Below, piece after piece: positions 1 through 64,000 of a stretch of 64,000 nt of DNA. The position numbers and the translations under genes are program-made. The notes beneath the pieces were generated by a model. The model was not told where the DNA came from, searched no databases, and saw only the letters and a list, made by a program, of their open reading frames with translations. Location of the stretch: the NCBI RefSeq assembly GCF_004363005.1, contig NZ_SNYH01000002.1:372001-436000 (forward strand), written 5' to 3'. The stretch is from Tenacibaculum caenipelagi (GTDB taxonomy: Bacteria; Bacteroidota; Bacteroidia; Flavobacteriales; Flavobacteriaceae). Position 1 is the stretch's first letter; every line of letters starts with the position of its first letter.

Positions 1-1676
1 ATAGAAAGGAATTATATTCAGAATTATCAGTTGATGATTATTTTCACTTATTTGTTACAGAACAAGTAATGAAAGATGCAGAACTCTCTTATGATGAAAT
101 TGAAGAAGGTATTGTTGATAATGGAGGTGATGGAGGAATTGATTCAATTTATACTTTTGTTAATCAAGAGCTTGTACAAAGAGATAGTGAGTTGATAGAT
201 GGGAAAAGAAATTCAGTAATTGATGTTTATATATTACAATCAAAAAACGTACATAGTTTTGGTGAGACACCAATAGAAAAATGTAATTCTTCTGCCATAG
301 ATATATTTGATTTAAGTAAATCAATAGATTCTTTAAGGACAGTATATAATTCAGACTTGCTTGTAAATGTTGAAGTTTTTAGAAAGCAATATCTTCACTT
401 AGCTTCAAAGTTTCCAGTTTTAAGATTTCACTATTTTTATATTACAAAGGGCTCCGAAATACATCCAAATGTAGAAAGAAAAGTAGAAATTTTGGTAAGT
501 TCAATAAAAAAGCATTTTGATAAAGCAGAGGTATTATTTGACTTTGTTACAGCAAAAAAACTTATAGATTTATCAAGAAAAGAACAATTAAGAAGTAAAG
601 ATGTAGTTTTAAATGATAATCCTATTTCGACTCAAGATGGAGGATATATAGCAATTGTACCAATAAAAAACTACCATGATTTTATTACAGATGATAATGC
701 TAATTTAATAAGGTATTTTTTTGATGCTAATATTAGGGATTATCAGGTTAATGTTGATGTAAATAAAGAAATAAGGAAAACATTAATTAATCAAAATGAA
801 AATGAAGATTTTTGGTGGTTAAATAATGGAGTTACAATAACAGCAATTGATGCAACTTTTGCAAGTAAAAAATTACATATAGAGGACCCTCAAATAGTTA
901 ATGGACTTCAAACTTCTTTCGAAATTCACAAGTATTTTTCTGAAAATAAAATAGAAAAAGAGAAAAGAAATGTACTTTTAAGAGTTATTAAAGTGCAAGA
1001 TGAAAAAAGTAGGCTAAATGTAATAAAAGCAACAAATAGTCAAACAAATATACCCCCAGCATCTTTAAGAGCTACTGATCCTATTCATAGAGATATTGAA
1101 GATTTTTTATTTTCAAAAGGTTATTATTATGATAGAAGAAAAAATTATCATAAAAACCAAGGTAAACCAGTAAATAAAATTATTAGTATACCATACTTGG
1201 CACAAATAATAACTGGTATTTATAATCAAAAACCTGATTATGCAAGAGCAAGACCTTCAACCTTAATCAAAAACAATAGTGATTATCAAAATATATTCAA
1301 GGATAACTTATCTTTAGAAATGTATCATAAAGGAATTCTTATTCAAAAGAAGGTTGAAATCCTTTTGAAAGAATATGATTCTCCTAAACTTTCAAGACCT
1401 CAAATTGGTGATATAAAATTCCACGTTGCAATGTATGTTACTGCTATTTTATGTGATATAATAAAACCAACATCTGAAGATATAGGAAAAATAGATATTA
1501 GTAAAATGACAGATGAAATAGTAAAAAATGCAATTCAAAATACATATATAGTTTATGATGCTATGGGAGGAACTAATTCAGTAGCTAAAGGAAATGAGTT
1601 TGTTAAGGAAGTATTAGAACAAGTTCAAAATGAATTAAAAGATATGAAAGAGGTTTTATCAGATCTTAATAAGTAG
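1..1676 (+). CDS. AIPR-family protein (abortive infection/phage resistance type), 5' end outside window
   Basis: The reading frame is open from base 3, so the gene starts before the window; the first internal ATG is at 69 (residue numbers below count from it). The core matches the AIPR family: a conserved block with NNG (252-254) and VNGLQT (277-282) after the NIRDYQ segment (221-226). The N-terminal part has GGDGGIDS with D25, then a strand containing Q57-x-K59, the spacing expected of a Mrr-like D...QxK nuclease core, so a PD-(D/E)XK-type domain is inferred. AIPR proteins are associated with phage defence and restriction loci; the exact activity is not shown by sequence. The gene is visibly more A+T-rich than the mfd gene beside it, in keeping with horizontal acquisition. 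Partner genes, if any, lie left of the window. Confidence 0.8.
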   Translation, partial: RKELYSELSVDDYFHLFVTEQVMKDAELSYDEIEEGIVDNGGDGGIDSIYTFVNQELVQRDSELIDGKRNSVIDVYILQSKNVHSFGETPIEKCNSSAIDIFDLSKSIDSLRTVYNSDLLVNVEVFRKQYLHLASKFPVLRFHYFYITKGSEIHPNVERKVEILVSSIKKHFDKAEVLFDFVTAKKLIDLSRKEQLRSKDVVLNDNPISTQDGGYIAIVPIKNYHDFITDDNANLIRYFFDANIRDYQVNVDVNKEIRKTLINQNENEDFWWLNNGVTITAIDATFASKKLHIEDPQIVNGLQTSFEIHKYFSENKIEKEKRNVLLRVIKVQDEKSRLNVIKATNSQTNIPPASLRATDPIHRDIEDFLFSKGYYYDRRKNYHKNQGKPVNKIISIPYLAQIITGIYNQKPDYARARPSTLIKNNSDYQNIFKDNLSLEMYHKGILIQKKVEILLKEYDSPKLSRPQIGDIKFHVAMYVTAILCDIIKPTSEDIGKIDISKMTDEIVKNAIQNTYIVYDAMGGTNSVAKGNEFVKEVLEQVQNELKDMKEVLSDLNK

Positions 1677-1733
1677 AATGTTATAATAAAATAATTAAAG
1701 AAAGTCCATTTTATTAAACCCAAATAATCCTCG

Positions 1734-1741
1734 TACATTTG
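1734..1741 (+). promoter_or_regulatory. -7 box TACATTTG for mfd
   Basis: Perfect match to the Bacteroidota -7 consensus TAnnTTTG, 17 bases before the TTG start of mfd and after the AIPR stop. No clear TTG at -33 is seen. Confidence 0.6.
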
Positions 1742-1758
1742 CGTAAAATTTTTGTACG

Positions 1759-4700
1759 TTGAGCAAGCAAGCAATTGTAAATCACTATCAACAATCTGAG
1801 AATGTAAAACAGATTGTTAGTCAGCTTCAACAAGATCCACACCATTTTCAACTAACGAATTTGGTCGGTTCTTCGTTGTCTTTTGTCATTTCCGAAACTT
1901 TTAAACAAGCCGATAAACCTTACTTGTTAATTTTTAACGACAAGGAAGAAGCCGCTTATTATCTAAACGATTTAGAGCAGTTATTGGGCGATAAAAACGT
2001 GCTGTTTTATCCAGGTTCGTATCGCAGACCGTATCAGATAGAAGAAACCGATAATGCTAATGTACTCCTGCGTTCAGAAGTGTTAAACCGTATCAATTCT
2101 CGTAAAAAACCTGCGATTATTGTTACCTACCCTACTGCTCTGTTCGAAAAAGTGGTGACCAAAAAAGAGCTGGAAAAAAACACGTTAAAAGTGGTGGTAG
2201 GCGAGCAAGTATCGCTCGATTTTGTCAACGAAGTACTATTCGAATATCATTTTAAACGCGTCGATTTTGTAACCGAACCAGGAGAGTTTTCGGTACGTGG
2301 TGGAATTATCGATGTGTTTTCGTTTTCGCACGACGAACCCTACCGTATAGAGTTTTTTGGTGATGAGGTAGACAGCATCCGAACCTTTGATGTAGAAACG
2401 CAACTTTCTAAAGAAAAACTGAAGAAAGTGAGCATTATGCCCAATGTAGAAAACAAAACATTGCAAGAGTCACGAGAAAGCTTTTTAAAATACATATCGG
2501 CTAAAACCGCTGTTTTTGTCAAGAATGTAGACTTATTAAGCGATTCGTTGGATAAATTCTACAGAAAAGCAGAACTGTCGTTTAACGAATTATCTACCGA
2601 AATCAAACATGCAAAACCCGAAGAATTATTTTGCAACGGAGAGCTCATTCGCAATCAATTACAAGATTTTACAACAGTTGACATCGGTAAAAACCGTCAT
2701 TCCGAACGTAGTGAGGAATCTTTTAAAGGTGACGTAAGTATCAACTTTGATACCCACCCCCAACCGTCTTTCAACAAAAAATTCGACCTATTAATTCAGA
2801 ATTTCAACGAATTTTCGGCCAAAGGATTTACCAATTATATTTTATGTTCTAACGAACAGCAAGCACAACGTTTCCACGATATTTTTGATGACCACGAAGA
2901 AGAGGTTTCGTATGAAACCATTGTGTTTCCGTTGTATCAAGGATTTGTGGATATCGATAGTAAAATTGTTTGTTATACCGATCATCAAATCTTTGAGCGT
3001 TATTACAAATTCCGACTCAAAAACGGATACGCGAAAAAGCAATCCATCACCCTACAAGAACTTACCAAATTAGAGGTAGGCGATTATGTAACACATATCG
3101 ACCACGGTATTGGAAAGTTTGGCGGACTTCAAAAAATTGATGTAGAAGGCAAAAAGCAAGAAGCCATCAAGTTAATTTATGGCGACCGCGATATTTTGTA
3201 CGTGAGCATTCACTCGCTACACAAAATTTCCAAATTCAACGGAAAAGACGGAAAACCGCCTAAAGTATATAAACTAGGTTCGAATGCTTGGAAAAAAGTC
3301 AAGCAAAAAACCAAAACACGCGTTAAAGAAATTGCGTTTAACCTTATTCAGCTATACGCAAAACGCAAGCTACAAAGAGGGTTTGCTTTCGGACCCGATA
3401 CGCATATGCAACACGAGTTGGAAGCGAGTTTCTTATACGAAGATACACCCGATCAGTTTTCTTCTACTCAAGAGGTAAAAGCCGATATGGAAAAAGAACA
3501 ACCGATGGATCGTTTGGTGTGTGGTGATGTTGGTTTTGGAAAAACAGAAATTGCCATTAGAGCGGCTTTTAAAGCAGTAGATAACGGAAAACAGGTTGCG
3601 GTACTTGTACCAACCACGGTTTTGGCATTTCAGCATTTTAAAACGTTTTCTAAGCGATTAAAAGATTTTCCGGTTACGATTGACTACCTAAACCGTTTTA
3701 GAACCGCAAAACAACGAAAAGGCGTGTTAGAAGGGATAGCAAATGGAGGTGTAGATATTGTGATAGGGACGCACCAATTAACCAATAAAAGTATACAGTT
3801 TAAAGATCTTGGATTGTTGGTTATTGATGAGGAACAGAAATTTGGGGTAGCAGCGAAAGACAAGCTAAAAACGATTAAAGAAAATGTAGATACGTTGACC
3901 TTAACGGCAACGCCTATTCCGCGTACCCTACAGTTCAGTTTAATGGCGGCGCGAGATTTATCGGTGATTAAAACGCCACCACCCAACCGTCACCCCATAG
4001 AAACCAATGTGATTCGCTTTAGCGAAGAAACCATTCGCGATGCGATTTCGTACGAAATTTCACGTGGTGGGCAGGTGTTTTTTATCCACAACCGTATTGA
4101 AAACATCAAAGAAGTAGCAGGGTTGTTGCAACGTTTGATACCAAGTGCAAAAATTGGTATTGGTCACGGACAAATGGAAGGAAAAAAGCTGGAAGAACTT
4201 ATGCTTGGTTTTATGAACAACGAGTTCGATGTACTAGTTTCTACTACCATTATTGAAAGTGGATTGGATGTACCGAATGCGAATACGATTTTCATCAATA
4301 ACGCCAATAATTTCGGGTTGTCGGATTTACACCAAATGCGTGGTCGTGTAGGGCGTTCGAACAAAAAAGCCTTCTGTTACTTTATCACACCACCGTATCA
4401 TCATATGACCGATGATGCCCGTAAACGAATTCAGGCATTAGAGCTGTTTTCTGATTTAGGAAGCGGATTGAATATTGCCATGAAAGACTTGGAAATTCGT
4501 GGTGCTGGAGATTTATTAGGTGGAGAACAAAGTGGATTTATCAACGATATTGGTTTTGATACCTATCAGAAAATCTTACATGAAGCGATTGAAGAATTGA
4601 AGGAAAATGAGTTTAAAGACTTATATCCTACGGATGAAAATACACCAAAAGAGTATGTAAAAGAGGTGCAAATTGATACCGATTTTGAAATTCTGTTCCC

Positions 4701-5115
4701 AGACGATTATGTGAATTCGGTTACCGAACGTTTGAGTTTATACAACAAATTAGGAGCCTTAACTACAGAAGAAGAATTGCAAACTTTTGAAACTGAAATT
4801 ATCGATCGTTTTGGAGAATATCCAACGCAAGTAGCTGATTTATTAGACAGTGTTCGTATTAAATGGTTAGCGAAAGAATTAGGTTTAGAAAAGGTGATTT
4901 TAAAACAAAAACGATTAATAGGATATTTTGTAGCCGATCAACAAAGTGCTTTTTATCAAACTGAAGCATTTACCAAAATGTTGAAATACGTACAGCACAA
5001 CCCGAAGAGTTGTGTAATGAAAGAAAAGAAAACCAAAAACGGTTTACGTTTACTCATTACGTTTATAAAAATTGACAGTGTACACAAGGCGTTAGAAACC
5101 TTACAGAAAGTTTAA
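1759..5115 (+). CDS. mfd: Transcription-repair coupling factor Mfd
   Basis: Superfamily 2 DNA translocase that removes stalled RNA polymerase and recruits UvrA. Domains in order: a UvrB-like N-terminal region, the RNA polymerase-interacting CarD-like domain (LEVGDYVTHIDHGIGKFGG, about 435-455), helicase motifs with Walker A G589-T596 (GDVGFGKT) and Walker B DEEQ at 690-693, TATPIPRTLQ, the QMRGRVGRS motif, and the C-terminal TRCF domain. Length (1118 aa) is normal for the family. The start is TTG (codon at 1759): no in-frame ATG fits, and a -7 box lies just upstream. A peptide around residues 314-326 is encoded by a genomic repeat inserted in frame (separate entry). RDD gene 5127 follows after 11 bp and is probably co-transcribed. 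Confidence 0.97.
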   Translation: MSKQAIVNHYQQSENVKQIVSQLQQDPHHFQLTNLVGSSLSFVISETFKQADKPYLLIFNDKEEAAYYLNDLEQLLGDKNVLFYPGSYRRPYQIEETDNANVLLRSEVLNRINSRKKPAIIVTYPTALFEKVVTKKELEKNTLKVVVGEQVSLDFVNEVLFEYHFKRVDFVTEPGEFSVRGGIIDVFSFSHDEPYRIEFFGDEVDSIRTFDVETQLSKEKLKKVSIMPNVENKTLQESRESFLKYISAKTAVFVKNVDLLSDSLDKFYRKAELSFNELSTEIKHAKPEELFCNGELIRNQLQDFTTVDIGKNRHSERSEESFKGDVSINFDTHPQPSFNKKFDLLIQNFNEFSAKGFTNYILCSNEQQAQRFHDIFDDHEEEVSYETIVFPLYQGFVDIDSKIVCYTDHQIFERYYKFRLKNGYAKKQSITLQELTKLEVGDYVTHIDHGIGKFGGLQKIDVEGKKQEAIKLIYGDRDILYVSIHSLHKISKFNGKDGKPPKVYKLGSNAWKKVKQKTKTRVKEIAFNLIQLYAKRKLQRGFAFGPDTHMQHELEASFLYEDTPDQFSSTQEVKADMEKEQPMDRLVCGDVGFGKTEIAIRAAFKAVDNGKQVAVLVPTTVLAFQHFKTFSKRLKDFPVTIDYLNRFRTAKQRKGVLEGIANGGVDIVIGTHQLTNKSIQFKDLGLLVIDEEQKFGVAAKDKLKTIKENVDTLTLTATPIPRTLQFSLMAARDLSVIKTPPPNRHPIETNVIRFSEETIRDAISYEISRGGQVFFIHNRIENIKEVAGLLQRLIPSAKIGIGHGQMEGKKLEELMLGFMNNEFDVLVSTTIIESGLDVPNANTIFINNANNFGLSDLHQMRGRVGRSNKKAFCYFITPPYHHMTDDARKRIQALELFSDLGSGLNIAMKDLEIRGAGDLLGGEQSGFINDIGFDTYQKILHEAIEELKENEFKDLYPTDENTPKEYVKEVQIDTDFEILFPDDYVNSVTERLSLYNKLGALTTEEELQTFETEIIDRFGEYPTQVADLLDSVRIKWLAKELGLEKVILKQKRLIGYFVADQQSAFYQTEAFTKMLKYVQHNPKSCVMKEKKTKNGLRLLITFIKIDSVHKALETLQKV
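2695..2734 (+). repeat. Short interspersed repeat inserted in frame in mfd
   Basis: The sequence from CGTCATTCCGAACGTAGTGA to GGTGACG resembles one arm of the intergenic palindromes at 5699-5878 and 50891-51075 (same GTCATT...GCGAG/AGTGAG...AATCT layout). It encodes RHSERSEESF inside the non-catalytic linker between the UvrB-like part and the CarD-like domain of Mfd, and the reading frame is kept. Confidence 0.7.
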
Positions 5116-5126
5116 AAACAGTTAAG

Positions 5127-5684
5127 ATGGACAAAGTAGAACATAAAGGGCTTTTATATGAGGAAATTAGTAAATTTTCGTATAGTAATCCAAGGGTTCG
5201 TCGTATTTTGAGTATGTTATTGGACCATTTTATAATATGCTTGTCAATAGTTCCATTAGTTATTATAATTTCAGAGGTTGTTTCTCAATTTGAACATGAT
5301 TCTAATAAGTTGATAGGAAATGATTTATTTTTTATCCTGATGTTTATCTGCACGAACAAAGATTTTCTAAAGGGGAAAAGTCCTGCAAAACGAATTATGG
5401 GGTATCAAATAATTGATATTAAAACTAATAAACCAGCGAGTGAATTTCAATGTTTTGTAAGAAACTTAACTATAATTGGTTGGCCTATTGAGGTAATTGT
5501 AGGGTTAATAAACCCTCAGAGACGTTTAGGAGATTTTCTTGCAAATACAAAAGTTATCACATCAGATAAAGAAAAATTAAAATCTATGTGGAATGATCTA
5601 AAAAATATAAAAATGAAAATAAATTTTATTGGAATTTTAATGTTAGGAGGATTGTTTTTTTATGGGTTAAATAAACTGTTGTAA
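5127..5684 (+). CDS. RDD family membrane protein
   Basis: A 185-residue polytopic protein. The features of the RDD family are visible: an Arg followed by an Asp in the first helix (RRILSMLLDHFIICLSIVPL), the loop KDFLKGKSPAKRIMGYQIID, and the RRLGDFLANTKVI motif before a final hydrophobic helix at the C-terminus. RDD proteins are poorly characterised; some are proposed ion or Na+/H+ transporters, which cannot be confirmed here. It starts 11 bp after mfd with no terminator between, so it may be read from the mfd promoter. Its base composition is more A+T-rich than the first half of mfd. Confidence 0.8.
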   Translation: MDKVEHKGLLYEEISKFSYSNPRVRRILSMLLDHFIICLSIVPLVIIISEVVSQFEHDSNKLIGNDLFFILMFICTNKDFLKGKSPAKRIMGYQIIDIKTNKPASEFQCFVRNLTIIGWPIEVIVGLINPQRRLGDFLANTKVITSDKEKLKSMWNDLKNIKMKINFIGILMLGGLFFYGLNKLL

Positions 5685-5698
5685 TGAACTAAATAATA

Positions 5699-5785
5699 CG
5701 TCATTGCGAGCGAGGAACGAGCGAAGCAATCTGTTTGTTAAGAACTCACGACTTAGAGATTGCTTCACTGTCGTTCGCAATGACG
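5699..5785. repeat. 87-bp palindromic interspersed repeat
   Basis: Imperfect inverted repeat bounded by CGTCATTGCGAGCGAGGAAC and GTTCGCAATGACG, with AGCAATCT/AGATTGCT in the arms. Same family and same length as 50891-50977. Lies between the RDD and EamA genes; the transcript would fold into a long hairpin. Confidence 0.85.
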
Positions 5786-5798
5786 AAACAAAGAATTT

Positions 5799-5878
5799 GT
5801 CATTTCGAGCGGTAGCGAGAAATCTCACTCAATGAAGTAACTCATATTCTAAAGATTTCTCGTTTCACTCGAAATGAC
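5799..5878. repeat. 80-bp palindromic interspersed repeat
   Basis: Second inverted repeat in the same gap: GTCATTTCGAGCGGTAGCG and AGATTTCTCG/CTCGAAATGAC arms. Related to, but a different subtype from, the copy at 5699-5785 (TTTCGAGCG instead of TTGCGAGCG). Confidence 0.85.
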
Positions 5879-5892
5879 ATACTTTTACGCCC

Positions 5893-6753
5893 ATGCAAAA
5901 CAACCACATTAAAAATATTTCTGGACTACTTTTAGCAACTTTTTTCATCAGTACTTCTGGGGTACTGGGCAAGTATATTGCAATGCCATCGGAAGTTATA
6001 GTGTGGTTTCGTTCGGCATTTGCCATGGTATTTTTGTATGTATTTTGTCGATTTAAAAAGATTGATTTAACCATACAATCAAGTAGACATTTGCTCCCTT
6101 TTTTGATAGGGGGTGTTTTTATGGCAGCGCATTGGATTACTTATTTTTATGCCTTAAAATTATCCAATGTAGCTATCGGAATGTTGTCGCTATACACTTT
6201 CCCTGTAATGATAGCATTTTTAGAACCCTTGTTTTTAAAAATAAAATTCAATCCGATTCATATTGTGTTAGGATTGCTGGTTTTAGTAGGCTTGTACATT
6301 TTAGCTCCTGATTTCGATATTAAAAACACACAGGTTCAAGGGGTGTTATTTGGGTTGTTTTCTGCACTGTGTTACTCCATTAGAATTTTGATTTTAAAAC
6401 AATACGTAGAACAATACAACGGAGTAATGTTGATGTTTTACCAAGTGCTTGTAATCACGATAATCTTAGTTCCTGTTTTATTTTTTATGGATGTTTCTGG
6501 TTTTCAAGAGCAACTCCCCTACTTGTTATTATTAGCCTTGTTAACTACGGCTATCGGACATAGCTTAATGGTACATTCACTACAGTTTTTTTCTGCATCG
6601 ACAGCAAGTATTATTAGTAGTATTCAACCAATTTTCGGAATTATATTAGCATTCATTTTCTTAAATGAAGTACCCACGTGGAACACTTATATTGGAGGAA
6701 GTTTGATTTTAGCAACCGTAGTTATTGAAAGTATTCGAAGTAGAAAACGTTAG
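5893..6753 (+). CDS. EamA/DMT-superfamily transporter
   Basis: A 286-residue integral membrane protein with ten predicted hydrophobic segments in two homologous halves, as in the drug/metabolite transporter superfamily. Family-like features are the early IAMPSEVIVWFRSAFAMVF segment (EamA repeat 1, Arg at the end of helix 2) and the second-half IISSIQPIFGIILAFIFLNE motif, typical of EamA repeat 2. The substrate is unknown; relatives export amino acids or metabolites. It sits directly after two palindromic repeats, and its stop codon overlaps by four bases the stop of the convergent gene 6750-7838. No clear -7 box was seen (CATACTTTTA upstream is one base off the consensus). Confidence 0.85.
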   Translation: MQNNHIKNISGLLLATFFISTSGVLGKYIAMPSEVIVWFRSAFAMVFLYVFCRFKKIDLTIQSSRHLLPFLIGGVFMAAHWITYFYALKLSNVAIGMLSLYTFPVMIAFLEPLFLKIKFNPIHIVLGLLVLVGLYILAPDFDIKNTQVQGVLFGLFSALCYSIRILILKQYVEQYNGVMLMFYQVLVITIILVPVLFFMDVSGFQEQLPYLLLLALLTTAIGHSLMVHSLQFFSASTASIISSIQPIFGIILAFIFLNEVPTWNTYIGGSLILATVVIESIRSRKR

Positions 6754-7838
6754 TACAATTTTTGTTGCTGTTGAATGATGGTTTTCATACTAACATCTTC
6801 ATAATTTCTACGAACATAGTTTAAGGCACTTTCTAGTATCTCTCCCATTCCATCACTATCTCTAAAGTTAATATCACCTGTAAATTCAAAAACTTCAGAT
6901 TTCAATTGTTCAATGTTTTTTGGAATAGAAATACAGTCAGATTTCATGGCTTTTATCAAGCGGTTTAAACGAGTTCGAGATCCTAAAATTCTCTTAGCCA
7001 CGATTGATCGCTCTTCTAATTGATATTGCTCTATAGAAGATGAGGTAAGTTTATCACCTACTAATTTAACCATATTTAAGTTTTCTTTAAAAAATTGCGG
7101 ATAGTACACTTTAAATTTTCCTTCGTAACACTGCTGGTCAAAATCTATCGGACGAATTTTATACACCACATTTTCAAAATCGTGTGTGGGTACAACTACG
7201 TAGTTATAAGAGCGCATATCACCTAACAATCGAATCATACAGCGTTCGTTGAATTTGACAAATTCTTTCGCTATTTGAGCTTTTTCAATTTCAATACAAT
7301 TATCTAAATAATCGTTGATAAACACATCTCCAGGAATTCCTGAAATATGTTCTTCAATTAAGGTGTTTTCATATACTAAAAAATTCAGGTTATAAGGCGA
7401 TAAAATATCTTCCAATTCCAAACCGTAAATACGAGAAGCATCCGTTTTTTTTACATAAAAGTAGGTATAGTTATCGTTCAAGATATTTCGCACTTTTACT
7501 CGAAAAGGCTTTGAATTTCCAAAGGTACAATAGTCAACAGCATCAACATTTAGGTGTTGAATACTGGCATCAGAACCATTAGAGTGTAAAATGTTGTATA
7601 CTTTTTTTAAACTTAAATCAATCTCTTCTCGTTCAAACTCATTGTAATACACACGAACCCACAAGGTGTCATTCTCGTGTTTGTCGTACACAACTATCGA
7701 CCCTTGAAAACGTAACAAATCATCATAAAAAATAGGAATTTGAATGGTACGATTGTGTCTCTTCAGATAATTCGCTAGTTTTTTATTGACTGGAAAGGCT
7801 GGTTTTTTTTGTGATATGAGTTTTTCTTTGGAAGGCAT
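6750..7838 (-). CDS. Conserved hypothetical protein, possibly kinase-like fold
   Basis: No family recognised with confidence. Soluble, no signal peptide. Around residues 200-255 it has GDMRSYNYVVV followed by KIRPIDFDQQ: a D-x4-N catalytic-loop-like motif followed by a DFD triad, as in divergent protein- or HipA-like kinases. This is a suggestion only. The frame extends 45 bases further to an ATG at 7883, but that start would leave just 15 bp to the divergent lipoprotein gene and begins with a poorly conserved-looking hydrophobic stretch; I prefer the ATG at 7838 (MPSKEK). Product about 362 residues. Convergent with the EamA gene. Confidence 0.6.
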   Translation of the reverse strand: MPSKEKLISQKKPAFPVNKKLANYLKRHNRTIQIPIFYDDLLRFQGSIVVYDKHENDTLWVRVYYNEFEREEIDLSLKKVYNILHSNGSDASIQHLNVDAVDYCTFGNSKPFRVKVRNILNDNYTYFYVKKTDASRIYGLELEDILSPYNLNFLVYENTLIEEHISGIPGDVFINDYLDNCIEIEKAQIAKEFVKFNERCMIRLLGDMRSYNYVVVPTHDFENVVYKIRPIDFDQQCYEGKFKVYYPQFFKENLNMVKLVGDKLTSSSIEQYQLEERSIVAKRILGSRTRLNRLIKAMKSDCISIPKNIEQLKSEVFEFTGDINFRDSDGMGEILESALNYVRRNYEDVSMKTIIQQQQKLY

Positions 7839-7898
7839 AAATTCTTTGAATAGAAGTGAAAAAATAGCTATAAATTTACCCAAAATTTAAACAAAAAC

Positions 7899-9281
7899 AT
7901 GAAAAAAAATCTTAAAAAAATTGCTCTACCTCTAGTTGCTTTTATTTCATTAACATCTTGTACATCTGAAGAAGAGTTAGAAAGAAAGTTAGTAGCTTGT
8001 TTTGAAGTCGATAAATTAACGGTTAAAGTTAATGAACCTATTCAAATTACCAATTGTTCTCAAAATGCTGCCTCATATCTTTTTGAGTATGGATATAATA
8101 AAAGTACAACAGAAGTAAATCCTGTAGTTAGTTTTGAAAAAGAAGGAGAAAAAAAAATAATATTAACGGTTAAAAATGACAGAGGAGGTTTTCTTAAAAA
8201 GTCAGTAAGTATAACTGTAAAAAGTGTAAAAGATAGCTATATAGAAACTCCTTCTATAAATTCAAGTGATCAGATTTTACCTGTTTATACAGGTATTTAT
8301 AATAAAAAATTATTTTTTATTGAAAGAGAAGGAGTTGTTGGTAAGTTAAACTTTGTAGAATTTGATGAAATCAATAAAACATTTAAAAAAATATTTATAG
8401 CTGATAGTAATTATAATGTTTCATACGGGTTTGTCAATTTTTTAAGTAATACTAATAAAAACTTTGTGTTTATGAGTACCATGGATAGAATTTATGGTTG
8501 TAAAGATGTTTTTGTGGATGATAACTGGCAAAGAATAAGTGGGGGATCACATTTAAGTTGGAAAACACATTATGGGTTTTTAAATAAGGATAATGGGTTT
8601 ATATATTTTGGATCATATCAAGTCGATGGCTCTCATATACCAACAATTGAACTTAGAAGCGAGACAGGAGAAATGACTGAAAGAAAAATACTTGAGAATG
8701 TAGGACAAGGATTTATAGGAACGATATTAAAAACAGATGATGGATATATGGCATTTGGAGGAAAAATAGATCCTAGTAGTACTACCTTCTATGAAAATTA
8801 TCGTCCTATTATATTGTTTTTTAATAACAACTTAGAATTATTGAGTTACAGGGAATATGAATCTGGTTTGTCTAGTTTTGTTGATAATTATAATGATCTT
8901 TCAGAAACCTTCAATTTAAAAAAATTAAATAATGGAAATTATGTTGCTTATAGTCATAATGAGTTAAGAATTATTACCAATAAAGGAGAAGTTGTAAAAG
9001 AAATAGTGTTTCCTGATAATGGTTATATTAGTTATGTTAATAGTATGTCCATAACTAACGATGGTTTTATAATAACACAAAATGAATATATTAGAAAATA
9101 TACAAATGAAGGGGTTGAGATAAAATCTTTTTGGTTCAAAGGGATGCGTACCCCAAAATTTGTTAAACTAAATAACAATATATATTTTGCTACTTTAATT
9201 AAGACTTATGATGGTTCAAACTATATTTACAAAACATTTATAGGAGCTATAGATGAAAACCTTGAATTAATAGATTTATAA
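7899..9281 (+). CDS. PKD-domain surface lipoprotein, function unknown
   Basis: The N-terminus is a lipoprotein signal: basic MKKNLKKIA, hydrophobic core, and lipobox LTSC with Cys21, followed by TSEEE, an acidic tail as in Bacteroidota lipoproteins exported to the cell surface. Residues about 33-110 (ACFEV...VSFEKEGEKKIILTVKNDRGG...KSVSITVKS) look like a PKD/immunoglobulin-like domain. The remaining 340 residues form repeated beta-rich segments (FGSYQVDG, FGGKIDPS, GFIITQNEY) that suggest a propeller-like fold. The substrate is unknown. Composition is strongly A+T-rich. Monocistronic, with a strong terminator just downstream. Confidence 0.75.
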   Translation: MKKNLKKIALPLVAFISLTSCTSEEELERKLVACFEVDKLTVKVNEPIQITNCSQNAASYLFEYGYNKSTTEVNPVVSFEKEGEKKIILTVKNDRGGFLKKSVSITVKSVKDSYIETPSINSSDQILPVYTGIYNKKLFFIEREGVVGKLNFVEFDEINKTFKKIFIADSNYNVSYGFVNFLSNTNKNFVFMSTMDRIYGCKDVFVDDNWQRISGGSHLSWKTHYGFLNKDNGFIYFGSYQVDGSHIPTIELRSETGEMTERKILENVGQGFIGTILKTDDGYMAFGGKIDPSSTTFYENYRPIILFFNNNLELLSYREYESGLSSFVDNYNDLSETFNLKKLNNGNYVAYSHNELRIITNKGEVVKEIVFPDNGYISYVNSMSITNDGFIITQNEYIRKYTNEGVEIKSFWFKGMRTPKFVKLNNNIYFATLIKTYDGSNYIYKTFIGAIDENLELIDL

Positions 9282-9296
9282 TCATAAATAACAAGG

Positions 9297-9328
9297 ATAA
9301 GGTGTTTAATATCAAACACCTTATTTTA
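9297..9328. terminator. Bidirectional intrinsic terminator
   Basis: Perfect 11-bp stem ATAAGGTGTTT/AAACACCTTAT with a 6-base loop (9308-9313) and T-rich flanks, between the convergent lipoprotein gene and dprA. Confidence 0.9.
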
Positions 9329-9329
9329 T

Positions 9330-10427
9330 TTAAACTTCAAACATTTTTCCTGGTAAAGGGTTTACAATTCCTTTGAGCTCTAATTGAATTAAGATTGAAG
9401 ACAGTTGATAAATAGGCAATTCACAATTGATGGCGATATCATCGAGCAATTGTTTTCCGTTTTGTTGTAAATAATCATAGATTTTTTGTTCGGTGGGTTT
9501 AAGCTCAACAAATAATTCTTTTTGTTTGGGCACAGCAGCCTGCTGTAGATCCCAGTTGAGCATTTTTACGATATCTTCAGCAGAAGTAAGTATATGCGCT
9601 TGATTATTTTTAATGAGGTTGTTGCATCCTTTACTGTAGATATCTGTGACTCTTCCTGAAAGAGCAAATACATCACGATTGTACGAATTGGCAATATCAG
9701 CAGTAACCAAAGAACCACCTTTTTCAGCAGATTCGATGATAACGGTTGCTTTTGATAGCCCTGCTACAATACGATTACGTTTTAGAAAATTTTCTCGCAT
9801 CGGTTGTTCATTATGCCAAAACTCGGTAATGAACCCCCCGTTGTTATTTACTTCGTGAATGTATTTTTTATGTGTTTTCGGATAAACTTCATCCAAGCCA
9901 TGTGCTAATACAGCTATGGTTTGCAAGTTGTTTTTTATAGCTGCTTTATGAGCGCAAATATCTACCCCGTAGGCAAAACCACTTACAATTATCGGATTGT
10001 ATTCTTTTAGATTTTCAATGAGTTGGTTGCAGAAATCACGTCCGTACGAACTCATGTTTCTTGTACCTACAATAGAAATGACTTTTTGGTTGCTAAGGTT
10101 GAGGTTTCCATCTTTAAAAATTAAGATAGGGGCATCTATACAATGTTTTAAATGTTGAGGGTAGTCATCGTTTAAAAAATAAGAAAAAGCAATGTTGTTT
10201 TGTTGAATATAGTTGAGCTCCTCCTCTGCCCTTTTCAAGTTGTTTTCATCGAAAAGATGTTGGGTAGTTTGTGTTCCAATTCCATTAATTTTATGCAGCG
10301 TGTTGATCTTTTCTTTAAAAACATTTTCAACGCTTCCAACAGTTGTAATTAACTTCTTTGCCAAGATATCACCTACATTTTTGGTTACTTGCAACCGAAG
10401 AATAGCTAGCAATTTTTCAGAATTCAT
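9330..10427 (-). CDS. dprA: DNA-processing protein DprA
   Basis: Loads RecA on incoming single-stranded DNA during natural transformation. N-terminal helix-hairpin-helix-like region (KINTLHKINGIGTQTTQHL), central Rossmann-like domain with the family motif VGTRNMSSYG and SGFAYGVDICAHKAAI, conserved GLDEVYP, and ENFLKRNRIVAGLS...ESAEKGGSLVTA. The C-terminal winged-helix domain is present (LKPTEQKIYDYL...). Length 365 aa is normal. Single gene between a shared terminator and the divergent HU-SPOR gene. Confidence 0.96.
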   Translation of the reverse strand: MNSEKLLAILRLQVTKNVGDILAKKLITTVGSVENVFKEKINTLHKINGIGTQTTQHLFDENNLKRAEEELNYIQQNNIAFSYFLNDDYPQHLKHCIDAPILIFKDGNLNLSNQKVISIVGTRNMSSYGRDFCNQLIENLKEYNPIIVSGFAYGVDICAHKAAIKNNLQTIAVLAHGLDEVYPKTHKKYIHEVNNNGGFITEFWHNEQPMRENFLKRNRIVAGLSKATVIIESAEKGGSLVTADIANSYNRDVFALSGRVTDIYSKGCNNLIKNNQAHILTSAEDIVKMLNWDLQQAAVPKQKELFVELKPTEQKIYDYLQQNGKQLLDDIAINCELPIYQLSSILIQLELKGIVNPLPGKMFEV

Positions 10428-10508
10428 ATAGCAATAATTTGATTATCAATATACAAAAAACTGTTGATAAAAATCATGTGATAGCTTGAAACTAATCATT
10501 TAAAAAAC

Positions 10509-10516
10509 TATATTTG
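10509..10516 (+). promoter_or_regulatory. -7 box TATATTTG for the HU-SPOR gene
   Basis: Perfect TAnnTTTG only four bases before the ATG at 10521, so the transcript may be leaderless or have a very short leader. Confidence 0.6.
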
Positions 10517-10520
10517 TTTT

Positions 10521-11420
10521 ATGACATTAGCCAACTACATTAACGATTTATTATATAGATACGACTGCGTAATTGTTCCTAATTTTGGAGGATTTGTAAC
10601 TAACACCATCGGTGCTAGAGTAAACACTACTACTCATACGATGTACCCGCCAAAAAAACAACTCACTTTCAATGCGTATTTACAGCATAATGATGGTTTA
10701 TTGGCTAATTACATAGCTTCAAACAAAAATATTTCTTTTGAACAAGCAACCACTTTTATTGCTGAAGAGGTTGCTAAATGGAATAAAGATTTAAAAACGA
10801 CTGCAGTTGAAGTAGCTTCTGTAGGAAGTTTATCGTTAAACGAAGCGAATCAAGTAGTTTTTGAACCGAACCTTACTAGTAATTTCTTAACAGCGTCTTT
10901 TGGTTTAGCTGAGGTTTCTACTCCTTCGGTAGAAAGAGTTAAAGAAGTTAAGGTGAAATCATTGCCTACAGTTTCTGAAGAAAAGAGTAAGACTATTCCG
11001 TTATATATCAAAAGAGCAGCTGCGGCGGCAGTGTTTGTAGGAGTTGTGTATGTAGGGTGGAATGGTATTCAAAACCAGCAGCAACAAGAGTTGTTAGCAA
11101 ACCAGGAAGAATCGGTACAAAAGAAAATTCAATCGGCTACCTTTGTAATTGACAATCCGTTGCCAACCATTAACTTAAATGTTACCAAAGAAGCAAAGAA
11201 CTTTCATATTATAGCAGGAGCTTTTCAAGAGGTACACAATGCTGAAAACAAGTTAGCAGAGTTACAAGAAAAGGGATATGATGCTAGCATTATTGGTAAG
11301 AATAAGTTTGGGTTAATACAAGTTGCTTTTGCTAGTTATGCTACACGATCGGAAGCTAGAAAAGCCTTAGAAACCATTAAAGAAATGGTAAGCGAAGACG
11401 CTTGGTTATTGGCTAAATAA
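10521..11420 (+). CDS. HU-CCDC81 domain / transmembrane / SPOR domain protein
   Basis: Three-part protein. Residues 1-130 match the HU-like CCDC81 domain of Bacteroidota (YINDLLYRYDCVIVPNFGGFV at the start, then NAYLQHNDGLLANYIA). A single membrane helix lies near 170-187 (RAAAAAVFVGVVYVGW). After a linker, residues about 230-299 form a SPOR domain (FHIIAGAFQEVHNAENKLAELQ), which binds denuded peptidoglycan glycan strands. An inner-membrane anchor with a cytoplasmic HU-like module and a periplasmic SPOR module is the likely topology, suggesting a link between the cytoplasm and the division-site wall (inference). Divergent from dprA. The start is fixed by the family N-terminus. Confidence 0.9.
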   Translation: MTLANYINDLLYRYDCVIVPNFGGFVTNTIGARVNTTTHTMYPPKKQLTFNAYLQHNDGLLANYIASNKNISFEQATTFIAEEVAKWNKDLKTTAVEVASVGSLSLNEANQVVFEPNLTSNFLTASFGLAEVSTPSVERVKEVKVKSLPTVSEEKSKTIPLYIKRAAAAAVFVGVVYVGWNGIQNQQQQELLANQEESVQKKIQSATFVIDNPLPTINLNVTKEAKNFHIIAGAFQEVHNAENKLAELQEKGYDASIIGKNKFGLIQVAFASYATRSEARKALETIKEMVSEDAWLLAK

Positions 11421-11455
11421 TCCCTTTTTATTTTAGGTAAGTTTTTTTCTTGCTG

Positions 11456-11463
11456 TATCTTTG
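11456..11463 (+). promoter_or_regulatory. -7 box TATCTTTG for the thioesterase gene
   Basis: Perfect TAnnTTTG, 16 bases before the ATG at 11480. Confidence 0.65.
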
Positions 11464-11479
11464 CAGCAAATTATAATTG

Positions 11480-11992
11480 ATGAAAGCAAAAACACCTAGC
11501 GAATCGTTAACGGTACTTACAGATCTTGTTTTACCAGGAGAAACCAATTATTTAGATAACCTTTTTGGAGGAGAATTATTAGCTCGTATGGATAGAGCTT
11601 GTAGTATTGCTGCACGCCGACATTCGAGAAGAATTGTAGTAACAGCTTCGGTAAATCATGTGGCTTTTACCAAATCGGTTCCTGTAGGAAGTGTGGTAAC
11701 CTTAGAAGCAAAGGTTTCACGTGCGTTTAAATCATCAATGGAGATTTATGTAGATGTTTGGATAGAAGATCGTCAATCAGGTGAAAAAACAAAGGTAAAT
11801 GAAGGGATTTACACATTTGTTGCGGTTGATGAAACAGGAAAACCTGTACCTATTCCTCAAATAGAACCAGAAACAGAATTAGAAAAGCAACGTTATGCTG
11901 CGGCTTTACGTAGAAAGCAATTAAGCTTGGTTTTAGCAGGTAAAATGAACCCTAAGGAGGCTAATGAGCTAAAAGCGTTGTTTTTAGATTAA
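11480..11992 (+). CDS. Hotdog-fold acyl-CoA thioesterase
   Basis: Hydrolyses acyl-CoA to free acid and CoA. The hotdog-fold family signature is visible: LVLPGETNYLDNLFGGELLARMD (Asn/Asp/Gly active-site region) and VTASVNHVAFTKSVPVGSVV, with the long C-terminal helix that ends in a second helix segment. Length 170 aa fits YciA/BFIT-type acyl-CoA thioesterases. I chose the ATG at 11480 rather than the in-frame TTG one codon upstream. Its stop is seven bases from the stop of the convergent permease gene, with no separate terminator seen. Confidence 0.9.
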   Translation: MKAKTPSESLTVLTDLVLPGETNYLDNLFGGELLARMDRACSIAARRHSRRIVVTASVNHVAFTKSVPVGSVVTLEAKVSRAFKSSMEIYVDVWIEDRQSGEKTKVNEGIYTFVAVDETGKPVPIPQIEPETELEKQRYAAALRRKQLSLVLAGKMNPKEANELKALFLD

Positions 11993-11998
11993 AGCAAC

Positions 11999-13033
11999 TT
12001 ATATCTCATCCACATTGCCACTTTCGGATAAGAGAATGGCAATGTTTTTTGTGTTTTCAAACTGAGAAAAAATGATAATTAGAATTACGGTAATAGGTAC
12101 CGAAAGTATCATCCCCGTAATTCCCCAAATTTCTCCCCAAACCGCTAAGGAAAGTATGGTAACTAGTGGACTTAAGTTCAGCGATTTTCCAAAAACTTTA
12201 GGTTCTACAACATTCCCTACGACAACTTGTATGGCTCCTACTCCAACTAAAACAATTAAAAAAGGAGCAAACTCTCCAAATTGTATCAAGCAAAATATGG
12301 CAGGAAATGCGGTGGCTACCAATGAACCAATGGTTGGTATGTAATTCAGTAAGAAGATTAAAAAAGCCCAAAACGGAGCACCATCTACACCCACCATTAA
12401 TAAAACAAAATAGCTTAAGATACCAGTTAATAAACTTACATAGGTTTTTAATCGTAAGTAGTTAGAAATTGAGCTTTCTACCTTTTTTAAGATAGATTGA
12501 AAGCTTTTTGAACTACCTTGATGATTTGTAAAAACATGTTGTAGTTTTAGTTTAAAATTACTTTCTTCTAAGAAGATAAATAAGGCATAAATAATAATCA
12601 TAAAGGTATCACCTAGCAAACCACTAATTCCGTTCGCAATATCGCCTAAAACAGAGCCATAATCGAAATCTCCAACAATCGATTTTACAGAAGTAATAAT
12701 ATCAATATGAAAATAGGCATCCAAACGTTTTATAATAGCTCCTACGTTAGGTTCGTATTTTGAATAAGATGTAGTTAAGTTTGAAATGCTATTGGTAATA
12801 ATTTCAGAAACAAAACTAAAACCTAATACAATGAGTGTAAATACAAACACATTGCTCAACCAAAAAGGAATAAAACGTTTTGCAAAAGGAATTTTATAAA
12901 TAGTTTTTCGAATTTCTCGTGTTAAAAACCAAAAAATAAGTGCAAAAATAAACGGAATTAAAATTCCTTTTCCAATTACCAAGGCTGCAATAACAGCTAT
13001 AGTTACAATGATAAAGTTAGCAGCGTTTTTCAC
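11999..13033 (-). CDS. AI-2E family transporter (PerM/YdiK type)
   Basis: A 344-residue polytopic membrane protein with the layout of PF01594: paired N-terminal helices, a long amphipathic central region (about 60-130), then the diagnostic C-terminal block LLNYIPTIGSLVATAFPAIFCL and GNVVEPKVFGKSLNLSPLVTILSL, followed by WGEIWGITGMILSVPITV. Despite the name, most relatives are not autoinducer-2 exporters; some are Na+/H+ antiporters, so the substrate here is unknown. It is the last gene of the minus-strand run 13033-18891 but is separated from the EnvC-like gene by 136 bp containing an inverted repeat. Confidence 0.9.
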   Translation of the reverse strand: MKNAANFIIVTIAVIAALVIGKGILIPFIFALIFWFLTREIRKTIYKIPFAKRFIPFWLSNVFVFTLIVLGFSFVSEIITNSISNLTTSYSKYEPNVGAIIKRLDAYFHIDIITSVKSIVGDFDYGSVLGDIANGISGLLGDTFMIIIYALFIFLEESNFKLKLQHVFTNHQGSSKSFQSILKKVESSISNYLRLKTYVSLLTGILSYFVLLMVGVDGAPFWAFLIFLLNYIPTIGSLVATAFPAIFCLIQFGEFAPFLIVLVGVGAIQVVVGNVVEPKVFGKSLNLSPLVTILSLAVWGEIWGITGMILSVPITVILIIIFSQFENTKNIAILLSESGNVDEI

Positions 13034-13079
13034 ACGTTTAAATTTTAGTAATTATTTGATTACAATTTAATTATAAAAT

Positions 13080-13108
13080 TGAGAACGTGTGCAACCGCTA
13101 CGCTCTCA
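13080..13108. repeat. Short inverted repeat, intergenic
   Basis: TGAGAACG/CGCTCTCA arms (one mismatch) around GTGTGCAACCGCTA. No T-run, so not a good terminator. Might be a fragment of another interspersed repeat. Confidence 0.4.
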
Positions 13109-13169
13109 CATTAAAAATTTTAAATATTACCCTTTGCGAAAAAAGTTTATTAATGTTCGTTTTACAGTG

Positions 13170-14387
13170 TTATGAACGAATCCACTGAGCAGGATTCAAT
13201 CGGTTTTTGTTTTTGTACAGCATAAAACTAAGCTGTGTTTTACCAGTAACTTTGTTGGTAAACACTTTTCCTAACTTCTCACCAGTTTTTACCACATCTC
13301 CTTTTTTAACATACACTTCTTTTAACTTGTTGTATGCAGAAATATAGTTTCCGTGTTGTACCAATACAGATTTTCGTCCATCAGAATGCAATTGAATAAC
13401 CAACACTTTTCCGTTAAAAATACTTTTAGCATCTGTATTTGGCTTGGTAGCAATGTACAATCCGTGGCTGTTAATACTAATTCCTGGAAAGGTAGGATGT
13501 GGCTGTACTCCATATTTTCTGGTAATAACCCCATTAACAGGCCAAGGTAATTTTCCTTTATTTTGTTCAAAATTAGCTAATAAGGCTTTTTCTTCGGTGT
13601 TTAAAATAAAGTCTGAACTAGTTGTTTTTCCAGAGGTTGTTTTTTTACCCTTATTGGCTTTCGCAATAGCGTCTCTAATTAACCTGTCAATTTTTTCAGC
13701 GATTCTTTTTTCTTCTTTTTGCTTTTTCTGTAAATCGCTTTTGTATTTGCTTTCTTCCTTTTTAATTTTTGAGATTAATTGCTCCTGACTTTTTTTATCG
13801 TCTTCAATTTCTTTTTTCTGATTTTTTTCATCAGATAATAAAGCTTCTTTTGATTTTTTTTGAGCGATTAGCGAATCGTTTAATTGCTCTATCTCTTTGG
13901 TTTTTATAACAATTTCTTCTCCTTGCTTTCTTCTGAAATCGCTATACTGTTGCATATATTTTAATCGTTTGTATGCTTGATAAAAGCTTTCTGATGATAG
14001 TAAAAACATGGTTTTACTTTGTTGTGACTTACTTTTGTAAGACCTCACCACCATATCAGAATAATCAGCTTTTAATTTTTTTAGCTCATCATTGTATTTT
14101 TTTAGCTCTTTTTCGTTTGATTTGATTTCTTTAGCTAAGGCTTTAGATTCTAATTCAATCGTTTCAATTAAACGCTCTCTCACCGTAATTTTTTGATTTA
14201 AATCTTTCAAATCATCCAAGGCATTGCTTTTCTTTTTTTTGGTTTTAAATAAGAGATTATTAACCTGTTCTATTTCATTCTTAAGTTTTTTCCGTCTATT
14301 TTCAAGTTCTTTTCTGCTTTGACCAAAAGAAGAAACACTTATTAAAAACAGGCATAAAAAAGATATGTAAAAAACAGAATGTTTCAT
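13170..14387 (-). CDS. EnvC-like murein hydrolase activator (degenerate M23/LytM domain)
   Basis: Periplasmic protein with a cleavable signal peptide (residues 1-22, ending SSFGQ), a long charged coiled coil (about 23-255), and a C-terminal LytM/M23 domain (about 280-405). The LytM zinc ligands are missing: the first-ligand region reads ISINSHGLYIAT instead of HxGxD, and the usual HxH is replaced by QHGNYISAY. It should therefore be a non-catalytic activator of an amidase, like EnvC in division. It overlaps the DUF4292 gene by one base (TAATG), so translation is probably coupled. Order NTase-TPR-DUF4292-EnvC is a familiar flavobacterial arrangement (from memory). Confidence 0.88.
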   Translation of the reverse strand: MKHSVFYISFLCLFLISVSSFGQSRKELENRRKKLKNEIEQVNNLLFKTKKKKSNALDDLKDLNQKITVRERLIETIELESKALAKEIKSNEKELKKYNDELKKLKADYSDMVVRSYKSKSQQSKTMFLLSSESFYQAYKRLKYMQQYSDFRRKQGEEIVIKTKEIEQLNDSLIAQKKSKEALLSDEKNQKKEIEDDKKSQEQLISKIKKEESKYKSDLQKKQKEEKRIAEKIDRLIRDAIAKANKGKKTTSGKTTSSDFILNTEEKALLANFEQNKGKLPWPVNGVITRKYGVQPHPTFPGISINSHGLYIATKPNTDAKSIFNGKVLVIQLHSDGRKSVLVQHGNYISAYNKLKEVYVKKGDVVKTGEKLGKVFTNKVTGKTQLSFMLYKNKNRLNPAQWIRS

Positions 14388-15154
14388 TATAATTGAATTT
14401 CTTTATATCCGTTAGGAATGTTAAAATCTATATTTACTTTAGTATTGTATTCTACTGCTCGAGTAGTTATGTCAATAATCGTAAACTTATTATTTTCTTT
14501 GGCTTTAATGTTGATTCTTTCAGGGAATAAAGTACTATTTTTTTTGTGATATTTAGGATAGCTAATATCCAAACGTTGGTTTTTTACTGAATTTACAATC
14601 GATTGTTTGTTTAGTTTAAAGTGTTGTGGATTTACGTAAAAAAACAAATCGAATAAGTTTGATTGATTTTTAGGAGATAATTGATATGATCTTTCTTGAA
14701 TTGCAACTTCTTGACGTTCTGATTTCACATCCATCATGGCCTCGCCTAACAACATGCTTTGTAATTGCTGAAAGTTAATATCGGTTCCTAATAACTCCTT
14801 TAGCATCACAAAATCTCCATCAAAAAAGTTCTTTTTATAAGGAGAATAAAACTGAACTTTTGTTGGTGTAATTTTGGCTTTAAAAACAGTAATAAGCTTA
14901 GTGCCTTTTAACCAAATAATTTTGTCTTTTTTAATTTTCATTCGAACTGAAAACCCAACTTCTTCTTTGTTGCTTCTATAGTTAACTTTTAAACGAGCAT
15001 CTAACGTTTCTTTGTTAAAATTAGCAGCTACGTGTTTCTTCGCTACTTTACGGGCAGAAAGCTCTTTAATAGTGGTGTTGTCAGTGATTTTTTTGGATGA
15101 TTTACAAGAAGTAAATCCTAAAAATAATATAAATAAGAGTGTAATATATCTCAT
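14387..15154 (-). CDS. DUF4292 family lipoprotein
   Basis: A 255-residue protein with a lipoprotein signal (lipobox GFTSC, Cys17, followed by KSSKK). The body (LDARLKVNYRSNKEEVGFSVRMKIKKDKIIWLKGT...VQFYSPYKKNFFDGDF) matches the DUF4292 family, proposed to have a LolA/LolB-like beta-sheet fold that binds acyl chains; that role is not shown here. The neighbours (TPR protein before, EnvC-like protein after, overlapping by one base) place it in an envelope-maintenance operon. Confidence 0.82.
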   Translation of the reverse strand: MRYITLLFILFLGFTSCKSSKKITDNTTIKELSARKVAKKHVAANFNKETLDARLKVNYRSNKEEVGFSVRMKIKKDKIIWLKGTKLITVFKAKITPTKVQFYSPYKKNFFDGDFVMLKELLGTDINFQQLQSMLLGEAMMDVKSERQEVAIQERSYQLSPKNQSNLFDLFFYVNPQHFKLNKQSIVNSVKNQRLDISYPKYHKKNSTLFPERINIKAKENNKFTIIDITTRAVEYNTKVNIDFNIPNGYKEIQL

Positions 15155-15180
15155 AAAATTTTGTACTAAACGAAACGGTT

Positions 15181-16179
15181 TTACTTTAAAATTTTTGCAG
15201 CTTTATTTTTATAAGAATTCGATTTTTTGATATCGTTTAATCCTTGATAAGCTTTTGACATTTCTAAATAAAACTTCGCTTCTATTTCATTGTTGTCAAT
15301 TACAAAATCAATGCCGTTTTGTAAGCTTTCTAATGCTTTTTTAAATTCTTTGTTATTGTTGTGTGCTTTACCATTCATTAAGTATACAAAAGGTTGTGCA
15401 GGAAACAGTATTAGTCCTTCTTCACTATATTTTAATAAATCAGCATCGTTATTGAGTGCCAATTTTTCTAATAACACTTTTAAGTTATCGAATGATTTTT
15501 CTTTTTCAAATTGCGAACGGGTATCTATGTTTACAACTGTTTTTTCTTTTTGTGTTGTAATAGAGTCTCTTTTGGCAAGTTTTTCTTCAATATTACGCAA
15601 TCTGGCGTTTAGTAGTTTTGCCTCTTTTAATTCGGTTAAAACTTTTTTAGCTCCTTTAATATTGTTGTTTTGAAGATGTAAAAAAACTAATAATTGTTTT
15701 TTCTTCGGATGTGTAACAGCTATTTTTTTTTGTGCAACAATAGCATCATCAAAATTTGCCATTTTTCTCAAAGTAGTAACTTTATGCTCAAGCATCCATA
15801 AGTTATCTGGTTCTTCATTAAGCGCTAAATCAATATAGTTTAAGGCTTCAGGGTTTCTGCCTAATTTATCATAGTTTTTAGATAGCTCAAATAAAACAGC
15901 TTTATTATTAGGGAGTATTTGATTGCATTTTTCTAAATGTTCAATAGCTTTTTGATAATTAAAAATAGCTTTATCTGAAAGCGCTTTGAAAAAATGTTGT
16001 TGAAATTCTAGGTTGTTTTTTTCAATAATATCAACAGAGGGAGGAATGCTATCTTGAGCACTAAGGAAAAAAGAAAAAAGAAGAAAGAAAAAAGACAATA
16101 CTAGTCTTATAGAAAAACCGTGTTCTCTTTTCTCGCTTCTCTTTTCTTTTAAAATTTTATGTAAGTTCTGTATAATCAC
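15181..16179 (-). CDS. Secreted TPR-repeat protein
   Basis: Hydrophobic export signal near residues 26-41 (LVLSFFFLLFSFFLSAQ) and tandem tetratricopeptide repeats: FQQHFFKALSDKAIFNYQKAIEHLEKC, NKAVLFELSKNYDKLGRNPEALNYID, then a C-terminal set PFVYLMNGKAHNNNKEFKKALESLQNG. TPRs mediate protein-protein binding, here probably in the periplasm. The predicted start overlaps the upstream nucleotidyltransferase gene by 23 bp and puts an unusual 24-residue basic stretch (KEKRSEKREHG) before the signal, so the true start may be later at a non-ATG codon; no better ATG exists. Confidence 0.75.
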   Translation of the reverse strand: MIIQNLHKILKEKRSEKREHGFSIRLVLSFFFLLFSFFLSAQDSIPPSVDIIEKNNLEFQQHFFKALSDKAIFNYQKAIEHLEKCNQILPNNKAVLFELSKNYDKLGRNPEALNYIDLALNEEPDNLWMLEHKVTTLRKMANFDDAIVAQKKIAVTHPKKKQLLVFLHLQNNNIKGAKKVLTELKEAKLLNARLRNIEEKLAKRDSITTQKEKTVVNIDTRSQFEKEKSFDNLKVLLEKLALNNDADLLKYSEEGLILFPAQPFVYLMNGKAHNNNKEFKKALESLQNGIDFVIDNNEIEAKFYLEMSKAYQGLNDIKKSNSYKNKAAKILK

Positions 16180-17173
16180 CTATACTCACCGATGTATAAT
16201 TAGCATTGTATTTTGCATGATTACCAATCATGGCATTATCTAAATTTGCATTAGATATTTGTACATTGGTTTGAATTAGCGAGTTAACAATTGTTGAGTT
16301 TTCAACTACACTATTTTCACCAATAGAAACATAAGGACCAATCTTAGCATTTTTTAACACTACATTTTTACCTATGTAACAAGGTTGTATAATTTCTGCG
16401 TTCTCTAATACAACGTCGTCTGATACTAAATTGTTGCCATCAGCTTGTTCAAAGCCCAAAACAAGTTTGTTGGTATCAACTGTTGGATCTTTTTTACCAC
16501 AATCCATCCAAGTACTTACTTTTCCTGGTATAAATTTAGCTCCTTGTTGTTTTAAGCTTTCAAGAACATTTGTTAATTGATATTCACCATTTTCTCTAAT
16601 ATCATTATCTAATAAATATTTTATTTCTTCTCGAACTTTATCTCCATCTTTAAAATAGTAAATACCTATGATTGCTAAATCAGAGACAAACTCTTTAGGT
16701 TTTTCAACAAAATCAGTAATAATACCATCTTTTAATTTAACTACTCCAAAAGCACTAGGGTCTTCTACTTGTTTTACCCAAATTGCCCCATCAGCATTAG
16801 CATCTAAAGTAAAATCAGCTTTAAATAAAGTATCTGCAAACGCTACAACACACGAGCCATTTAAAGATTCTTTGGCGCAATAAATAGCATGGGCAGTACC
16901 TAAAGCTTCTTCTTGTACATATACTGAACCTTTTGCACCTAAGTTTTCAGCTATTTTTATCAATTTATCTTCTGTGTCAGCTGGAAATCCTTTAGCAGCA
17001 GGACCAATAATAAAAGCGATTTCTTCTATAGGTTGATTTACTACTGAGGTAATATCTTCTACTAAACGTTGAACAATTGGTTTACCAGCTATAACAGTTA
17101 ATGGTTTAGGAGTTGTTAATGTATGAGGTCTTAAACGAGACCCAATTCCTGCCATCGGTACAATTATCTTCAT
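16157..17173 (-). CDS. Sugar-phosphate nucleotidyltransferase with left-handed beta-helix tail
   Basis: Activates a sugar-1-phosphate with NTP. The N-terminal pyrophosphorylase signature is MAGIGSRLRPHTLTTPKPL (G-x-G-x-R-L...KP), followed by GTAHAIYCAKE and the metal-binding ADTLF. Residues about 240-335 are hexapeptide repeats (VVLENAEIIQPCYIGKNVVL, then IGPYVSIGENSVVE) forming a left-handed beta-helix. Similar to RfbA/GlmU-like enzymes, but the sugar and nucleotide cannot be read from sequence. The frame continues 36 bases upstream to an ATG at 17209; the ATG at 17173 (MKIIVPMAG) is preferred because the fold starts there. Confidence 0.88.
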   Translation of the reverse strand: MKIIVPMAGIGSRLRPHTLTTPKPLTVIAGKPIVQRLVEDITSVVNQPIEEIAFIIGPAAKGFPADTEDKLIKIAENLGAKGSVYVQEEALGTAHAIYCAKESLNGSCVVAFADTLFKADFTLDANADGAIWVKQVEDPSAFGVVKLKDGIITDFVEKPKEFVSDLAIIGIYYFKDGDKVREEIKYLLDNDIRENGEYQLTNVLESLKQQGAKFIPGKVSTWMDCGKKDPTVDTNKLVLGFEQADGNNLVSDDVVLENAEIIQPCYIGKNVVLKNAKIGPYVSIGENSVVENSTIVNSLIQTNVQISNANLDNAMIGNHAKYNANYTSVSIGDYTELT

Positions 17174-17229
17174 AAATTTCTCTTCGTTATTAACGGTGCA
17201 ATATACCACTAATAACGCATTGAAAAAAG

Positions 17230-18891
17230 TTATAAGCCTTTTGGAATAGCTTCAATCAAAGTTTGCGTATATTTTGATTTTGGATGTTGGTAAATCTCGT
17301 CAGCATCAGCTATTTCTTCCACTCTCCCTTTGTTCATTACTACTAGTTGATCTGCCATGTATTTTACGACCGATAAATCGTGAGAAATGAAAATATAAGT
17401 AAAATTGAACTCCGTTTTTAATTCATTCAAAAGGTTTAGTACTTGTGCTTGTACAGATACGTCGAGAGCCGATACTGACTCATCACAAATAATTAGTTTC
17501 GGTTGCAGTGCAATAGCACGAGCAATTCCTATTCGTTGACGTTGACCTCCTGAAAACTCATGAGGATAACGATTAAAATGAGTAATCTCTAACCCTACTT
17601 TCTCTAATAAGTTACACACGTACTCTTTTCGTTCTTTGTTCGAATTTAAAATATTGTGAACCTTCATTGGTTCTAAAATAGCATCACCTACAGTAATTCT
17701 TGGATTTAAGGATGAAAATGGATCTTGAAAGATGATTTGAATTTCTTTTCGAAGCTTTTTAAAATCCGCTTTAGAAAGTTTTGTAAGATCTGTTCCTTTG
17801 TACAAAATACTACCTGAACTAGCTTTTTCTAGACCCAGAATAGTTCTACTCAAAGTAGTTTTACCACAACCACTCTCTCCTACTAATCCTAAAGTTTCTC
17901 CTTCATAAATTTTAAAAGAAACATCGCTTACAGCTTTGACCAAAGGGGGTTTTGAAAACCAAGAAGCATTACCAATATAATCTTTATGTAAATTGATAAT
18001 TTCTAACAAAGGGGGTTGGTTGTATATTTTTTGATGAAAAGCTGTACGTTCTTCATTAGTGTATACGGTTGAATCAACAGTATCGTTGATAAAATCGACA
18101 ACGGTTGGTAATACTTTAAATCGCTTTTTTGTATTTGGTTTTGAGTTGATTAAGGCTTTTGTATAGTTTTCTTTCGGATTCAAAAAAACATTTTTAGAGG
18201 TACCTTTTTCAACAAGTTTTCCTTTGCGCATAACAACAACATCATCAGCTATTTCAGAAACCAACGCTAAATCATGAGAAATAAAAATAATTCCCATTTC
18301 AAACTCCTGCTGTAACTCTTTTAAGAGTAAAATAATTTCTTTTTGAACAGTTACATCCAGCGCTGTTGTCGGTTCATCAGCAATAAGTAGCTGTGGTTTA
18401 CAAGCAATAGCCATCGCAATCATAACACGTTGTTTTTGACCACCACTTATTTGGTGAGGATACGAATTGTAGATAGCTTCTGGTCTAGGAAGTTTTACTT
18501 TTGAAAATAATGAGATAACCTCTTCTTTAATTTCATGGATAGATAGTTGAGTATGTTGCTGTAAAATTTCAGCAACTTGAACGCCACAAGTAAGCGTTGG
18601 ATTTAAAGAACTCATGGGTTCTTGAAAAATCATCGCAATTTTATTTCCTCGTATTTTTTGAAAATAAAGCTGACTATAATTTAATAAATTACATTGGTTA
18701 AAAAGTAGTTCACCTTTGATTGTAGCTGTTTTTGGTAGTAAGCCTAAAATAGCTAATGTACTGATTGATTTTCCGCTACCACTCTCCCCTACAATCCCTA
18801 AAGTTTTATTTTTTTGAACATCAAAAGAAATTCCTTGAACAACAGGTGCAGAGTTTTTAAAAGAAATTTCTAAGTTTTTTACTTTAAGCAT
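17230..18891 (-). CDS. Fused peptide/nickel-type ABC transporter ATPase (DppD-DppF-like)
   Basis: Two complete ABC ATPase domains in one chain. The first has Walker A GESGSGKS (near residue 37), signature SGGQKQR and Walker B LLIADEP. The second has GESGCGKT (near 338), signature SGGQRQR and LIICDES. Both carry the oligopeptide-type extra region (KENYTKALINSKP, KSKYTQTLIEAIP) typical of DppD/DppF, OppD/OppF and the fused YejF/GsiA. It should energise uptake of peptides or similar solutes. No permease or binding-protein gene lies beside it. First gene of the minus-strand run; 56 bp separate it from the nucleotidyltransferase. Confidence 0.92.
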   Translation of the reverse strand: MLKVKNLEISFKNSAPVVQGISFDVQKNKTLGIVGESGSGKSISTLAILGLLPKTATIKGELLFNQCNLLNYSQLYFQKIRGNKIAMIFQEPMSSLNPTLTCGVQVAEILQQHTQLSIHEIKEEVISLFSKVKLPRPEAIYNSYPHQISGGQKQRVMIAMAIACKPQLLIADEPTTALDVTVQKEIILLLKELQQEFEMGIIFISHDLALVSEIADDVVVMRKGKLVEKGTSKNVFLNPKENYTKALINSKPNTKKRFKVLPTVVDFINDTVDSTVYTNEERTAFHQKIYNQPPLLEIINLHKDYIGNASWFSKPPLVKAVSDVSFKIYEGETLGLVGESGCGKTTLSRTILGLEKASSGSILYKGTDLTKLSKADFKKLRKEIQIIFQDPFSSLNPRITVGDAILEPMKVHNILNSNKERKEYVCNLLEKVGLEITHFNRYPHEFSGGQRQRIGIARAIALQPKLIICDESVSALDVSVQAQVLNLLNELKTEFNFTYIFISHDLSVVKYMADQLVVMNKGRVEEIADADEIYQHPKSKYTQTLIEAIPKGL

Positions 18892-19211
18892 CTATCCTAA
18901 TTTTAAATAAAAGTACAACGATTATTTTCAAAAAATAAAAAAATAATTATTTGTGCTTAACAAAAGCTAAAAAGATAAAAAAAAGAAAAAATTTAAATTT
19001 CTAAAAAACCTAGTGTTTTACTGGGGTGTACAAAGGGTGTTGTTTTGTAAAGTGAAGAAAAACAGTTAATTACTTGTTTAAAGTGTATTAATTTTTATGT
19101 TTTTTTATATATTTGCGAATGATTTAACAAATAATTAAGAGTTTTTTTCAAAAAAACAAAGATGATAAAGCTCTTAATTATAATGATTAAATTAACTTAA
19201 ACCCTTCAAAA
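18892..19211 (+). other. 320-bp A+T-rich intergenic region with promoter
   Basis: Divergent region between the ABC ATPase gene and the M43 protease gene. Seen: a perfect -7 box TATATTTG at 19108-19115 for the protease, leaving a leader of about 90 bases, and AAACCCTTCAAAA just before the start, which is repeated before the M4 gene. An A/T-rich tract fills 18930-19010. No gene seen. Confidence 0.6.
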
Positions 19212-21908
19212 ATGAAAAACAAAATTACTCTAGCACTTCTGTGCTTGTTTTTTGTTGGTGCTTCGTATGCCCAAGAAAAAAGAAACTGTCACTCAATGAA
19301 TAATCTTGAGTATAGACAATCATTAGATCCCTCTTTAAAAGAGAAAATGCAAGAAATAGAGTCTTTTACTCAAAGAAGACTTGTAGAAAAGCAAAAACAT
19401 CAAGGAAAAATAGTAGGAAGTATTATTCAAATTCCAGTAGTTGTACACGTTATTTATAGTAATTCACAAGAAAACATTAGTGTAGCACAAATTCAGTCAC
19501 AAATAGATGTTTTAAATGAAGATTACAGAAGAACTAACCCAGATAAAACAAATAAATGGTCTCAAGCAGCAGATACAGAAATAGAATTTTATTTAGCTCA
19601 AGTAGATCCAAATGGTAATCCAACAACTGGTATTACAAGAAAATCATCATCTAAAACTTCATGGGGAACCAGTGATGCGATGAAAAAATCATCACAAGGA
19701 GGAGTTGATCCATGGGATACCTCTGAGTATCTTAACATGTGGGTATGTAATATTGGTGGAGGAATCTTAGGATATGCTCAATTTCCTGGAGGTAGTGCTG
19801 CCACTGATGGAGTAGTGATGGGACCTCAATATTTTGGTAGTTCAGATAAAGGATCAGGTTTCTATTTATCGTCTCCATTTGATAAAGGAAGAACAACAAC
19901 ACATGAAGTCGGTCACTTTTTAAACCTTAGACATATCTGGGGTGATGGTGGTTGTGGTGTTGATGATTTTGTTTCTGATACTCCAGAGTCAGATGCTGCA
20001 AACTACGGGTGCGCTTCAAGTCACTCTTCTTGTGGATCAGCAGATATGGTTGAAAACTATATGGATTACTCGGATGACACTTGTATGAACCTATTTACTT
20101 TAGGACAAAAAAACAGAATGCGTGCTGTTTTAGAAACTGGAGGAGTACGTAGAAGTTTAGCATTATCTGATAAAACAGGAGGTTCTACTTCATGTACAGC
20201 AACAGTGCCAACAGGAGTAACTGTTTCTAGTATTACTTCTTCAGGTGCATCAGTATCTTGGACAGCAGTTTCAGGAGCTACATACGATGTTAGATACCGT
20301 CAAACAGGAACTTCTACTTGGACAACGAATGCGGTTTCTGGAACTTCAACATCTTTAAGCGGGTTATCAGCTTCTACTCAATACGAAGTACAAGTACGTA
20401 GCAAATGTTCAGATGGATCAAATTCAGCATATAGTGCCTCTTCAACTTTTACTACTCCTGAAGTAACAATTTCTTATTGTTCTTCAAAAGGAAATAGTGT
20501 TTCTGATGAGTATATTGGAAGAGTACAATTAGGTAGTATTGATAATTCTTCAGGAGGAGGAAACGGTTATTCTGATCATACATCAATTTCAACAAACTTA
20601 TCAAAAGGAACTTCATATACAATTACAATTACCCCAACATGGACAGGAACTGTGTACAGTGAAGGTTATGGAGTTTGGATAGATTATAATAAAGATGGAG
20701 ATTTTTCTGATGCAGGTGAAACTGTTTGGACAAAATCTGCTTCAAAAGATACGCCAGTTAGCGGAACTTTTACCGTGCCAACTTCAGCAACAGATGGAGC
20801 TACAAGAATGCGCGTAGTTTTAAAATACAACGCTACACCAACAGCATGTGAGGCTAGTTTCTCATATGGTGAAGTAGAAGATTATACAGTTGTTTTAGGT
20901 GCTGGTTCAGCAGATACAACTGCTCCAAGTGCTCCAACAAATTTAGCAGCTGGTAATGTTACACAAACATCATTAACGTTAAATTGGTCAGCATCTACTG
21001 ATAATGTTGGAGTTACAGGTTACGATGTTTATCAAGGAGCAACATTAATTGCAAGTACAACAGGAACAACATCAAATGTGACTGGATTAACAGCAGCGAC
21101 TACGTATACTTTCTCAGTTAAAGCAAAAGATGCAGCTGGAAACGTTTCAGCTTCAAGTAATACAATCAACGTGACTACTTTGTCAAATACAGTTTCTTAC
21201 TGTTCATCTAAAGGAAACAATTCTTCTTACGAATGGATTGATAATGTTGAATTAGGAGGAATGACAAATGCAACAGGGAACAATGGTGGATATGCTGATT
21301 TTACTTCAAAAACAGCAACTTTAGCGCAAGGAAGTTCAAATCAAATGGTTGTAAGTGCAGGATTTAGTAGCTCTTCGTACACAGAATACTGGGCTGTTTG
21401 GATTGACTTTAACCAAAATGGAACCTTTGAAAGTAGCGAAAAAGTAGTTACAGGTTCTTCGTCAAGTGCAGGAAACTTAACATCAACAGTATCAGTACCA
21501 TCTGGGGCTACACTAGGAGCAACTAGAATGCGTGTTTCTATGAAATATAATTCTTCACAAAGCTCTTGTGAAACATTTACTTACGGAGAAGTAGAGGATT
21601 ATACTGTAAATATTGTTTCAAGTGCAAGACTAGAAAATCCTGTTAGTGCTAGTGGAGAGAGATTAGGAAATGAAAGTAACTCTAATTTATCTGCATACCC
21701 TAACCCAACAGTTGATTTTGTACAAGTTAAATTAGCTTCTCAAGCTGAAAATATGACTTATAAAATTGTAAACTCTATTGGTAGAGTTATCAAAGCAGGA
21801 CGTTTAAACTCATCTAATATAAATACTTCCAACCTAAAGAAAGGAATATATATATTAGAGGTAAACGATGGTCAAAAAGTATTAAAAACTAAGTTACTTA
21901 AAGAGTAA
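19212..21908 (+). CDS. Secreted M43 (pappalysin-like) zinc metalloprotease, T9SS cargo
   Basis: Extracellular protease. Signal peptide 1-20 (ALLCLFFVGASYAQ). The M43 catalytic domain has the HExxHxxxxxH zinc site H231-E232-x2-H235-x5-H241 (HEVGHFLNLRH) followed by IWGD and a Met-turn MDYS at M284. Then come FN3 domain 1 (about 328-412), GEVED module 1 (about 421-562, ending GEVEDYTV), FN3 domain 2 (about 570-655), GEVED module 2 (about 662-803), and a C-terminal T9SS sorting domain (about 826-898: SAYPNP...GIYILEVNDGQKVLKTKLLKE). It should be secreted through T9SS and anchored or released. Adjacent to two proteins with the same modules. Confidence 0.96.
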   Translation: MKNKITLALLCLFFVGASYAQEKRNCHSMNNLEYRQSLDPSLKEKMQEIESFTQRRLVEKQKHQGKIVGSIIQIPVVVHVIYSNSQENISVAQIQSQIDVLNEDYRRTNPDKTNKWSQAADTEIEFYLAQVDPNGNPTTGITRKSSSKTSWGTSDAMKKSSQGGVDPWDTSEYLNMWVCNIGGGILGYAQFPGGSAATDGVVMGPQYFGSSDKGSGFYLSSPFDKGRTTTHEVGHFLNLRHIWGDGGCGVDDFVSDTPESDAANYGCASSHSSCGSADMVENYMDYSDDTCMNLFTLGQKNRMRAVLETGGVRRSLALSDKTGGSTSCTATVPTGVTVSSITSSGASVSWTAVSGATYDVRYRQTGTSTWTTNAVSGTSTSLSGLSASTQYEVQVRSKCSDGSNSAYSASSTFTTPEVTISYCSSKGNSVSDEYIGRVQLGSIDNSSGGGNGYSDHTSISTNLSKGTSYTITITPTWTGTVYSEGYGVWIDYNKDGDFSDAGETVWTKSASKDTPVSGTFTVPTSATDGATRMRVVLKYNATPTACEASFSYGEVEDYTVVLGAGSADTTAPSAPTNLAAGNVTQTSLTLNWSASTDNVGVTGYDVYQGATLIASTTGTTSNVTGLTAATTYTFSVKAKDAAGNVSASSNTINVTTLSNTVSYCSSKGNNSSYEWIDNVELGGMTNATGNNGGYADFTSKTATLAQGSSNQMVVSAGFSSSSYTEYWAVWIDFNQNGTFESSEKVVTGSSSSAGNLTSTVSVPSGATLGATRMRVSMKYNSSQSSCETFTYGEVEDYTVNIVSSARLENPVSASGERLGNESNSNLSAYPNPTVDFVQVKLASQAENMTYKIVNSIGRVIKAGRLNSSNINTSNLKKGIYILEVNDGQKVLKTKLLKE

Positions 21909-21919
21909 TTGATCAGCAT

Positions 21920-21950
21920 AAAAGTCTGAGCATTCCGCTCAGACTTTTTA
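21920..21950 (+). terminator. Intrinsic terminator after M43 gene
   Basis: Perfect 12-bp stem AAAAGTCTGAGC/GCTCAGACTTTT with loop ATTCC and T-run. Confidence 0.9.
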
Positions 21951-21981
21951 CTTAAAACTATAATCAACAAACCCTTCAAAA

Positions 21982-24900
21982 ATGAAACACAATTACGCAA
22001 AATTTGTGTTTTTATCTGCTTTTTTATTGGCTGGAGTTCATGTAATGAACGCCCAAGAAAAAAGAGAGTTAAAACACGTAAAGTTCGACAAATCTTCAAA
22101 GGTGTCATTACAAAAAGCACCAGATTTAATTAGACAAAAATTAAAGCTATTTAAAAACGATGGCTTACAAAAAATTAAATCAAACAGAGATGACCTAGGT
22201 TTTACACATGAAAAATTTCAACAAAAATTTAAAGGAGTAAAAGTAGAGTTTGCCACTTACACAGCACATGCAAAGAATGGTACTTTAATGAGTATGAATG
22301 GTGAATTTTATGATGTTGGAAAAGTAAAAGTAATTCCAAAGCTTTCAAAAGCTCAAGCATTCCAAAATGCTTTATCCCATACAGGAGCAGAGAAGTATTT
22401 ATGGGAATTTCCCGAGGCTGCCAAAGAAATGGATAATTATAAAAAGCCAGAAGGAGAGTTATTAATTCTTCCTAGAGAAGTTATAGGGAAAAAAGAAGCG
22501 AGACTAGCTTATAAATTCGACATTTTTGCGACAAAACCATTAAGTAGAGGATATTTATATATAGATGCTCACACAGGAGAAGCATTATTTTACAATGCTA
22601 TTATTAAGCACGTAGATGAGTTTGGTCATGTAGGTGAGCTTACTAAACATGCTAAAAAAAGCAAAAAAACTGCAGAGGCTATAACAGCAGCATTTGTATC
22701 TGGTACCGCGCAAACTCGTTATAGCGGAACAAGAACTATTGAAACATCACTAAGTGGAGGAAACTACATTTTAAGTGATTCTGGAAGAAAAATATATACC
22801 AGAGATGCAAAAAACCAAGCACCAGGTTCTACATACCCATATGTTACAAATTACGATCAGTTTACTGATAATGATAATAATTGGACTACAGCAGAGCACA
22901 GTGCGAACAAAGATGATGCAGCGTTAGATGCTCATTGGGGTGCAATGATGACCTATGAGTATTTTTTACAAAAGCATAACAGAAATAGTTATGACAATAG
23001 TGGGGCTCAAATTAGAAGTTATGTACATGTTGATACTAACTATGACAATGCCTTTTGGAATGGTTCGGTAATGTCTTATGGAGATGGTTCTTCGAACGGA
23101 ACAGAAGGAAACGGTAACTTTGATGCCTTAACTTCTATTGACGTTGCTGCTCATGAAATAGGACACGCAGTATGTACCTATACAGCAAATTTAGCATACC
23201 AAAGAGAATCAGGAGCTTTAAATGAAGGTTTCTCAGATATTTGGGGAGCAGCTGTTGAACATTTTGCAAAAGGAAATGGTAACGATTTAAACCCAGACCT
23301 TTCAGTTTGGTTAATAGGAGACGAAATTGATAGACGTAGTGGTTCAGCTGCTTTACGTTCTATGAATGATCCAAAATCACAAGGGCAACCAGATACCTAC
23401 GGAGGAACTTATTGGAAAAACCCTAACTGTGGAACACCAACAAGATTTAACGACTACTGTGGAGTTCATACAAATTCAGGAGTTTTGAATAAATGGTTTT
23501 ATTTACTAGCAGTTGGTGGATCTGGAACAAATGATGCGAGTGATAACTATAATGTAACTGGAATAGGTATGACTAAAGCAGCTAAAATTGCTTATCGTAC
23601 TGAGGCAAACTATTTATCAGCTAGCTCAACTTTTGCAGATGCTAGAACAGGAGCTATTCAAGCAGCTACTGATTTATACGGAGCAAACTCTCAAGAAGTA
23701 ATTTCTACAACAAATGCTTTTTATGCAGTAAATGTAGGAGAAGAGTTTGTACAAGCATGTGCTTTAGCAGCACCAACAAACTTAAATTCATCGAATATTG
23801 GTGATAATGGATTTACAGTAACTTGGACAGCAGTTTCAGGAGCAGCATCTTATGATGTTACTATTGGAGGTAATACAACAAACGTAGCAGGAACATCATT
23901 TAACGCTACAGGATTATTAAGTGGTACAGAATATACAGTAGCTGTAGCTGCGAAATGTACAGCAGGCGGAACAGGAACACCAGCAACGTTAAATGTAACA
24001 ACAACAGGTACACCACCACTTAATTATTGTTCTTCGAAAGGAAATAGTGTTTCTGATGAGTACATTCAAAGAGTTCAGTTAGGAAGCATTGATCAAACTT
24101 CAGATGGAGGAAATGGATATTCAGACTTTACAACCGTTTCAACAAACTTAACAATTGGCGAGTCTAACACGATAACAATTACGCCAAAATGGACAGGAAC
24201 AATATATAGTGAAGGATATGGTGTATGGATAGATTATAACAAAGACGGAGATTTCTCTGATTCGGGAGAAACGGTTTGGACCAAAGCAGCATCTAAAGAC
24301 ACTCCTGTAAGCACATCATTTACTGTACCGGCTTCTGCAACAGAAGGAGCAACAAGGATGAGAATTGTATTAAAGTATAATGCGACACCAACAGCTTGTG
24401 AAGCAACGTTCTCTTATGGAGAGGTAGAAGATTATACGGTTAACATTATAAATGCTACACCAGATACACAAGCCCCAACAGCTCCAACTAATTTAGCAGT
24501 GTCAAATGTAGAAGAAACTACATTAACATTAAACTGGTCAGCTTCAACAGATAATGTAGGAGTAACGGGTTATGATGTATATAGTGCAAGTGCAGTAATT
24601 GGTTCAACAACTTCTGCTACTACTTTAAATGTTACAGGTTTATCTGCTGGTACAGCTTATACATTTACTGTAAAAGCAAAAGATGCAGCAGGAAATGTTT
24701 CAGTAGCAAGTAATGCAGTAAATGTGACTACAAAATCACCAGATACACAAGCGCCAACAGCTCCTTCAGCTTTAACAGCATCAAATGTAGAAGAAACAAC
24801 AGCAACATTAAGCTGGACAGCTTCAACAGATAATGTAGGAGTAACAAGTTATGAAGTGTTTAATGGTGCTACCAGCGCAGGAACTGTTACAGGAACATCG

Positions 24901-25749
24901 ATGAACTTAACAGGTTTAACAGCTAGTACTACGTATGACTTTACTGTGAAAGCCAAAGATGCAGCAGGCAATGTTTCAGCAGCAAGTAATACAGCAACGT
25001 TTACTACGAAAGATGCTTCAACAGTAACATATTGTGCTTCTAAAGGAAACAATTCTTCTTACGAATGGATTGATAGAGTTTCTATGGGAGGAGTAAATAA
25101 TCTTACAGGAAATGATGGTGGGTATAAAGATTATACCAACCTTACTATGAATGTAGCTCAGGGATCTAACAGATTGTATGTGAGCGCAGGATTTAGTAGT
25201 TCTTCGTATACTGAATATTGGAAAGCTTGGATTGATTACAACAAGAATGGTGTATTTGAAGATAGCGAAGTTGTTTTAAGCGGATCTTCTTCAAGTGCAG
25301 GAGATTTATATCAAGATTTTACAATACCAACAACAGTTTCAGGTACTACAAGACTTAGAGTTTCTATGAAATACAATAGTGCACAAACAGCATGTGAAAC
25401 ATTTACATATGGTGAAGTAGAAGATTATACCGTTAATATTTCTTCAGGAGCCTCTGTTGTAGCAACCTTAGGATTTAACAATGATATCGATGGTACAATT
25501 TTAGGAAATGAAAGTAATCCAGATATGAGAGCTTATCCTAACCCAACAATTGACTTCGTGCAGGTTAAGGTGACAGGATCAAAATCTGAGAAAATGGCCT
25601 ATAGAATAGTAAACTCTATCGGTAAAGTTGTTGAAACAGGTTATACAAACTCAGTAAACATTAACACTTCTAATTTGAAAAAAGGAATGTACATTTTAGA
25701 AGTAAACGATGGTCAAAAAGTATTAAAAACGAAGTTGCTTAAAAAGTAA
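21982..25749 (+). CDS. Secreted M4 (thermolysin-like) metalloprotease, T9SS cargo
   Basis: Extracellular neutral protease. Signal peptide 1-24 (ending MNAQ); FTP/PepSY-type propeptide (about 45-225, including LGFTHEKFQQKFKGVKVEFATY); catalytic domain with H391-E-I-G-H395 and the third zinc ligand E415 in NEGFSDIWG, 20 residues after H395 as in thermolysin; probable catalytic His at H496 (HTNSGVLNKWFYLL). Then an FN3-like domain (about 593-675), GEVED 1 (682-825), two FN3 domains (826-1011), GEVED 2 (1016-1158) and a T9SS sorting domain (1182-1255). Own terminators on both sides suggest a separate transcript, although its leader shares AACCCTTCAAAA with the M43 gene. Confidence 0.96.
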   Translation: MKHNYAKFVFLSAFLLAGVHVMNAQEKRELKHVKFDKSSKVSLQKAPDLIRQKLKLFKNDGLQKIKSNRDDLGFTHEKFQQKFKGVKVEFATYTAHAKNGTLMSMNGEFYDVGKVKVIPKLSKAQAFQNALSHTGAEKYLWEFPEAAKEMDNYKKPEGELLILPREVIGKKEARLAYKFDIFATKPLSRGYLYIDAHTGEALFYNAIIKHVDEFGHVGELTKHAKKSKKTAEAITAAFVSGTAQTRYSGTRTIETSLSGGNYILSDSGRKIYTRDAKNQAPGSTYPYVTNYDQFTDNDNNWTTAEHSANKDDAALDAHWGAMMTYEYFLQKHNRNSYDNSGAQIRSYVHVDTNYDNAFWNGSVMSYGDGSSNGTEGNGNFDALTSIDVAAHEIGHAVCTYTANLAYQRESGALNEGFSDIWGAAVEHFAKGNGNDLNPDLSVWLIGDEIDRRSGSAALRSMNDPKSQGQPDTYGGTYWKNPNCGTPTRFNDYCGVHTNSGVLNKWFYLLAVGGSGTNDASDNYNVTGIGMTKAAKIAYRTEANYLSASSTFADARTGAIQAATDLYGANSQEVISTTNAFYAVNVGEEFVQACALAAPTNLNSSNIGDNGFTVTWTAVSGAASYDVTIGGNTTNVAGTSFNATGLLSGTEYTVAVAAKCTAGGTGTPATLNVTTTGTPPLNYCSSKGNSVSDEYIQRVQLGSIDQTSDGGNGYSDFTTVSTNLTIGESNTITITPKWTGTIYSEGYGVWIDYNKDGDFSDSGETVWTKAASKDTPVSTSFTVPASATEGATRMRIVLKYNATPTACEATFSYGEVEDYTVNIINATPDTQAPTAPTNLAVSNVEETTLTLNWSASTDNVGVTGYDVYSASAVIGSTTSATTLNVTGLSAGTAYTFTVKAKDAAGNVSVASNAVNVTTKSPDTQAPTAPSALTASNVEETTATLSWTASTDNVGVTSYEVFNGATSAGTVTGTSMNLTGLTASTTYDFTVKAKDAAGNVSAASNTATFTTKDASTVTYCASKGNNSSYEWIDRVSMGGVNNLTGNDGGYKDYTNLTMNVAQGSNRLYVSAGFSSSSYTEYWKAWIDYNKNGVFEDSEVVLSGSSSSAGDLYQDFTIPTTVSGTTRLRVSMKYNSAQTACETFTYGEVEDYTVNISSGASVVATLGFNNDIDGTILGNESNPDMRAYPNPTIDFVQVKVTGSKSEKMAYRIVNSIGKVVETGYTNSVNINTSNLKKGMYILEVNDGQKVLKTKLLKK

Positions 25750-25770
25750 ATTTTTAATAAAGATGAAAGT

Positions 25771-25802
25771 AAAAGCCTGAGTAGCTTACCCAGGCTTTTT
25801 AC
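25771..25802 (+). terminator. Intrinsic terminator after M4 gene
   Basis: AAAAGCCTG/CAGGCTTTTT stem with an 11-base loop and T-run. Confidence 0.88.
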
Positions 25803-25970
25803 TTAATCTAAATTGAATTGAACCCCTTAACTTATCAATAATATTTTACAAAAACTAAATCAAAAGAGATAATTAAAAGTTCAATGATAATTTATTTAAA
25901 AAAGAGAGAGTAAGGTGATAAAAAAGGAGCTAGGAAGATAACAACAAATTATTTAATTAAATTAATTCAA

Positions 25971-28900
25971 GTGAACAACAAATTTAAATTTCTAATTGGA
26001 GGGCTGTCTATTGCAGCAGTCTCAATTATTGGTTCAGATTACCTTAAGAAGCAAAACATTGCTGATAAGTTAGCTGAAAGACGTAAAGTACATAGTACTT
26101 TTTTAAATGAAAGCCCTTTAAACGAATCGTTAAAATGGGGAAAAAAAGAAAGAAAACTTAAAGGATTGCCTCCTAACAGATATTTTGATCAGATGCAATT
26201 ACTTACCATGAATCCAGCTACAGGAAAGATGGAAGATGGTAGTTTAGCAAAACTGAGAGAAGATTTATTAAAAAAAAGAGCACAACAAAAAAATCCTGGA
26301 GACAATGGGAATTCATGGATAGAAAGAGGACCTAATAATGTAGGAGGACGTACAAGAGTAGTTTTGTTCGATCCAAATGACGCAACAAACAATACAGTAT
26401 ATGCTGGTGGTGTAAGTGGAGGTTTATGGAAGAATACTGATATTAGTAATTCTAATTCTCAATGGACGAGAGTACAGAATGTACCAGGAAACCTATCTGT
26501 AACGTCTATAACAGTAGACCCAAGAAACTCTAATAGGTGGTATGTAGGTACAGGAGAACAATATACAGCTGGTGATGTAGTAGGAAATGGAGTATATGTA
26601 ACTACCGATGGAGGTACTACATGGAATGCAATTAATATTCCTGCTGCAGGTGATGCAATTATTAATTACAACGCAAGTAATGTTTTCTTATCGGGAATTC
26701 ATTATGTAAACGATGTATTGGCATGGGATAATGGGACTTCAACAGAATTATTCGTTGCAGTTGGAGCACATGTATATGGAGACTCTTCTAGTCCTAGAAA
26801 CTGGTTAGGATTACAGTCTGCAGGACTGTATCGCTCTACAAATGACGGAGCTACATGGAACAGAATAGAATCTGCCAATATGAAGTATGCCTTCGGTGGA
26901 AAAGACTATTATTATATAGCTAATGACTTAGAAGTAAGTGCAAATAATACGCTATGGATGGGAACCATTGCTTCTGCTTTAGGAGAAGGAGGAGGTAGAG
27001 TATTTAGCTCTACAAATGGAGGTACTTGGACAGAAGCAGCTGCTTCACCTCTAACAGAATCTAATAGAGTTGAAATTGAACCTTCTGCTACCGATGCAAA
27101 TAAGATTTATGCATTAACACAAGGGACAACAAGTACTGCACCTGTTCATATTTATAAAACAACGAATGCTTTTTCAACAGCAAGTGCAACATCATTACCA
27201 AATGATGCAGATACAAATATTGCAGCTAATGATTTTTGTCGTGGACAAGCATTTTATGATTTGGTAATTGAAGCAGATCCAACAAATGATAATATAGTAT
27301 ATGTTGGAGGTATCGATTTATTTAAAACAACAAACGGAGGTTCTTCTTGGTCTCAATTGTCACATTGGTATGGAGGTTTTAGTCATCAAAATGTGCATGC
27401 TGACCAACATTCAATAGCATTTGGAAATAATAACTCTTCTAGAATGTTATTTGGAAATGATGGAGGAATATACTATTCAGGAAATGCTGGAGGTACAATC
27501 AGTGCAAGAAATAAAGGGTACAATGTAACCCAGTTTGTAAAAGCAGGTATTGGACCAGATGGAGCAGGAGATGTTAATGGAATTTTCAGTGCAGGAGCAC
27601 AAGACAACGGTACACAAGCTTTTAGAAATGCAGTAGCAGGAATTAATAGCTCAACCGATTTAAGTGATGGTGATGGGTTTTATACCTTCGTTGATAAAGA
27701 TGGAGATTATATGATTGCTACGTATGTGAATAATGTAATATATAGATTCAGCTTACCTTGGAATGGATTAGGTAGACAACAAGGTGGAGCAACAACATTA
27801 TCAAGTGATCAAAACACAGGAGATTTTGTTAATCCTATGGGGTATGACGATGGAGCAAACCGTTTATTATCTAATGCGTCTACAAGCTCAACTAAGTCAA
27901 TTTTGAGTATTAATGTAGCGTCAAATTCAAAAGGGAATATTACCAATGCGTTATTAGATGCAAGCCCAACAGCTTTTCAAGCATCTCCTTTTACAAATAA
28001 TGCATGGTTTGTAGGATTAGCAAATGGTAAACTATTAAAGTTAACAAATGTTACAAACTCTAGTGCTACATGGTCAAACATAAATACACCTTTTGTTGGT
28101 TCAGTATCTTCAGTAAGATTCGGAGCTACAGAGAATGATATTTTCGTAACAATACATAACTACGGAGTAACGAGTGTTTGGGCTACTTCAGATGGAGGAA
28201 CAAACTGGGTAAGCAAAGAAGGAAACCTACCAAATATTCCTGTAAGAGATATCTTACAAAACCCATTGGATAGAACAGAAGCTATTTTAGCAACACAATT
28301 AGGAGTTTGGTCAACATCTAACTTTAATGATGCAAATCCTAACTGGACACAAGCTTATAACGGGATGAGTGATGTTAGCGTAACTTCATTTGATTACTGG
28401 AATGTAAGTGGAGATCATGTTACGAATAAAGTTATTGCTTCTACCTATGGTAGAGGAGTATTTACAGGTTCATTTACAAGCAATGCAGCTGCCGATACTG
28501 AAGCACCAACTGCTCCAACTAGTTTAGCTGCGAGTTCTATAACAGCGACAAGCTTAACGTTAAACTGGACAGCATCAACTGATAATGTAGGGGTAACAGG
28601 ATATGACGTATATCAAGGTACAATTAAAATAGGAAGCTCTACAACAACGTCATACAATGTAACAGGGTTAACGGCTAGTACAGCATATACATTTACTGTT
28701 AAAGCAAAAGATGCTGCAGGTAATGTTTCAGCAGCAAGTAATACAGCAAACGCTACTACTACTGCGGCAACCATTACTTATTGTACTTCTAAAGGAAATA
28801 GTGTTTCTGATGAGTATATTCAAAGAGTACAGTTGGGAAGTATAGATAATACTTCAACAGGAGGAAATGGATATTCAGATCACACTTCTATTTCAACAGA

Positions 28901-30218
28901 TTTAGAAAAGGGTGTGTCAAGTACCATTACGATTACTCCAAAATGGACCGGAAGTAGTTATGATGAAGGATATGGTGTATGGATTGATTATAACCAAGAT
29001 GGTGATTTTTCTGATGCAGGTGAAACTGTTTGGACAAAAGCTAAATCTAAAGAAACTCCTGTAAGTACATCATTTACAGTACCAAGTTCGGCTTTAGAAG
29101 GTGCAACAAGAATGAGAGTTGTTATGAAATACAATGCTACTCCAACGGCTTGTGAAACCTCTTTTCAATATGGAGAAGTTGAGGATTACACTGTAAACAT
29201 TACAACAGCAGTAGCTGATACGCAAGCTCCAACAGCACCTAGTAGTTTAGCTACGTCAAATGTTGCACAAACTACATTAACATTATCTTGGACAGCATCA
29301 ACAGATAATGTAGGTGTTACAGGGTATGATGTATACCAAGGAACAACTAAATTAACTACAGTTACAGGAACGTCTTATAATGTGACAGGATTAACAGCTA
29401 ATACTGCTTATACTTTCTCAGTAAAAGCTAAAGATGCAGCAGGAAATATTTCTACAGCTAGTAATGTAGTAAATGTTACTACGTTAGATAATGTTGTTAC
29501 ATATTGTACCTCAAAAGGTAATAGAGTTACTTACGAATGGATAGATTACGTGTCTTTTGGAGGAATGACGAATACGACTTCTGCTAACGGAGGATATGGT
29601 GATTTTACTAGTAAAATAGCAACGGTTACTCAAGGAACAACGAATCAAATTATTGTAAGTGCAGGGTTTAGTGGTTCTTCTTACACTGAATATTTTACAG
29701 TTTGGATTGATTATAACCGTAACGGAACTTTTGAAAGTAATGAGCAAACTTCTTTAGGTTCTTCTAGTACAGCAGCAAATAGATCGGCAAATATATCTAT
29801 TCCAGCAACTGCATTATTAGGTCAAACAAGAATGCGTGTTTCTATGAAATATAACGGAGCATCAACAGCTTGTGAAACTTTTGGAGATGGAGAAGTAGAA
29901 GATTATACGGTTAATATCGTAAATTCATCTTCTTCAGTAGTGTTATCAGGTACAAGTGATGAGTTTGCTGAACCATTAGATAAAGAAGCAAAATCGAGCT
30001 TAATAGCATATCCAAATCCAGCTGTAAATGATGTTACTATAAGATTTGGAAGTAACGAAAATGTGAATTACAGAATCACAAATGCAACTGGTAAAGTTAT
30101 CTTGAAAGGTAAAACAATTAATGGTACTATAAATATCTCTAACTTAAAGAATGGAGTTTATTTATTAGAGGCTAATGATGATAAAAAATCAGAAACGATT
30201 AAATTAATGAAGAAATAA
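25971..30218 (+). CDS. Sortilin/BNR-repeat (VPS10-like) exoprotein with FN3, GEVED and T9SS domains
   Basis: The start is GTG at 25971, giving an N-terminal signal/anchor (KFKFLIGGLSIAAVSIIG); no ATG precedes it. Residues about 100-840 contain repeated BNR/sialidase-like Asp-box units (STNDGATWN, TTDGGTTWN, TTNGGSSWS, TSDGGTNWV) and GGVSGGLWKNTD, the typical VPS10/sortilin-type beta-propeller. Then FN3 (842-935), GEVED 1 (936-1080), FN3 (1083-1175), GEVED 2 (1176-1318) and a T9SS sorting domain (1344-1415). No protease motif was seen. Likely a secreted adhesin or glycan/protein-binding protein working outside the cell; its substrate is unknown. Flanked by terminators. Confidence 0.93.
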   Translation: MNNKFKFLIGGLSIAAVSIIGSDYLKKQNIADKLAERRKVHSTFLNESPLNESLKWGKKERKLKGLPPNRYFDQMQLLTMNPATGKMEDGSLAKLREDLLKKRAQQKNPGDNGNSWIERGPNNVGGRTRVVLFDPNDATNNTVYAGGVSGGLWKNTDISNSNSQWTRVQNVPGNLSVTSITVDPRNSNRWYVGTGEQYTAGDVVGNGVYVTTDGGTTWNAINIPAAGDAIINYNASNVFLSGIHYVNDVLAWDNGTSTELFVAVGAHVYGDSSSPRNWLGLQSAGLYRSTNDGATWNRIESANMKYAFGGKDYYYIANDLEVSANNTLWMGTIASALGEGGGRVFSSTNGGTWTEAAASPLTESNRVEIEPSATDANKIYALTQGTTSTAPVHIYKTTNAFSTASATSLPNDADTNIAANDFCRGQAFYDLVIEADPTNDNIVYVGGIDLFKTTNGGSSWSQLSHWYGGFSHQNVHADQHSIAFGNNNSSRMLFGNDGGIYYSGNAGGTISARNKGYNVTQFVKAGIGPDGAGDVNGIFSAGAQDNGTQAFRNAVAGINSSTDLSDGDGFYTFVDKDGDYMIATYVNNVIYRFSLPWNGLGRQQGGATTLSSDQNTGDFVNPMGYDDGANRLLSNASTSSTKSILSINVASNSKGNITNALLDASPTAFQASPFTNNAWFVGLANGKLLKLTNVTNSSATWSNINTPFVGSVSSVRFGATENDIFVTIHNYGVTSVWATSDGGTNWVSKEGNLPNIPVRDILQNPLDRTEAILATQLGVWSTSNFNDANPNWTQAYNGMSDVSVTSFDYWNVSGDHVTNKVIASTYGRGVFTGSFTSNAAADTEAPTAPTSLAASSITATSLTLNWTASTDNVGVTGYDVYQGTIKIGSSTTTSYNVTGLTASTAYTFTVKAKDAAGNVSAASNTANATTTAATITYCTSKGNSVSDEYIQRVQLGSIDNTSTGGNGYSDHTSISTDLEKGVSSTITITPKWTGSSYDEGYGVWIDYNQDGDFSDAGETVWTKAKSKETPVSTSFTVPSSALEGATRMRVVMKYNATPTACETSFQYGEVEDYTVNITTAVADTQAPTAPSSLATSNVAQTTLTLSWTASTDNVGVTGYDVYQGTTKLTTVTGTSYNVTGLTANTAYTFSVKAKDAAGNISTASNVVNVTTLDNVVTYCTSKGNRVTYEWIDYVSFGGMTNTTSANGGYGDFTSKIATVTQGTTNQIIVSAGFSGSSYTEYFTVWIDYNRNGTFESNEQTSLGSSSTAANRSANISIPATALLGQTRMRVSMKYNGASTACETFGDGEVEDYTVNIVNSSSSVVLSGTSDEFAEPLDKEAKSSLIAYPNPAVNDVTIRFGSNENVNYRITNATGKVILKGKTINGTINISNLKNGVYLLEANDDKKSETIKLMKK

Positions 30219-30240
30219 AATAGCTTCTTTTAATTATAAC

Positions 30241-30269
30241 AAAACCCAAGCAAATGCTTGGGTTTTTTG
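30241..30269 (+). terminator. Intrinsic terminator after BNR gene
   Basis: Perfect 11-bp stem AAAACCCAAGC/GCTTGGGTTTT with loop AAAT and a T-run. Confidence 0.92.
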
Positions 30270-30293
30270 TTTCTTTGCATAAAATTTTAGAGG

Positions 30294-32156
30294 ATGAATT
30301 ACCTATCAGTAGAAAATATAGCAAAATCATACGGAGAAAAGGTGTTGTTTGAAGACATTTCCTTCGGAATTAATAAGGATCAAAAAATAGCTTTTGTTGC
30401 TAAAAATGGTAGTGGAAAAACCTCAATTTTAAATATTATTGCTGGAAAAGATACTCCAGATGAAGGACAAGTAATTAGCCGTAAAGGAATCAATATTGCT
30501 TATTTAGCTCAAGATGATGACTTGAACCCTGAATTAACGATTGAAGAAACCATTTTTTCAACAGAAAGCACCATTCTTCCTATAATTCAACAATACGAAA
30601 AAGCTCTACAAAATCCAGATGATGCTGAGGCGTATCAGAAAGCGTTTGAGTTGATGGAACAGCACAATGCATGGGATTTTGAAACGCAGTACAAGCAGAT
30701 ACTTTCTAAGTTAAAACTAGATGATTTATCGCAAAAAGTAGGAAAGCTTTCAGGAGGCCAAAAAAAACGATTGTCTTTGGCAATCATCCTTATCAATAAA
30801 CCTGATTTATTAATTTTAGACGAGCCAACCAACCATTTAGACTTAGAAATGATTGAGTGGTTAGAAGCATTCTTTGCTAAAGAAAAAATTACCTTGTTTA
30901 TGGTAACACACGATCGTTATTTTTTAGAACGAGTGTGTAATGAAATTATAGAATTAGACAACGGAAAGTTGTATAAATACAAAGGAAATTATTCGTATTA
31001 TCTTCAAAATAAAGAAGAGCGATTAGCTTTAGAAGCAACCAACTTAGGCAAAGCAAAAAGCTTGTTTAAAAAAGAATTAGATTGGATGCGTCGTCAACCT
31101 AAAGCACGTACAACCAAGTCAAAATCGCGTATTGATGACTTTTTTGAAATCAAAGAGAAAGCACATCAACGAAGAAAAGAACACGAAGTTCAGTTAGAAA
31201 TTAATATGGAGCGTTTAGGAAGTAAAATTGTAGAGCTTCATAAACTTAAAAAGAATTTTGGTGATAAGGTCATTTTAGACGGATTTGATTATGTTTTTAA
31301 ACGAGGAGAACGTATCGGTATCATTGGAAAAAACGGAACAGGAAAATCATCTTTTTTAAACATATTAACAGGAAAAATTCCTGTTGATGGTGGTAAAGTA
31401 ATTGTTGGAGAAACGGTAAAGTTTGGGTATTACACACAAAAGGGAATTCAAATTAAAGAAGGTCAAAAGGTAATTGATGTCATTAAAGAATTTGGAGAAG
31501 AAATACCGTTAACTAAAGGAAGAAGAATTTCTGCAGCACAATTATTAGAGCGTTTTTTATTTGATAGAAAAAAACAGTACGATTTTGTGGAGAAGTTGAG
31601 TGGAGGAGAGCAAAAACGTTTGTATTTGTGTGCGGTATTAATTCAAAATCCTAATTTTTTAATTTTAGATGAGCCTACAAACGATTTAGATGTAGTGACG
31701 CTAAATGTATTAGAAAACTTTTTGTTAGATTTTCCAGGAAACTTAATGGTAGTATCGCACGATCGTTATTTTATGGATAAGATAGTGGATGGATTGTTTG
31801 TGTTTAAAGGAAATGGAGAAGTAGATAATTTCCCAGGAAACTACTCAGATTATAGAGAGTATGAGAGTTCTCTGCCACCAGAACCTAAAGATGAGAAAAT
31901 AGTAGCTGAAAAGCCTGAAAAAGCACCTCAAAAAGGAAAGTTGAGTTATAATGAAAAGCGTGAATTCGGTCAATTAGAGGTCGACATTGAGAAGTTGCAA
32001 AAAAAGAAAGTAAAACTCGAAGCGCAATTTACCAATGGAGAAATTGCAATGGACGATATCAACAAAAAATCACTCGAATTACAAGAAATTATTGAGAGTT
32101 TAGAGGAAAAAGAAGAACGTTGGTTTGAGCTTTCTATGAAGTTGGAGGGGGAGTAG
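30294..32156 (+). CDS. ABC-F family ATPase (Uup-like)
   Basis: Soluble protein with two ABC ATPase domains and no membrane segments: Walker A KNGSGKTS (around residue 40) and GKNGTGKSS (around 345); signatures LSGGQKKRLSL and LSGGEQKRLYL; Walker B LLILDEPTNHLD and FLILDEPTNDLD. The inter-domain linker has the ABC-F pattern (WMRRQPKARTTKSKSR). The C-terminal coiled coil (KLSYNEKREFGQLEVDIEKL) is the ABC_tran_CTD found in Uup. Such proteins act on ribosomes or DNA intermediates. It lies 25 bp after the terminator; a weak box TTTCTTTG (30269-30276) is the only promoter candidate. Its 3' end overlaps the convergent gene 32134 by 23 bp. Confidence 0.92.
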   Translation: MNYLSVENIAKSYGEKVLFEDISFGINKDQKIAFVAKNGSGKTSILNIIAGKDTPDEGQVISRKGINIAYLAQDDDLNPELTIEETIFSTESTILPIIQQYEKALQNPDDAEAYQKAFELMEQHNAWDFETQYKQILSKLKLDDLSQKVGKLSGGQKKRLSLAIILINKPDLLILDEPTNHLDLEMIEWLEAFFAKEKITLFMVTHDRYFLERVCNEIIELDNGKLYKYKGNYSYYLQNKEERLALEATNLGKAKSLFKKELDWMRRQPKARTTKSKSRIDDFFEIKEKAHQRRKEHEVQLEINMERLGSKIVELHKLKKNFGDKVILDGFDYVFKRGERIGIIGKNGTGKSSFLNILTGKIPVDGGKVIVGETVKFGYYTQKGIQIKEGQKVIDVIKEFGEEIPLTKGRRISAAQLLERFLFDRKKQYDFVEKLSGGEQKRLYLCAVLIQNPNFLILDEPTNDLDVVTLNVLENFLLDFPGNLMVVSHDRYFMDKIVDGLFVFKGNGEVDNFPGNYSDYREYESSLPPEPKDEKIVAEKPEKAPQKGKLSYNEKREFGQLEVDIEKLQKKKVKLEAQFTNGEIAMDDINKKSLELQEIIESLEEKEERWFELSMKLEGE

Positions 32157-32490
32157 TAATCGAAAGTATTTTATCATTTAATTGTTGAATTATTACATTA
32201 AACTCACTATTAGTTTTGTGAGATGTTTTGTATTCCCAATTACCTCCAGTTTTCATATAAATTCTTAAAATCCATGGATCTTTGGGCATAAAAATCCTTG
32301 CTCTAGTTGAAAAAACTAAATAGAGTTTAGATAACCAGTTGTCATGTCGACTTATATGTTCTATTTTCTTTAAGTCTGAAAAATAAAATTTTCTAAACTT
32401 ATTAAAATCAATCGCTTTAATTTCAAAAGCATAGGGATAAACTTTAATTTCAGGAAAGTTTTTCTCTTTAAAATAAATTTGGCTTCCCAT
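32134..32490 (-). CDS. Hypothetical 118-residue protein
   Basis: No family recognised. A small, basic and aromatic-rich soluble protein with alternating strands (FPEIKVYPYAFEIKAIDF, KLYLVFSTRARIFM), perhaps a PH-like beta-barrel; this is only an impression. It looks real: its ATG overlaps the stop of the exonuclease gene by one base (TAATG), which suggests translational coupling. It completes a three-gene overlapping run 34956-32134 on the minus strand. Its own end runs 23 bp into the 3' end of the ABC-F gene. Confidence 0.6.
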   Translation of the reverse strand: MGSQIYFKEKNFPEIKVYPYAFEIKAIDFNKFRKFYFSDLKKIEHISRHDNWLSKLYLVFSTRARIFMPKDPWILRIYMKTGGNWEYKTSHKTNSEFNVIIQQLNDKILSITTPPPTS

Positions 32491-33206
32491 TATATTTTAA
32501 TAATATCCATATCCTCCACCAAAGGCTTATTTAAAAAGCGTAACAAAAGTTGCGCAACGGCAACGGTATCACGTTCGCAATACTCAACAATACGAGACAA
32601 GTTTTTTTCTTGGTAATATACGTTGGCAACTTCACTACCATCAATATCTTGTTTCGGAGAGGGAATTCCTAGAATGGTAGTGAGTAATTTTAACGAAGTA
32701 TAATGTTTATAGTCACCAAACTTCCATAAATCCATCGTGTCTAAATGTGGAACCTCCCAAGGTTTTTTACCAAATAAATTGAGTTTATTTGGTAAATCTA
32801 CTCGATTAATAATCATTCGTCGTGCGATGTACGGAAAATCAAATTCTTTTCCATTATGGGCACATAATAAATGATTTGGATGGTTGAAATGTGTATCTAA
32901 CAAATTTTTAAAATCTTGCAAAAGTTTAAACTCATTATCGCCATAAAAAGAAGTAATTCGTAGTTGACTTTCACCTTTACGTTCTACAAAATATCCCACA
33001 GAAATACAGATAATTTTTCCAAACTCAGCCCAAATACCTGCGCGATGGTAGAACTCTTCAGGAGTAAACTCGTCTTTACGTTGATATTGCGTTTTTAAAG
33101 CGTAGAGCTCTTGCATTTCAGGCGATAAATCAGCAAATAACTCCACTTCAGGAACCGTTTCAATATCTAAAAACAAGATGTTTTGTAAGTTGAGTTTATT
33201 CAGCAT
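32490..33206 (-). CDS. 3'-5' exonuclease, PolB-exo-like (DNA_pol_B_exo2 family)
   Basis: A DEDD-type exonuclease of 238 aa. Exo I motif FLDIETVPEVELF (D and E ligands) begins at residue 12; Exo II at CAHNGKEFDFPYIARRM; Exo III YCERDTVAVAQLLL (Tyr-x3-Asp). The length and the long FTPEEFYHRAGIWAEFGKII segment match the predicted PolB-like 3'-5' exonuclease family (PF10108-like). Probably acts on single-stranded DNA or RNA ends; partner unknown. Its start overlaps the DUF4153 gene by 11 bp and its stop overlaps the next ATG by one base. Confidence 0.88.
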   Translation of the reverse strand: MLNKLNLQNILFLDIETVPEVELFADLSPEMQELYALKTQYQRKDEFTPEEFYHRAGIWAEFGKIICISVGYFVERKGESQLRITSFYGDNEFKLLQDFKNLLDTHFNHPNHLLCAHNGKEFDFPYIARRMIINRVDLPNKLNLFGKKPWEVPHLDTMDLWKFGDYKHYTSLKLLTTILGIPSPKQDIDGSEVANVYYQEKNLSRIVEYCERDTVAVAQLLLRFLNKPLVEDMDIIKI

Positions 33207-34956
33207 TTTTTTCTTTAATTAAAACATAAACATTTGTACTAGATAAATATTTTTTAGTTGTATCATCATCGGTTTCTGATAGGCTGATGTTTTGAAAAAT
33301 AAGTTTAACATTTAGTGTTTCAAAACGACGCTCTGTTGTCATTAAATCAGGATCTAAATTGTAATTTTTATCTTGATTTTGAAGCTTTTCAACTATGTCA
33401 GAGCAATCAATATCACCAATATAATTGTCTCCATTCCAAATTTTGATAATGTTACTTTTTTCATTCAAAGAAAAACGATAGTTTTTAATAGTATTTTTCC
33501 TTTCATATTTATTAAGAAGTAGACTTTTTAAAAGATCGTAATTTTTAATATCTATAGTTAAGTTAAACTCTTCAATGTTATAATAATTATTCTTATAAGT
33601 ACTATAAGGTTTGTCTGTTACTTTAATGTTTAAACTATCTATTAGTTTACTTTGTAATTGCCAATGACTTTCTGTTTTAAAAGTTGTTTTTGGATTGTAC
33701 CCTATAGTAGTTTCAAGTTTCTCTAATTCATTTTTTTCGTTTAGATAACGAATAATAGAGCGCAGTTGATTTTTCTTTTCAAAAGTGGTTGTAAAATCTG
33801 TGTTTTTAATATCAGTATATACTTTTTCAAATCGTTGAACTTGACTTTTGGTCGATACAGAAAAAGCTCCCCAAAAACCAAAAGAAACTACTATTGCAAT
33901 AATTGCTAAACTAAAAGGAAATACCTTAATTTTTTTACGTTTACTAATCAGCATGTATATAGTCATAGCCAAAATCCAGAAGGCTAGTGTAAGTACAAAA
34001 TATCGATTTTCTGTAACTCCATATTCATTTATGCGCCTGAAAATAGCTACAAAAAGCAATAGTATTAGAGGAAATAAAAGGTAGTAAAACCAAGGGTAAA
34101 ATCTTCTAATAGCGCGAGAATCTATTGTTTTTTGAATAGGGTTGATGAGTATTTGAACGATAAAGCCTAAAAGTGATAAAGCGATAACCAAGTATGAAAC
34201 CCAACCTTTTGGTAAATTCCAGTTGATTACAATTTTTAAGCTATATGCATATAAAATGATAAGGTATAAGATTACTAACGGAATCAATATATATTTTACC
34301 AAAACCTCTAAAGCCTTGGTATAATTAATGGCAATTTGGTTGTGAATATCTTTAGGAAAATCTGAAAGGTAAATCCATGTATTTACAATTCCTATACAAA
34401 TTATAAATACTTGAAAAAAGCGCTCTCCTTTAATATCTATATTGAACAAATGCTTAACAGCTAACAACGCCAAAACAATTCCTAAATAGAGTATAAGAGA
34501 AAAGAAAAGACTTCTTACAAGAGCAATAAAAACAGATTTTAAGTAGTTAAAATAGGCTGATTTATTCCATTTAAGAATAAAAGGAGCCACCATAACTAGT
34601 AAATGACCTGCTATAAAATAAAGTACAAAACGTATTATAGAGTTTTGATCAATTCTATCTTCAGCAATATCAAAACTAAAATAGAAAAGGGCTAAAAAAC
34701 TAAAGGTACCTATAAATAACCAAGAGATATCTTTTTTAAACTGTTCTTTAAAAAAGCGTGTTGTAATTAACCAGCTAACCCCTAAAACAAAAGTTAAAAT
34801 AATTCTGCCATTAAAAGCGCTATCGAAAGTATCTGATTCAATAGTAAATATGGTAAATAAAGTACCAATAATTGCCCAAGAAAGGGTTAGTGGAAATCGT
34901 TTAAATGCTTTTTTAGTTTTTGAAGCAATTTCACCAAATGAAGGTATAATTTTCAT
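33196..34956 (-). CDS. DUF4153-type multispanning membrane protein
   Basis: About 586 residues. The N-terminal 350 residues contain about ten to twelve hydrophobic helices after the motif ASKTKKAFKRFPLTLSWAIIGTLF; the remaining 230 residues after the last helix (VSFGFWGAFSVST) are soluble and probably periplasmic. The pattern matches DUF4153 proteins of flavobacteria; function unknown. Two candidate starts exist: ATG 34989 (MVFVYLYKLIS...) and ATG 34956 (MKIIPSF). I prefer 34956, since conserved residues begin there. First gene of an overlapping operon with the exonuclease and the 118-aa gene. Confidence 0.8.
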   Translation of the reverse strand: MKIIPSFGEIASKTKKAFKRFPLTLSWAIIGTLFTIFTIESDTFDSAFNGRIILTFVLGVSWLITTRFFKEQFKKDISWLFIGTFSFLALFYFSFDIAEDRIDQNSIIRFVLYFIAGHLLVMVAPFILKWNKSAYFNYLKSVFIALVRSLFFSLILYLGIVLALLAVKHLFNIDIKGERFFQVFIICIGIVNTWIYLSDFPKDIHNQIAINYTKALEVLVKYILIPLVILYLIILYAYSLKIVINWNLPKGWVSYLVIALSLLGFIVQILINPIQKTIDSRAIRRFYPWFYYLLFPLILLLFVAIFRRINEYGVTENRYFVLTLAFWILAMTIYMLISKRKKIKVFPFSLAIIAIVVSFGFWGAFSVSTKSQVQRFEKVYTDIKNTDFTTTFEKKNQLRSIIRYLNEKNELEKLETTIGYNPKTTFKTESHWQLQSKLIDSLNIKVTDKPYSTYKNNYYNIEEFNLTIDIKNYDLLKSLLLNKYERKNTIKNYRFSLNEKSNIIKIWNGDNYIGDIDCSDIVEKLQNQDKNYNLDPDLMTTERRFETLNVKLIFQNISLSETDDDTTKKYLSSTNVYVLIKEKNAE

Positions 34957-35100
34957 AGAAATCAATTTGTATAAATATACAAAAACCATAAAAAGGACAA
35001 AACAATGTGTTTTACCAGTTTCCTTTTTAAGGAAAAGTTTATTAAATATTAAATGAACGTTAAGTTAAGCGTGTATATCAAGGGTTTATTATTTTATGAT

Positions 35101-35108
35101 TACTTTTG
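35101..35108 (+). promoter_or_regulatory. -7 box TACTTTTG for the response regulator gene
   Basis: Perfect TAnnTTTG 22 bases before the ATG at 35131. It lies downstream of the earlier in-frame ATG at 35053, which is therefore unlikely to be used. Confidence 0.65.
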
Positions 35109-35130
35109 GATAACACAATATAAAAGAACT

Positions 35131-35829
35131 ATGAATACTAGCGATGTTAAAATTTTACTAGTTGATGATGAACCAGATATTTTAGAAATTGTAGGTTACA
35201 ATTTAAAATCAGAAGGGTATCAGGTATTTACTGCCAACAATGGGGCAGAAGCTGTAAAAACAGCGAAAAAGGTGATTCCACATTTAATTTTGTTAGATAT
35301 CATGATGCCAGAAATGGATGGTATCGAAGCTTGTGAAAAAATTAGAAATATAAAACCTCTTGAAGATGTATTGATTTCTTTTTTAACAGCTAGAGGAGAA
35401 GATTATTCACAAGTAGCAGGATTTGATGCTGGAGCTGATGATTATATTACTAAGCCTGTAAAACCTAAAGTACTTATAAGCAAAGTAAAATCATTACTAC
35501 GTCGTTTAAAGACGGAAGAAAAAGCAGACACTACAACAAAAATTGGTGATATTGTTATCAATAGAGATGAGTATGTTGTTTTTAAAGGAGAAGAGAAAAT
35601 AGCCTTACCAAGAAAAGAGTTTGAACTGTTTTCATTACTAACCTCTAAACCAGGAAAAGTATTTAAAAGAGAAGTTATTTTAGATAGTGTTTGGGGAAAT
35701 GAAGTGGTTGTTGGTGGTAGAACTATAGATGTACACATACGTAAATTACGTGAAAAAATAGGAGACAATTATTTTAAAACAGTTAAGGGAGTAGGATATA
35801 AGTTTGTGCTAGATGAAGCTGATAAATAA
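35131..35829 (+). CDS. OmpR/PhoB-family response regulator
   Basis: A 232-residue regulator. Receiver domain 1-120 with the acidic pair VDDEPD (12-13), phosphoacceptor D56 in LLDIMMPEMDG, and the Lys of YITKP. The C-terminal OmpR-type winged helix (about 135-232) has LPRKEFELFSLLTSKPGKVF and VWGNEVVVGGRTIDVHIRKLREKIG. The start at 35131 is supported by the -7 box at 35101; the frame could be read from 35053 but that lies above the promoter. Partner of the histidine kinase at 35950, separated by a terminator hairpin, so the kinase may be expressed at a lower level. Confidence 0.95.
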   Translation: MNTSDVKILLVDDEPDILEIVGYNLKSEGYQVFTANNGAEAVKTAKKVIPHLILLDIMMPEMDGIEACEKIRNIKPLEDVLISFLTARGEDYSQVAGFDAGADDYITKPVKPKVLISKVKSLLRRLKTEEKADTTTKIGDIVINRDEYVVFKGEEKIALPRKEFELFSLLTSKPGKVFKREVILDSVWGNEVVVGGRTIDVHIRKLREKIGDNYFKTVKGVGYKFVLDEADK

Positions 35830-35850
35830 TTTTTAAACTCAAAAATTAAT

Positions 35851-35883
35851 AAGTAGATTGCTGACTAGCAATCTACTTTTTTT
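35851..35883 (+). terminator. Intrinsic terminator/attenuator between regulator and kinase
   Basis: Perfect 12-bp stem AAGTAGATTGCT/AGCAATCTACTT with loop GACT and a T-run. It separates two genes of one two-component system. Confidence 0.88.
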
Positions 35884-35949
35884 ATAATTGAAACTGAGAA
35901 GTTATAAATTATAGAAAAACTAATTATTCTTAAAAAGGAATAAATACAC

Positions 35950-36996
35950 ATGAAAAAAATAAAAAAAACATACAGTTATGCGTTATGGTCGGCACTGTAT
36001 TCCACTTTGCTATCTATAATAATTGCAGTATTATCATACTTGTTTTTACTTAATATTTTAGGGGTAGGTACAGTTATTGTTTTTGGAGTTGTTATGTTTA
36101 TCGTGTCGTTTTTTGTTATACAATATCGAGCAGAATACTTTATTTACCAGCGGGTAAAGAAAATGTATGAAGATATTTCTATTTTAGACGTTAACGATTT
36201 AAAGCGAAAAAAAGTAACTACTGATGTAGAATCATTGACAAAAAGTGTTCAAGAATATGTTGAAGGAAAAAGTGAAGAAATTGCACATTTAACACAACGA
36301 GATTCTTTTCGTCGTGATTTCTTAGGAAATGTAGCCCACGAGTTAAAAACTCCGCTTTTTACTGTACAAGGATATATCTTAACACTAATTGAAGGTGCTG
36401 CTGAAGATAAAGAAATTCTTACCAAATATTTAGACAGGGCCAATAAAGGAGTTGAACGATTGACTTCTATTGTTAAAGACTTAGATATGATTGCTAAGTT
36501 AGAAACAGAAGGAATGAAAATGAACATTCAAACCTTTAACATTATAGAACTTATCCAGAATGTATTTGATTTGTTTGAAATGAAGGCAAAAAAACGAAAC
36601 ATCACGTTACGTTTTGATCGTGTATATGATTTCCCTCATTTGGTAAAAGGAGATGTAGAAAGGATTGAACAAGTATTGATTAACCTTATTGTAAATTCTA
36701 TTAAATATGGTAGAGTAGGAGGAATTACCACAGTGAGTATTGAACCATATAACCAGAATAAACTTATTATTAAAATAAACGATAATGGTGAAGGAATAAA
36801 ACAAGAACATCTTTCACGTTTATTTGAACGTTTTTATCGTGTTGATCAAAGTAGATCTCGCGAGCAAGGAGGATCTGGTTTGGGGCTTTCTATCGTAAAA
36901 CATATTATTGAAGCACATAATGAAACCATTCTTTTAAAAAGTAAATACGGAGAAGGCTCAGAGTTTTCGTTTACTTTAGAAAAGGCAATGAAATAA
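35950..36996 (+). CDS. Sensor histidine kinase (PhoR-like)
   Basis: A 348-residue membrane kinase. Two N-terminal helices with almost no periplasmic loop (about 10-60) are followed by a HAMP-like linker, HisKA with the phosphorylated His H130 (NVAHELKTPLF), then HATPase_c: N box NLIVNSIKYG, G1 DNGEGI, F box LFERFYRVD, and G2 GGSGLGLSIVKHI. The sensing part is very small, so the signal is likely membrane-based or via another protein, as in PhoR. Cognate regulator just upstream. Shared terminator with purD. Confidence 0.94.
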   Translation: MKKIKKTYSYALWSALYSTLLSIIIAVLSYLFLLNILGVGTVIVFGVVMFIVSFFVIQYRAEYFIYQRVKKMYEDISILDVNDLKRKKVTTDVESLTKSVQEYVEGKSEEIAHLTQRDSFRRDFLGNVAHELKTPLFTVQGYILTLIEGAAEDKEILTKYLDRANKGVERLTSIVKDLDMIAKLETEGMKMNIQTFNIIELIQNVFDLFEMKAKKRNITLRFDRVYDFPHLVKGDVERIEQVLINLIVNSIKYGRVGGITTVSIEPYNQNKLIIKINDNGEGIKQEHLSRLFERFYRVDQSRSREQGGSGLGLSIVKHIIEAHNETILLKSKYGEGSEFSFTLEKAMK

Positions 36997-37026
36997 AAAA
37001 GGAGTTGATTATCAACTCCTTTTTTA
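36995..37026. terminator. Bidirectional terminator (kinase / purD)
   Basis: AAAAAAGGAGTTGA/TCAACTCCTTTTTT with a 3-base loop between two convergent genes. Confidence 0.88.
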
Positions 37027-37032
37027 TGCTAT

Positions 37033-38307
37033 TTATTTTAAATCAAATCCAATATCTCTTCGATAATTCATTTTATCAAAGGTTATTTTATCAATGCTCT
37101 TGTAAGATTTTTCTAAAGCTTTTTCAATAGAATCTCCAAAAGAAGTAATTGCCATTACACGTCCGCCACTAGTAACTACTTTACCGTCTTTTAAAGTGGT
37201 TCCTGCATGAAAAACAATCGAATCTTCTACTGTTTCAAAACCTGTAATTTCTTTTCCTTTTTCGTAATCTTCAGGGTATCCACCAGAAACTAACATAACT
37301 GTTGTTGCTGTTTGTGGAGTAACTTCGTACGACTTTTCTCCCAAGGTTTGTGTAGCAACACCTTCAAATAACTCTACTAAGTCTGATTGAATACGAGGTA
37401 ACACCACTTCTGTTTCAGGATCTCCCATACGAACGTTGTATTCAACCACTGATGGATTTCCGTTATCATTCATCAATCCGATGAAAATAAATCCTCTGTA
37501 ATCAATTCCGTCTTTTTGTAAACCGTCAATTGTTGGTTTAACGATCAATTCTTCCACTTTCGTTAAAAAATCATCCGTAGCGAAAGGAACAGGAGAAATA
37601 GCACCCATACCGCCTGTATTTAACCCTGTATCGCCTTCTCCAATACGTTTGTAATCTTTAGCAGAAGGTAAAATTTTATAATTCTTTCCGTCTGTTAACA
37701 CGAAAACAGATAATTCAATTCCTTTTAAAAATTCTTCAATAACGACTGTTGATGAAGCACTTCCAAATTTTTGATTGGAAAGCATCTCTTCTAGTTCAGT
37801 TTTCGCTTCTTCTAAATCATTTAAAATCAAAACTCCTTTTCCAGCAGCTAATCCGTCAGCTTTTAACACATACGGAGCATCTAATGTTTCTAAGAATTTT
37901 TTTCCTTCAGATAAGGTTTCAGTAGTAAAAGATTGATAGCGCGCTGTAGGAATGTTGTGCTTTTCCATAAACTGCTTCGAAAAATCTTTACTTCCTTCTA
38001 ATAAAGCACCATCTTTTTTAGGTCCGATTACAGGAATGCTTTTTAACTCTTCATCTGCTAAGAAAAAGTCATGTACACCTTCTACTAAAGGAGCTTCAGG
38101 ACCTACTACAACCATATTGATATTGTGTTGTAATACGGTTTCTTTTACCTGTGCAAAATCAGTTGGATTAATTGCAATGTTTTTAGCAATTGCATCAGTT
38201 CCTGCGTTACCAGGAGCCACAAAAAGATTGTTGATTTTAGTACTTTCTGAAAGTTTTTTAGCAAAGGCGTGTTCTCTACCGCCCGATCCTAAAATTAGAA
38301 TATTCAT
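37033..38307 (-). CDS. purD: Phosphoribosylamine-glycine ligase
   Basis: Second step of purine synthesis (PRA + glycine + ATP to GAR). The N-terminal motif MNILILGSGGREHAFAKKL, ATP-grasp region VLKADGLAAGKGVLIL, and the metal-binding block YRGFIFIGLM...VEYNVRMGDPETEVVLPRI are all diagnostic. 424 aa, normal length. Transcribed alone, with a perfect -7 box upstream and a shared terminator downstream. No other purine genes in the window. Confidence 0.98.
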   Translation of the reverse strand: MNILILGSGGREHAFAKKLSESTKINNLFVAPGNAGTDAIAKNIAINPTDFAQVKETVLQHNINMVVVGPEAPLVEGVHDFFLADEELKSIPVIGPKKDGALLEGSKDFSKQFMEKHNIPTARYQSFTTETLSEGKKFLETLDAPYVLKADGLAAGKGVLILNDLEEAKTELEEMLSNQKFGSASSTVVIEEFLKGIELSVFVLTDGKNYKILPSAKDYKRIGEGDTGLNTGGMGAISPVPFATDDFLTKVEELIVKPTIDGLQKDGIDYRGFIFIGLMNDNGNPSVVEYNVRMGDPETEVVLPRIQSDLVELFEGVATQTLGEKSYEVTPQTATTVMLVSGGYPEDYEKGKEITGFETVEDSIVFHAGTTLKDGKVVTSGGRVMAITSFGDSIEKALEKSYKSIDKITFDKMNYRRDIGFDLK

Positions 38308-38333
38308 TGTTGTGTGTTGTTGTATTGTGACTG

Positions 38334-38341
38334 CAAATATA
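38334..38341 (-). promoter_or_regulatory. -7 box TATATTTG for purD
   Basis: Minus-strand TAnnTTTG, 26 bases before the ATG at 38307. Confidence 0.65.
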
Positions 38342-38393
38342 AAATAAGAAAAAAGGCTATGAGCAAAACCAGTCTTTAAAATTGCATAAAAAA

Positions 38394-38428
38394 CAAAAAA
38401 GACTTCTTTTTAAACTAAAAGAAGCCCT
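38394..38428 (-). terminator. Intrinsic terminator downstream of DUF6909-like gene
   Basis: On the minus strand GGGCTTCTTTT pairs with AAAAGAAGTC, followed by a T-rich run. Confidence 0.75.
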
Positions 38429-38456
38429 TTTCTATTTTTTGGTTGTCGCTCTACGA

Positions 38457-40136
38457 CTAGAATATTTGTTCAAGTATTTTTTGTGTAATGGCGTAAGTTG
38501 GTGTTACTCCGCTCATTCCAAGTCCACCAGAAGCAAGCGTAGCACCTGTTTCTAGAGGGTTATCAGAAGCATAATACGCATAACGTACTTTTACATTTTC
38601 TGAAATGTTCCCTCTGATTCTTGAGGCTGATTGAATAGCTTTTTGGTAGTGTGCTCCTTCCATTTCTAATCCGATTACATTCCAAGTAGAATCGTGGAAG
38701 AATTTTAATAAGTCTTTATTTTGTAACGATGTTCCTAATACGGAAATCATAGCCCCATCAAAAACTTGAACACCAAAACCTTCTAAATCTTCTTTTGACA
38801 ATTCATTTTTAAATGGATAATTATCAGCAGTTCCTTCAAAAATATGTGAAGAAGGAATCATGATATCACCTTTACCGCCTTCTAAAATACCTGCTTTACC
38901 CATAATTGAAATGGATTGCACATCTAAATGAATTTTTTTACCACCAGTTTTATAAGGCTTTAACAATTCATCCATAGTTTCAAAAGCTTGCTCACCAAAA
39001 GCATAATCCATTACAACGATGACAGGTTTTTCTCCAACCGAATTTACTTTGTTAAAAGAGTTGGTATCAAAATCAATTTTATCCGTGTCAATAACCTGTA
39101 CGTTAATATTGGTTCCTGAAGTATCTTTAATATAAATCAATCCGTTTTCTGAAGCATAATTTTTAACGGCAGATTGCAAGGCACTACTATTAGCATTACT
39201 TAATACTTCAAAAAGTTGAAAATCTTTATGATTTTTAGCTTCTTTTGGTAAAGCATTTTGAGCATAGATACTATTCATTACACTATGCATATTTGCACTG
39301 ATTATATGAATAGGACGTTCTATTAATCCGTTGTCTAACAATACTTTTTTAATGTTGTTAGCCCATATTTCTCCATAATAATGGTGTCCAATTTCTTCAA
39401 TTAAAACAGAACTGAATTTAACAGAACGTTTTTGGTCGAATAAAGCTTCGTTAATAGCAAGTTTACCTAACCAGTATATTAAATGGAAAAATCTATTTGG
39501 ATTTTCTTCTGTAGCAAATGTATTGTAGGCATCATACACTTCATCGTAGGTTCTTCCTAAAACATTACCAAGATGCACTACAATTACATCTTTTTCTTCG
39601 TCGGTAAGTGTTTTGTAATTAAGTACAATATCTTCTAATTGCAACCATTCACGAATAAAACTATCACCGCTATTTATAACGACACGGTCTTTAATTTTGT
39701 GCGATTCAATAAACAAAAATGTCAAGTGGGTAAGAATATCATAAATTTCAGAACGACCGCGTGTAATTTCAATATTCATTTGGTTTTTATCAATGCGATA
39801 ACAATTCCTTCTTCTTTTAGGAGGAATTATAGCTTTGAATTTTGAATTACGATAACCTTCGTCAGCCGTTAAATAAATAAATTGACATTCTTCAATTCCT
39901 TCTGGTAAACGTTCAATAACGTATACCAATCCGTTTAATTCGGTTTTATCCTCTGCAATCGACCCATAAATTTCTGGTCGTAATGATAAGAGTGATTTAC
40001 GTAATGTTTCTCCAGAAACCCCCATTGGTTTATAAAAACCACGACTAAATAAGTGTCGCATTGAAATGTATAAACGCTCAATGGCATTTGTAGATTCCTG
40101 GGCTCTTGTACGTTCTTTTTGGATAGGTTTTGACAT
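38457..40136 (-). CDS. DUF6909-type conserved protein with a nucleoside-phosphorylase-like C-terminus
   Basis: A 559-residue soluble protein of a family seen widely in flavobacteria and usually called hypothetical. The N-terminal half is helical (SMRHLFSRGFYKPMG, RNCYRIDKNQMNIEITRGRSEIYDILTHL). The C-terminal region from about 355 has features of the purine-nucleoside phosphorylase/AMP nucleosidase superfamily: IVVMDYAFGEQAFE, MGKAGILEGGKGDIMIPSS, and VIGLEMEGAHYQ around M492-E493, like the ribose-binding Met-Glu of those enzymes, then YYASDNPLETG. An AMP-nucleosidase-like role is inferred. Stop is TAG. Own -7 box and terminator. Confidence 0.7.
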   Translation of the reverse strand: MSKPIQKERTRAQESTNAIERLYISMRHLFSRGFYKPMGVSGETLRKSLLSLRPEIYGSIAEDKTELNGLVYVIERLPEGIEECQFIYLTADEGYRNSKFKAIIPPKRRRNCYRIDKNQMNIEITRGRSEIYDILTHLTFLFIESHKIKDRVVINSGDSFIREWLQLEDIVLNYKTLTDEEKDVIVVHLGNVLGRTYDEVYDAYNTFATEENPNRFFHLIYWLGKLAINEALFDQKRSVKFSSVLIEEIGHHYYGEIWANNIKKVLLDNGLIERPIHIISANMHSVMNSIYAQNALPKEAKNHKDFQLFEVLSNANSSALQSAVKNYASENGLIYIKDTSGTNINVQVIDTDKIDFDTNSFNKVNSVGEKPVIVVMDYAFGEQAFETMDELLKPYKTGGKKIHLDVQSISIMGKAGILEGGKGDIMIPSSHIFEGTADNYPFKNELSKEDLEGFGVQVFDGAMISVLGTSLQNKDLLKFFHDSTWNVIGLEMEGAHYQKAIQSASRIRGNISENVKVRYAYYASDNPLETGATLASGGLGMSGVTPTYAITQKILEQIF

Positions 40137-40150
40137 ATGTTTTTAAAGTG

Positions 40151-40158
40151 CAAATATA
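40151..40158 (-). promoter_or_regulatory. -7 box TATATTTG for the DUF6909-like gene
   Basis: Minus-strand TAnnTTTG, 14 bases before the ATG at 40136. Confidence 0.65.
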
Positions 40159-40176
40159 CAAATTATGTTAAGGATG

Positions 40177-41802
40177 CTATTTGTTTAAAATACTGTTGTA
40201 TTTTTTAGTATTGTTTAACAAAGCAGTAGCTTGTTGAATTGTTTTGTCATTTCTTAGCTGATGCTTGTACATTCCTTTACTATACACATAGCGTTTTACA
40301 ATTTCATCTTCTATCATTTCAGATAAAATATCTTCATTAAGTGCAATTTTATCAACTTTCTCTTTTCTTAGTTTTTGTATGATAGTATTGTATTCTGTTC
40401 TAATGTTTTTGTTGTTAGAGGCTTCTTTAAAGGCATTTTTAAATAAACCTTCTTCTTTTGATACAAATGCAGTGTCTTTCTCTAACAAATAGGTTTTAAA
40501 GCTATTGAAGTTTGAAGAGGTAAACTGATAGTTTTCTGTATCTAAATTTTTGTTTTGATGTGTAAAATTTGTTACAAAATTAAAAACTGCTTTTGATCTT
40601 AGTAGTTCATCTGTTTCTTCTGTTTTCTTCGAAGAATTTATAGTAACATCAGGATTTATACCTCCGCCATCGTATACTTTTCTACCATTTTGAGTGGTAA
40701 ATTCATTAAGTGTATTCTCAGAAAATCTAGGTACTCTTCCCGTTTTAGAATCTCTATTTGAATAATCCAATTCTTGAATACAACGCCCACTTGGAGTGTA
40801 GTATTTAGAAATAGTGATTTTCATTTGAGTTCCATAGTTTAAATCGAAATAACGTTGCACTAACCCTTTACCAAAAGAACGAGTTCCCATAATAACAGCA
40901 CGATCATAATCTTGTAGTGCACCTGACACGATTTCAGAAGCAGAAGCAGATCGGTCATTGACTAAAATTACTATAGGAATTTCAATATCTAAAGGATCTC
41001 TATTGGTTTTATAGGTTCTGCTGTTTTTTTGAATTTTTCCACGAGTATCAACTACCTTTAGACCTTTTGGAATGAATAAATTGGTAATATTAACCGCATC
41101 GAATAGTGAACCACCGGGGTTATATCGTAAATCAAATACCAATTTTTTCATACCTTTTTCCTTAAGCTCTTTAAAAGCTTTGGTAACACTTTCGGTAGCT
41201 TTTTGACTGATAAATCGTGTTAACACAATATAACCTGTTTCTGCATCAATCATATCGTAGAAAGGAACTGGGTCTAAAACAACTTTATCTAATTTTAAAT
41301 TGATGTTTAAAACAGTACCATTTCTATCAATTTTTAAAGATAGTTCCTTGCCTGGAACTCCTTTTAACATTTGTGAGAATTGATTTCTTTCAAAATTAGA
41401 GAGTTCTTGTCCGTTTACGTTGGTAATTACATCACCTGCCTTTAAACCAGCATTATCAGCTGAAAACCCTTGATAAACTTCAGAAATCACAATGCCTTTT
41501 TTTACATAAAAAGTAGAAATTCCTATGCCACCATACTCACCTTCGCGACGAATACGAGCATCTTCAACATCTTGTTCATTGAAAAAGTTGGTATAGGGAT
41601 CTAAATTTTTGAGTGTGTTTTTTATTGCTTTGTCAGTTAAGTCACCAGGGTTAATTTCATCAACATAATTAATGTTTAATTCCTTAAAAAGATTATTGTA
41701 AATTTCAATTTGTTTGGCAATCTCAAAAAAACGAGATTGAAAAGAAAAGAAAAGAGAGATGATAATGAGGGAACCTAAAAAAAGTGTTGTTCTATTTTTC
41801 AT
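40177..41802 (-). CDS. S41 family C-terminal-processing peptidase
   Basis: A 541-residue periplasmic serine protease: N-terminal signal/anchor (LFLGSLIIISLFFSF), PDZ domain about 90-170 (GIGISTFYVKKGIVISEVYQG), and the S41 core with nucleophile S287 in SASASEI and general base K312 in RSFGKG, 25 residues apart as in CtpA/Prc. The long C-terminal extension (about 375-541) is common in Bacteroidota homologues. Likely cleaves the C-termini of periplasmic or membrane proteins. It overlaps rnpA by 11 bp and is read from the same transcript. Confidence 0.95.
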   Translation of the reverse strand: MKNRTTLFLGSLIIISLFFSFQSRFFEIAKQIEIYNNLFKELNINYVDEINPGDLTDKAIKNTLKNLDPYTNFFNEQDVEDARIRREGEYGGIGISTFYVKKGIVISEVYQGFSADNAGLKAGDVITNVNGQELSNFERNQFSQMLKGVPGKELSLKIDRNGTVLNINLKLDKVVLDPVPFYDMIDAETGYIVLTRFISQKATESVTKAFKELKEKGMKKLVFDLRYNPGGSLFDAVNITNLFIPKGLKVVDTRGKIQKNSRTYKTNRDPLDIEIPIVILVNDRSASASEIVSGALQDYDRAVIMGTRSFGKGLVQRYFDLNYGTQMKITISKYYTPSGRCIQELDYSNRDSKTGRVPRFSENTLNEFTTQNGRKVYDGGGINPDVTINSSKKTEETDELLRSKAVFNFVTNFTHQNKNLDTENYQFTSSNFNSFKTYLLEKDTAFVSKEEGLFKNAFKEASNNKNIRTEYNTIIQKLRKEKVDKIALNEDILSEMIEDEIVKRYVYSKGMYKHQLRNDKTIQQATALLNNTKKYNSILNK

Positions 41803-42175
41803 CTTGAGTAATTTCTGTAATAAACTGTGTTAATAATTTCTTCATTTTATGCTCAATATCAGCATATTTCCATTCATCTCTTGCAAGATAAGAAATCATA
41901 AACACATATGGTTTATCTACAGCCTCATAAATTGTGTGTTTTTCTTTTCGGTAGGTTTCTCGTAACAAGCGTTTTATTCTGTTTCTATCAACTGCTCTTT
42001 TGAAATTTCGTTTGGGTACAGAAACTCCCACTTGTGCCGGAAATTTTGAAGTATGTTCGGTTTGTATATATACCATTCGAAGAGGGAAAACCTTAATCAC
42101 TTTTCCTTCCTCATAAAGCCTTCCTATTAGCTTTTTGCTTTTTAACCGTTCCTCTTTTCCTAAAGTAAATCTCAT
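41792..42175 (-). CDS. rnpA: Ribonuclease P protein component
   Basis: Protein subunit of RNase P, which matures tRNA 5' ends. Diagnostic features: RFTLGKEERLKSKKLIGRLYEEG at the start and the RNR signature KRAVDRNRIKRLLRETYR. Two starts are possible: ATG 42187 (MFVP-) and ATG 42175 (MRFTLG); I chose 42175, since homologues start there and a minus-strand TATGTTTG box (42181-42188) overlaps the upstream one. Its end overlaps the S41 peptidase gene, so the two genes are coupled; rpmH, the usual neighbour elsewhere, is absent here. Confidence 0.95.
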   Translation of the reverse strand: MRFTLGKEERLKSKKLIGRLYEEGKVIKVFPLRMVYIQTEHTSKFPAQVGVSVPKRNFKRAVDRNRIKRLLRETYRKEKHTIYEAVDKPYVFMISYLARDEWKYADIEHKMKKLLTQFITEITQDEK

Positions 42176-42180
42176 TGGTA

Positions 42181-42188
42181 CAAACATA
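42181..42188 (-). promoter_or_regulatory. Possible -7 box TATGTTTG for rnpA
   Basis: Minus-strand TAnnTTTG that ends 5 bases before the ATG at 42175; would give an almost leaderless rnpA transcript. Confidence 0.4.
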
Positions 42189-42220
42189 CGGAAACCCTAG
42201 ATAAAAATCATTTTTTTAAT

Positions 42221-42228
42221 TACATTTG
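42221..42228 (+). promoter_or_regulatory. -7 box TACATTTG for the acyl-CoA dehydrogenase gene
   Basis: Perfect TAnnTTTG, 25 bases before the ATG at 42254. Confidence 0.65.
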
Positions 42229-42253
42229 GGAGAATTCTAAAACTCGATTAACT

Positions 42254-43426
42254 ATGGATTTATTTCAAGCTCCAGATTATTACAATATTGATGATTTATT
42301 AAACGATGAACACAAGCTTGTAAGAGATGCTTCTAGAGAATGGGTAAAAAGAGAAGTTTCACCAATTATTGAAGAGTATGCACAACGTGCAGAGTTTCCG
42401 AAACAAATTATTGGTGGTTTAGCAGAAATAGGAGCTTTTGGCCCGTATATACCTGAAGAGTACGGAGGAGCAGGATTAGACCAAATTTCATATGGTTTAA
42501 TTATGCAAGAAATAGAAAGAGGAGATTCTGGGGTACGTTCTACAGCATCTGTTCAATCTTCATTGGTGATGTATCCAATATATAAATACGGAAATGAAGA
42601 GCAGCGTAAAAAATACTTACCAAAATTAGCCTCTGGTGAATGGATAGGGTGTTTTGGTTTAACTGAGCCAAACCACGGAAGTAACCCTGGAGGAATGGAA
42701 ACGAAGTTTAAAGATATGGGCGACCATTATTTATTGAACGGTGCTAAAATGTGGATTTCTAATGCGCCATTTGCTCAGGTAGCGGTGGTGTGGGCTAAAA
42801 ATGAAGAAGGACGTGTTCACGGATTAATCGTTGAACGTGGTATGGAAGGGTTCTCAACTCCTGAAACACACAATAAATGGTCGTTAAGAGCTTCTGCAAC
42901 AGGTGAATTGATTTTTGATAACGTTAAAGTTCCAAAAGAAAACTTATTACCAAATAAATCTGGTTTAGGGGCTCCATTAGGTTGTTTAGATTCTGCTCGT
43001 TATGGAATTGCATGGGGTGCTATTGGTGCTGCAATGGACTGCTATGATACGGCGTTACGTTATGCTAAAGAACGTACTCAATTTGGCAAACCTATAGGTC
43101 AGTTTCAGCTACAACAGAAGAAATTGGCAGAAATGATTACTGAAATAACTAAAGCACAATTATTAGCTTGGAGGCTAGGAGTATTACGTAATGAAGGTAG
43201 AGCAACATCGGCACAAATATCTATGGCAAAACGAAATAATGTAGATATGGCTATTAAAATTGCCAGAGAAGCACGTCAGATGTTAGGTGGTATGGGAATT
43301 ACGGGAGAGTATTCAATAATGAGACATTCGATGAATCTAGAAAGTGTAATCACCTATGAAGGAACACATGACATTCATTTATTAATCACCGGATTAGATA
43401 TTACTGGATTGAATGCATTTAAATAA
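42254..43426 (+). CDS. Glutaryl-CoA dehydrogenase-like acyl-CoA dehydrogenase
   Basis: FAD-dependent dehydrogenase of 390 aa. Unlike general acyl-CoA dehydrogenases it has blocks typical of GCDH: SGVRSTASVQSSLVMYPIY with the substrate-binding Arg, GCFGLTEPNHGSNPGGMET, FQLQQKKLAEMITEI, and the active-site base E369 in YEGTHDIHLLI. GCDH oxidises and decarboxylates glutaryl-CoA in lysine/tryptophan breakdown; family membership is firm and substrate choice is likely. Single gene with its own -7 box. Confidence 0.88.
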   Translation: MDLFQAPDYYNIDDLLNDEHKLVRDASREWVKREVSPIIEEYAQRAEFPKQIIGGLAEIGAFGPYIPEEYGGAGLDQISYGLIMQEIERGDSGVRSTASVQSSLVMYPIYKYGNEEQRKKYLPKLASGEWIGCFGLTEPNHGSNPGGMETKFKDMGDHYLLNGAKMWISNAPFAQVAVVWAKNEEGRVHGLIVERGMEGFSTPETHNKWSLRASATGELIFDNVKVPKENLLPNKSGLGAPLGCLDSARYGIAWGAIGAAMDCYDTALRYAKERTQFGKPIGQFQLQQKKLAEMITEITKAQLLAWRLGVLRNEGRATSAQISMAKRNNVDMAIKIAREARQMLGGMGITGEYSIMRHSMNLESVITYEGTHDIHLLITGLDITGLNAFK

Positions 43427-43586
43427 AAAAAGAAGAAGAAGTACTCTAACGTTAAACCACTAACACATTATTACCGAGTACTTCTTCAATCAACTATTAA
43501 AACTAAATTTACCCATTATATGGGTTTGAAATATCCCAACACTTTCAAAAAATATTTTAAGTTTTTTAGTCTAAAATTTTGTGCGG

Positions 43587-43724
43587 TTACTTACCCTTTT
43601 TCTTGCCACTATTAACAAAAATTAAAAGCGCAGCTACCAAACCAATACAAACTAAACCGAAAATAACCATCATTATGGTTCCGTTTGTCCAAGACACTAA
43701 AGGGGGGTTTATTAATTGTACCAT
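43587..43724 (-). CDS. Small single-pass membrane protein, 45 aa
   Basis: A complete reading frame from ATG at 43724 to TAA at 43587: MVQLINPPLVSWTNGT, then a hydrophobic helix (IMMVIFGLVCIGLVAALLIF, residues 17-36) and a basic tail SGKKKGK. Positive residues follow the helix, suggesting an N-out or inside-tail anchor. It is preceded by a perfect -7 box at 43749-43756 in the right orientation and distance (25 bases), which strongly supports that it is expressed. No family recognised; it could be a small subunit of a membrane complex. Confidence 0.7.
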   Translation of the reverse strand: MVQLINPPLVSWTNGTIMMVIFGLVCIGLVAALLIFVNSGKKKGK

Positions 43725-43748
43725 ACGATTACTTATACTTTCATGTTT

Positions 43749-43756
43749 CAAATATA
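43749..43756 (-). promoter_or_regulatory. -7 box TATATTTG for the 45-aa gene
   Basis: Minus-strand TAnnTTTG, 24 bases upstream of the ATG at 43724. Confidence 0.6.
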
Positions 43757-43842
43757 CAGGCATAGTTTTGCTAAAAACATGATTTTTGTCAGGATTTTAA
43801 TTTTGCAACTATATTTTTTCAGCCATTTATATCTACATTATA

Positions 43843-44487
43843 TTAATTAGTAAAGCTGACTATTGATATAATGCTTAATAGTATATAAATAATACCTACA
43901 ATACTATTCTGTATTTTTGACGAAATAATTTTTATATCTAGTAATTTTTTAAATCGATGAACGATATATACCATTATTCCTCCCCAACAGAGAGCAATAG
44001 TGATAAAAACAATTCCTAAAAAGAACATTTGTATAGCCTTATCTCCTTTTGAAACATTGATGAACTGTGGTAAAAAAGCGAGTAGAAAAATGAGTGTTTT
44101 GATATTGAAAACACTTAAAATCAAACCATCTACAAAAATATTTTTAGAAGTTACTTTTTCTTCTTTATTAGAGTTTGAGGTGTTTTTTAATGAATTCAAT
44201 AGTTGTTGAACGCCTAAGTAAGCTAAATAAATTGCACCCCCATATTTTATTATAATAAAAAGGAAACTGTATTTAGTAATTAAAAAAGAGAACCCAAAAG
44301 TAATTGATAATACATGAAATAAGGTGCCTGTTTCAATAGCGAGAATGGAAAGAATACCTGTTTTAAAACCTTCTTGTGCTGTTCTTGTCATTATATAAAT
44401 AAAAGCGGGACCAGGCATAATAACTAGCATAAGGGCGCTTAGTGCAAACCATAAAATATTTGAGAGTTCTGGAATATTTGTGTACAT
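43843..44487 (-). CDS. LysE/RhtB family amino-acid exporter
   Basis: A 214-residue protein with six hydrophobic helices. LysE-superfamily markers: the first helix ending IMPGPAFIYIMTRTAQEG, then G-x-ILSILAIETGTLFHVLS, and KYGGAIYLAYLGVQQLL, typical of RhtB/LysE exporters. Exports amino acids or related compounds; the substrate cannot be read. It has its own -7 box (44518). The Crp/Fnr-like regulator gene 44574 lies upstream in the same direction and may control it. Confidence 0.9.
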   Translation of the reverse strand: MYTNIPELSNILWFALSALMLVIMPGPAFIYIMTRTAQEGFKTGILSILAIETGTLFHVLSITFGFSFLITKYSFLFIIIKYGGAIYLAYLGVQQLLNSLKNTSNSNKEEKVTSKNIFVDGLILSVFNIKTLIFLLAFLPQFINVSKGDKAIQMFFLGIVFITIALCWGGIMVYIVHRFKKLLDIKIISSKIQNSIVGIIYILLSIISIVSFTN

Positions 44488-44517
44488 GTATAATAGGGTT
44501 TATAATATTGTCATCGA

Positions 44518-44525
44518 CAAAATTA
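44518..44525 (-). promoter_or_regulatory. -7 box TAATTTTG for the LysE gene
   Basis: Minus-strand TAnnTTTG, 30 bases before the ATG at 44487. Confidence 0.5.
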
Positions 44526-44573
44526 TTCCCTTTTAAAAAGAGGACTCTTAATGTAGATTAAGAAAGCGGAGTT

Positions 44574-45149
44574 TTATTTTTTTTTACGTCTTAATACACT
44601 TAAAAACTCCGGAGTAATACCCAAAAAAGAGGCAATTTCTTTTTGTGAAATACGTTGTTCTAAATTTTTGTAATCCATTATAAAATCACCATATCTTTCT
44701 TCTGCTGAACAAGATAAACACTGATTAACACGCCTTTCTAGTTTGTAGATTAAATCGTATGAAACAGACCTAAAATAGCGATTAAACTTAAGAGATTCGT
44801 CCATGAGTATTTCCAAATTATTTTTTGAAATGGTAATGAACTCAGTATCTTCTAATGCCTTAATATCAAATATTGTTTTTTCTTTTTTCCATAAACTGTT
44901 CATGTCACCAACCCATTGCATTTCTGTAGCAAAAGAGAATACACGTTCTTTACCTTCGGTATTGATATAGTATTTTTTAAGACATCCTTTTGTGATGAAA
45001 AATAAGTGATTGCAAATATTACCAGAGGTTAGAACCATTTCATTTTTTTTCACCATATTAAATGCCATCATTGGAAGCATAAAGTCAATGTCTTCTGAGG
45101 TAATTGGGATAAAATTATTGATATGAAGCATTAACGGGTTTTTAGACAT
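44574..45149 (-). CDS. Crp/Fnr family transcriptional regulator
   Basis: A 191-residue regulator: cyclic-nucleotide-binding-like domain at about 25-120 (VLTSGNICNHLFFITKGCLKKYYINTEGKERV) and a C-terminal winged-helix HTH (ISQKEIASFLGITPEFLSVLRRKKK). The cAMP-phosphate-binding Arg motif of true Crp is not obvious, and no FNR cysteine cluster is seen, so the effector is unknown. Similar to the second regulator at 63329, but a distinct paralogue. Located between the PNPOx-like gene and the LysE exporter on the same strand, which suggests it controls one of them. Confidence 0.9.
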   Translation of the reverse strand: MSKNPLMLHINNFIPITSEDIDFMLPMMAFNMVKKNEMVLTSGNICNHLFFITKGCLKKYYINTEGKERVFSFATEMQWVGDMNSLWKKEKTIFDIKALEDTEFITISKNNLEILMDESLKFNRYFRSVSYDLIYKLERRVNQCLSCSAEERYGDFIMDYKNLEQRISQKEIASFLGITPEFLSVLRRKKK

Positions 45150-45216
45150 ATTCGATAAAAAATTATTTTAAAGGTTAGTTTCGAATTTTTTATGAACTAA
45201 TTAAGTAGTTATTATT

Positions 45217-45759
45217 TTACTCTTTTAGCAACGTTTCTAACCCATCAATACTAGTTTGATTTCTATCACTCCAATATTGTTCAATCCCTTCTTCGCCTTT
45301 TTCAGTAGCCCAATCATTTAATTGATTTCGTTCTCCTTGATACTCATAAAATGGAATCGACATTCCACATGAAGTTTGTACACTTTCTACTTCTACAATA
45401 AAGATTTGACGTGTACCAGGAAAATTAGGGAATAAATCAATATATTCTTTCCACTTGTTATTTGTAGGAAGTACTTCTTCTGCTTTTCCATATAAACGAA
45501 GAATATTAGGAGCACCTTCAAGAGCACAAAACATAATGGTTATTCGGTTGTTATCTAATAAATGTGCAGATGTTTCATTTCCACTACCTGTAACACTTAA
45601 CCAAGCAACGGTATTTTCATTAATAACTCTAAAGGAATCCATTCCTTTAGGAGAAAGGTTAATTCTTCCATTTTTAGAAGCTGTAGCTACAAAAAAGAGC
45701 TTTTGAGCTTCTATAAATTTTTGAACTCGAGTTGTGATTTTATCGTAAAATTTTGCCAT
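45217..45759 (-). CDS. Pyridoxamine 5'-phosphate oxidase family protein
   Basis: A 180-residue split-barrel flavoprotein-like protein (FMN binding, general stress type). Features: an N-terminal helix, VATASKNGRINLSPKGMDSFRVI, then AWLSVTGSGNETSAHLLDNNRITIMFC, with GAPNILRLYGKAEEV. The pyridoxal-specific residues of PdxH are not evident, so vitamin B6 oxidation is not claimed. It begins 12 bp after the end of glpK in the same direction and is probably co-transcribed. Confidence 0.85.
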   Translation of the reverse strand: MAKFYDKITTRVQKFIEAQKLFFVATASKNGRINLSPKGMDSFRVINENTVAWLSVTGSGNETSAHLLDNNRITIMFCALEGAPNILRLYGKAEEVLPTNNKWKEYIDLFPNFPGTRQIFIVEVESVQTSCGMSIPFYEYQGERNQLNDWATEKGEEGIEQYWSDRNQTSIDGLETLLKE

Positions 45760-45771
45760 ACATATTTGTTT

Positions 45772-47256
45772 TTAATCAATCCAGTCTTTAGTACGTTCAA
45801 CGGCTTTTTGCCATTTTTTATATAATTTTTCTCTTTTTTCGTTTGTGAACGAAGGTATAAACGTTTTGTCTATTTTTCTTCTATTTACAATATCGTTTTG
45901 CTGCCATAAACCAACACAAATTCCTGCTAAATAGGCAGCACCCATGACGGTAGTTTCAATTTCTTCTGGGCGTTCTACATTTACATTTAATATATCTGCT
46001 TGAAATTGCATGAGTAAATTATTTATACAGGCACCACCATCAACTTTTAAAGAAGTAAGTGTTACAGAGCTATCTTTTTGCATTACATCTAAAATATCTT
46101 TAGTTTGATAGGCAAGTGATTGTAAAGTAGCTTTAATTAAATGATTTTTACCCGTATCACGTGTCAATCCAAAAATTGCTCCACGAGCATACATGTCCCA
46201 ATAAGGAGCCCCTAAACCAGCGAAGGCAGGAACAACATACACAGGGTTTTCGTCGGTTACTTTTTCAGCAAAGAGTTCACTTTCTTCTGCATTGTTAATT
46301 ATCTGTAATCCGTCTCGTAACCACTGAATGGCAGATCCAGCAACGAACACACTTCCTTCAAGAGCATAATAAACTTTGTTGTTAATTCCCCAGGCAATAG
46401 TAGAAATTAAACCATTTTCTGAATACTTTAAGTTTTCACCTGTGTTCATCAACATAAAGCAACCTGTTCCATAGGTGTTTTTAGCTTCTCCTATACTAAA
46501 ACAAGCTTGTCCGAATAAAGCTGATTGTTGATCACCTGCAATTCCTGCAATAGGAATTGGAATACCACCCAGTTCATAATTTCCGAAATGAAAAGAAGAA
46601 GGTTTTACTTCAGGCAACATTGAAGTAGGGATTTGGAGTTCTTTTATTAAAGTTTCATCCCAACAGAGGTTTTTTATATCGTATAACATAGTACGAGAAG
46701 CGTTACTGTAATCGGTTGCATGAACCTTTCCTTTGGTTAAATTCCATAATAACCAAGTGTCAATAGTTCCAAATAACAAATTCCCTTTTTCAGCCTCTTC
46801 TTGGGCCCCTTGTACATGGTTTAATATCCAATGAATTTTGGTGGCAGAAAAATAACTATCAATAACCAATCCAGTAGTTTTACGAACATAGTTTTCGAGA
46901 CCTGTTTCTTTGAGTTGTTCGCAAATATTTGCGGTACGTTTGTCTTGCCAAACAATAGCGTTATATATTGGTTTTCCAGTGCTTTTATTCCAAACAACCG
47001 TAGTTTCTCGTTGGTTGGTAATTCCTATGCCTGCAATCTCTGAAGGTGAGATTTTAGCTAGTGTAATAGCTTCTTGTAAAGTATTTAGTTGTGTTTGTAA
47101 AATTTCATTAGCATCGTGTTCTACCCATCCTGACTGTGGGAAAATTTGTTGAAATTCTTGTTGAGTTTTAGCAACTATCTTTTCTTCTTTGTTAAGAATT
47201 ACTGTACGACAGCTAGTGGTTCCTTGATCTAAAGCAATGATATATTTATGAGTCAT
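45772..47256 (-). CDS. glpK: Glycerol kinase
   Basis: Phosphorylates glycerol with ATP to give sn-glycerol 3-phosphate. FGGY-family motifs: N-terminal phosphate loop [79 protein letters not shown], and [26 protein letters not shown], all matching GlpK. Length 494 is normal. No glpF or glpD nearby; the only partner is the PNPOx-like gene. A weak -7 box TAAAGTTG (47288-47295) lies upstream. Confidence 0.97.
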
Positions 47257-47305
47257 TTATACATAAAACGATTAAACGCCTAATTTACAACTTTAGTGAT
47301 AGTAA

Positions 47306-47338
47306 CAAAAAAACCTCCTAGATTTTCTAGAAGGTTTT
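47306..47338 (-). terminator. Terminator of small unit A (33-aa peptide)
   Basis: On the minus strand AAACCTTCTAGA/TCTAGGAGGTTT followed by TTTT. Confidence 0.85.
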
Positions 47339-47364
47339 ACACGTTAAGTTCGGTTAGTAAACTT

Positions 47365-47466
47365 TTAGTTTCTTAAAGCGTATCCAGCTCCTTTACCGAA
47401 TTCGGCTAAAACTGAAAATAAGGTGTTTAAACCTTTGCTTGTTTTACGTAATAGTAATTTCCCCAT
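47365..47466 (-). CDS. 33-residue basic peptide (small unit A)
   Basis: ATG at 47466 to TAA at 47365: MGKLLLRKTSKGLNT, then LFSVLAEFGKGAGYALRN. Net positive, amphipathic, no signal peptide. It is preceded by a -7 box (47523-47530) and the operator-like direct repeats of unit A and followed by a terminator, so it is a complete transcription unit of its own. No family recognised. It could be a peptide signal, a toxin-like peptide, or the coding part of a regulatory RNA. Confidence 0.6.
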   Translation of the reverse strand: MGKLLLRKTSKGLNTLFSVLAEFGKGAGYALRN

Positions 47467-47522
47467 TTTTAAAAATTTTAATTAATTCCCTTTTAATTAA
47501 TTGTTATTAAAGAATAACATTT

Positions 47523-47588
47523 CAAAAGTACACTGATAATCAAGGAATTAAAAAGGGATTACCGAAAAAACAAATGTTGTTTTCCGAA
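47523..47588 (-). promoter_or_regulatory. Unit A promoter with direct-repeat operator
   Basis: Minus strand: repeat TTCGGAAA starts at 47588, repeat TTCGGTAATCCC starts at 47566 (22 bp later), and -7 box TACTTTTG starts at 47530 (36 bp after the second repeat). Same geometry as units B and C. The transcript begins with hairpin TGTTATT-CTTT-AATAACA (47519-47502). Confidence 0.72.
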
Positions 47589-47595
47589 AAGGCAT

Positions 47596-47671
47596 AAAAA
47601 AACCTTCTAGAAAGTCTAGAAGGTTATTTTTCCCCTTAAATGTCTTTTTTCAATTAATCTTGAAAAGAAGA
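47596..47671 (-). ncRNA. Predicted small RNA, unit B
   Basis: About 75 nt from a -7 box at 47677-47684 to a terminator. 5' hairpin TCTTCTTTTCAA-GATTAA-TTGAAAAAAGA (47671-47643, one bulge), an A-rich single-stranded linker (GGGGAAAAATAA), and terminator stem AACCTTCTAGA/TCTAGAAGGTT with T-run. No open reading frame longer than a few codons. Confidence 0.55.
47597..47629 (-). terminator. Terminator of small unit B
   Basis: Perfect 11-bp stem AACCTTCTAGA/TCTAGAAGGTT (47601-47611, 47615-47625) with A/T-rich flanks. Confidence 0.85.
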
Positions 47672-47676
47672 TATTA

Positions 47677-47742
47677 CAAATATAGAGGCTAAGTTTGTTT
47701 ATAAAAAGGGTATTTCCGTAATAAAAAGTGCGGATTTCTGCA
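47677..47742 (-). promoter_or_regulatory. Unit B promoter with direct-repeat operator
   Basis: Minus strand: repeat TGCAGAAA starts at 47742, repeat TACGGAAATACCC starts at 47720 (22 bp), -7 box TATATTTG starts at 47684 (36 bp). Confidence 0.72.
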
Positions 47743-47765
47743 AAAGCTAATTTTTCTCGTATAAA

Positions 47766-47843
47766 TAAAAAAGACTTTTAGATTTCTAAAAGTCTTTTTA
47801 TTTTTCTTCTTTTTCAAGATTCTTCCCAACAAGAATTGAATCA
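47766..47843 (-). ncRNA. Predicted small RNA, unit C
   Basis: About 75 nt from -7 box 47849-47856 to a terminator. 5' hairpin TTCAATTCTT-GTTGGG-AAGAA(TC)TTGAA (47840-47813), A-rich linker (AAAAATAA, also present in unit B), then terminator AAGACTTTTAGA/TCTAAAAGTCTT (47771-47796) with T-run. An ATG-started frame exists but reads through the terminator, so RNA is preferred. Confidence 0.55.
47768..47800 (-). terminator. Terminator of small unit C
   Basis: Perfect 12-bp stem AAGACTTTTAGA/TCTAAAAGTCTT with A- and T-runs on both sides. Confidence 0.85.
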
Positions 47844-47848
47844 TATTG

Positions 47849-47914
47849 CAAAGATAAATGTCATCTTTTGGGCTTGAAAAGGGATATCCGCAGAAAGAAA
47901 GGTGTGTTTCCGCA
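47849..47914 (-). promoter_or_regulatory. Unit C promoter with direct-repeat operator
   Basis: Minus strand: repeat TGCGGAAA starts at 47914, repeat TGCGGATATCCC starts at 47892 (22 bp), -7 box TATCTTTG starts at 47856 (36 bp). It begins only seven bases after the stop of the response regulator gene. Confidence 0.74.
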
Positions 47915-47920
47915 ATGGGG

Positions 47921-48598
47921 TTAATCTATAATTCCTAACTCTTTTGCCTTAAGTACTAAATCGGTATTGTTATTAGCTTGTAAGTCAGTGCGTAGTTTAG
48001 AAAGTTTGCTTTCTATTGATCGTACTTTAAGTATTGAACCATCACTTTTTTTTACCAAACCTTCTAGGTTTGAAATTTTAGCATGTTTAGGAAGTTCTTT
48101 TAATATTTGAACCGCAACATCATCCATCTGAATTTCAACCAAAGCTCTTTTTAGAAGTTTTTGATGAATTTCATGAGTATAGTAAACCTCATCTTTCAGC
48201 ATTTTCTGAATAGCAAAGGTTAACTCATCTACACTGCAGTTTCCTTTTAAAATATAGGCTGAAGGATTTAAATTATGAATTACATTAAAAACTCTATTGG
48301 TTTCTGAATGTCCTGTAATAACACCAATTTTAATCGGAATTGCTTCTTTTTGAATTGTTTTTATCAATGATTCTCCATCATCTAAAGTGACATTCCTGTT
48401 TTGATTGTCAAAGCTTAAATCGGTAAATACTATATGGAAAGGATTAGTATGTAAGCTCGATTTTATTTTTGAGAATGCTTCATCACAAGAATTAGCTGTT
48501 TCAATTTCTAAACCGTCTATCTTTTTTAAAAAAGACAAGATTCCTTCAATTATCAGTTGATGATCATCAACTAGGAGTATTTTTGTTTGTCCAGCCAT
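47921..48598 (-). CDS. Response regulator, NarL/LuxR-like
   Basis: 225 residues. Receiver domain 1-130 with VDDHQ (10-13), phosphoacceptor D60 in FTDLSF, and the Lys of YILKGN. The C-terminal 70 residues have a divergent LuxR-type HTH: ILKELPKHAKISNLEGLVKKS...LKVRSIESKLSKLRTDLQANNNTDLVLKAKELGIID, matching the spacing of GerE (SIESKLSKL as recognition helix, N-x-TDLVLKAKELG at the end). It overlaps the kinase gene by 32 bp. It is the obvious candidate to bind the three direct-repeat operators just downstream. Confidence 0.9.
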   Translation of the reverse strand: MAGQTKILLVDDHQLIIEGILSFLKKIDGLEIETANSCDEAFSKIKSSLHTNPFHIVFTDLSFDNQNRNVTLDDGESLIKTIQKEAIPIKIGVITGHSETNRVFNVIHNLNPSAYILKGNCSVDELTFAIQKMLKDEVYYTHEIHQKLLKRALVEIQMDDVAVQILKELPKHAKISNLEGLVKKSDGSILKVRSIESKLSKLRTDLQANNNTDLVLKAKELGIID

Positions 48599-50426
48599 TT
48601 AAGGGTATTTGAATACTGGTTTGTGTTCCTTTACCTTCCTCACTGCTAATAGTTAATGTTCCATTTAACTCTTCAACACGTTCTTGTAGGTTTTGTAAAC
48701 CTATTCCTTTTTTGTTAATGTTGGTGTCAAAACCAATACCATTATCAGCAATACCCAAATGTACATATTTTTTGTGTACAAAAAAATCAATTGTTAAAGT
48801 ACTAGCCTTGGCATATTTTTTACAGTTTTGTATGCTTTCACGAATACTTAAGTACAATAACCGTTTTATAGAGTTGTCTACTCTAGACCAGTCGTAGCTT
48901 TGTAACCCGTTAACTTTTATCTTAAAGCCAATCTCAAAATAGTCACTAACTAAATTGATGATTTGGTTTTTAAAAGAAACTTTATCAAAGCTTATACTAC
49001 TTAATTGATGTGACAGATTACGAACATTTTCTTTAACGGTGTCTAATTTTTGAGCTTCTTCTACTAAATTTGAGTTTTGTAATTTTTGATACAACAAACG
49101 CAGGTCGCCAGCCACTTCATCGTGTAACGATTTGGCTATTTGCTGACGTTCGTGTTCACGTACTTGTATTTGTTGTAGTTGTGCTTGATACAATAATTTT
49201 CTTTTGCGTTGAAAATAAAACATAACACTAAAACCAAATAGTAAAAGGCCAACAGCAGCAGCTAGCCACCCTATCGTTTTTTGTTGTTTATGATAAAGTA
49301 TTTCTGCTTGCTTTTGTTGATTTTCAGTTTTTAAAACTACATTTTCTTTTTCTTTTTTATCGGTTTCGTACCTAATTTTAGCAAATTGGTTTTTTAATTG
49401 ACGTTCGTTTTGAAATAAGCTATCACTCAGAGTTATATACTCGTCTAAATACTGTTTAGACTGCTCACCACTGGTTAAATCTGAAAGGTTTTTCAAGGCT
49501 TCTAACCAACGTTTATTATTGTGGGTTTGTTTTGCATATTGTAAGGCTTTATTAGCATGAAATAAAGCTTTTTGATTTAGGTTTAGGTCTTTGTAATAAT
49601 TAGATAAGTTGATATGAGTTGTACTCATACCACTATAATTATTGAGTTTTTTTCTAATTGATAAAACTTCATTATATTGTTGTAATACATCTTTTTTATT
49701 ACCTAGCGAATAGTTACTAAAAGAAAAACCTTCTAACAATAAAGCATATTGGATAGGAAATTTTTCTTTGACATTACTTTGTGATAGGCCTTTCTTAAAA
49801 TATGAGATGGCTTTTTGGTGTTTATTTTGTTTTTGATATAATACACCTATATTGTTTATAATGTATAGATAGCCTATATTATTTTTATTTAATTTATTAT
49901 TTTCAACAGCCTTAACATAATAATGAAGAGCACCATTGTTCTGACCTAATTCCTCTGAAACTAACCCTAAGTTGTTATAAACACTTTCCAAATAAATAGT
50001 AGAGTTAATGGGGTCTAAGTATTGTAAGGCTTCTATAGAGCTAATTTCACTTCCTAAAAAATCTTTGGCTTCTCGTTGTAAATTAGCCAAACTTAACAAA
50101 CGTCTTCCAATTGCTAAAGAATCATATATTTTTTTAGATACATCCTTGGATAAGTGGTAATAATAAAAAGCACTGTCATTGGAATAAGTAAGTTTCTTTT
50201 GTAATGCTTTAAAATGATAATATTTTGCCAGTAAAACAGAATCCTTAGTTTCTGTATATAAAGAATCAACTTGTGTGGTAATTGTTTTTAATAGAGGAAG
50301 TTTTTTGTCAAAGTAGGCTTGTCTTCCCTTTTCTATTAAAGAATCTCGTATAGAAAAATAGCTTTTGTTTTCTTGAGAAAAGATAAAAGATGAACAAAAT
50401 AGAATAATATAAAAGAAACTTTTCAT
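48567..50426 (-). CDS. TPR-containing sensor histidine kinase (HisKA_3 type), kinase 1
   Basis: About 619 residues. Signal peptide (SFFYIILFCSSFIFSQ), periplasmic TPR region (about 85-340, e.g. YNNLGLVSEELGQNNGALHYYVKA), coiled coil, one membrane helix (WLAAAVGLLLFGFSVMFYF, about 382-400), then a HisKA_3 dimerisation domain with the phosphorylated His in QQIAKSLHDEVAGDLRLLY and HATPase_c (DNGIGFD, GIGLQNLQERVEELNG). The frame runs to an ATG at 50489, but the ATG at 50426 begins a proper signal peptide and lies 30 bases after a -7 box. Pairs with regulator 47921 by overlap. Confidence 0.92.
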   Translation of the reverse strand: MKSFFYIILFCSSFIFSQENKSYFSIRDSLIEKGRQAYFDKKLPLLKTITTQVDSLYTETKDSVLLAKYYHFKALQKKLTYSNDSAFYYYHLSKDVSKKIYDSLAIGRRLLSLANLQREAKDFLGSEISSIEALQYLDPINSTIYLESVYNNLGLVSEELGQNNGALHYYVKAVENNKLNKNNIGYLYIINNIGVLYQKQNKHQKAISYFKKGLSQSNVKEKFPIQYALLLEGFSFSNYSLGNKKDVLQQYNEVLSIRKKLNNYSGMSTTHINLSNYYKDLNLNQKALFHANKALQYAKQTHNNKRWLEALKNLSDLTSGEQSKQYLDEYITLSDSLFQNERQLKNQFAKIRYETDKKEKENVVLKTENQQKQAEILYHKQQKTIGWLAAAVGLLLFGFSVMFYFQRKRKLLYQAQLQQIQVREHERQQIAKSLHDEVAGDLRLLYQKLQNSNLVEEAQKLDTVKENVRNLSHQLSSISFDKVSFKNQIINLVSDYFEIGFKIKVNGLQSYDWSRVDNSIKRLLYLSIRESIQNCKKYAKASTLTIDFFVHKKYVHLGIADNGIGFDTNINKKGIGLQNLQERVEELNGTLTISSEEGKGTQTSIQIPLNGWTNKNTPS

Positions 50427-50441
50427 TACTATATATAAAGT

Positions 50442-50472
50442 AAAACCATCACTTTTCAAAAGTAATGGTTTT
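50442..50472. promoter_or_regulatory. 31-bp inverted repeat overlapping the -7 box of kinase 1
   Basis: AAAACCATCACTTTT/AAAAGTAATGGTTTT, one mismatch in 15 pairs, centred on base 57 of this block. It contains the minus-strand -7 box TACTTTTG (50457-50464). It may be an operator, or the terminator of a transcript coming from the 42-aa gene. Confidence 0.6.
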
Positions 50473-50630
50473 AACCTTAAGTTGTACATGATGTCAAATA
50501 ACTATAAATTTAAAACCTACAAACACTATCATTTTACTTCTTTTTAATTCAATCATTATAAATAATACTTAGAGTAAAAAATAATTTCTACAAATTTAAT
50601 TTTAGTAGTTAACAAGTTTGTTCTGATTTT

Positions 50631-50759
50631 TTAATCACCTCCTTGATTACCTCCATCACTACCACCAGTTCCTCCAGTGTCACTGCCTCCTTCAGTTAGA
50701 TCATTATCTCCACCAGGGTTTAAATTCATTGTCATTTCTTTTAAGTACTTGTTTTCCAT
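50631..50759 (-). CDS. Gly/Asp-rich 42-residue peptide
   Basis: ATG at 50759 to TAA at 50631: MENKYLKEMTMNLNPGGDND, then LTEGGSDTGGTGGSDGGNQGGD. A short leader-like N-terminus is followed by a Gly-rich, acidic tail with seven GG pairs. No family recognised. It lies upstream of kinase 1 in the same direction. A candidate -7 box TACTTTAG (one mismatch) lies near 50823. Real coding is likely but not proven; composition is unusually G-rich for this genome. Confidence 0.5.
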   Translation of the reverse strand: MENKYLKEMTMNLNPGGDNDLTEGGSDTGGTGGSDGGNQGGD

Positions 50760-50796
50760 ATTAACTAAGGTTTTTAATTAAACAACTTTTGGGGAT

Positions 50797-50804
50797 GGGG
50801 GGGG
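50797..50804 (-). repeat. G8 homopolymer tract upstream of the 42-aa gene
   Basis: Eight G in a row in the plus strand (GGGGATGGGGGGGG), in the 5' region of the peptide gene. Such tracts can change length during replication and alter promoter spacing or leader folding. Confidence 0.7.
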
Positions 50805-50890
50805 TAATCAAGTGTCTAAAGTAGTAGGTTTTTACTGAAAAGTCAAAAAATTAACTATCTAATTTTAAAAAGGACTATAAATAATGATAT

Positions 50891-50977
50891 CGTCATTGTG
50901 AGTGGAGCGTGGCAATCTTAAAGTTATAAGTTATCAATAAACAGATTATTTCGTCGCTATTGCTCCTCGTAATGACG
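50891..50977. repeat. 87-bp palindromic interspersed repeat
   Basis: CGTCATTGTGAGTGGAGCGT ... CTCCTCGTAATGACG arms; same family and length as 5699-5785. Confidence 0.8.
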
Positions 50978-50989
50978 TGTTGTAACTGT

Positions 50990-51075
50990 CGTTGCAAATG
51001 TAGCGAAGTGAAATGAAGTAATCTTTTTGTTAAGAGTGAGAGATAGTTACGTCGTTACCACTCCTCACTATGACG
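50990..51075. repeat. Degenerate palindromic interspersed repeat
   Basis: Second copy beside the previous one, ending CACTATGACG and sharing the inner AATCTTTTTGTTAAG with AATCTGTTTGTTAAG of 5699-5785. Arms are more diverged. Confidence 0.65.
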
Positions 51076-51096
51076 CTTTGAGTTATTGGAATGACG

Positions 51097-51627
51097 TTAT
51101 TTTTTTATTTTAGTATATAAATCCCATAAAACCACACCACAACTAACCGATATATTTAAGGAGTGCTTAGTTCCTACCTGAGGAATTTCGATACACATAT
51201 CAGAAGAAGAAACTACTTCTTGTTGTACACCTTTCACCTCGTTACCAAATACTACTGCATATTTTTGGTTAGTTTCTGGAGTAAAAGTATCTAACATAGT
51301 ACTATTTTCAGCTTGCTCGATACTTAATACTTTTACATTTTCAGTTTGTAGTTTTTTTACCAAATCGATAGTGTTTTCAATATATTCCCAATCTACCGAT
51401 TCAGTAGCACCTAAAGCAGTTTTGTGAATTTCTTTATTAGGCGGAGTTGCGGTAATACCACACAAATAAATTTTTTCAATTAAAAAAGCATCCGAAGTTC
51501 TAAAAACAGAACCTATATTATTCAAACTACGAATATTATCCAACACTACAATTATTGGGGTTTTGTTAGTTTGTTTAAATTCCTCAACTGTTTTTCTGCC
51601 TAATTCGCTGTTTTTTAATTTCCTCAT
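51097..51627 (-). CDS. SpoU/TrmH family RNA 2'-O-methyltransferase
   Basis: 176-residue SPOUT methyltransferase (trefoil-knot fold). Motif 1 NIRSLNNIGSVFRTSDAF, motif 2 AVVFGNEVKGVQQEVV, motif 3 CIEIPQVGTKHSLNISVSCGVVLWDLY are all present. No N-terminal substrate-binding domain, so it is a minimal TrmH/TrmL-like enzyme; the target (tRNA or rRNA) is not determinable. Divergent from mutS; the gap of 104 bp holds TATCTTCG at about 51697-51704, a one-mismatch -7 box for mutS. Confidence 0.9.
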   Translation of the reverse strand: MRKLKNSELGRKTVEEFKQTNKTPIIVVLDNIRSLNNIGSVFRTSDAFLIEKIYLCGITATPPNKEIHKTALGATESVDWEYIENTIDLVKKLQTENVKVLSIEQAENSTMLDTFTPETNQKYAVVFGNEVKGVQQEVVSSSDMCIEIPQVGTKHSLNISVSCGVVLWDLYTKIKK

Positions 51628-51731
51628 AAATTGGTTTTCAGGTTCAAAAGTTTAAAGTTGTGGATAACTTGAAACAAAAGAAACTCTAAACTTTTATATC
51701 TTCGCAAAACTAACCCAAAAAATCCACAAAC

Positions 51732-54341
51732 TTGGCAAAAACAAAGGCAAAAAAGGTAACTCCATTAATGCAACAGTATAACGGAATCAAGGCAAAATAT
51801 CCTGATGCAATGTTGCTCTTTAGAGTAGGCGATTTTTATGAAACCTTTGGAGAAGATGCCGTAAAAGCATCCAAAGTTTTAGGAATTATTTTAACCAAAA
51901 GAGGAAGCGGAAGTGAAAGTGAAACTGCCTTGGCAGGTTTTCCACATCATTCTTTAAATACCTATTTACCCAAGCTAGTAAAATCTGGGTTACGTGTGGC
52001 AATTTGCGATCAGTTGGAAGATCCAAAAATGACCAAAACGATTGTAAAAAGAGGAGTTACGGAGTTGGTAACACCAGGTGTTGCTTTGAATGATGAGGTA
52101 TTACAATCGAAATCGAACAACTTTTTAGCAGCTGTTCATTTTGGAAAAAAATTGTTAGGAGTTTCTTTTTTAGATGTTTCTACAGGAGAGTTTTTAATCG
52201 CTCAAGGGAACGAAGAGTATATTGATAAACTCTTGCAAAACTTTACGCCAAGTGAAGTATTGGTTGAAAAAAAGAACAAACAACGATTTTTAGAAGTTTT
52301 TACTAACCGTTTTCATACCTTTTATTTAGAGGATTGGGTATTTCAAAAAGATTATGGAGATGAATTACTCCGAAATCATTTTAAGGTAAAAAATCTAAAA
52401 GGTTTTGGGGTTCAGGAGTTGGAATACGGAATTGTAGCCGGTGGTGCTGCAATGTATTACCTGTCGGAAACTCAGCATAACAAGATAGAGCACATACAGT
52501 CTATCAGTAGAATTGCAGAAGATAATTATGTGTGGATGGATCGTTTTACCGTAAAAAACTTAGAATTATACGGTGGTAATTCGGTGAATTCTGTCTCACT
52601 ATTAAATGTGATTGACAAAACGATTTCTCCGATGGGAGGACGTTTGTTAAAACGTTGGTTAGCACTTCCGTTAAAAGATTTAGAGCAGATTCAACAACGA
52701 CATGAGTTGGTGAAGTTTTTAATTGATAATGATGCTTTTTTTGAAACGGTAAGTTATCAGCTGAAACAAATTTCTGATATTGAGCGATTGATTTCGAAAG
52801 TTGCTACAGGTAAAGTTTCTCCAAGAGAAGTAATCTTGTTGAAAAACTCACTAAAATCAATTCTTCCCATAAAAATTTCCGCAGAAAAAAGTAAGAATAC
52901 AGTTGTTCAAGAAATAGGGAAACAATTACACGATTGTAAGGTGTTGATTGATAAAATTACAGAGACAGTGTTAGAGGATGCTCCTGTAAATATCAATAAA
53001 GGAAATGCGATTGCAAGTGGAGTTTCTGAAGAATTAGATGAACTTCGCAATATTTCTAATTCAGGAAAAGAGTATTTAGATAGCATGCTAGCTCGTGAAA
53101 CGGAACGAACAGGAATTCCGAGTTTAAAAATTGCCTTTAACAACGTATTCGGGTACTATATTGAAGTTAGAAATACACATAAAGATAAAGTTCCTGAAGA
53201 GTGGATTCGTAAACAAACCTTGGTAAATGCTGAGCGTTATATTACCGAAGAGTTAAAAGAATACGAAGTTAAAATTTTAGGAGCAGAAGAGAAAATTCAG
53301 CAATTAGAAACTGAGATTTTTGCCAAATTGGTACAATTCATTATTGGCTTTGTACAACCTGTTCAGCAAAATGCACAAAATGTAGCTAAGATTGATGCAT
53401 TATTATCGTTTGCAACTTTGGCAATGGAGAATAATTATGTGCGTCCGCTACTAGATGAAAGTACCGATATTGAAATCAAAAATGGTCGACATCCTGTAAT
53501 TGAAAAGCAGTTGCCAATAGGGGAAGAATATATCGCTAATGATGTGGTGTTAAACTGTAATCAGCAACAAATTATTATGATTACGGGTCCAAACATGTCG
53601 GGTAAATCGGCTATTTTACGTCAAACCGCATTGATTGTGTTACTGGCACAAATGGGGAGTTATGTGCCTGCACAGAATGCTCGAATAGGAATTGTAGATA
53701 AGATTTTTACCAGAGTAGGAGCTAGTGATAATATTTCGATGGGAGAATCGACATTTATGGTTGAAATGAACGAAACGGCGTCTATCTTAAATAACATTTC
53801 TGACCGTAGTTTGGTATTGTTAGATGAAATTGGAAGAGGAACTTCTACTTATGACGGAATTTCTATCGCTTGGGCAATTGCAGAATATTTGCACGAACAT
53901 CCATCAAAAGCAAAAACTTTATTTGCAACACACTATCACGAGTTAAATGAAATGACTACGACTTTTGAACGTATCAAGAATTTTAACGTGTCGGTAAAAG
54001 AGTTGGATTACAGTATTATTTTCTTACGTAAACTGGTAACAGGAGGAAGCGATCACAGTTTTGGTATTCACGTAGCAAAACTGGCAGGTATGCCGAATAT
54101 GGTAATCCATAGAGCGCAAAAAATATTAAAAGAATTAGAAGAAAGTCATAAGCATCAAGAGGTAAAAGAAACCTTGAAAGAAGCACAGCATCAAGATATG
54201 CAGATGAGCTTTTTTCAGTTAGACGACCCGTTATTAGAAGACATTCGAGAAGAAATTCTAACAACTAATATTGATACTTTAACACCGATTGAAGCGTTGA
54301 TGAAACTGAATGAAATAAAACGAATGTTGACGAAAAAGTAA
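51732..54341 (+). CDS. mutS: DNA mismatch repair protein MutS
   Basis: Recognises mismatches and starts mismatch repair with MutL. The mismatch-contact motif F35-Y-E37 ([11 protein letters not shown]) is in domain I; the core and clamp domains follow; the ATPase has Walker A GPNMSGKS at G619-S626, then [20 protein letters not shown] and the helix-turn-helix end ([10 protein letters not shown]). 869 aa, normal. The start is TTG at 51732 ([16 protein letters not shown]); the first ATG is well inside the conserved PLMQQY. Its stop is three bases from the stop of kinase 2. Confidence 0.98.
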
Positions 54342-54344
54342 CAT

Positions 54345-56267
54345 TTAAACATGATTATGAACAAAACCTAGAGAGGAATAGTCTGTTAATTGTGTATTGA
54401 AATTTATGGGAATTGATATTTTTATGCAAGTGCCTTCTCCTAGTTTTGTGGTTATTTCAATTTTACTATTTAGTTTTTTCGCTCTTGAATGGATATTTTT
54501 TAATCCTATTCCATTATTTTCTTTAGTAGAATCGAAACCAATTCCATTGTCTTTTACATCAATTACCAAATTTGTACTTTCTTTATAAATACTAAGCTCT
54601 ACATTGGTAGCTTTGGCATGTTTAATACAGTTTTGAAGAATTTCTTGAAGAATTCGGTAGATATTATGTTTAATTTTCTCATTAATATCCGTCAATATAA
54701 TAGTCTTAGCAATATCTATATTGTATTCAAAACTCCCTATCTTACTTTTCTCTTCGAATAGCTCTATAAGTACTAACTTGAAATTGTCAGATTCGTTAAT
54801 GTTATAACTCAGTTTATGTGAAACGAGTCTTATTTCTTTTTCTATGTTTTGAAGTTCGTTTAATAAGTGTTGATGTTTATTGAGCTCTTCACAATCTCCT
54901 TTTAAATTTAAAAAACCTAAACTAAGTCGTGTTCCAAATAACTTACTTAAAACACCATCGTGTAGTTCTTGTGCTATCCTGTCTCTTTCTAAATATTTTG
55001 CTTTTGTTTTTTGTAATTGAGTTTGATATAGTAATTGTTTCTTTCTTAGAGCAAAAAACAAAGAACCAATAGCTAAGCCTAACAAACTTATAATAGCTAG
55101 TAACCAGCCTATTAGTTTTTGTTGTTTTTGTCGAGTTATTTCTTCTTTAGTTCTTTTGTTTTCTGATTTTAAAAGTGTGTTTTCTTTTTCTTTTATATCT
55201 GTTTCGTATCGAATTTTAGCAAACTGATTTTTTAATTGTCGTTCGTTTTGAAATAAACTATCATTTAAAGTAATATATTCTTGTAAATATTGTTTTGATT
55301 GTTTTCCTGTTGTTAAGTCTGAAAGGTTTTGTAGAGCTTCTAACCATTTTTTATTATTGTGGGTATGTTTGGCATATTTTAAAGCCTCTTTGGAGTGAAA
55401 TATAGCTTTTTTTATTTGGTTATGGTCTTTGTGATAATCTGCTAAGTTTATGTGAGTTGTACTTAGCGCATAATAATTTTTTAATTTTTCCCAAATACCA
55501 AGAACTTCATTATATTGTGCTAATACATTTTCTCTTTTTTCTAATAGAAAATTGCTAGCGGCTACGTTCTCTAATAATAAAGCATAATTTACAGGATACC
55601 TTTCTTGAATCCGATCAAAAGCCAAACCTCTTTTAAAATATTCTATCGCTCTTTTATGTTGATTTCTTCTTTGATATAGTATACCAATGTTATTTACTAT
55701 AAAAAGAAAACCTGTATCATTCTTGTTTACTTTGTTAATTTCAAGGGCTTTTCTGTAATATTTTAAGGCGTCTTTTTTTTGATTGAGTGCCTCAGAAGTA
55801 AGTCCAAGATTATTATATACCCTTTCTAAATAAGTTAATGATTTTATAGGTTCTAAATAATTCAGAGCCTCTATAGCACTGATTTCACCACCTAAATAAT
55901 CTTTTGTTTCTCTTTGTAAATTGGCTAAACTTAACAGACGCCTACCAACAGCTAAGGAATCATTTAATTGTTTGGAAATATCCTTGGAAAAATGATAATA
56001 ATAAAAAGCACTATCGTTGGTATAAGTGAGTTTATTTTCTAAAGCTTTAAAATGAAAATATTTGGCAAGTAAGATAGAGTCTTTGGTTTCTTTATATAAA
56101 GAATCAACTTGCAGCGTAATTTTTTTTAATAAGGGAAGTTTTTTGTTAAAAAAAGCTTGTCTTCCATTTTCTATAAGTTCTTTTTTAAATACAATAATTG
56201 TGGAGTCTTTTTCTTGGGAAAAAATAGTAGTAAAAATTAAAAAAAATGTTAGAAATAGTAATCGCAT
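54345..56267 (-). CDS. TPR-containing sensor histidine kinase, kinase 2 (paralogue of kinase 1)
   Basis: 640 residues with signal peptide (LLFLTFFLIFTTIFSQE), TPRs (about 80-340), coiled coil, membrane helix (LIGWLLAIISLLGLAIGSLFF, about 398-418), HisKA_3 with His in RIAQELHDGVLSKLFGTR, and HATPase_c with DNGIGFD and GIGLKNIHSRAKKLNSKIEI. It is strongly similar along its whole length to kinase 1 (for example both contain KNQFAKIRYETD), so the two arose by duplication. Its kinase domain differs more (LHDGVLSKLFG versus LHDEVAGDLRL). No regulator gene is beside it, so it is an orphan here. Sequence ends three bases from mutS. Confidence 0.9.
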   Translation of the reverse strand: MRLLFLTFFLIFTTIFSQEKDSTIIVFKKELIENGRQAFFNKKLPLLKKITLQVDSLYKETKDSILLAKYFHFKALENKLTYTNDSAFYYYHFSKDISKQLNDSLAVGRRLLSLANLQRETKDYLGGEISAIEALNYLEPIKSLTYLERVYNNLGLTSEALNQKKDALKYYRKALEINKVNKNDTGFLFIVNNIGILYQRRNQHKRAIEYFKRGLAFDRIQERYPVNYALLLENVAASNFLLEKRENVLAQYNEVLGIWEKLKNYYALSTTHINLADYHKDHNQIKKAIFHSKEALKYAKHTHNNKKWLEALQNLSDLTTGKQSKQYLQEYITLNDSLFQNERQLKNQFAKIRYETDIKEKENTLLKSENKRTKEEITRQKQQKLIGWLLAIISLLGLAIGSLFFALRKKQLLYQTQLQKTKAKYLERDRIAQELHDGVLSKLFGTRLSLGFLNLKGDCEELNKHQHLLNELQNIEKEIRLVSHKLSYNINESDNFKLVLIELFEEKSKIGSFEYNIDIAKTIILTDINEKIKHNIYRILQEILQNCIKHAKATNVELSIYKESTNLVIDVKDNGIGFDSTKENNGIGLKNIHSRAKKLNSKIEITTKLGEGTCIKISIPINFNTQLTDYSSLGFVHNHV

Positions 56268-56430
56268 ATTTTTATTAAAATAAGTGATCTAAAAATAGGT
56301 TTTTAAATTTTATTCCGTCATTTATTTTTAATTAATAAGTAAGTATTACTAGTAAGATTACATTATAAAAGCCTATTTGCTAATCAAAAATAAGTATTGT
56401 TAAAGCTACAGAATCAATATTGAATATTAC

Positions 56431-56438
56431 TATTTTTG
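56431..56438 (+). promoter_or_regulatory. -7 box TATTTTTG for the MATE gene
   Basis: Perfect TAnnTTTG, 11 bases before the ATG at 56450. It lies after the in-frame TTG at 56420, which therefore is not the start. Confidence 0.55.
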
Positions 56439-56449
56439 ATTTCTGTATT

Positions 56450-57784
56450 ATGAATCACGACATTAGCTTTAAACATATCAATAAACTAGCATTTCCTGCT
56501 TTGGTGGCAGGTGTTGCTGAGCCGTTACTTTCTACAACCGATTTAGCTATTGTTGGAAATATAGAGTACGACGCTACTGAAAGTATTGCTGCGATTGGTA
56601 TTGTAGGAGCTTTTTTATCGATGTTAATTTGGGTGTTTGGACAAACCCGTAGTGGAATTTCTTCCATTGTTTCTCAATATCTAGGAGCGAATAAACTCAA
56701 CGAAGTTAAAAATTTACCTGCTCAAGCTATTGTTATTGTATTAGGAGTAAGTGCTCTTATTTTAGGGTTGAGTTATCCGTTTTCCAAAGAAATTTTTGAG
56801 CTTTATAATGCTTCTGGAACGATTTTAGAATACTCAGTAGAATATTATAAAATTCGTGTTTTTGGGTTTCCGTTTACGCTTTTTACCATTGCAATCTTTG
56901 GTACATTTAGAGGCTTGCAAAACACCTATTATCCGATGGTAATTGCTTTGATAGGTACTGTTATAAATATTGGATTAGATGTTGTATTGGTGTATGGTGT
57001 AGAAGGATACATTCCAGCAATGTACATTCAAGGGGCAGCTTATGCTAGTGTAATTGCACAAATTGTTATGGCATCAATTTCGACAGTATTATTACTAAAG
57101 AAGACCGATATTCCGTTAAAATTTAGCCTGCCGTTTAACTCAGAAATACCTAAGTTTATCGTAATGGTATTGAATCTTTTTGTAAGAACAATAGCGCTAA
57201 ATGTCGCGTTGTATTTCGGAACCTCTTACGCAACCAACTATGGTGATGCCTATATTGCAGCGTATACAATTGGTTTTAACTTGTGGTTAATGGGAGCTTT
57301 TATGATTGATGGTTATTCTTCCGCAGGAAATATGTTGTCAGGAAAATTATTGGGAGCAAAAGCTTACAAAACTCTGGTAATTTTGGGAAATCGATTAATT
57401 ACTTACGGATTGCTTTTTGGTTTGTTTTTAGCAATAGTTGGCTTTGTGTTATATCAATTTATAGGAAGAGTGTTTACTAAAGAACCAGAGGTATTGGAAC
57501 AGTTTTACAATGTGTTTTGGATTGTTTTACTTATGCAACCAGTATGTGCTATTGCCTTTATTTATGATGGGATGTTTAAAGGAATGGGAGAAATGAAATA
57601 CTTGAGAAATGTATTGTTATTAGCAACAGGACTTGCATTTATTCCAACGTTATTATTTTTTGATTCTTTGGACTATAAACTGTATGCTATTTGGATTGCT
57701 TTTTTCTTATGGATGATTGCCAGAGCTGTTCCGCTCATTATAAAGTTTAGAAGTAAATTTTTACCACTTGCTCAAAAAGCGTAA
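56450..57784 (+). CDS. MATE family efflux transporter
   Basis: 444-residue integral membrane protein with twelve helices in two related halves. N-terminal half: KLAFPALVAGVAEPLLSTTDLAIVGNI and QTRSGISSIVSQYLGANKLNEVKNL, the MATE-type G-A-x-Q/E pattern; second half: FMIDGYSSAGNMLSGKLLGAKAYKTL. Exchanges organic cations or drugs for Na+ or H+. Upstream ATG is fixed by the -7 box. Enoyl-CoA hydratase follows after 21 bp, so the two are probably in one transcript, an unusual pairing. Confidence 0.92.
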   Translation: MNHDISFKHINKLAFPALVAGVAEPLLSTTDLAIVGNIEYDATESIAAIGIVGAFLSMLIWVFGQTRSGISSIVSQYLGANKLNEVKNLPAQAIVIVLGVSALILGLSYPFSKEIFELYNASGTILEYSVEYYKIRVFGFPFTLFTIAIFGTFRGLQNTYYPMVIALIGTVINIGLDVVLVYGVEGYIPAMYIQGAAYASVIAQIVMASISTVLLLKKTDIPLKFSLPFNSEIPKFIVMVLNLFVRTIALNVALYFGTSYATNYGDAYIAAYTIGFNLWLMGAFMIDGYSSAGNMLSGKLLGAKAYKTLVILGNRLITYGLLFGLFLAIVGFVLYQFIGRVFTKEPEVLEQFYNVFWIVLLMQPVCAIAFIYDGMFKGMGEMKYLRNVLLLATGLAFIPTLLFFDSLDYKLYAIWIAFFLWMIARAVPLIIKFRSKFLPLAQKA

Positions 57785-57805
57785 TTTTGAACAAACAATA
57801 AGCAA

Positions 57806-58573
57806 ATGACTACAACTAGAGAAAACGGAAGTTTATATACTCATATTGAAAATAAAGTAGCAACGGTTGAATTTGGACATCCTGCAAGTAATTCTTTTCC
57901 TAGTGTACTATTAGAGCGTTTAGCTAATGAATTAGATAAACTTTCTATTAATGATGAGGTTTCTGTAATCGTATTAAAATCAGAAGGAGATAGGGCTTTT
58001 TGTGCTGGAGCTTCTTTTGATGAATTGGTAGCGATTGATAATTTAACGGATGGAAAAGCTTTTTTCTCAGGCTTTGCGAATGTAATCAATGCGATGCGCC
58101 GTTGTTCAAAACTAATAGTAGGTAGAGTACAAGGAAAAACTGTAGGTGGTGGAGTAGGATTAGCAGCTGCTTGTGATTATGTATTGGCTACAGAACAAGC
58201 CGCTATTAAACTTTCTGAGTTTACAATTGGTATTGGTCCATTTGTAATTGCGCCTGCTGTTGAACGTAAAATAAGCGTAAGTGGATTAGCGGAGCTAACC
58301 TTAGATGCTACTAGTTGGAAAAATGCGTATTGGGCAAAAGAAAAAGGCTTGTATGCACGTGTTTTTGAAACACAAAGTGAATTAGATAAAGAAGTAGAAA
58401 TTTTATCAGAAAAATTAGCTTCTTATAATCCTGAAGCGTTAGCAGAAATGAAAAAGGCACTCTGGAAAGGAACCGAACATTGGGAAGAGTTATTAATAGA
58501 ACGTGCTGAAACCTCTGGTAAGCTTGTATTATCAGAATTTACGAAAAAGGCATTAGAAAAATTTAAAAAATAA
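57806..58573 (+). CDS. Enoyl-CoA hydratase/isomerase family protein
   Basis: 255-residue crotonase-fold protein. Oxyanion-hole motifs: FCAGASFDELV (first) and VQGKTVGGGVGLAAACDYVLATEQAAIKLSE (second). The position of the usual catalytic Glu in the second half (LSEFTIGIGPFVIAPAVERKI) differs from hydratases such as E. coli FadB, so the reaction (hydratase, isomerase or methylglutaconyl-CoA hydratase) is uncertain. Follows the MATE gene and is followed after 2 bp by the first tiny membrane protein. Confidence 0.9.
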   Translation: MTTTRENGSLYTHIENKVATVEFGHPASNSFPSVLLERLANELDKLSINDEVSVIVLKSEGDRAFCAGASFDELVAIDNLTDGKAFFSGFANVINAMRRCSKLIVGRVQGKTVGGGVGLAAACDYVLATEQAAIKLSEFTIGIGPFVIAPAVERKISVSGLAELTLDATSWKNAYWAKEKGLYARVFETQSELDKEVEILSEKLASYNPEALAEMKKALWKGTEHWEELLIERAETSGKLVLSEFTKKALEKFKK

Positions 58574-58575
58574 GA

Positions 58576-58749
58576 ATGTTTTTATTTCAAGATGTAAAAA
58601 ATACAATTACCTATAAAACAGGGTATGTGGTAGGACAATGGATAGCCCATAATCCTATATTAGCGGTATTGACTGGAGCAGTGTTTTCAGTAGGTTTTGT
58701 ATGGGTTTTAACAAAAGTTGTAAAACAAATTCGTATTTTCGGCGAATAA
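58576..58749 (+). CDS. Small membrane protein, 57 aa
   Basis: ATG at 58576, two bases after the hydratase stop, to TAA at 58747-58749. A hydrophobic helix at about 25-47 (IAHNPILAVLTGAVFSVGFVWVL) is followed by a positive segment TKVVKQIRIFGE. The tight spacing to genes on both sides strongly suggests it is a real gene of one operon (MATE, hydratase, this gene, next gene). No family recognised. Confidence 0.65.
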   Translation: MFLFQDVKNTITYKTGYVVGQWIAHNPILAVLTGAVFSVGFVWVLTKVVKQIRIFGE

Positions 58750-58761
58750 AAATAGAATATT

Positions 58762-58860
58762 ATGGGCGGGGATTATTTATTTGCCATTTTAGCAGCAGGT
58801 GTAGCTGTTGTGTATTTCTTTAACAAGTATAGAGCAAACAAGAAATTTAAAAGAAAATAA
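58762..58860 (+). CDS. Very small membrane protein, 32 aa
   Basis: ATG at 58762 to TAA at 58858-58860: a short MGGDY, a helix LFAILAAGVAVVYFF, then a strongly basic tail NKYRANKKFKRK. Twelve bases after the previous small gene. The hydrophobic helix with a positively charged end suggests a single-pass inner-membrane peptide; no family recognised. Confidence 0.6.
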   Translation: MGGDYLFAILAAGVAVVYFFNKYRANKKFKRK

Positions 58861-58939
58861 GATTAGTACAATTCGATACTTAGAGAAAAATAATCTTTTT
58901 TAAAATTTATTTCATCACTTCTTTTGAAATAGGGAACTT

Positions 58940-59392
58940 ATGAGCAAGATTAGAATTACCAAGCAGTTTAATTTTGAAACTGGACATGCGTTGTATGGTT
59001 ATGATGGAAAGTGTAAAAATGTTCACGGACATAGTTATAAACTTTCGGTAACAGTAATAGGTTCACCAATCACAGATACATCGAATGTTAAGTATGGTAT
59101 GGTTATAGATTTTGGAGATCTAAAAAAGATTGTAAAAGAAGAAATCGTTGATGTTTTTGATCATGCTACCGTGTTTAATAAGAACACGCCACATGTAGAG
59201 TTAGCAAAAGAGTTAAAAGATCGTGATCACCACGTTATTTTGGTAGATTACCAGCCAACCAGCGAAATGATGGTAATTGATTTTGCTAAGAAAATTCAGA
59301 GTCGTTTACCAGGAAATATTAAACTACACGCAATTAAACTACAAGAAACAGAAACTAGTTTTGCAGAGTGGTATGCTGCAGATAATGAGTAA
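58940..59392 (+). CDS. queD: 6-carboxytetrahydropterin/6-pyruvoyl-tetrahydropterin synthase family protein
   Basis: 150-residue zinc enzyme of the PTPS fold. The N-terminal zinc and catalytic pattern ETGHALYGYDGKCKNVHGHSYKL contains His in GHAL and H-x-H, with Cys in CKNVHGH; the second half has VIDFGDLKKIV and FDHATVF, then LQETETSFAEWY with the catalytic Glu. This suits QueD, which makes 6-carboxytetrahydropterin for queuosine; a biopterin or folate role is not excluded. Gene starts 79 bp after the tiny genes. Confidence 0.88.
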   Translation: MSKIRITKQFNFETGHALYGYDGKCKNVHGHSYKLSVTVIGSPITDTSNVKYGMVIDFGDLKKIVKEEIVDVFDHATVFNKNTPHVELAKELKDRDHHVILVDYQPTSEMMVIDFAKKIQSRLPGNIKLHAIKLQETETSFAEWYAADNE

Positions 59393-59425
59393 ATAAATCA
59401 AGTTAATTAATGAGGAATATTATAA

Positions 59426-60067
59426 TTACTTCCCATTAAACTCATTCATTGTATTTGCCAAACCTGCATTGATAAATGAAGTAACTGCATTAACAGAAAT
59501 TGGTATGCGTTCAATCATAACGCTTTCTTCTTCTGGAGTCCATTCTCCTAATACATAATCAACTTGTCGCCCTTTAGAGTAGTCTGAACCAACTCCAAAG
59601 CGAAAACGAGGGTATGCGCCAGTATTAAACTTATCTTGGATGTCTTTTAATCCGTTATGTCCGCCAGAACTTCCTTTCCCTTTGATACGAAGTTTTCCGA
59701 AGTCGATATTTAAATCATCAGTAATAACCAGTAAGTTTTCTACCTGAATATTTTCTTTTTGCATCCAGTATTTAACCGCTTTTCCACTTAAATTCATATA
59801 AGTGTTTGGTTTTAAAACAAGAACTGTCTTTCCTTTAATTTTAAGTTTAGCAATATCACCTAGTTTTTCGGTCTCAAAAGAACCTCCGTGCTCTTTTACA
59901 AAAGCATCAGCGATTTTAAAACCAATATTGTGACGTGTGTTGTGATATTTTTCACCAATATTACCTAAACCTACGATTAAAAATTTCTTCATCAAATTGT
60001 TTTCTATAGCTGTTGATTGTGTTTTAGAAAAGCCAAATGTTTTTTTCAAAAAGGCATAAAAAATCAT
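59426..60067 (-). CDS. pth: Peptidyl-tRNA hydrolase
   Basis: Releases tRNA from prematurely dropped peptidyl-tRNA. Motifs: KFLIVGLGNIGEKYHNTRHNIGFKIADAF with the catalytic His of NTRHN, then KPNTYMNLSGKAV, LLVITDDLNIDFGKLRIKGKGSSGGHNGLKDI. The frame begins at ATG 60067 with a 25-residue extension (MIFYAFLKKTFGFSKTQ) before MKKFLIVGLGN at 59992. A -7 box (60072-60079) sits five bases before 60067, and extended N-termini occur in flavobacterial Pth from memory, so I keep 60067; 59992 is the alternative. Confidence 0.96.
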   Translation of the reverse strand: MIFYAFLKKTFGFSKTQSTAIENNLMKKFLIVGLGNIGEKYHNTRHNIGFKIADAFVKEHGGSFETEKLGDIAKLKIKGKTVLVLKPNTYMNLSGKAVKYWMQKENIQVENLLVITDDLNIDFGKLRIKGKGSSGGHNGLKDIQDKFNTGAYPRFRFGVGSDYSKGRQVDYVLGEWTPEEESVMIERIPISVNAVTSFINAGLANTMNEFNGK

Positions 60068-60071
60068 GAGG

Positions 60072-60079
60072 CAAAAATA
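60072..60079 (-). promoter_or_regulatory. -7 box TATTTTTG for pth
   Basis: Minus-strand TAnnTTTG, four bases before the ATG at 60067, between the rplY terminator and pth. Confidence 0.5.
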
Positions 60080-60110
60080 AAAAAAGCGCTACACATGGTA
60101 ACGCTTTTTG
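60079..60110 (-). terminator. Terminator after rplY
   Basis: AAAAAGCGTTAC/TGTAGCGCTTTTT stem on the minus strand with T-run. Confidence 0.82.
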
Positions 60111-60130
60111 TAAACTTAACTAAGGAAGTC

Positions 60131-60706
60131 TTATTTTTCTGCTTCAGCTGCTGCTTTTGCCGCGTTACGAGACATACGAACTTGAGCAACTACTGTGTTA
60201 TCTGGGTGTAAAATTGTATAGTTATCGTTCTTTAACGTAGTAACATATAACTTATTACCAATTTGTAACTCAGTAATATCAGCTTCGATAAAATCTGGTA
60301 AGTTAGCTGGTAATGCTTTTACTCTTAATTTACGTAAGTTGTGACGTAAAGCTCCACCAATCATAACACCTTTAGAACTACCTACTAAACGTACTGGAAT
60401 TTCCATAGTTACTGCTTTGTCTTCGAATAACTGATAGAAATCTACGTGTAAAATACTATCGTTTACTGGGTGAAATTGGATGTCTTGTAATACAGCATTG
60501 TATGTTACACCATCTAATTCAATCGTAGCAGTAAATACATCTGGAGTATATACTAATGGTTTGAACGCTTTTTCATCTGCTGAAAAGTGAACAGGCTTGT
60601 CTCCTCCGTATAATACGCAAGGAACCTTTCCAGCATTACGTAAGGCTTTTGTAGCTTTTTTACCTACGCTTTCTCTTTGAGATCCTTTGATTGTAATTGA
60701 TTTCAT
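60131..60706 (-). CDS. rplY: 50S ribosomal protein L25 (CTC-type)
   Basis: Binds 5S rRNA. 191 residues: N-terminal L25 domain ([35 protein letters not shown]...[29 protein letters not shown]) and C-terminal TL5/CTC beta-domain ([27 protein letters not shown]). The final Ala/Glu-rich tail [11 protein letters not shown] is common in Bacteroidota. Lies 21 bp after prs in the same direction; the pair prs-rplY is a known arrangement. Confidence 0.97.
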
Positions 60707-60727
60707 TACTTTGTTTATTAAATTTAT

Positions 60728-61669
60728 TTACATTAAAAATTGATCGCTAATAGATGTATTGTCTTGAACTTTATGCATCACATCAGCGAATAAAGCGGCG
60801 CAAGATACAACTTTTATTTTAGAAATGTTCCTTTTTAAAGGAATTGTATCTGAGACAATTAACTCAGTTAATTGCGAATTTTGAATTCTTTCGTAAGCAT
60901 TTCCTGAAAGAATTGGATGTGTACAAATAGCACGTACACTTTTTGCACCTCTTTCTATCATTAAATCGGCAGCTTTGGTTAAGGTTCCTCCTGTATCAAT
61001 CATGTCGTCAACAAGAATTACGTTTTTACCTTTTACTTCACCAATTAATTCCATATGTGCTATTACATTGGCTTTTTGGCGTTGCTTGTAGCATATAACC
61101 ACATCACTTTCTAAATATTTAGAATATGCATAGGCTCTTTTTGAACCACCCATATCTGGAGAAGCAATGGTTAAGTTATCTAAATTTAAGCTTTTAACAT
61201 AAGGTAAAAAGATAGTAGAAGCAAATAAGTGGTCTACTGGCTTTTCAAAGAAACCTTGAATTTGATCAGCATGTAAATCCATGGTCATAATTCTAGTAGC
61301 TCCAGCAGTTTCCAATAGTTTTGCTACCAATTTAGCACCAATAGCTACACGCGGTTTATCTTTTCTGTCTTGACGAGCCCATCCAAAATAAGGCATTACT
61401 GCTGTAATGTGTCTTGCAGATGCACGTTTAGCAGCATCACACATAAGTAACATTTCCATTAAATTATCTGTTGAAGGGAAAGTAGATCCTACAAGAAATA
61501 CTCTACGACCTCTTACAGATTCTTCAAAAGCAGGCTGAAACTCACCGTCACTAAAGTGTGTAGTAATTACATTTCCTAGTTCAACTCCGTATTCTCTAGC
61601 AATTTCTTCTGCTAATTCAATACTTTGTGAACAGGCAAAAATTTTTGGGCTTAATTGATTTGTAGCCAT
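60728..61669 (-). CDS. prs: Ribose-phosphate pyrophosphokinase
   Basis: Makes PRPP from ribose 5-phosphate and ATP. 313 residues with the class I landmarks: NVITTHFSDGEF, GRRVFLVGSTFPSTDNLMEMLLM, PYFGWARQDRKDKPRVAIGAKLVAKLLETAGATRIMTMDLHADQIQGFF (flexible loop and metal-binding DLH), and PRPP-binding VILVDDMIDTGGTLTKAADLM. Precedes rplY; own -7 box at 61708. Confidence 0.98.
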   Translation of the reverse strand: MATNQLSPKIFACSQSIELAEEIAREYGVELGNVITTHFSDGEFQPAFEESVRGRRVFLVGSTFPSTDNLMEMLLMCDAAKRASARHITAVMPYFGWARQDRKDKPRVAIGAKLVAKLLETAGATRIMTMDLHADQIQGFFEKPVDHLFASTIFLPYVKSLNLDNLTIASPDMGGSKRAYAYSKYLESDVVICYKQRQKANVIAHMELIGEVKGKNVILVDDMIDTGGTLTKAADLMIERGAKSVRAICTHPILSGNAYERIQNSQLTELIVSDTIPLKRNISKIKVVSCAALFADVMHKVQDNTSISDQFLM

Positions 61670-61707
61670 TTACAAAAAGATATTTATAGTTAGTGTTGTT
61701 GTTGAGG

Positions 61708-61715
61708 CAAAAATA
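61708..61715 (-). promoter_or_regulatory. -7 box TATTTTTG for prs
   Basis: Minus-strand TAnnTTTG, 38 bases before the ATG at 61669. Confidence 0.55.
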
Positions 61716-61760
61716 AAACTATTTTAAGAGTTTAAAAGATATTTTAAATGAAATATTTTA

Positions 61761-61768
61761 TAGATTTG
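61761..61768 (+). promoter_or_regulatory. -7 box TAGATTTG for tRNA-Leu
   Basis: Perfect TAnnTTTG, 11 bases before the mature 5' end. Confidence 0.6.
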
Positions 61769-61779
61769 CACTCACCAAA

Positions 61780-61863
61780 GCCAAAGTGGTGGAATTGGTA
61801 GACACGTCGGATTCAAAATCCGATGCTCGCAAGGGCGTGTGGGTTCGAGTCCCACCTTTGGTA
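61780..61863 (+). tRNA. tRNA-Leu (anticodon CAA)
   Basis: Acceptor GCCAAAG/CTTTGGT, D arm with GGTAGAC, anticodon stem TCGGA/TCCGA with loop TTCAAAA (CAA at 34-36, reads UUG), long variable arm, T arm GTGGG-TTCGAGT-CCCAC. CCA is not encoded. A class II tRNA of 84 nt. Confidence 0.96.
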
Positions 61864-61872
61864 CTATAATAA

Positions 61873-61913
61873 AAACAACTCTCTTAAACTTCAAGTTAAG
61901 AGAGTTGTTTCAT
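61873..61913 (+). terminator. Terminator after tRNA-Leu
   Basis: Perfect 15-bp stem AAACAACTCTCTTAA/TTAAGAGAGTTGTTT with loop ACTTCAAG. Confidence 0.9.
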
Positions 61914-62005
61914 TTTAAATGGTTTACACCTTATAGTTTTTGAAGTAATTAAGTATATCCTAGTTTATATAGTGTACATTATTTGTTATAGGTTAAGAAT
62001 ATTCT

Positions 62006-62680
62006 TTATTTAGATAATAGTTCTATCATTTTAAGAGCTACACCAGGAGCAGATGCTGGGTTTTGCCCTGTAACTAAATTACCATCATGTATTACGTAGG
62101 GTTCAAAAGGGTTAGTATATGAAAAAACAGCACCTTGTTTTATTAGTTCTTCATCAAGCATAAAAGGAATTATGCCTCCAAGTGTGTGTTTATCTATTTT
62201 CTCTTCAGCTTTTGTAAAAGAATTGATTTTTTTACCCGCTAACAAATAACTACCATCTGTTAGTTTGACATTGAGTAAGGCAGCTGGTCCGTGACAAACT
62301 GCTCCTATAACTCTTCCATTTTCATAAGTGTTTCGGATAACAGACTTAACCAATGGGTTGTTAACCATGTCATTCATCAAACCTAACCCTCCAGGGAAGA
62401 AAATAGCATCGTATGCTGTTACATCAATATTACTTAATTTATGACTGAAGTTAAGTCTTTTAAATCCGTTACTTTTTTTAAAAGTTTTACTAACTTCATG
62501 ATTTTCATTATACCCAACATATGGAGGAGATCCTCCTAGAATACTGGCGAAATCGACTGTGATATTATTATGAATAAAATGAAAATAAGGGTCAGCAATT
62601 TCTGAAAATTCGTACCCTGCTGCTCGTTTTTCTGTGCCTGTTTTATTGGTGCTTGTTACAATAAATAATATGTGCTTCAT
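62006..62680 (-). CDS. DJ-1/PfpI family protein (Hsp31-like)
   Basis: 224-residue protein of the class I glutamine amidotransferase-like superfamily. The nucleophile elbow is GAVCHGPAALLNVKL (Cys in VCHG), and the early part (EFSEIADPYFHFIHNNITVDFASILGG) and GRVIGAVCHGP suit Hsp31-like glyoxalase III/deglycase enzymes. The usual third residue of the triad is not fixed by eye. The reaction, often detoxifying methylglyoxal, is inferred. It follows the tautomerase gene in the same direction with a terminator between, so it may have its own promoter. Confidence 0.88.
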   Translation of the reverse strand: MKHILFIVTSTNKTGTEKRAAGYEFSEIADPYFHFIHNNITVDFASILGGSPPYVGYNENHEVSKTFKKSNGFKRLNFSHKLSNIDVTAYDAIFFPGGLGLMNDMVNNPLVKSVIRNTYENGRVIGAVCHGPAALLNVKLTDGSYLLAGKKINSFTKAEEKIDKHTLGGIIPFMLDEELIKQGAVFSYTNPFEPYVIHDGNLVTGQNPASAPGVALKMIELLSK

Positions 62681-62700
62681 TTTATGAGTTTTTAATTAAC

Positions 62701-62737
62701 AAAAACCTTGGTATATAGCTGTACAACCAAGGTTTTT
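62701..62737 (-). terminator. Terminator after tautomerase gene
   Basis: Perfect 12-bp stem AAAAACCTTGGT/ACCAAGGTTTTT, loop of 13 bases, T-run on the minus strand. Confidence 0.85.
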
Positions 62738-62760
62738 ATTGTTTTAATAATTAAGAATAA

Positions 62761-63177
62761 CTATCCTTTAGCAATGGCTTCTCCCAATTCTTCATTGGTC
62801 ATAGCAATGCCATCCATATTCCAGGTACCATCTACTGTATGTATTGAGTTTGTCCATATGTGCTTTTTAGGAATTCTACCTTCTGAATGTTTGTGGACAA
62901 TTTCTGTTACTTCAGCAAAGAAATTTTTTTGAACTTTTCTGTCAGCTAATGCAAACGAAGGAGACTTAATTTCTATCCAAGCCCCTTCTATAGGTTCTCC
63001 TGCCGAAAAGGTTTCATTCTTAGGCTGTACATGTAATTGTGCGGTTACATTTGGAGTCATTACAGTGTTTCCTCCTAAACCATGGTGTGCTAGAAAGGCA
63101 TTTGTAATTTCTTTGACAATTTTTTCTCGTTTCTGTGAAGGAACAGTTCCTTCTGTTAATGTTACTGTTATTGGCAT
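62761..63177 (-). CDS. Tautomerase/4-oxalocrotonate tautomerase-like protein
   Basis: 138-residue tautomerase-superfamily protein. The enzyme needs Pro as residue 1 after Met removal; the ATG at 63177 gives MPITVTLTEGTVPSQKREKIV, which fits exactly, whereas the longer in-frame start at 63213 would bury the Pro. Two related halves of about 60 residues suggest a fused pair (second half SPSFALADRKVQKNFFAEVTEIVHKH). Substrate unknown. Confidence 0.85.
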   Translation of the reverse strand: MPITVTLTEGTVPSQKREKIVKEITNAFLAHHGLGGNTVMTPNVTAQLHVQPKNETFSAGEPIEGAWIEIKSPSFALADRKVQKNFFAEVTEIVHKHSEGRIPKKHIWTNSIHTVDGTWNMDGIAMTNEELGEAIAKG

Positions 63178-63328
63178 AATAAGATTATTTAGGTTATGAA
63201 CTTTGTTGTTCAATAACAGTGCAAAATTGTAGAATAAAAGAAATACAAAAATTGTCTTATGACAACGGTTTAAATAGCCATCATACTTTGTATAATTGTT
63301 GCATTGTTCTTAATGATATAAGAATCTC

Positions 63329-63898
63329 TTATAGCTTAGCTCTTAATTTACTTAAGGTAGAATTAGTCATTCCAAGATAGGAAGCAACAGCTTTACTAGA
63401 AATACGAGTGAGTAGTTTAGGTTCATGTTCCATTACCCATTTAAGCTTGTCTATACCTTCCATTCCTAAAAAGCTATAGATTCTCATTTGTGAATGAATA
63501 AATGCAAATTCCATAAATTGATGATAAATATTAGCAAAAGGAGTTGAGTTGTTTACTAAGTTGTAAAAATCATTACGATTGATGGTTAATAATTCAGAAG
63601 GTTCTAATGAGACCAAACAGTCTCTTGATGGCTTTTGGAGGATAAAACTAGTATTAGCAGAAATAATACTATCTTCTAAAGCAAAATATCCTGTTATTTC
63701 ATTGCCTTTATCATCTATTTCGTAGAGTCTCAAACAGCCTTTTTTTATAAAATAAAAGTGATTACACGTTTGTCCGAAATTACAAAGTATTTCATTTCTA
63801 ACTGTTTTAATAGGTTTAAAACAAGAAATAATTTGGTCTAAATCTTTTGGAGTTATGACTGTACGAGCTTTTATATAGTTTTCTAATTCTGTATACAC
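63329..63898 (-). CDS. Crp/Fnr family transcriptional regulator
   Basis: 189 residues: cyclic-nucleotide-binding-like domain (NEILCNFGQTCNHFYFIKKGCLRLYEIDDKGNEITGYF, about 37-70) and a C-terminal HTH (TRISSKAVASYLGMTNSTLSKLRAKL). The start is GTG at 63898 (MYTELENYIKART); no ATG fits. Related to the regulator at 44574 in layout but distinct in sequence. It precedes the tautomerase and DJ-1-like genes on the same strand with a gap of 151 bp, so it may regulate them (inference). Confidence 0.9.
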   Translation of the reverse strand: MYTELENYIKARTVITPKDLDQIISCFKPIKTVRNEILCNFGQTCNHFYFIKKGCLRLYEIDDKGNEITGYFALEDSIISANTSFILQKPSRDCLVSLEPSELLTINRNDFYNLVNNSTPFANIYHQFMEFAFIHSQMRIYSFLGMEGIDKLKWVMEHEPKLLTRISSKAVASYLGMTNSTLSKLRAKL

Positions 63899-64000
63899 TT
63901 TGATCTATTTATTCAAAAAAGTCGAAGGTATTACATAATAATGGTTAAAAAATTGTCATATAACATTGTTTTCTGTATTAATTGAAGAGTTTTTTATTGA
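63899..64000. other. Window end, no gene seen
   Basis: 102 A+T-rich bases upstream of the Crp/Fnr regulator; presumably holds its promoter, but no clear -7 box was found. Confidence 0.4.

Follow-up and report, generated by a model that had tools for sequence, protein, structure and literature searches.

To our knowledge, few small-RNA (sRNA) circuits have been worked out in Bacteroidota. Vibrio Qrr RNAs are several related sRNAs placed under one response regulator, LuxO, and rely on a sigma54 promoter, an NtrC-type activator and Hfq, while RNAs of the RsmY/RsmZ type carry GGA elements that titrate CsrA/RsmA. According to the available parts of a report on streptococci (PMC8186281), the CiaR site is a direct repeat, TTTAAG-N5-TTTAAG, several short csRNAs belong to this system, sometimes in tandem, and five of 15 CiaR promoters, the strongest ones, drive sRNAs. 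FopS and GibS of Bacteroides thetaiotaomicron are described, in the sections accessible to us, as multicopy, terminator-ended sRNAs of ~65-70 nt; FopS occurs in varied gene contexts, has a single-stranded 5' seed and canonical promoters, is bound by the RRM protein RbpB, and is assigned an unknown regulator at most (PMC11697453). Rfp18 of Flavobacterium is, in the excerpt at hand, one sRNA that pairs via its third stem-loop (PMC9723704).

The locus described here lies in a 64,000-nt stretch of the Tenacibaculum caenipelagi genome (contig NZ_SNYH01000002.1, positions 372,001 to 436,000; hereafter the window, whose numbering is used unless another contig or locus is named). On its minus strand, a TPR sensor kinase gene is followed by a response regulator gene, by three units termed C, B and A, and by glpK, encoding glycerol kinase. 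The sensor histidine kinase (640 aa, 48567..50489, minus strand), identified from the ORF list and Pfam, matches TPR_12 (1.5e-13), HATPase_c (2.2e-9) and, weakly, HisKA_3 (0.024), and its N-terminal region has what was judged by eye to be a signal-like hydrophobic segment. The response regulator (225 aa, 47921..48598, minus strand) was characterised by Pfam, an AlphaFold2 model and Foldseek; Response_reg is its sole Pfam domain, and no DNA-binding family was found in it by Pfam. In the predicted model (mean pLDDT 80.7, with residues 201-225 at 50-61) a receiver is joined to a C-terminal helical domain of the NarL/RcsB type, and Foldseek aligned RcsB, spr1814, LiaR, VraR and DesR with the model over most of its length. 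The regulator reaches 32 bits against the NCBIfam family UvrY/SirA/GacA, for which the cut-off is 280, and is 73-91% identical to counterparts in named species, for example T. agarivorans and T. discolor.

The array resembles known systems in outline but lacks features that define the named families. What defines a response-regulator-driven sRNA array in general, namely related terminator-ended units, a shared operator and one linked regulator, was found. Like the CiaR csRNAs, as portrayed in the available part of that report, the array would have one response regulator and a direct-repeat site driving several short sRNAs. Unlike them, it has two TTGCGGAAATCC half-sites 22 nt apart and no TTTAAG-N5-TTTAAG, as well as a Bacteroidota-type -7 box; its regulator has a NarL-type fold, the units come straight after the gene for that regulator, and the series includes a peptide gene. 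It resembles GacA-RsmY/RsmZ in a G-rich GGA element and a proposed decoy logic, and perhaps in having sRNAs switched on by a NarL-type regulator; it differs in that each RNA has a single main motif and that the units form arrays which include a peptide gene, and CsrA (PF02599) had no match in the T. caenipelagi genome, control genomes being positive. An analogy with Qrr RNAs had been drawn in the preliminary description, and it is apt for the organisation, several related sRNAs under one response regulator. It fails for the TAnnTTTG promoter, for the 225-aa regulator with Response_reg as its only Pfam domain and for Hfq (PF17209), which had no match in the T. caenipelagi genome but was found in control genomes, and no Rfam Qrr match was listed at E<=5 in 47250-47960. 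FopS/GibS, in the accessible sections of that work, are likewise multicopy terminator-ended sRNAs of Bacteroidota, but the Tenacibaculum units have a 5' hairpin, form a linked array and have no Rfam match, and no RRM_1 protein (PF00076) was matched in the T. caenipelagi genome. At the gathering score, Rfam gave no match in the array or in eight loci, and one tRNA elsewhere in the window; at E<=5 the array yielded sub-threshold matches only. Rfp18 is similar in being a conserved structured flavobacterial sRNA and is described, in the portion of the paper available (PMC9723704), without an array or a dedicated two-component system. The Tenacibaculum array appears to be a small-RNA signalling circuit that has not been described before; no description of it was found among the best matches in the open-access PMC literature.

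Each unit is preceded by a 70-nt operator-promoter in which the two half-sites are followed by the TAnnTTTG -7 box; in the DNA behind the regulator in relatives, the elements run TTGCGGAAATCCACA, a T-rich spacer, TTGCGGAAATCCCCTTTT and the -7 box. An initial scan with free spacing gave 80 operator/-7 pairs, 71 of them with an identical distance, and the off-distance pairs were mostly second -7-like boxes. A weight matrix built from those 71 pairs and refined three times detected 131 operator-promoters above a cut of 25 bits. They are spread over 33 loci and lie within 4 kb downstream of the regulator, on the same strand as it. The 33 loci are that of the window and those of 32 relatives, namely L009-L041 apart from L039, which is 58% identical and gave no operator site with the weight matrix; L042-L046 (26-33% identity) were left out. 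No site rose above the cut in a reversed-sequence control over the loci, where the best score was -4.0 bits, although the locus scores are not independent because the matrix was trained on those same loci. In the window, the operators of unit C (47849..47918, -7 box TATCTTTG), unit B (47677..47746, -7 box TATATTTG) and unit A (47523..47592, -7 box TACTTTTG), all on the minus strand, score 56.3, 64.3 and 54.4 bits, and the next best site scores -18.0, so that a promoter before each of the first two units, as originally proposed, is far beyond chance. Their E values under model R1 are 2.7e-11, 3.2e-13 and 9.8e-11, respectively, all three operators having been included in its training.

The loci hold between two and eight units (median 3), and the first operator lies 1-6 nt past the regulator stop codon in 30 of 33. 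The first unit behind the regulator was typed C in all 33 loci, type C denoting a unit that is neither A nor B in a mechanical B/C split that wrongly placed at least four units resembling B under C (L012 at 182, L022 at 179, L033 at 725 and L035 at 1322). One L020 unit masked with N and one L033 site at 19.3 bits, under the 25-bit cut, were left out, and an A-type L030 unit (1193, spacing +1 nt) falls outside the 131 because the matrix is ungapped and accepts a single spacing.

Throughout the 3.27-Mb T. caenipelagi genome there are five operator sites, the best other match having E=0.18 (R1), in a search that is more independent than the locus scores, though the three window sites are in the model. 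The two sites beyond these three lie at C1:583028, before a remote unit termed D, and at C1:318275, before a gene for a 91-aa protein. Of 97 Tenacibaculum genomes, T. caenipelagi included, 60 have the regulator gene, and 49 of these show the operator at E<=1e-3, versus three of the 37 that lack the gene (Fisher 2.8e-13, indicative only since the genomes are related); at E<=1e-7 the counts are 28 and none. The operator was not found at E<=1e-3 in 11 of the 60 regulator-bearing genomes, and a single genome has up to 17 sites at this threshold. The earlier proposal of an array of related RNAs tied to one response regulator is supported by linkage, by the single operator type and by this co-occurrence, and the regulator probably binds this operator.

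A family-wide operator search with stricter filters matched two of 397 genomes at E<=1e-5, T. caenipelagi and one congener, and the operator model is therefore genus-bound; the search missed a second congener, G020, which is weak at E=4.5e-5 and has the same operator geometry behind its regulator (L137). Yet the geometry is kept at L141, from another genus, where TGCGGA-N16-TGCGGA-N30-TAACTTTG stands behind the regulator's relative with exact spacing, a pattern with no reversed-control match in 834,522 bases. L141 is alone in this among four regulator relatives from two other genera, the geometry not being matched in L138, L139 or L140; a small ORF (MENLIYALIFVLSNGLFFNPN...) comes after its operator. 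Among other congeners, the operator precedes a different RNA type with a AAGGGATTAATTGC-like sequence in L091-L095. In L108 an operator lies upstream of a 609-aa ORF that looks lipoprotein-like by eye. Separately, similar coding stretches (TTACTCCTACATTATCTGTTGAAGC...) recur at 23846-24851 of the window, minus strand, as in a large repetitive surface protein; these repeats are known only as weak operator-matrix matches.

The two tandem minus-strand units of the preliminary description, at ~47846-47763 and 47674-47595, are borne out. Unit C (47763..47846), a predicted sRNA of ~80 nt, comprises a weak 5' hairpin that includes GGGA, an A/G-rich linker and a terminator (47799-47768). Unit B (47595..47674), also a predicted sRNA of ~80 nt, comprises a 5' hairpin, a ATTTAAGGGGAAAA single strand and a terminator (47625-47601), and matches model R2, whose training included it, with E=1.2e-11; as R2 is paired only in the terminator, its matches mainly reflect motif and terminator. 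The strong terminators that had been noticed are real features of the sequence, with six terminator-like sites in 2.5 kb on both strands versus 1.1 in shuffles. Relative to dinucleotide shuffles, whole-unit folding has z = -3.4 for B (0/200 as good) and -3.2 for C (2/200), an excess that comes mainly from the terminators. A 5' hairpin shared by both units fared less well: taken alone, that of the window's B is borderline (9/200 shuffles as good) and that of its C is no better than chance (90/200). The AAAAATAA linker, once thought part of a shared design, occurs in just two of 54 C and one of 55 B units, the window's included, and is therefore incidental.

Over a broader set, 56% of 27 representative B hairpins beat 95% of their shuffles (mean z -2.1), compared with 13% of 39 representative C hairpins (mean z -1.1). 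Unit D, with a B-like design under the operator, is found at C1:583028 in T. caenipelagi and in one stretch from each of ten other genomes, and in B/D hairpins the sequence varies while self-complementarity is kept. In a sample of 20 divergent B/D hairpins out of 63, a hairpin's own arms pair at a mean of -9.2 kcal/mol and swapped arms at -5.4, and none of 20,000 permutations was as good (p<=5e-5). A lack of compensatory change, named in the preliminary description as a refutation, is thereby countered only in part: across these divergent hairpins each arm suits its own partner better than a swapped one, but within subfamilies compensatory change is scarce and statistically weak, with two-sided change in two of nine pairs in A5 and one of 11 in A6 (217/500 shuffles as high in each) and in none of 10 in A7, and the window-type hairpin, represented by L009, is not distinct in the arm-swap test (53% of swaps as good). 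As judged from these comparisons, the predicted hairpin is well supported in the B/D class but poorly so in the window's unit C. Tandem B copies are near-identical in L028, L030, L033 and L037, which suggests dosage selection.

Beyond the preliminary description, the analysis brought out the direct-repeat operator, unit A as a member of the same series, and a conserved RNA element, GGGA/AAGGGGA, which lies near a hairpin and has the same sense in the RNA units and in the peptide leader. Counted over distinct units, GGGA is present in 42 of 42 B units, which were selected by GGGA, in 49 of 50 C units, which were not, and in 15 of 18 A leaders. On average, the motif is predicted to be unpaired with a probability of 0.68 in B and 0.86 in D, against 0.52 for the 5' part in both; in A (0.56) and C (0.53) it is hardly more exposed than the whole 5' part (~0.5). 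Minimum-energy folding places the motif in a single strand in B and in most D units. Unit B of the window has the conserved motif as TTTAAGGGGAAA at 47629..47640, minus strand (contig C2:419629-419640 in the genome). The sequence TTTAAGGGGAAW, and hence its full complement, occurs at just five places in the T. caenipelagi genome, and a terminator follows the sense motif at four of them. Over 397 family genomes, TTTAAGGGGAAA shows by inspection no excess over a reversed control, and a terminator followed it at none of 30 examined sites in other genomes versus four of five in T. caenipelagi. Three more hairpin-TTTAAGGGGAAA sites were seen in T. caenipelagi, at C3:290455 (L145), C4:107322 (L146) and C3:274413 (L144); two have a terminator and none a recognised operator, and they may be RNAs of this class that are driven by other promoters.

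Unit A, the third member of the C/B series with the common promoter design, spans 47592-47310 and contains a small gene (47365..47466 with its stop codon, minus strand) for a 33-aa peptide, MGKLLLRKTSKGLNTLFSVLAEFGKGAGYALRN, recognised by coding comparison, and a terminator (47310..47338, minus strand) found by terminator scan. Its homologues comprise 36 distinct DNA sequences giving 34 peptides of 32-33 aa, with a pN/pS of 0.35 and pS greater than pN in all 149 similar pairs, which are not independent and were limited to pN<0.25 and at least four differences, limits that lower the ratio. By this comparison, unit A is predicted to encode a 33-aa cationic peptide under purifying selection. The peptide is also amphipathic, the helical moment of residues 3-24 exceeding all but 0.5% of shuffles, and it has no Pfam family over the cut-off and no NCBIfam family. 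Remote pairs of unit-A-like peptide genes, with an operator before each and ends reading GASYALQH or GASYALQN, were seen in L116 and L117; their second sites score low because the matrix accepts one spacing only. The 91-aa protein (MEEIVFK...) is encoded directly behind the operator at C1:318275 (plus strand), and this conserved ~90-aa protein stands behind the operator in nine of 27 scanned congener stretches, such as L051:1589-1864; the 91-aa protein, too, has no Pfam family over the cut-off and no NCBIfam family. Near the 91-aa gene in L051, at 2148-2324, is a 58-aa cysteine-rich peptide with a leader that is double-glycine-like by eye; it resembles a bacteriocin or RiPP precursor and has no NCBIfam match.

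Promoter architecture, conservation, regulator linkage, covariation of the B/D hairpins and the coding of unit A, all legible in the DNA itself, lead us to infer that a two-component cassette controls an array of trans-acting RNAs, a reading that we consider probable though well short of certain. The TPR kinase would phosphorylate the NarL-type regulator, which in turn would bind the pair of direct half-sites, spaced by 22 nt, that precedes every TAnnTTTG promoter and would switch on in parallel the transcription of the terminator-ended RNAs C, B and D, of the 33-aa peptide mRNA (A) and of the 91-aa protein gene. The RNAs would then act in trans, most likely via AAGGGGA. As decoys present in many copies, they would titrate some factor that binds the peptide leader as well and is presumably an RNA-binding protein. 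This decoy mode, considered by itself, is tentative; it is favoured, with GGGA/AAGGGGA as the working part, because the same-sense element is common to the RNA units and the peptide leader, and it gains from there being no long complement of the element elsewhere in the T. caenipelagi genome. Against it stand the moderate exposure of the motif and the failure to detect CsrA, RRM_1 or Hfq in that genome, and at the 91-aa gene the leaders are too short for the full module.

Evidence to separate decoys from antisense RNAs is thin. Like Qrr or the streptococcal csRNAs, the units might act by base-pairing of AAGGGGA, or of a variable loop or linker, with mRNAs near start codons, which we regard as possible but unlikely. 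The single-stranded position of the motif in B and most D units, by minimum-energy folding, would fit this, and multicopy sRNAs elsewhere do act in this way, csRNA1-1 on pilT (PMC8186281) and FopS on susC (PMC11697453), going by the available portions of these papers. However, since a terminator follows the sense motif at four of the five genome sites of TTTAAGGGGAAW, no long perfect mRNA target exists by this full-length motif, and a seed would not need the same-sense motif that is also present in the peptide leader.

Further from the favoured array of trans-acting RNAs is the idea, improbable in our view, that the product of unit C, and perhaps of other units, is a very short basic peptide and not a non-coding RNA. 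The preliminary description had seen no convincing reading frame in either unit. This stands for B, where no such frame is apparent by eye, and is less sure for C, in which a frame of ~10-16 codons or longer, opened by ATG or TTG and reading LLGRILKK.. or LGKILKK.., spans GGGA in 13 of the 33 first units. These 13 are close to the window's type (L009, L010, L011, L017-L021, L023, L029, L037, L041 and the window itself); the frame slightly lowers our confidence in an array of trans-acting RNAs. By eye the frame resembles the N-terminus of peptide A, and L016 has MGKLRKEKSK. Yet L012-L015 have similar residues in frame without an ATG, GTG or TTG start, the frame was not seen in more distant C units, the same letters form the C hairpin, and a codon test does not single the frame out, with pN/pS values of 0.59, 0.43 and 0.38 in the three registers of 13 cores. 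Longer frames of 26-70 codons in B and C recur only among close relatives or copies that are nearly identical, and most of them begin inside the terminator or run through it; the 51-codon frame of the window's unit C likewise runs through that unit's terminator. A peptide-RNA feedback loop, in which peptide A would itself be the ligand of the TPR sensor kinase, or cause the stress that this kinase senses, and the array would titrate a GGGGA-binding protein that otherwise blocks translation of the peptide leader, is a speculative idea to which we give little credence; if true, it would be RNA-decoy signalling that involves neither CsrA nor Hfq and whose gain is set by the length of the array.

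It is very improbable that B and C are decayed, functionless copies of peptide unit A, reduced to transcribed leaders with a terminator. Tandem duplication is evident, and the operator and the hairpin-AAGGGGA layout are common to A, B and D, but C precedes B in most loci that have both, in L014 and L015 C and B are retained and glpK comes next, with no A between, and in B/D the covarying arms and the conserved motif argue for selection on the RNA. The least credible alternative, a DNA sponge of operators buffering the regulator while the RNAs do not matter, has in its favour up to 17 sites per genome at E<=1e-3 but leaves the retained -7 box, terminator and conserved RNA element without a use. 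That A and either B or C form a type I toxin-antitoxin pair was set aside because the units share the motif in the same sense and TCCC occurs in none of the A or B 5' parts and in three of 50 C parts.

An array of trans-acting RNAs under a two-component cassette would be of interest in a genome where Hfq, CsrA and an RRM_1 protein were all undetected. The cassette is compact and present in many species of one genus, bringing together a predicted regulator, an operator, an RNA class and a micropeptide in a form that is directly testable, and its two to eight copies per locus offer a natural experiment on why sRNAs multiply.
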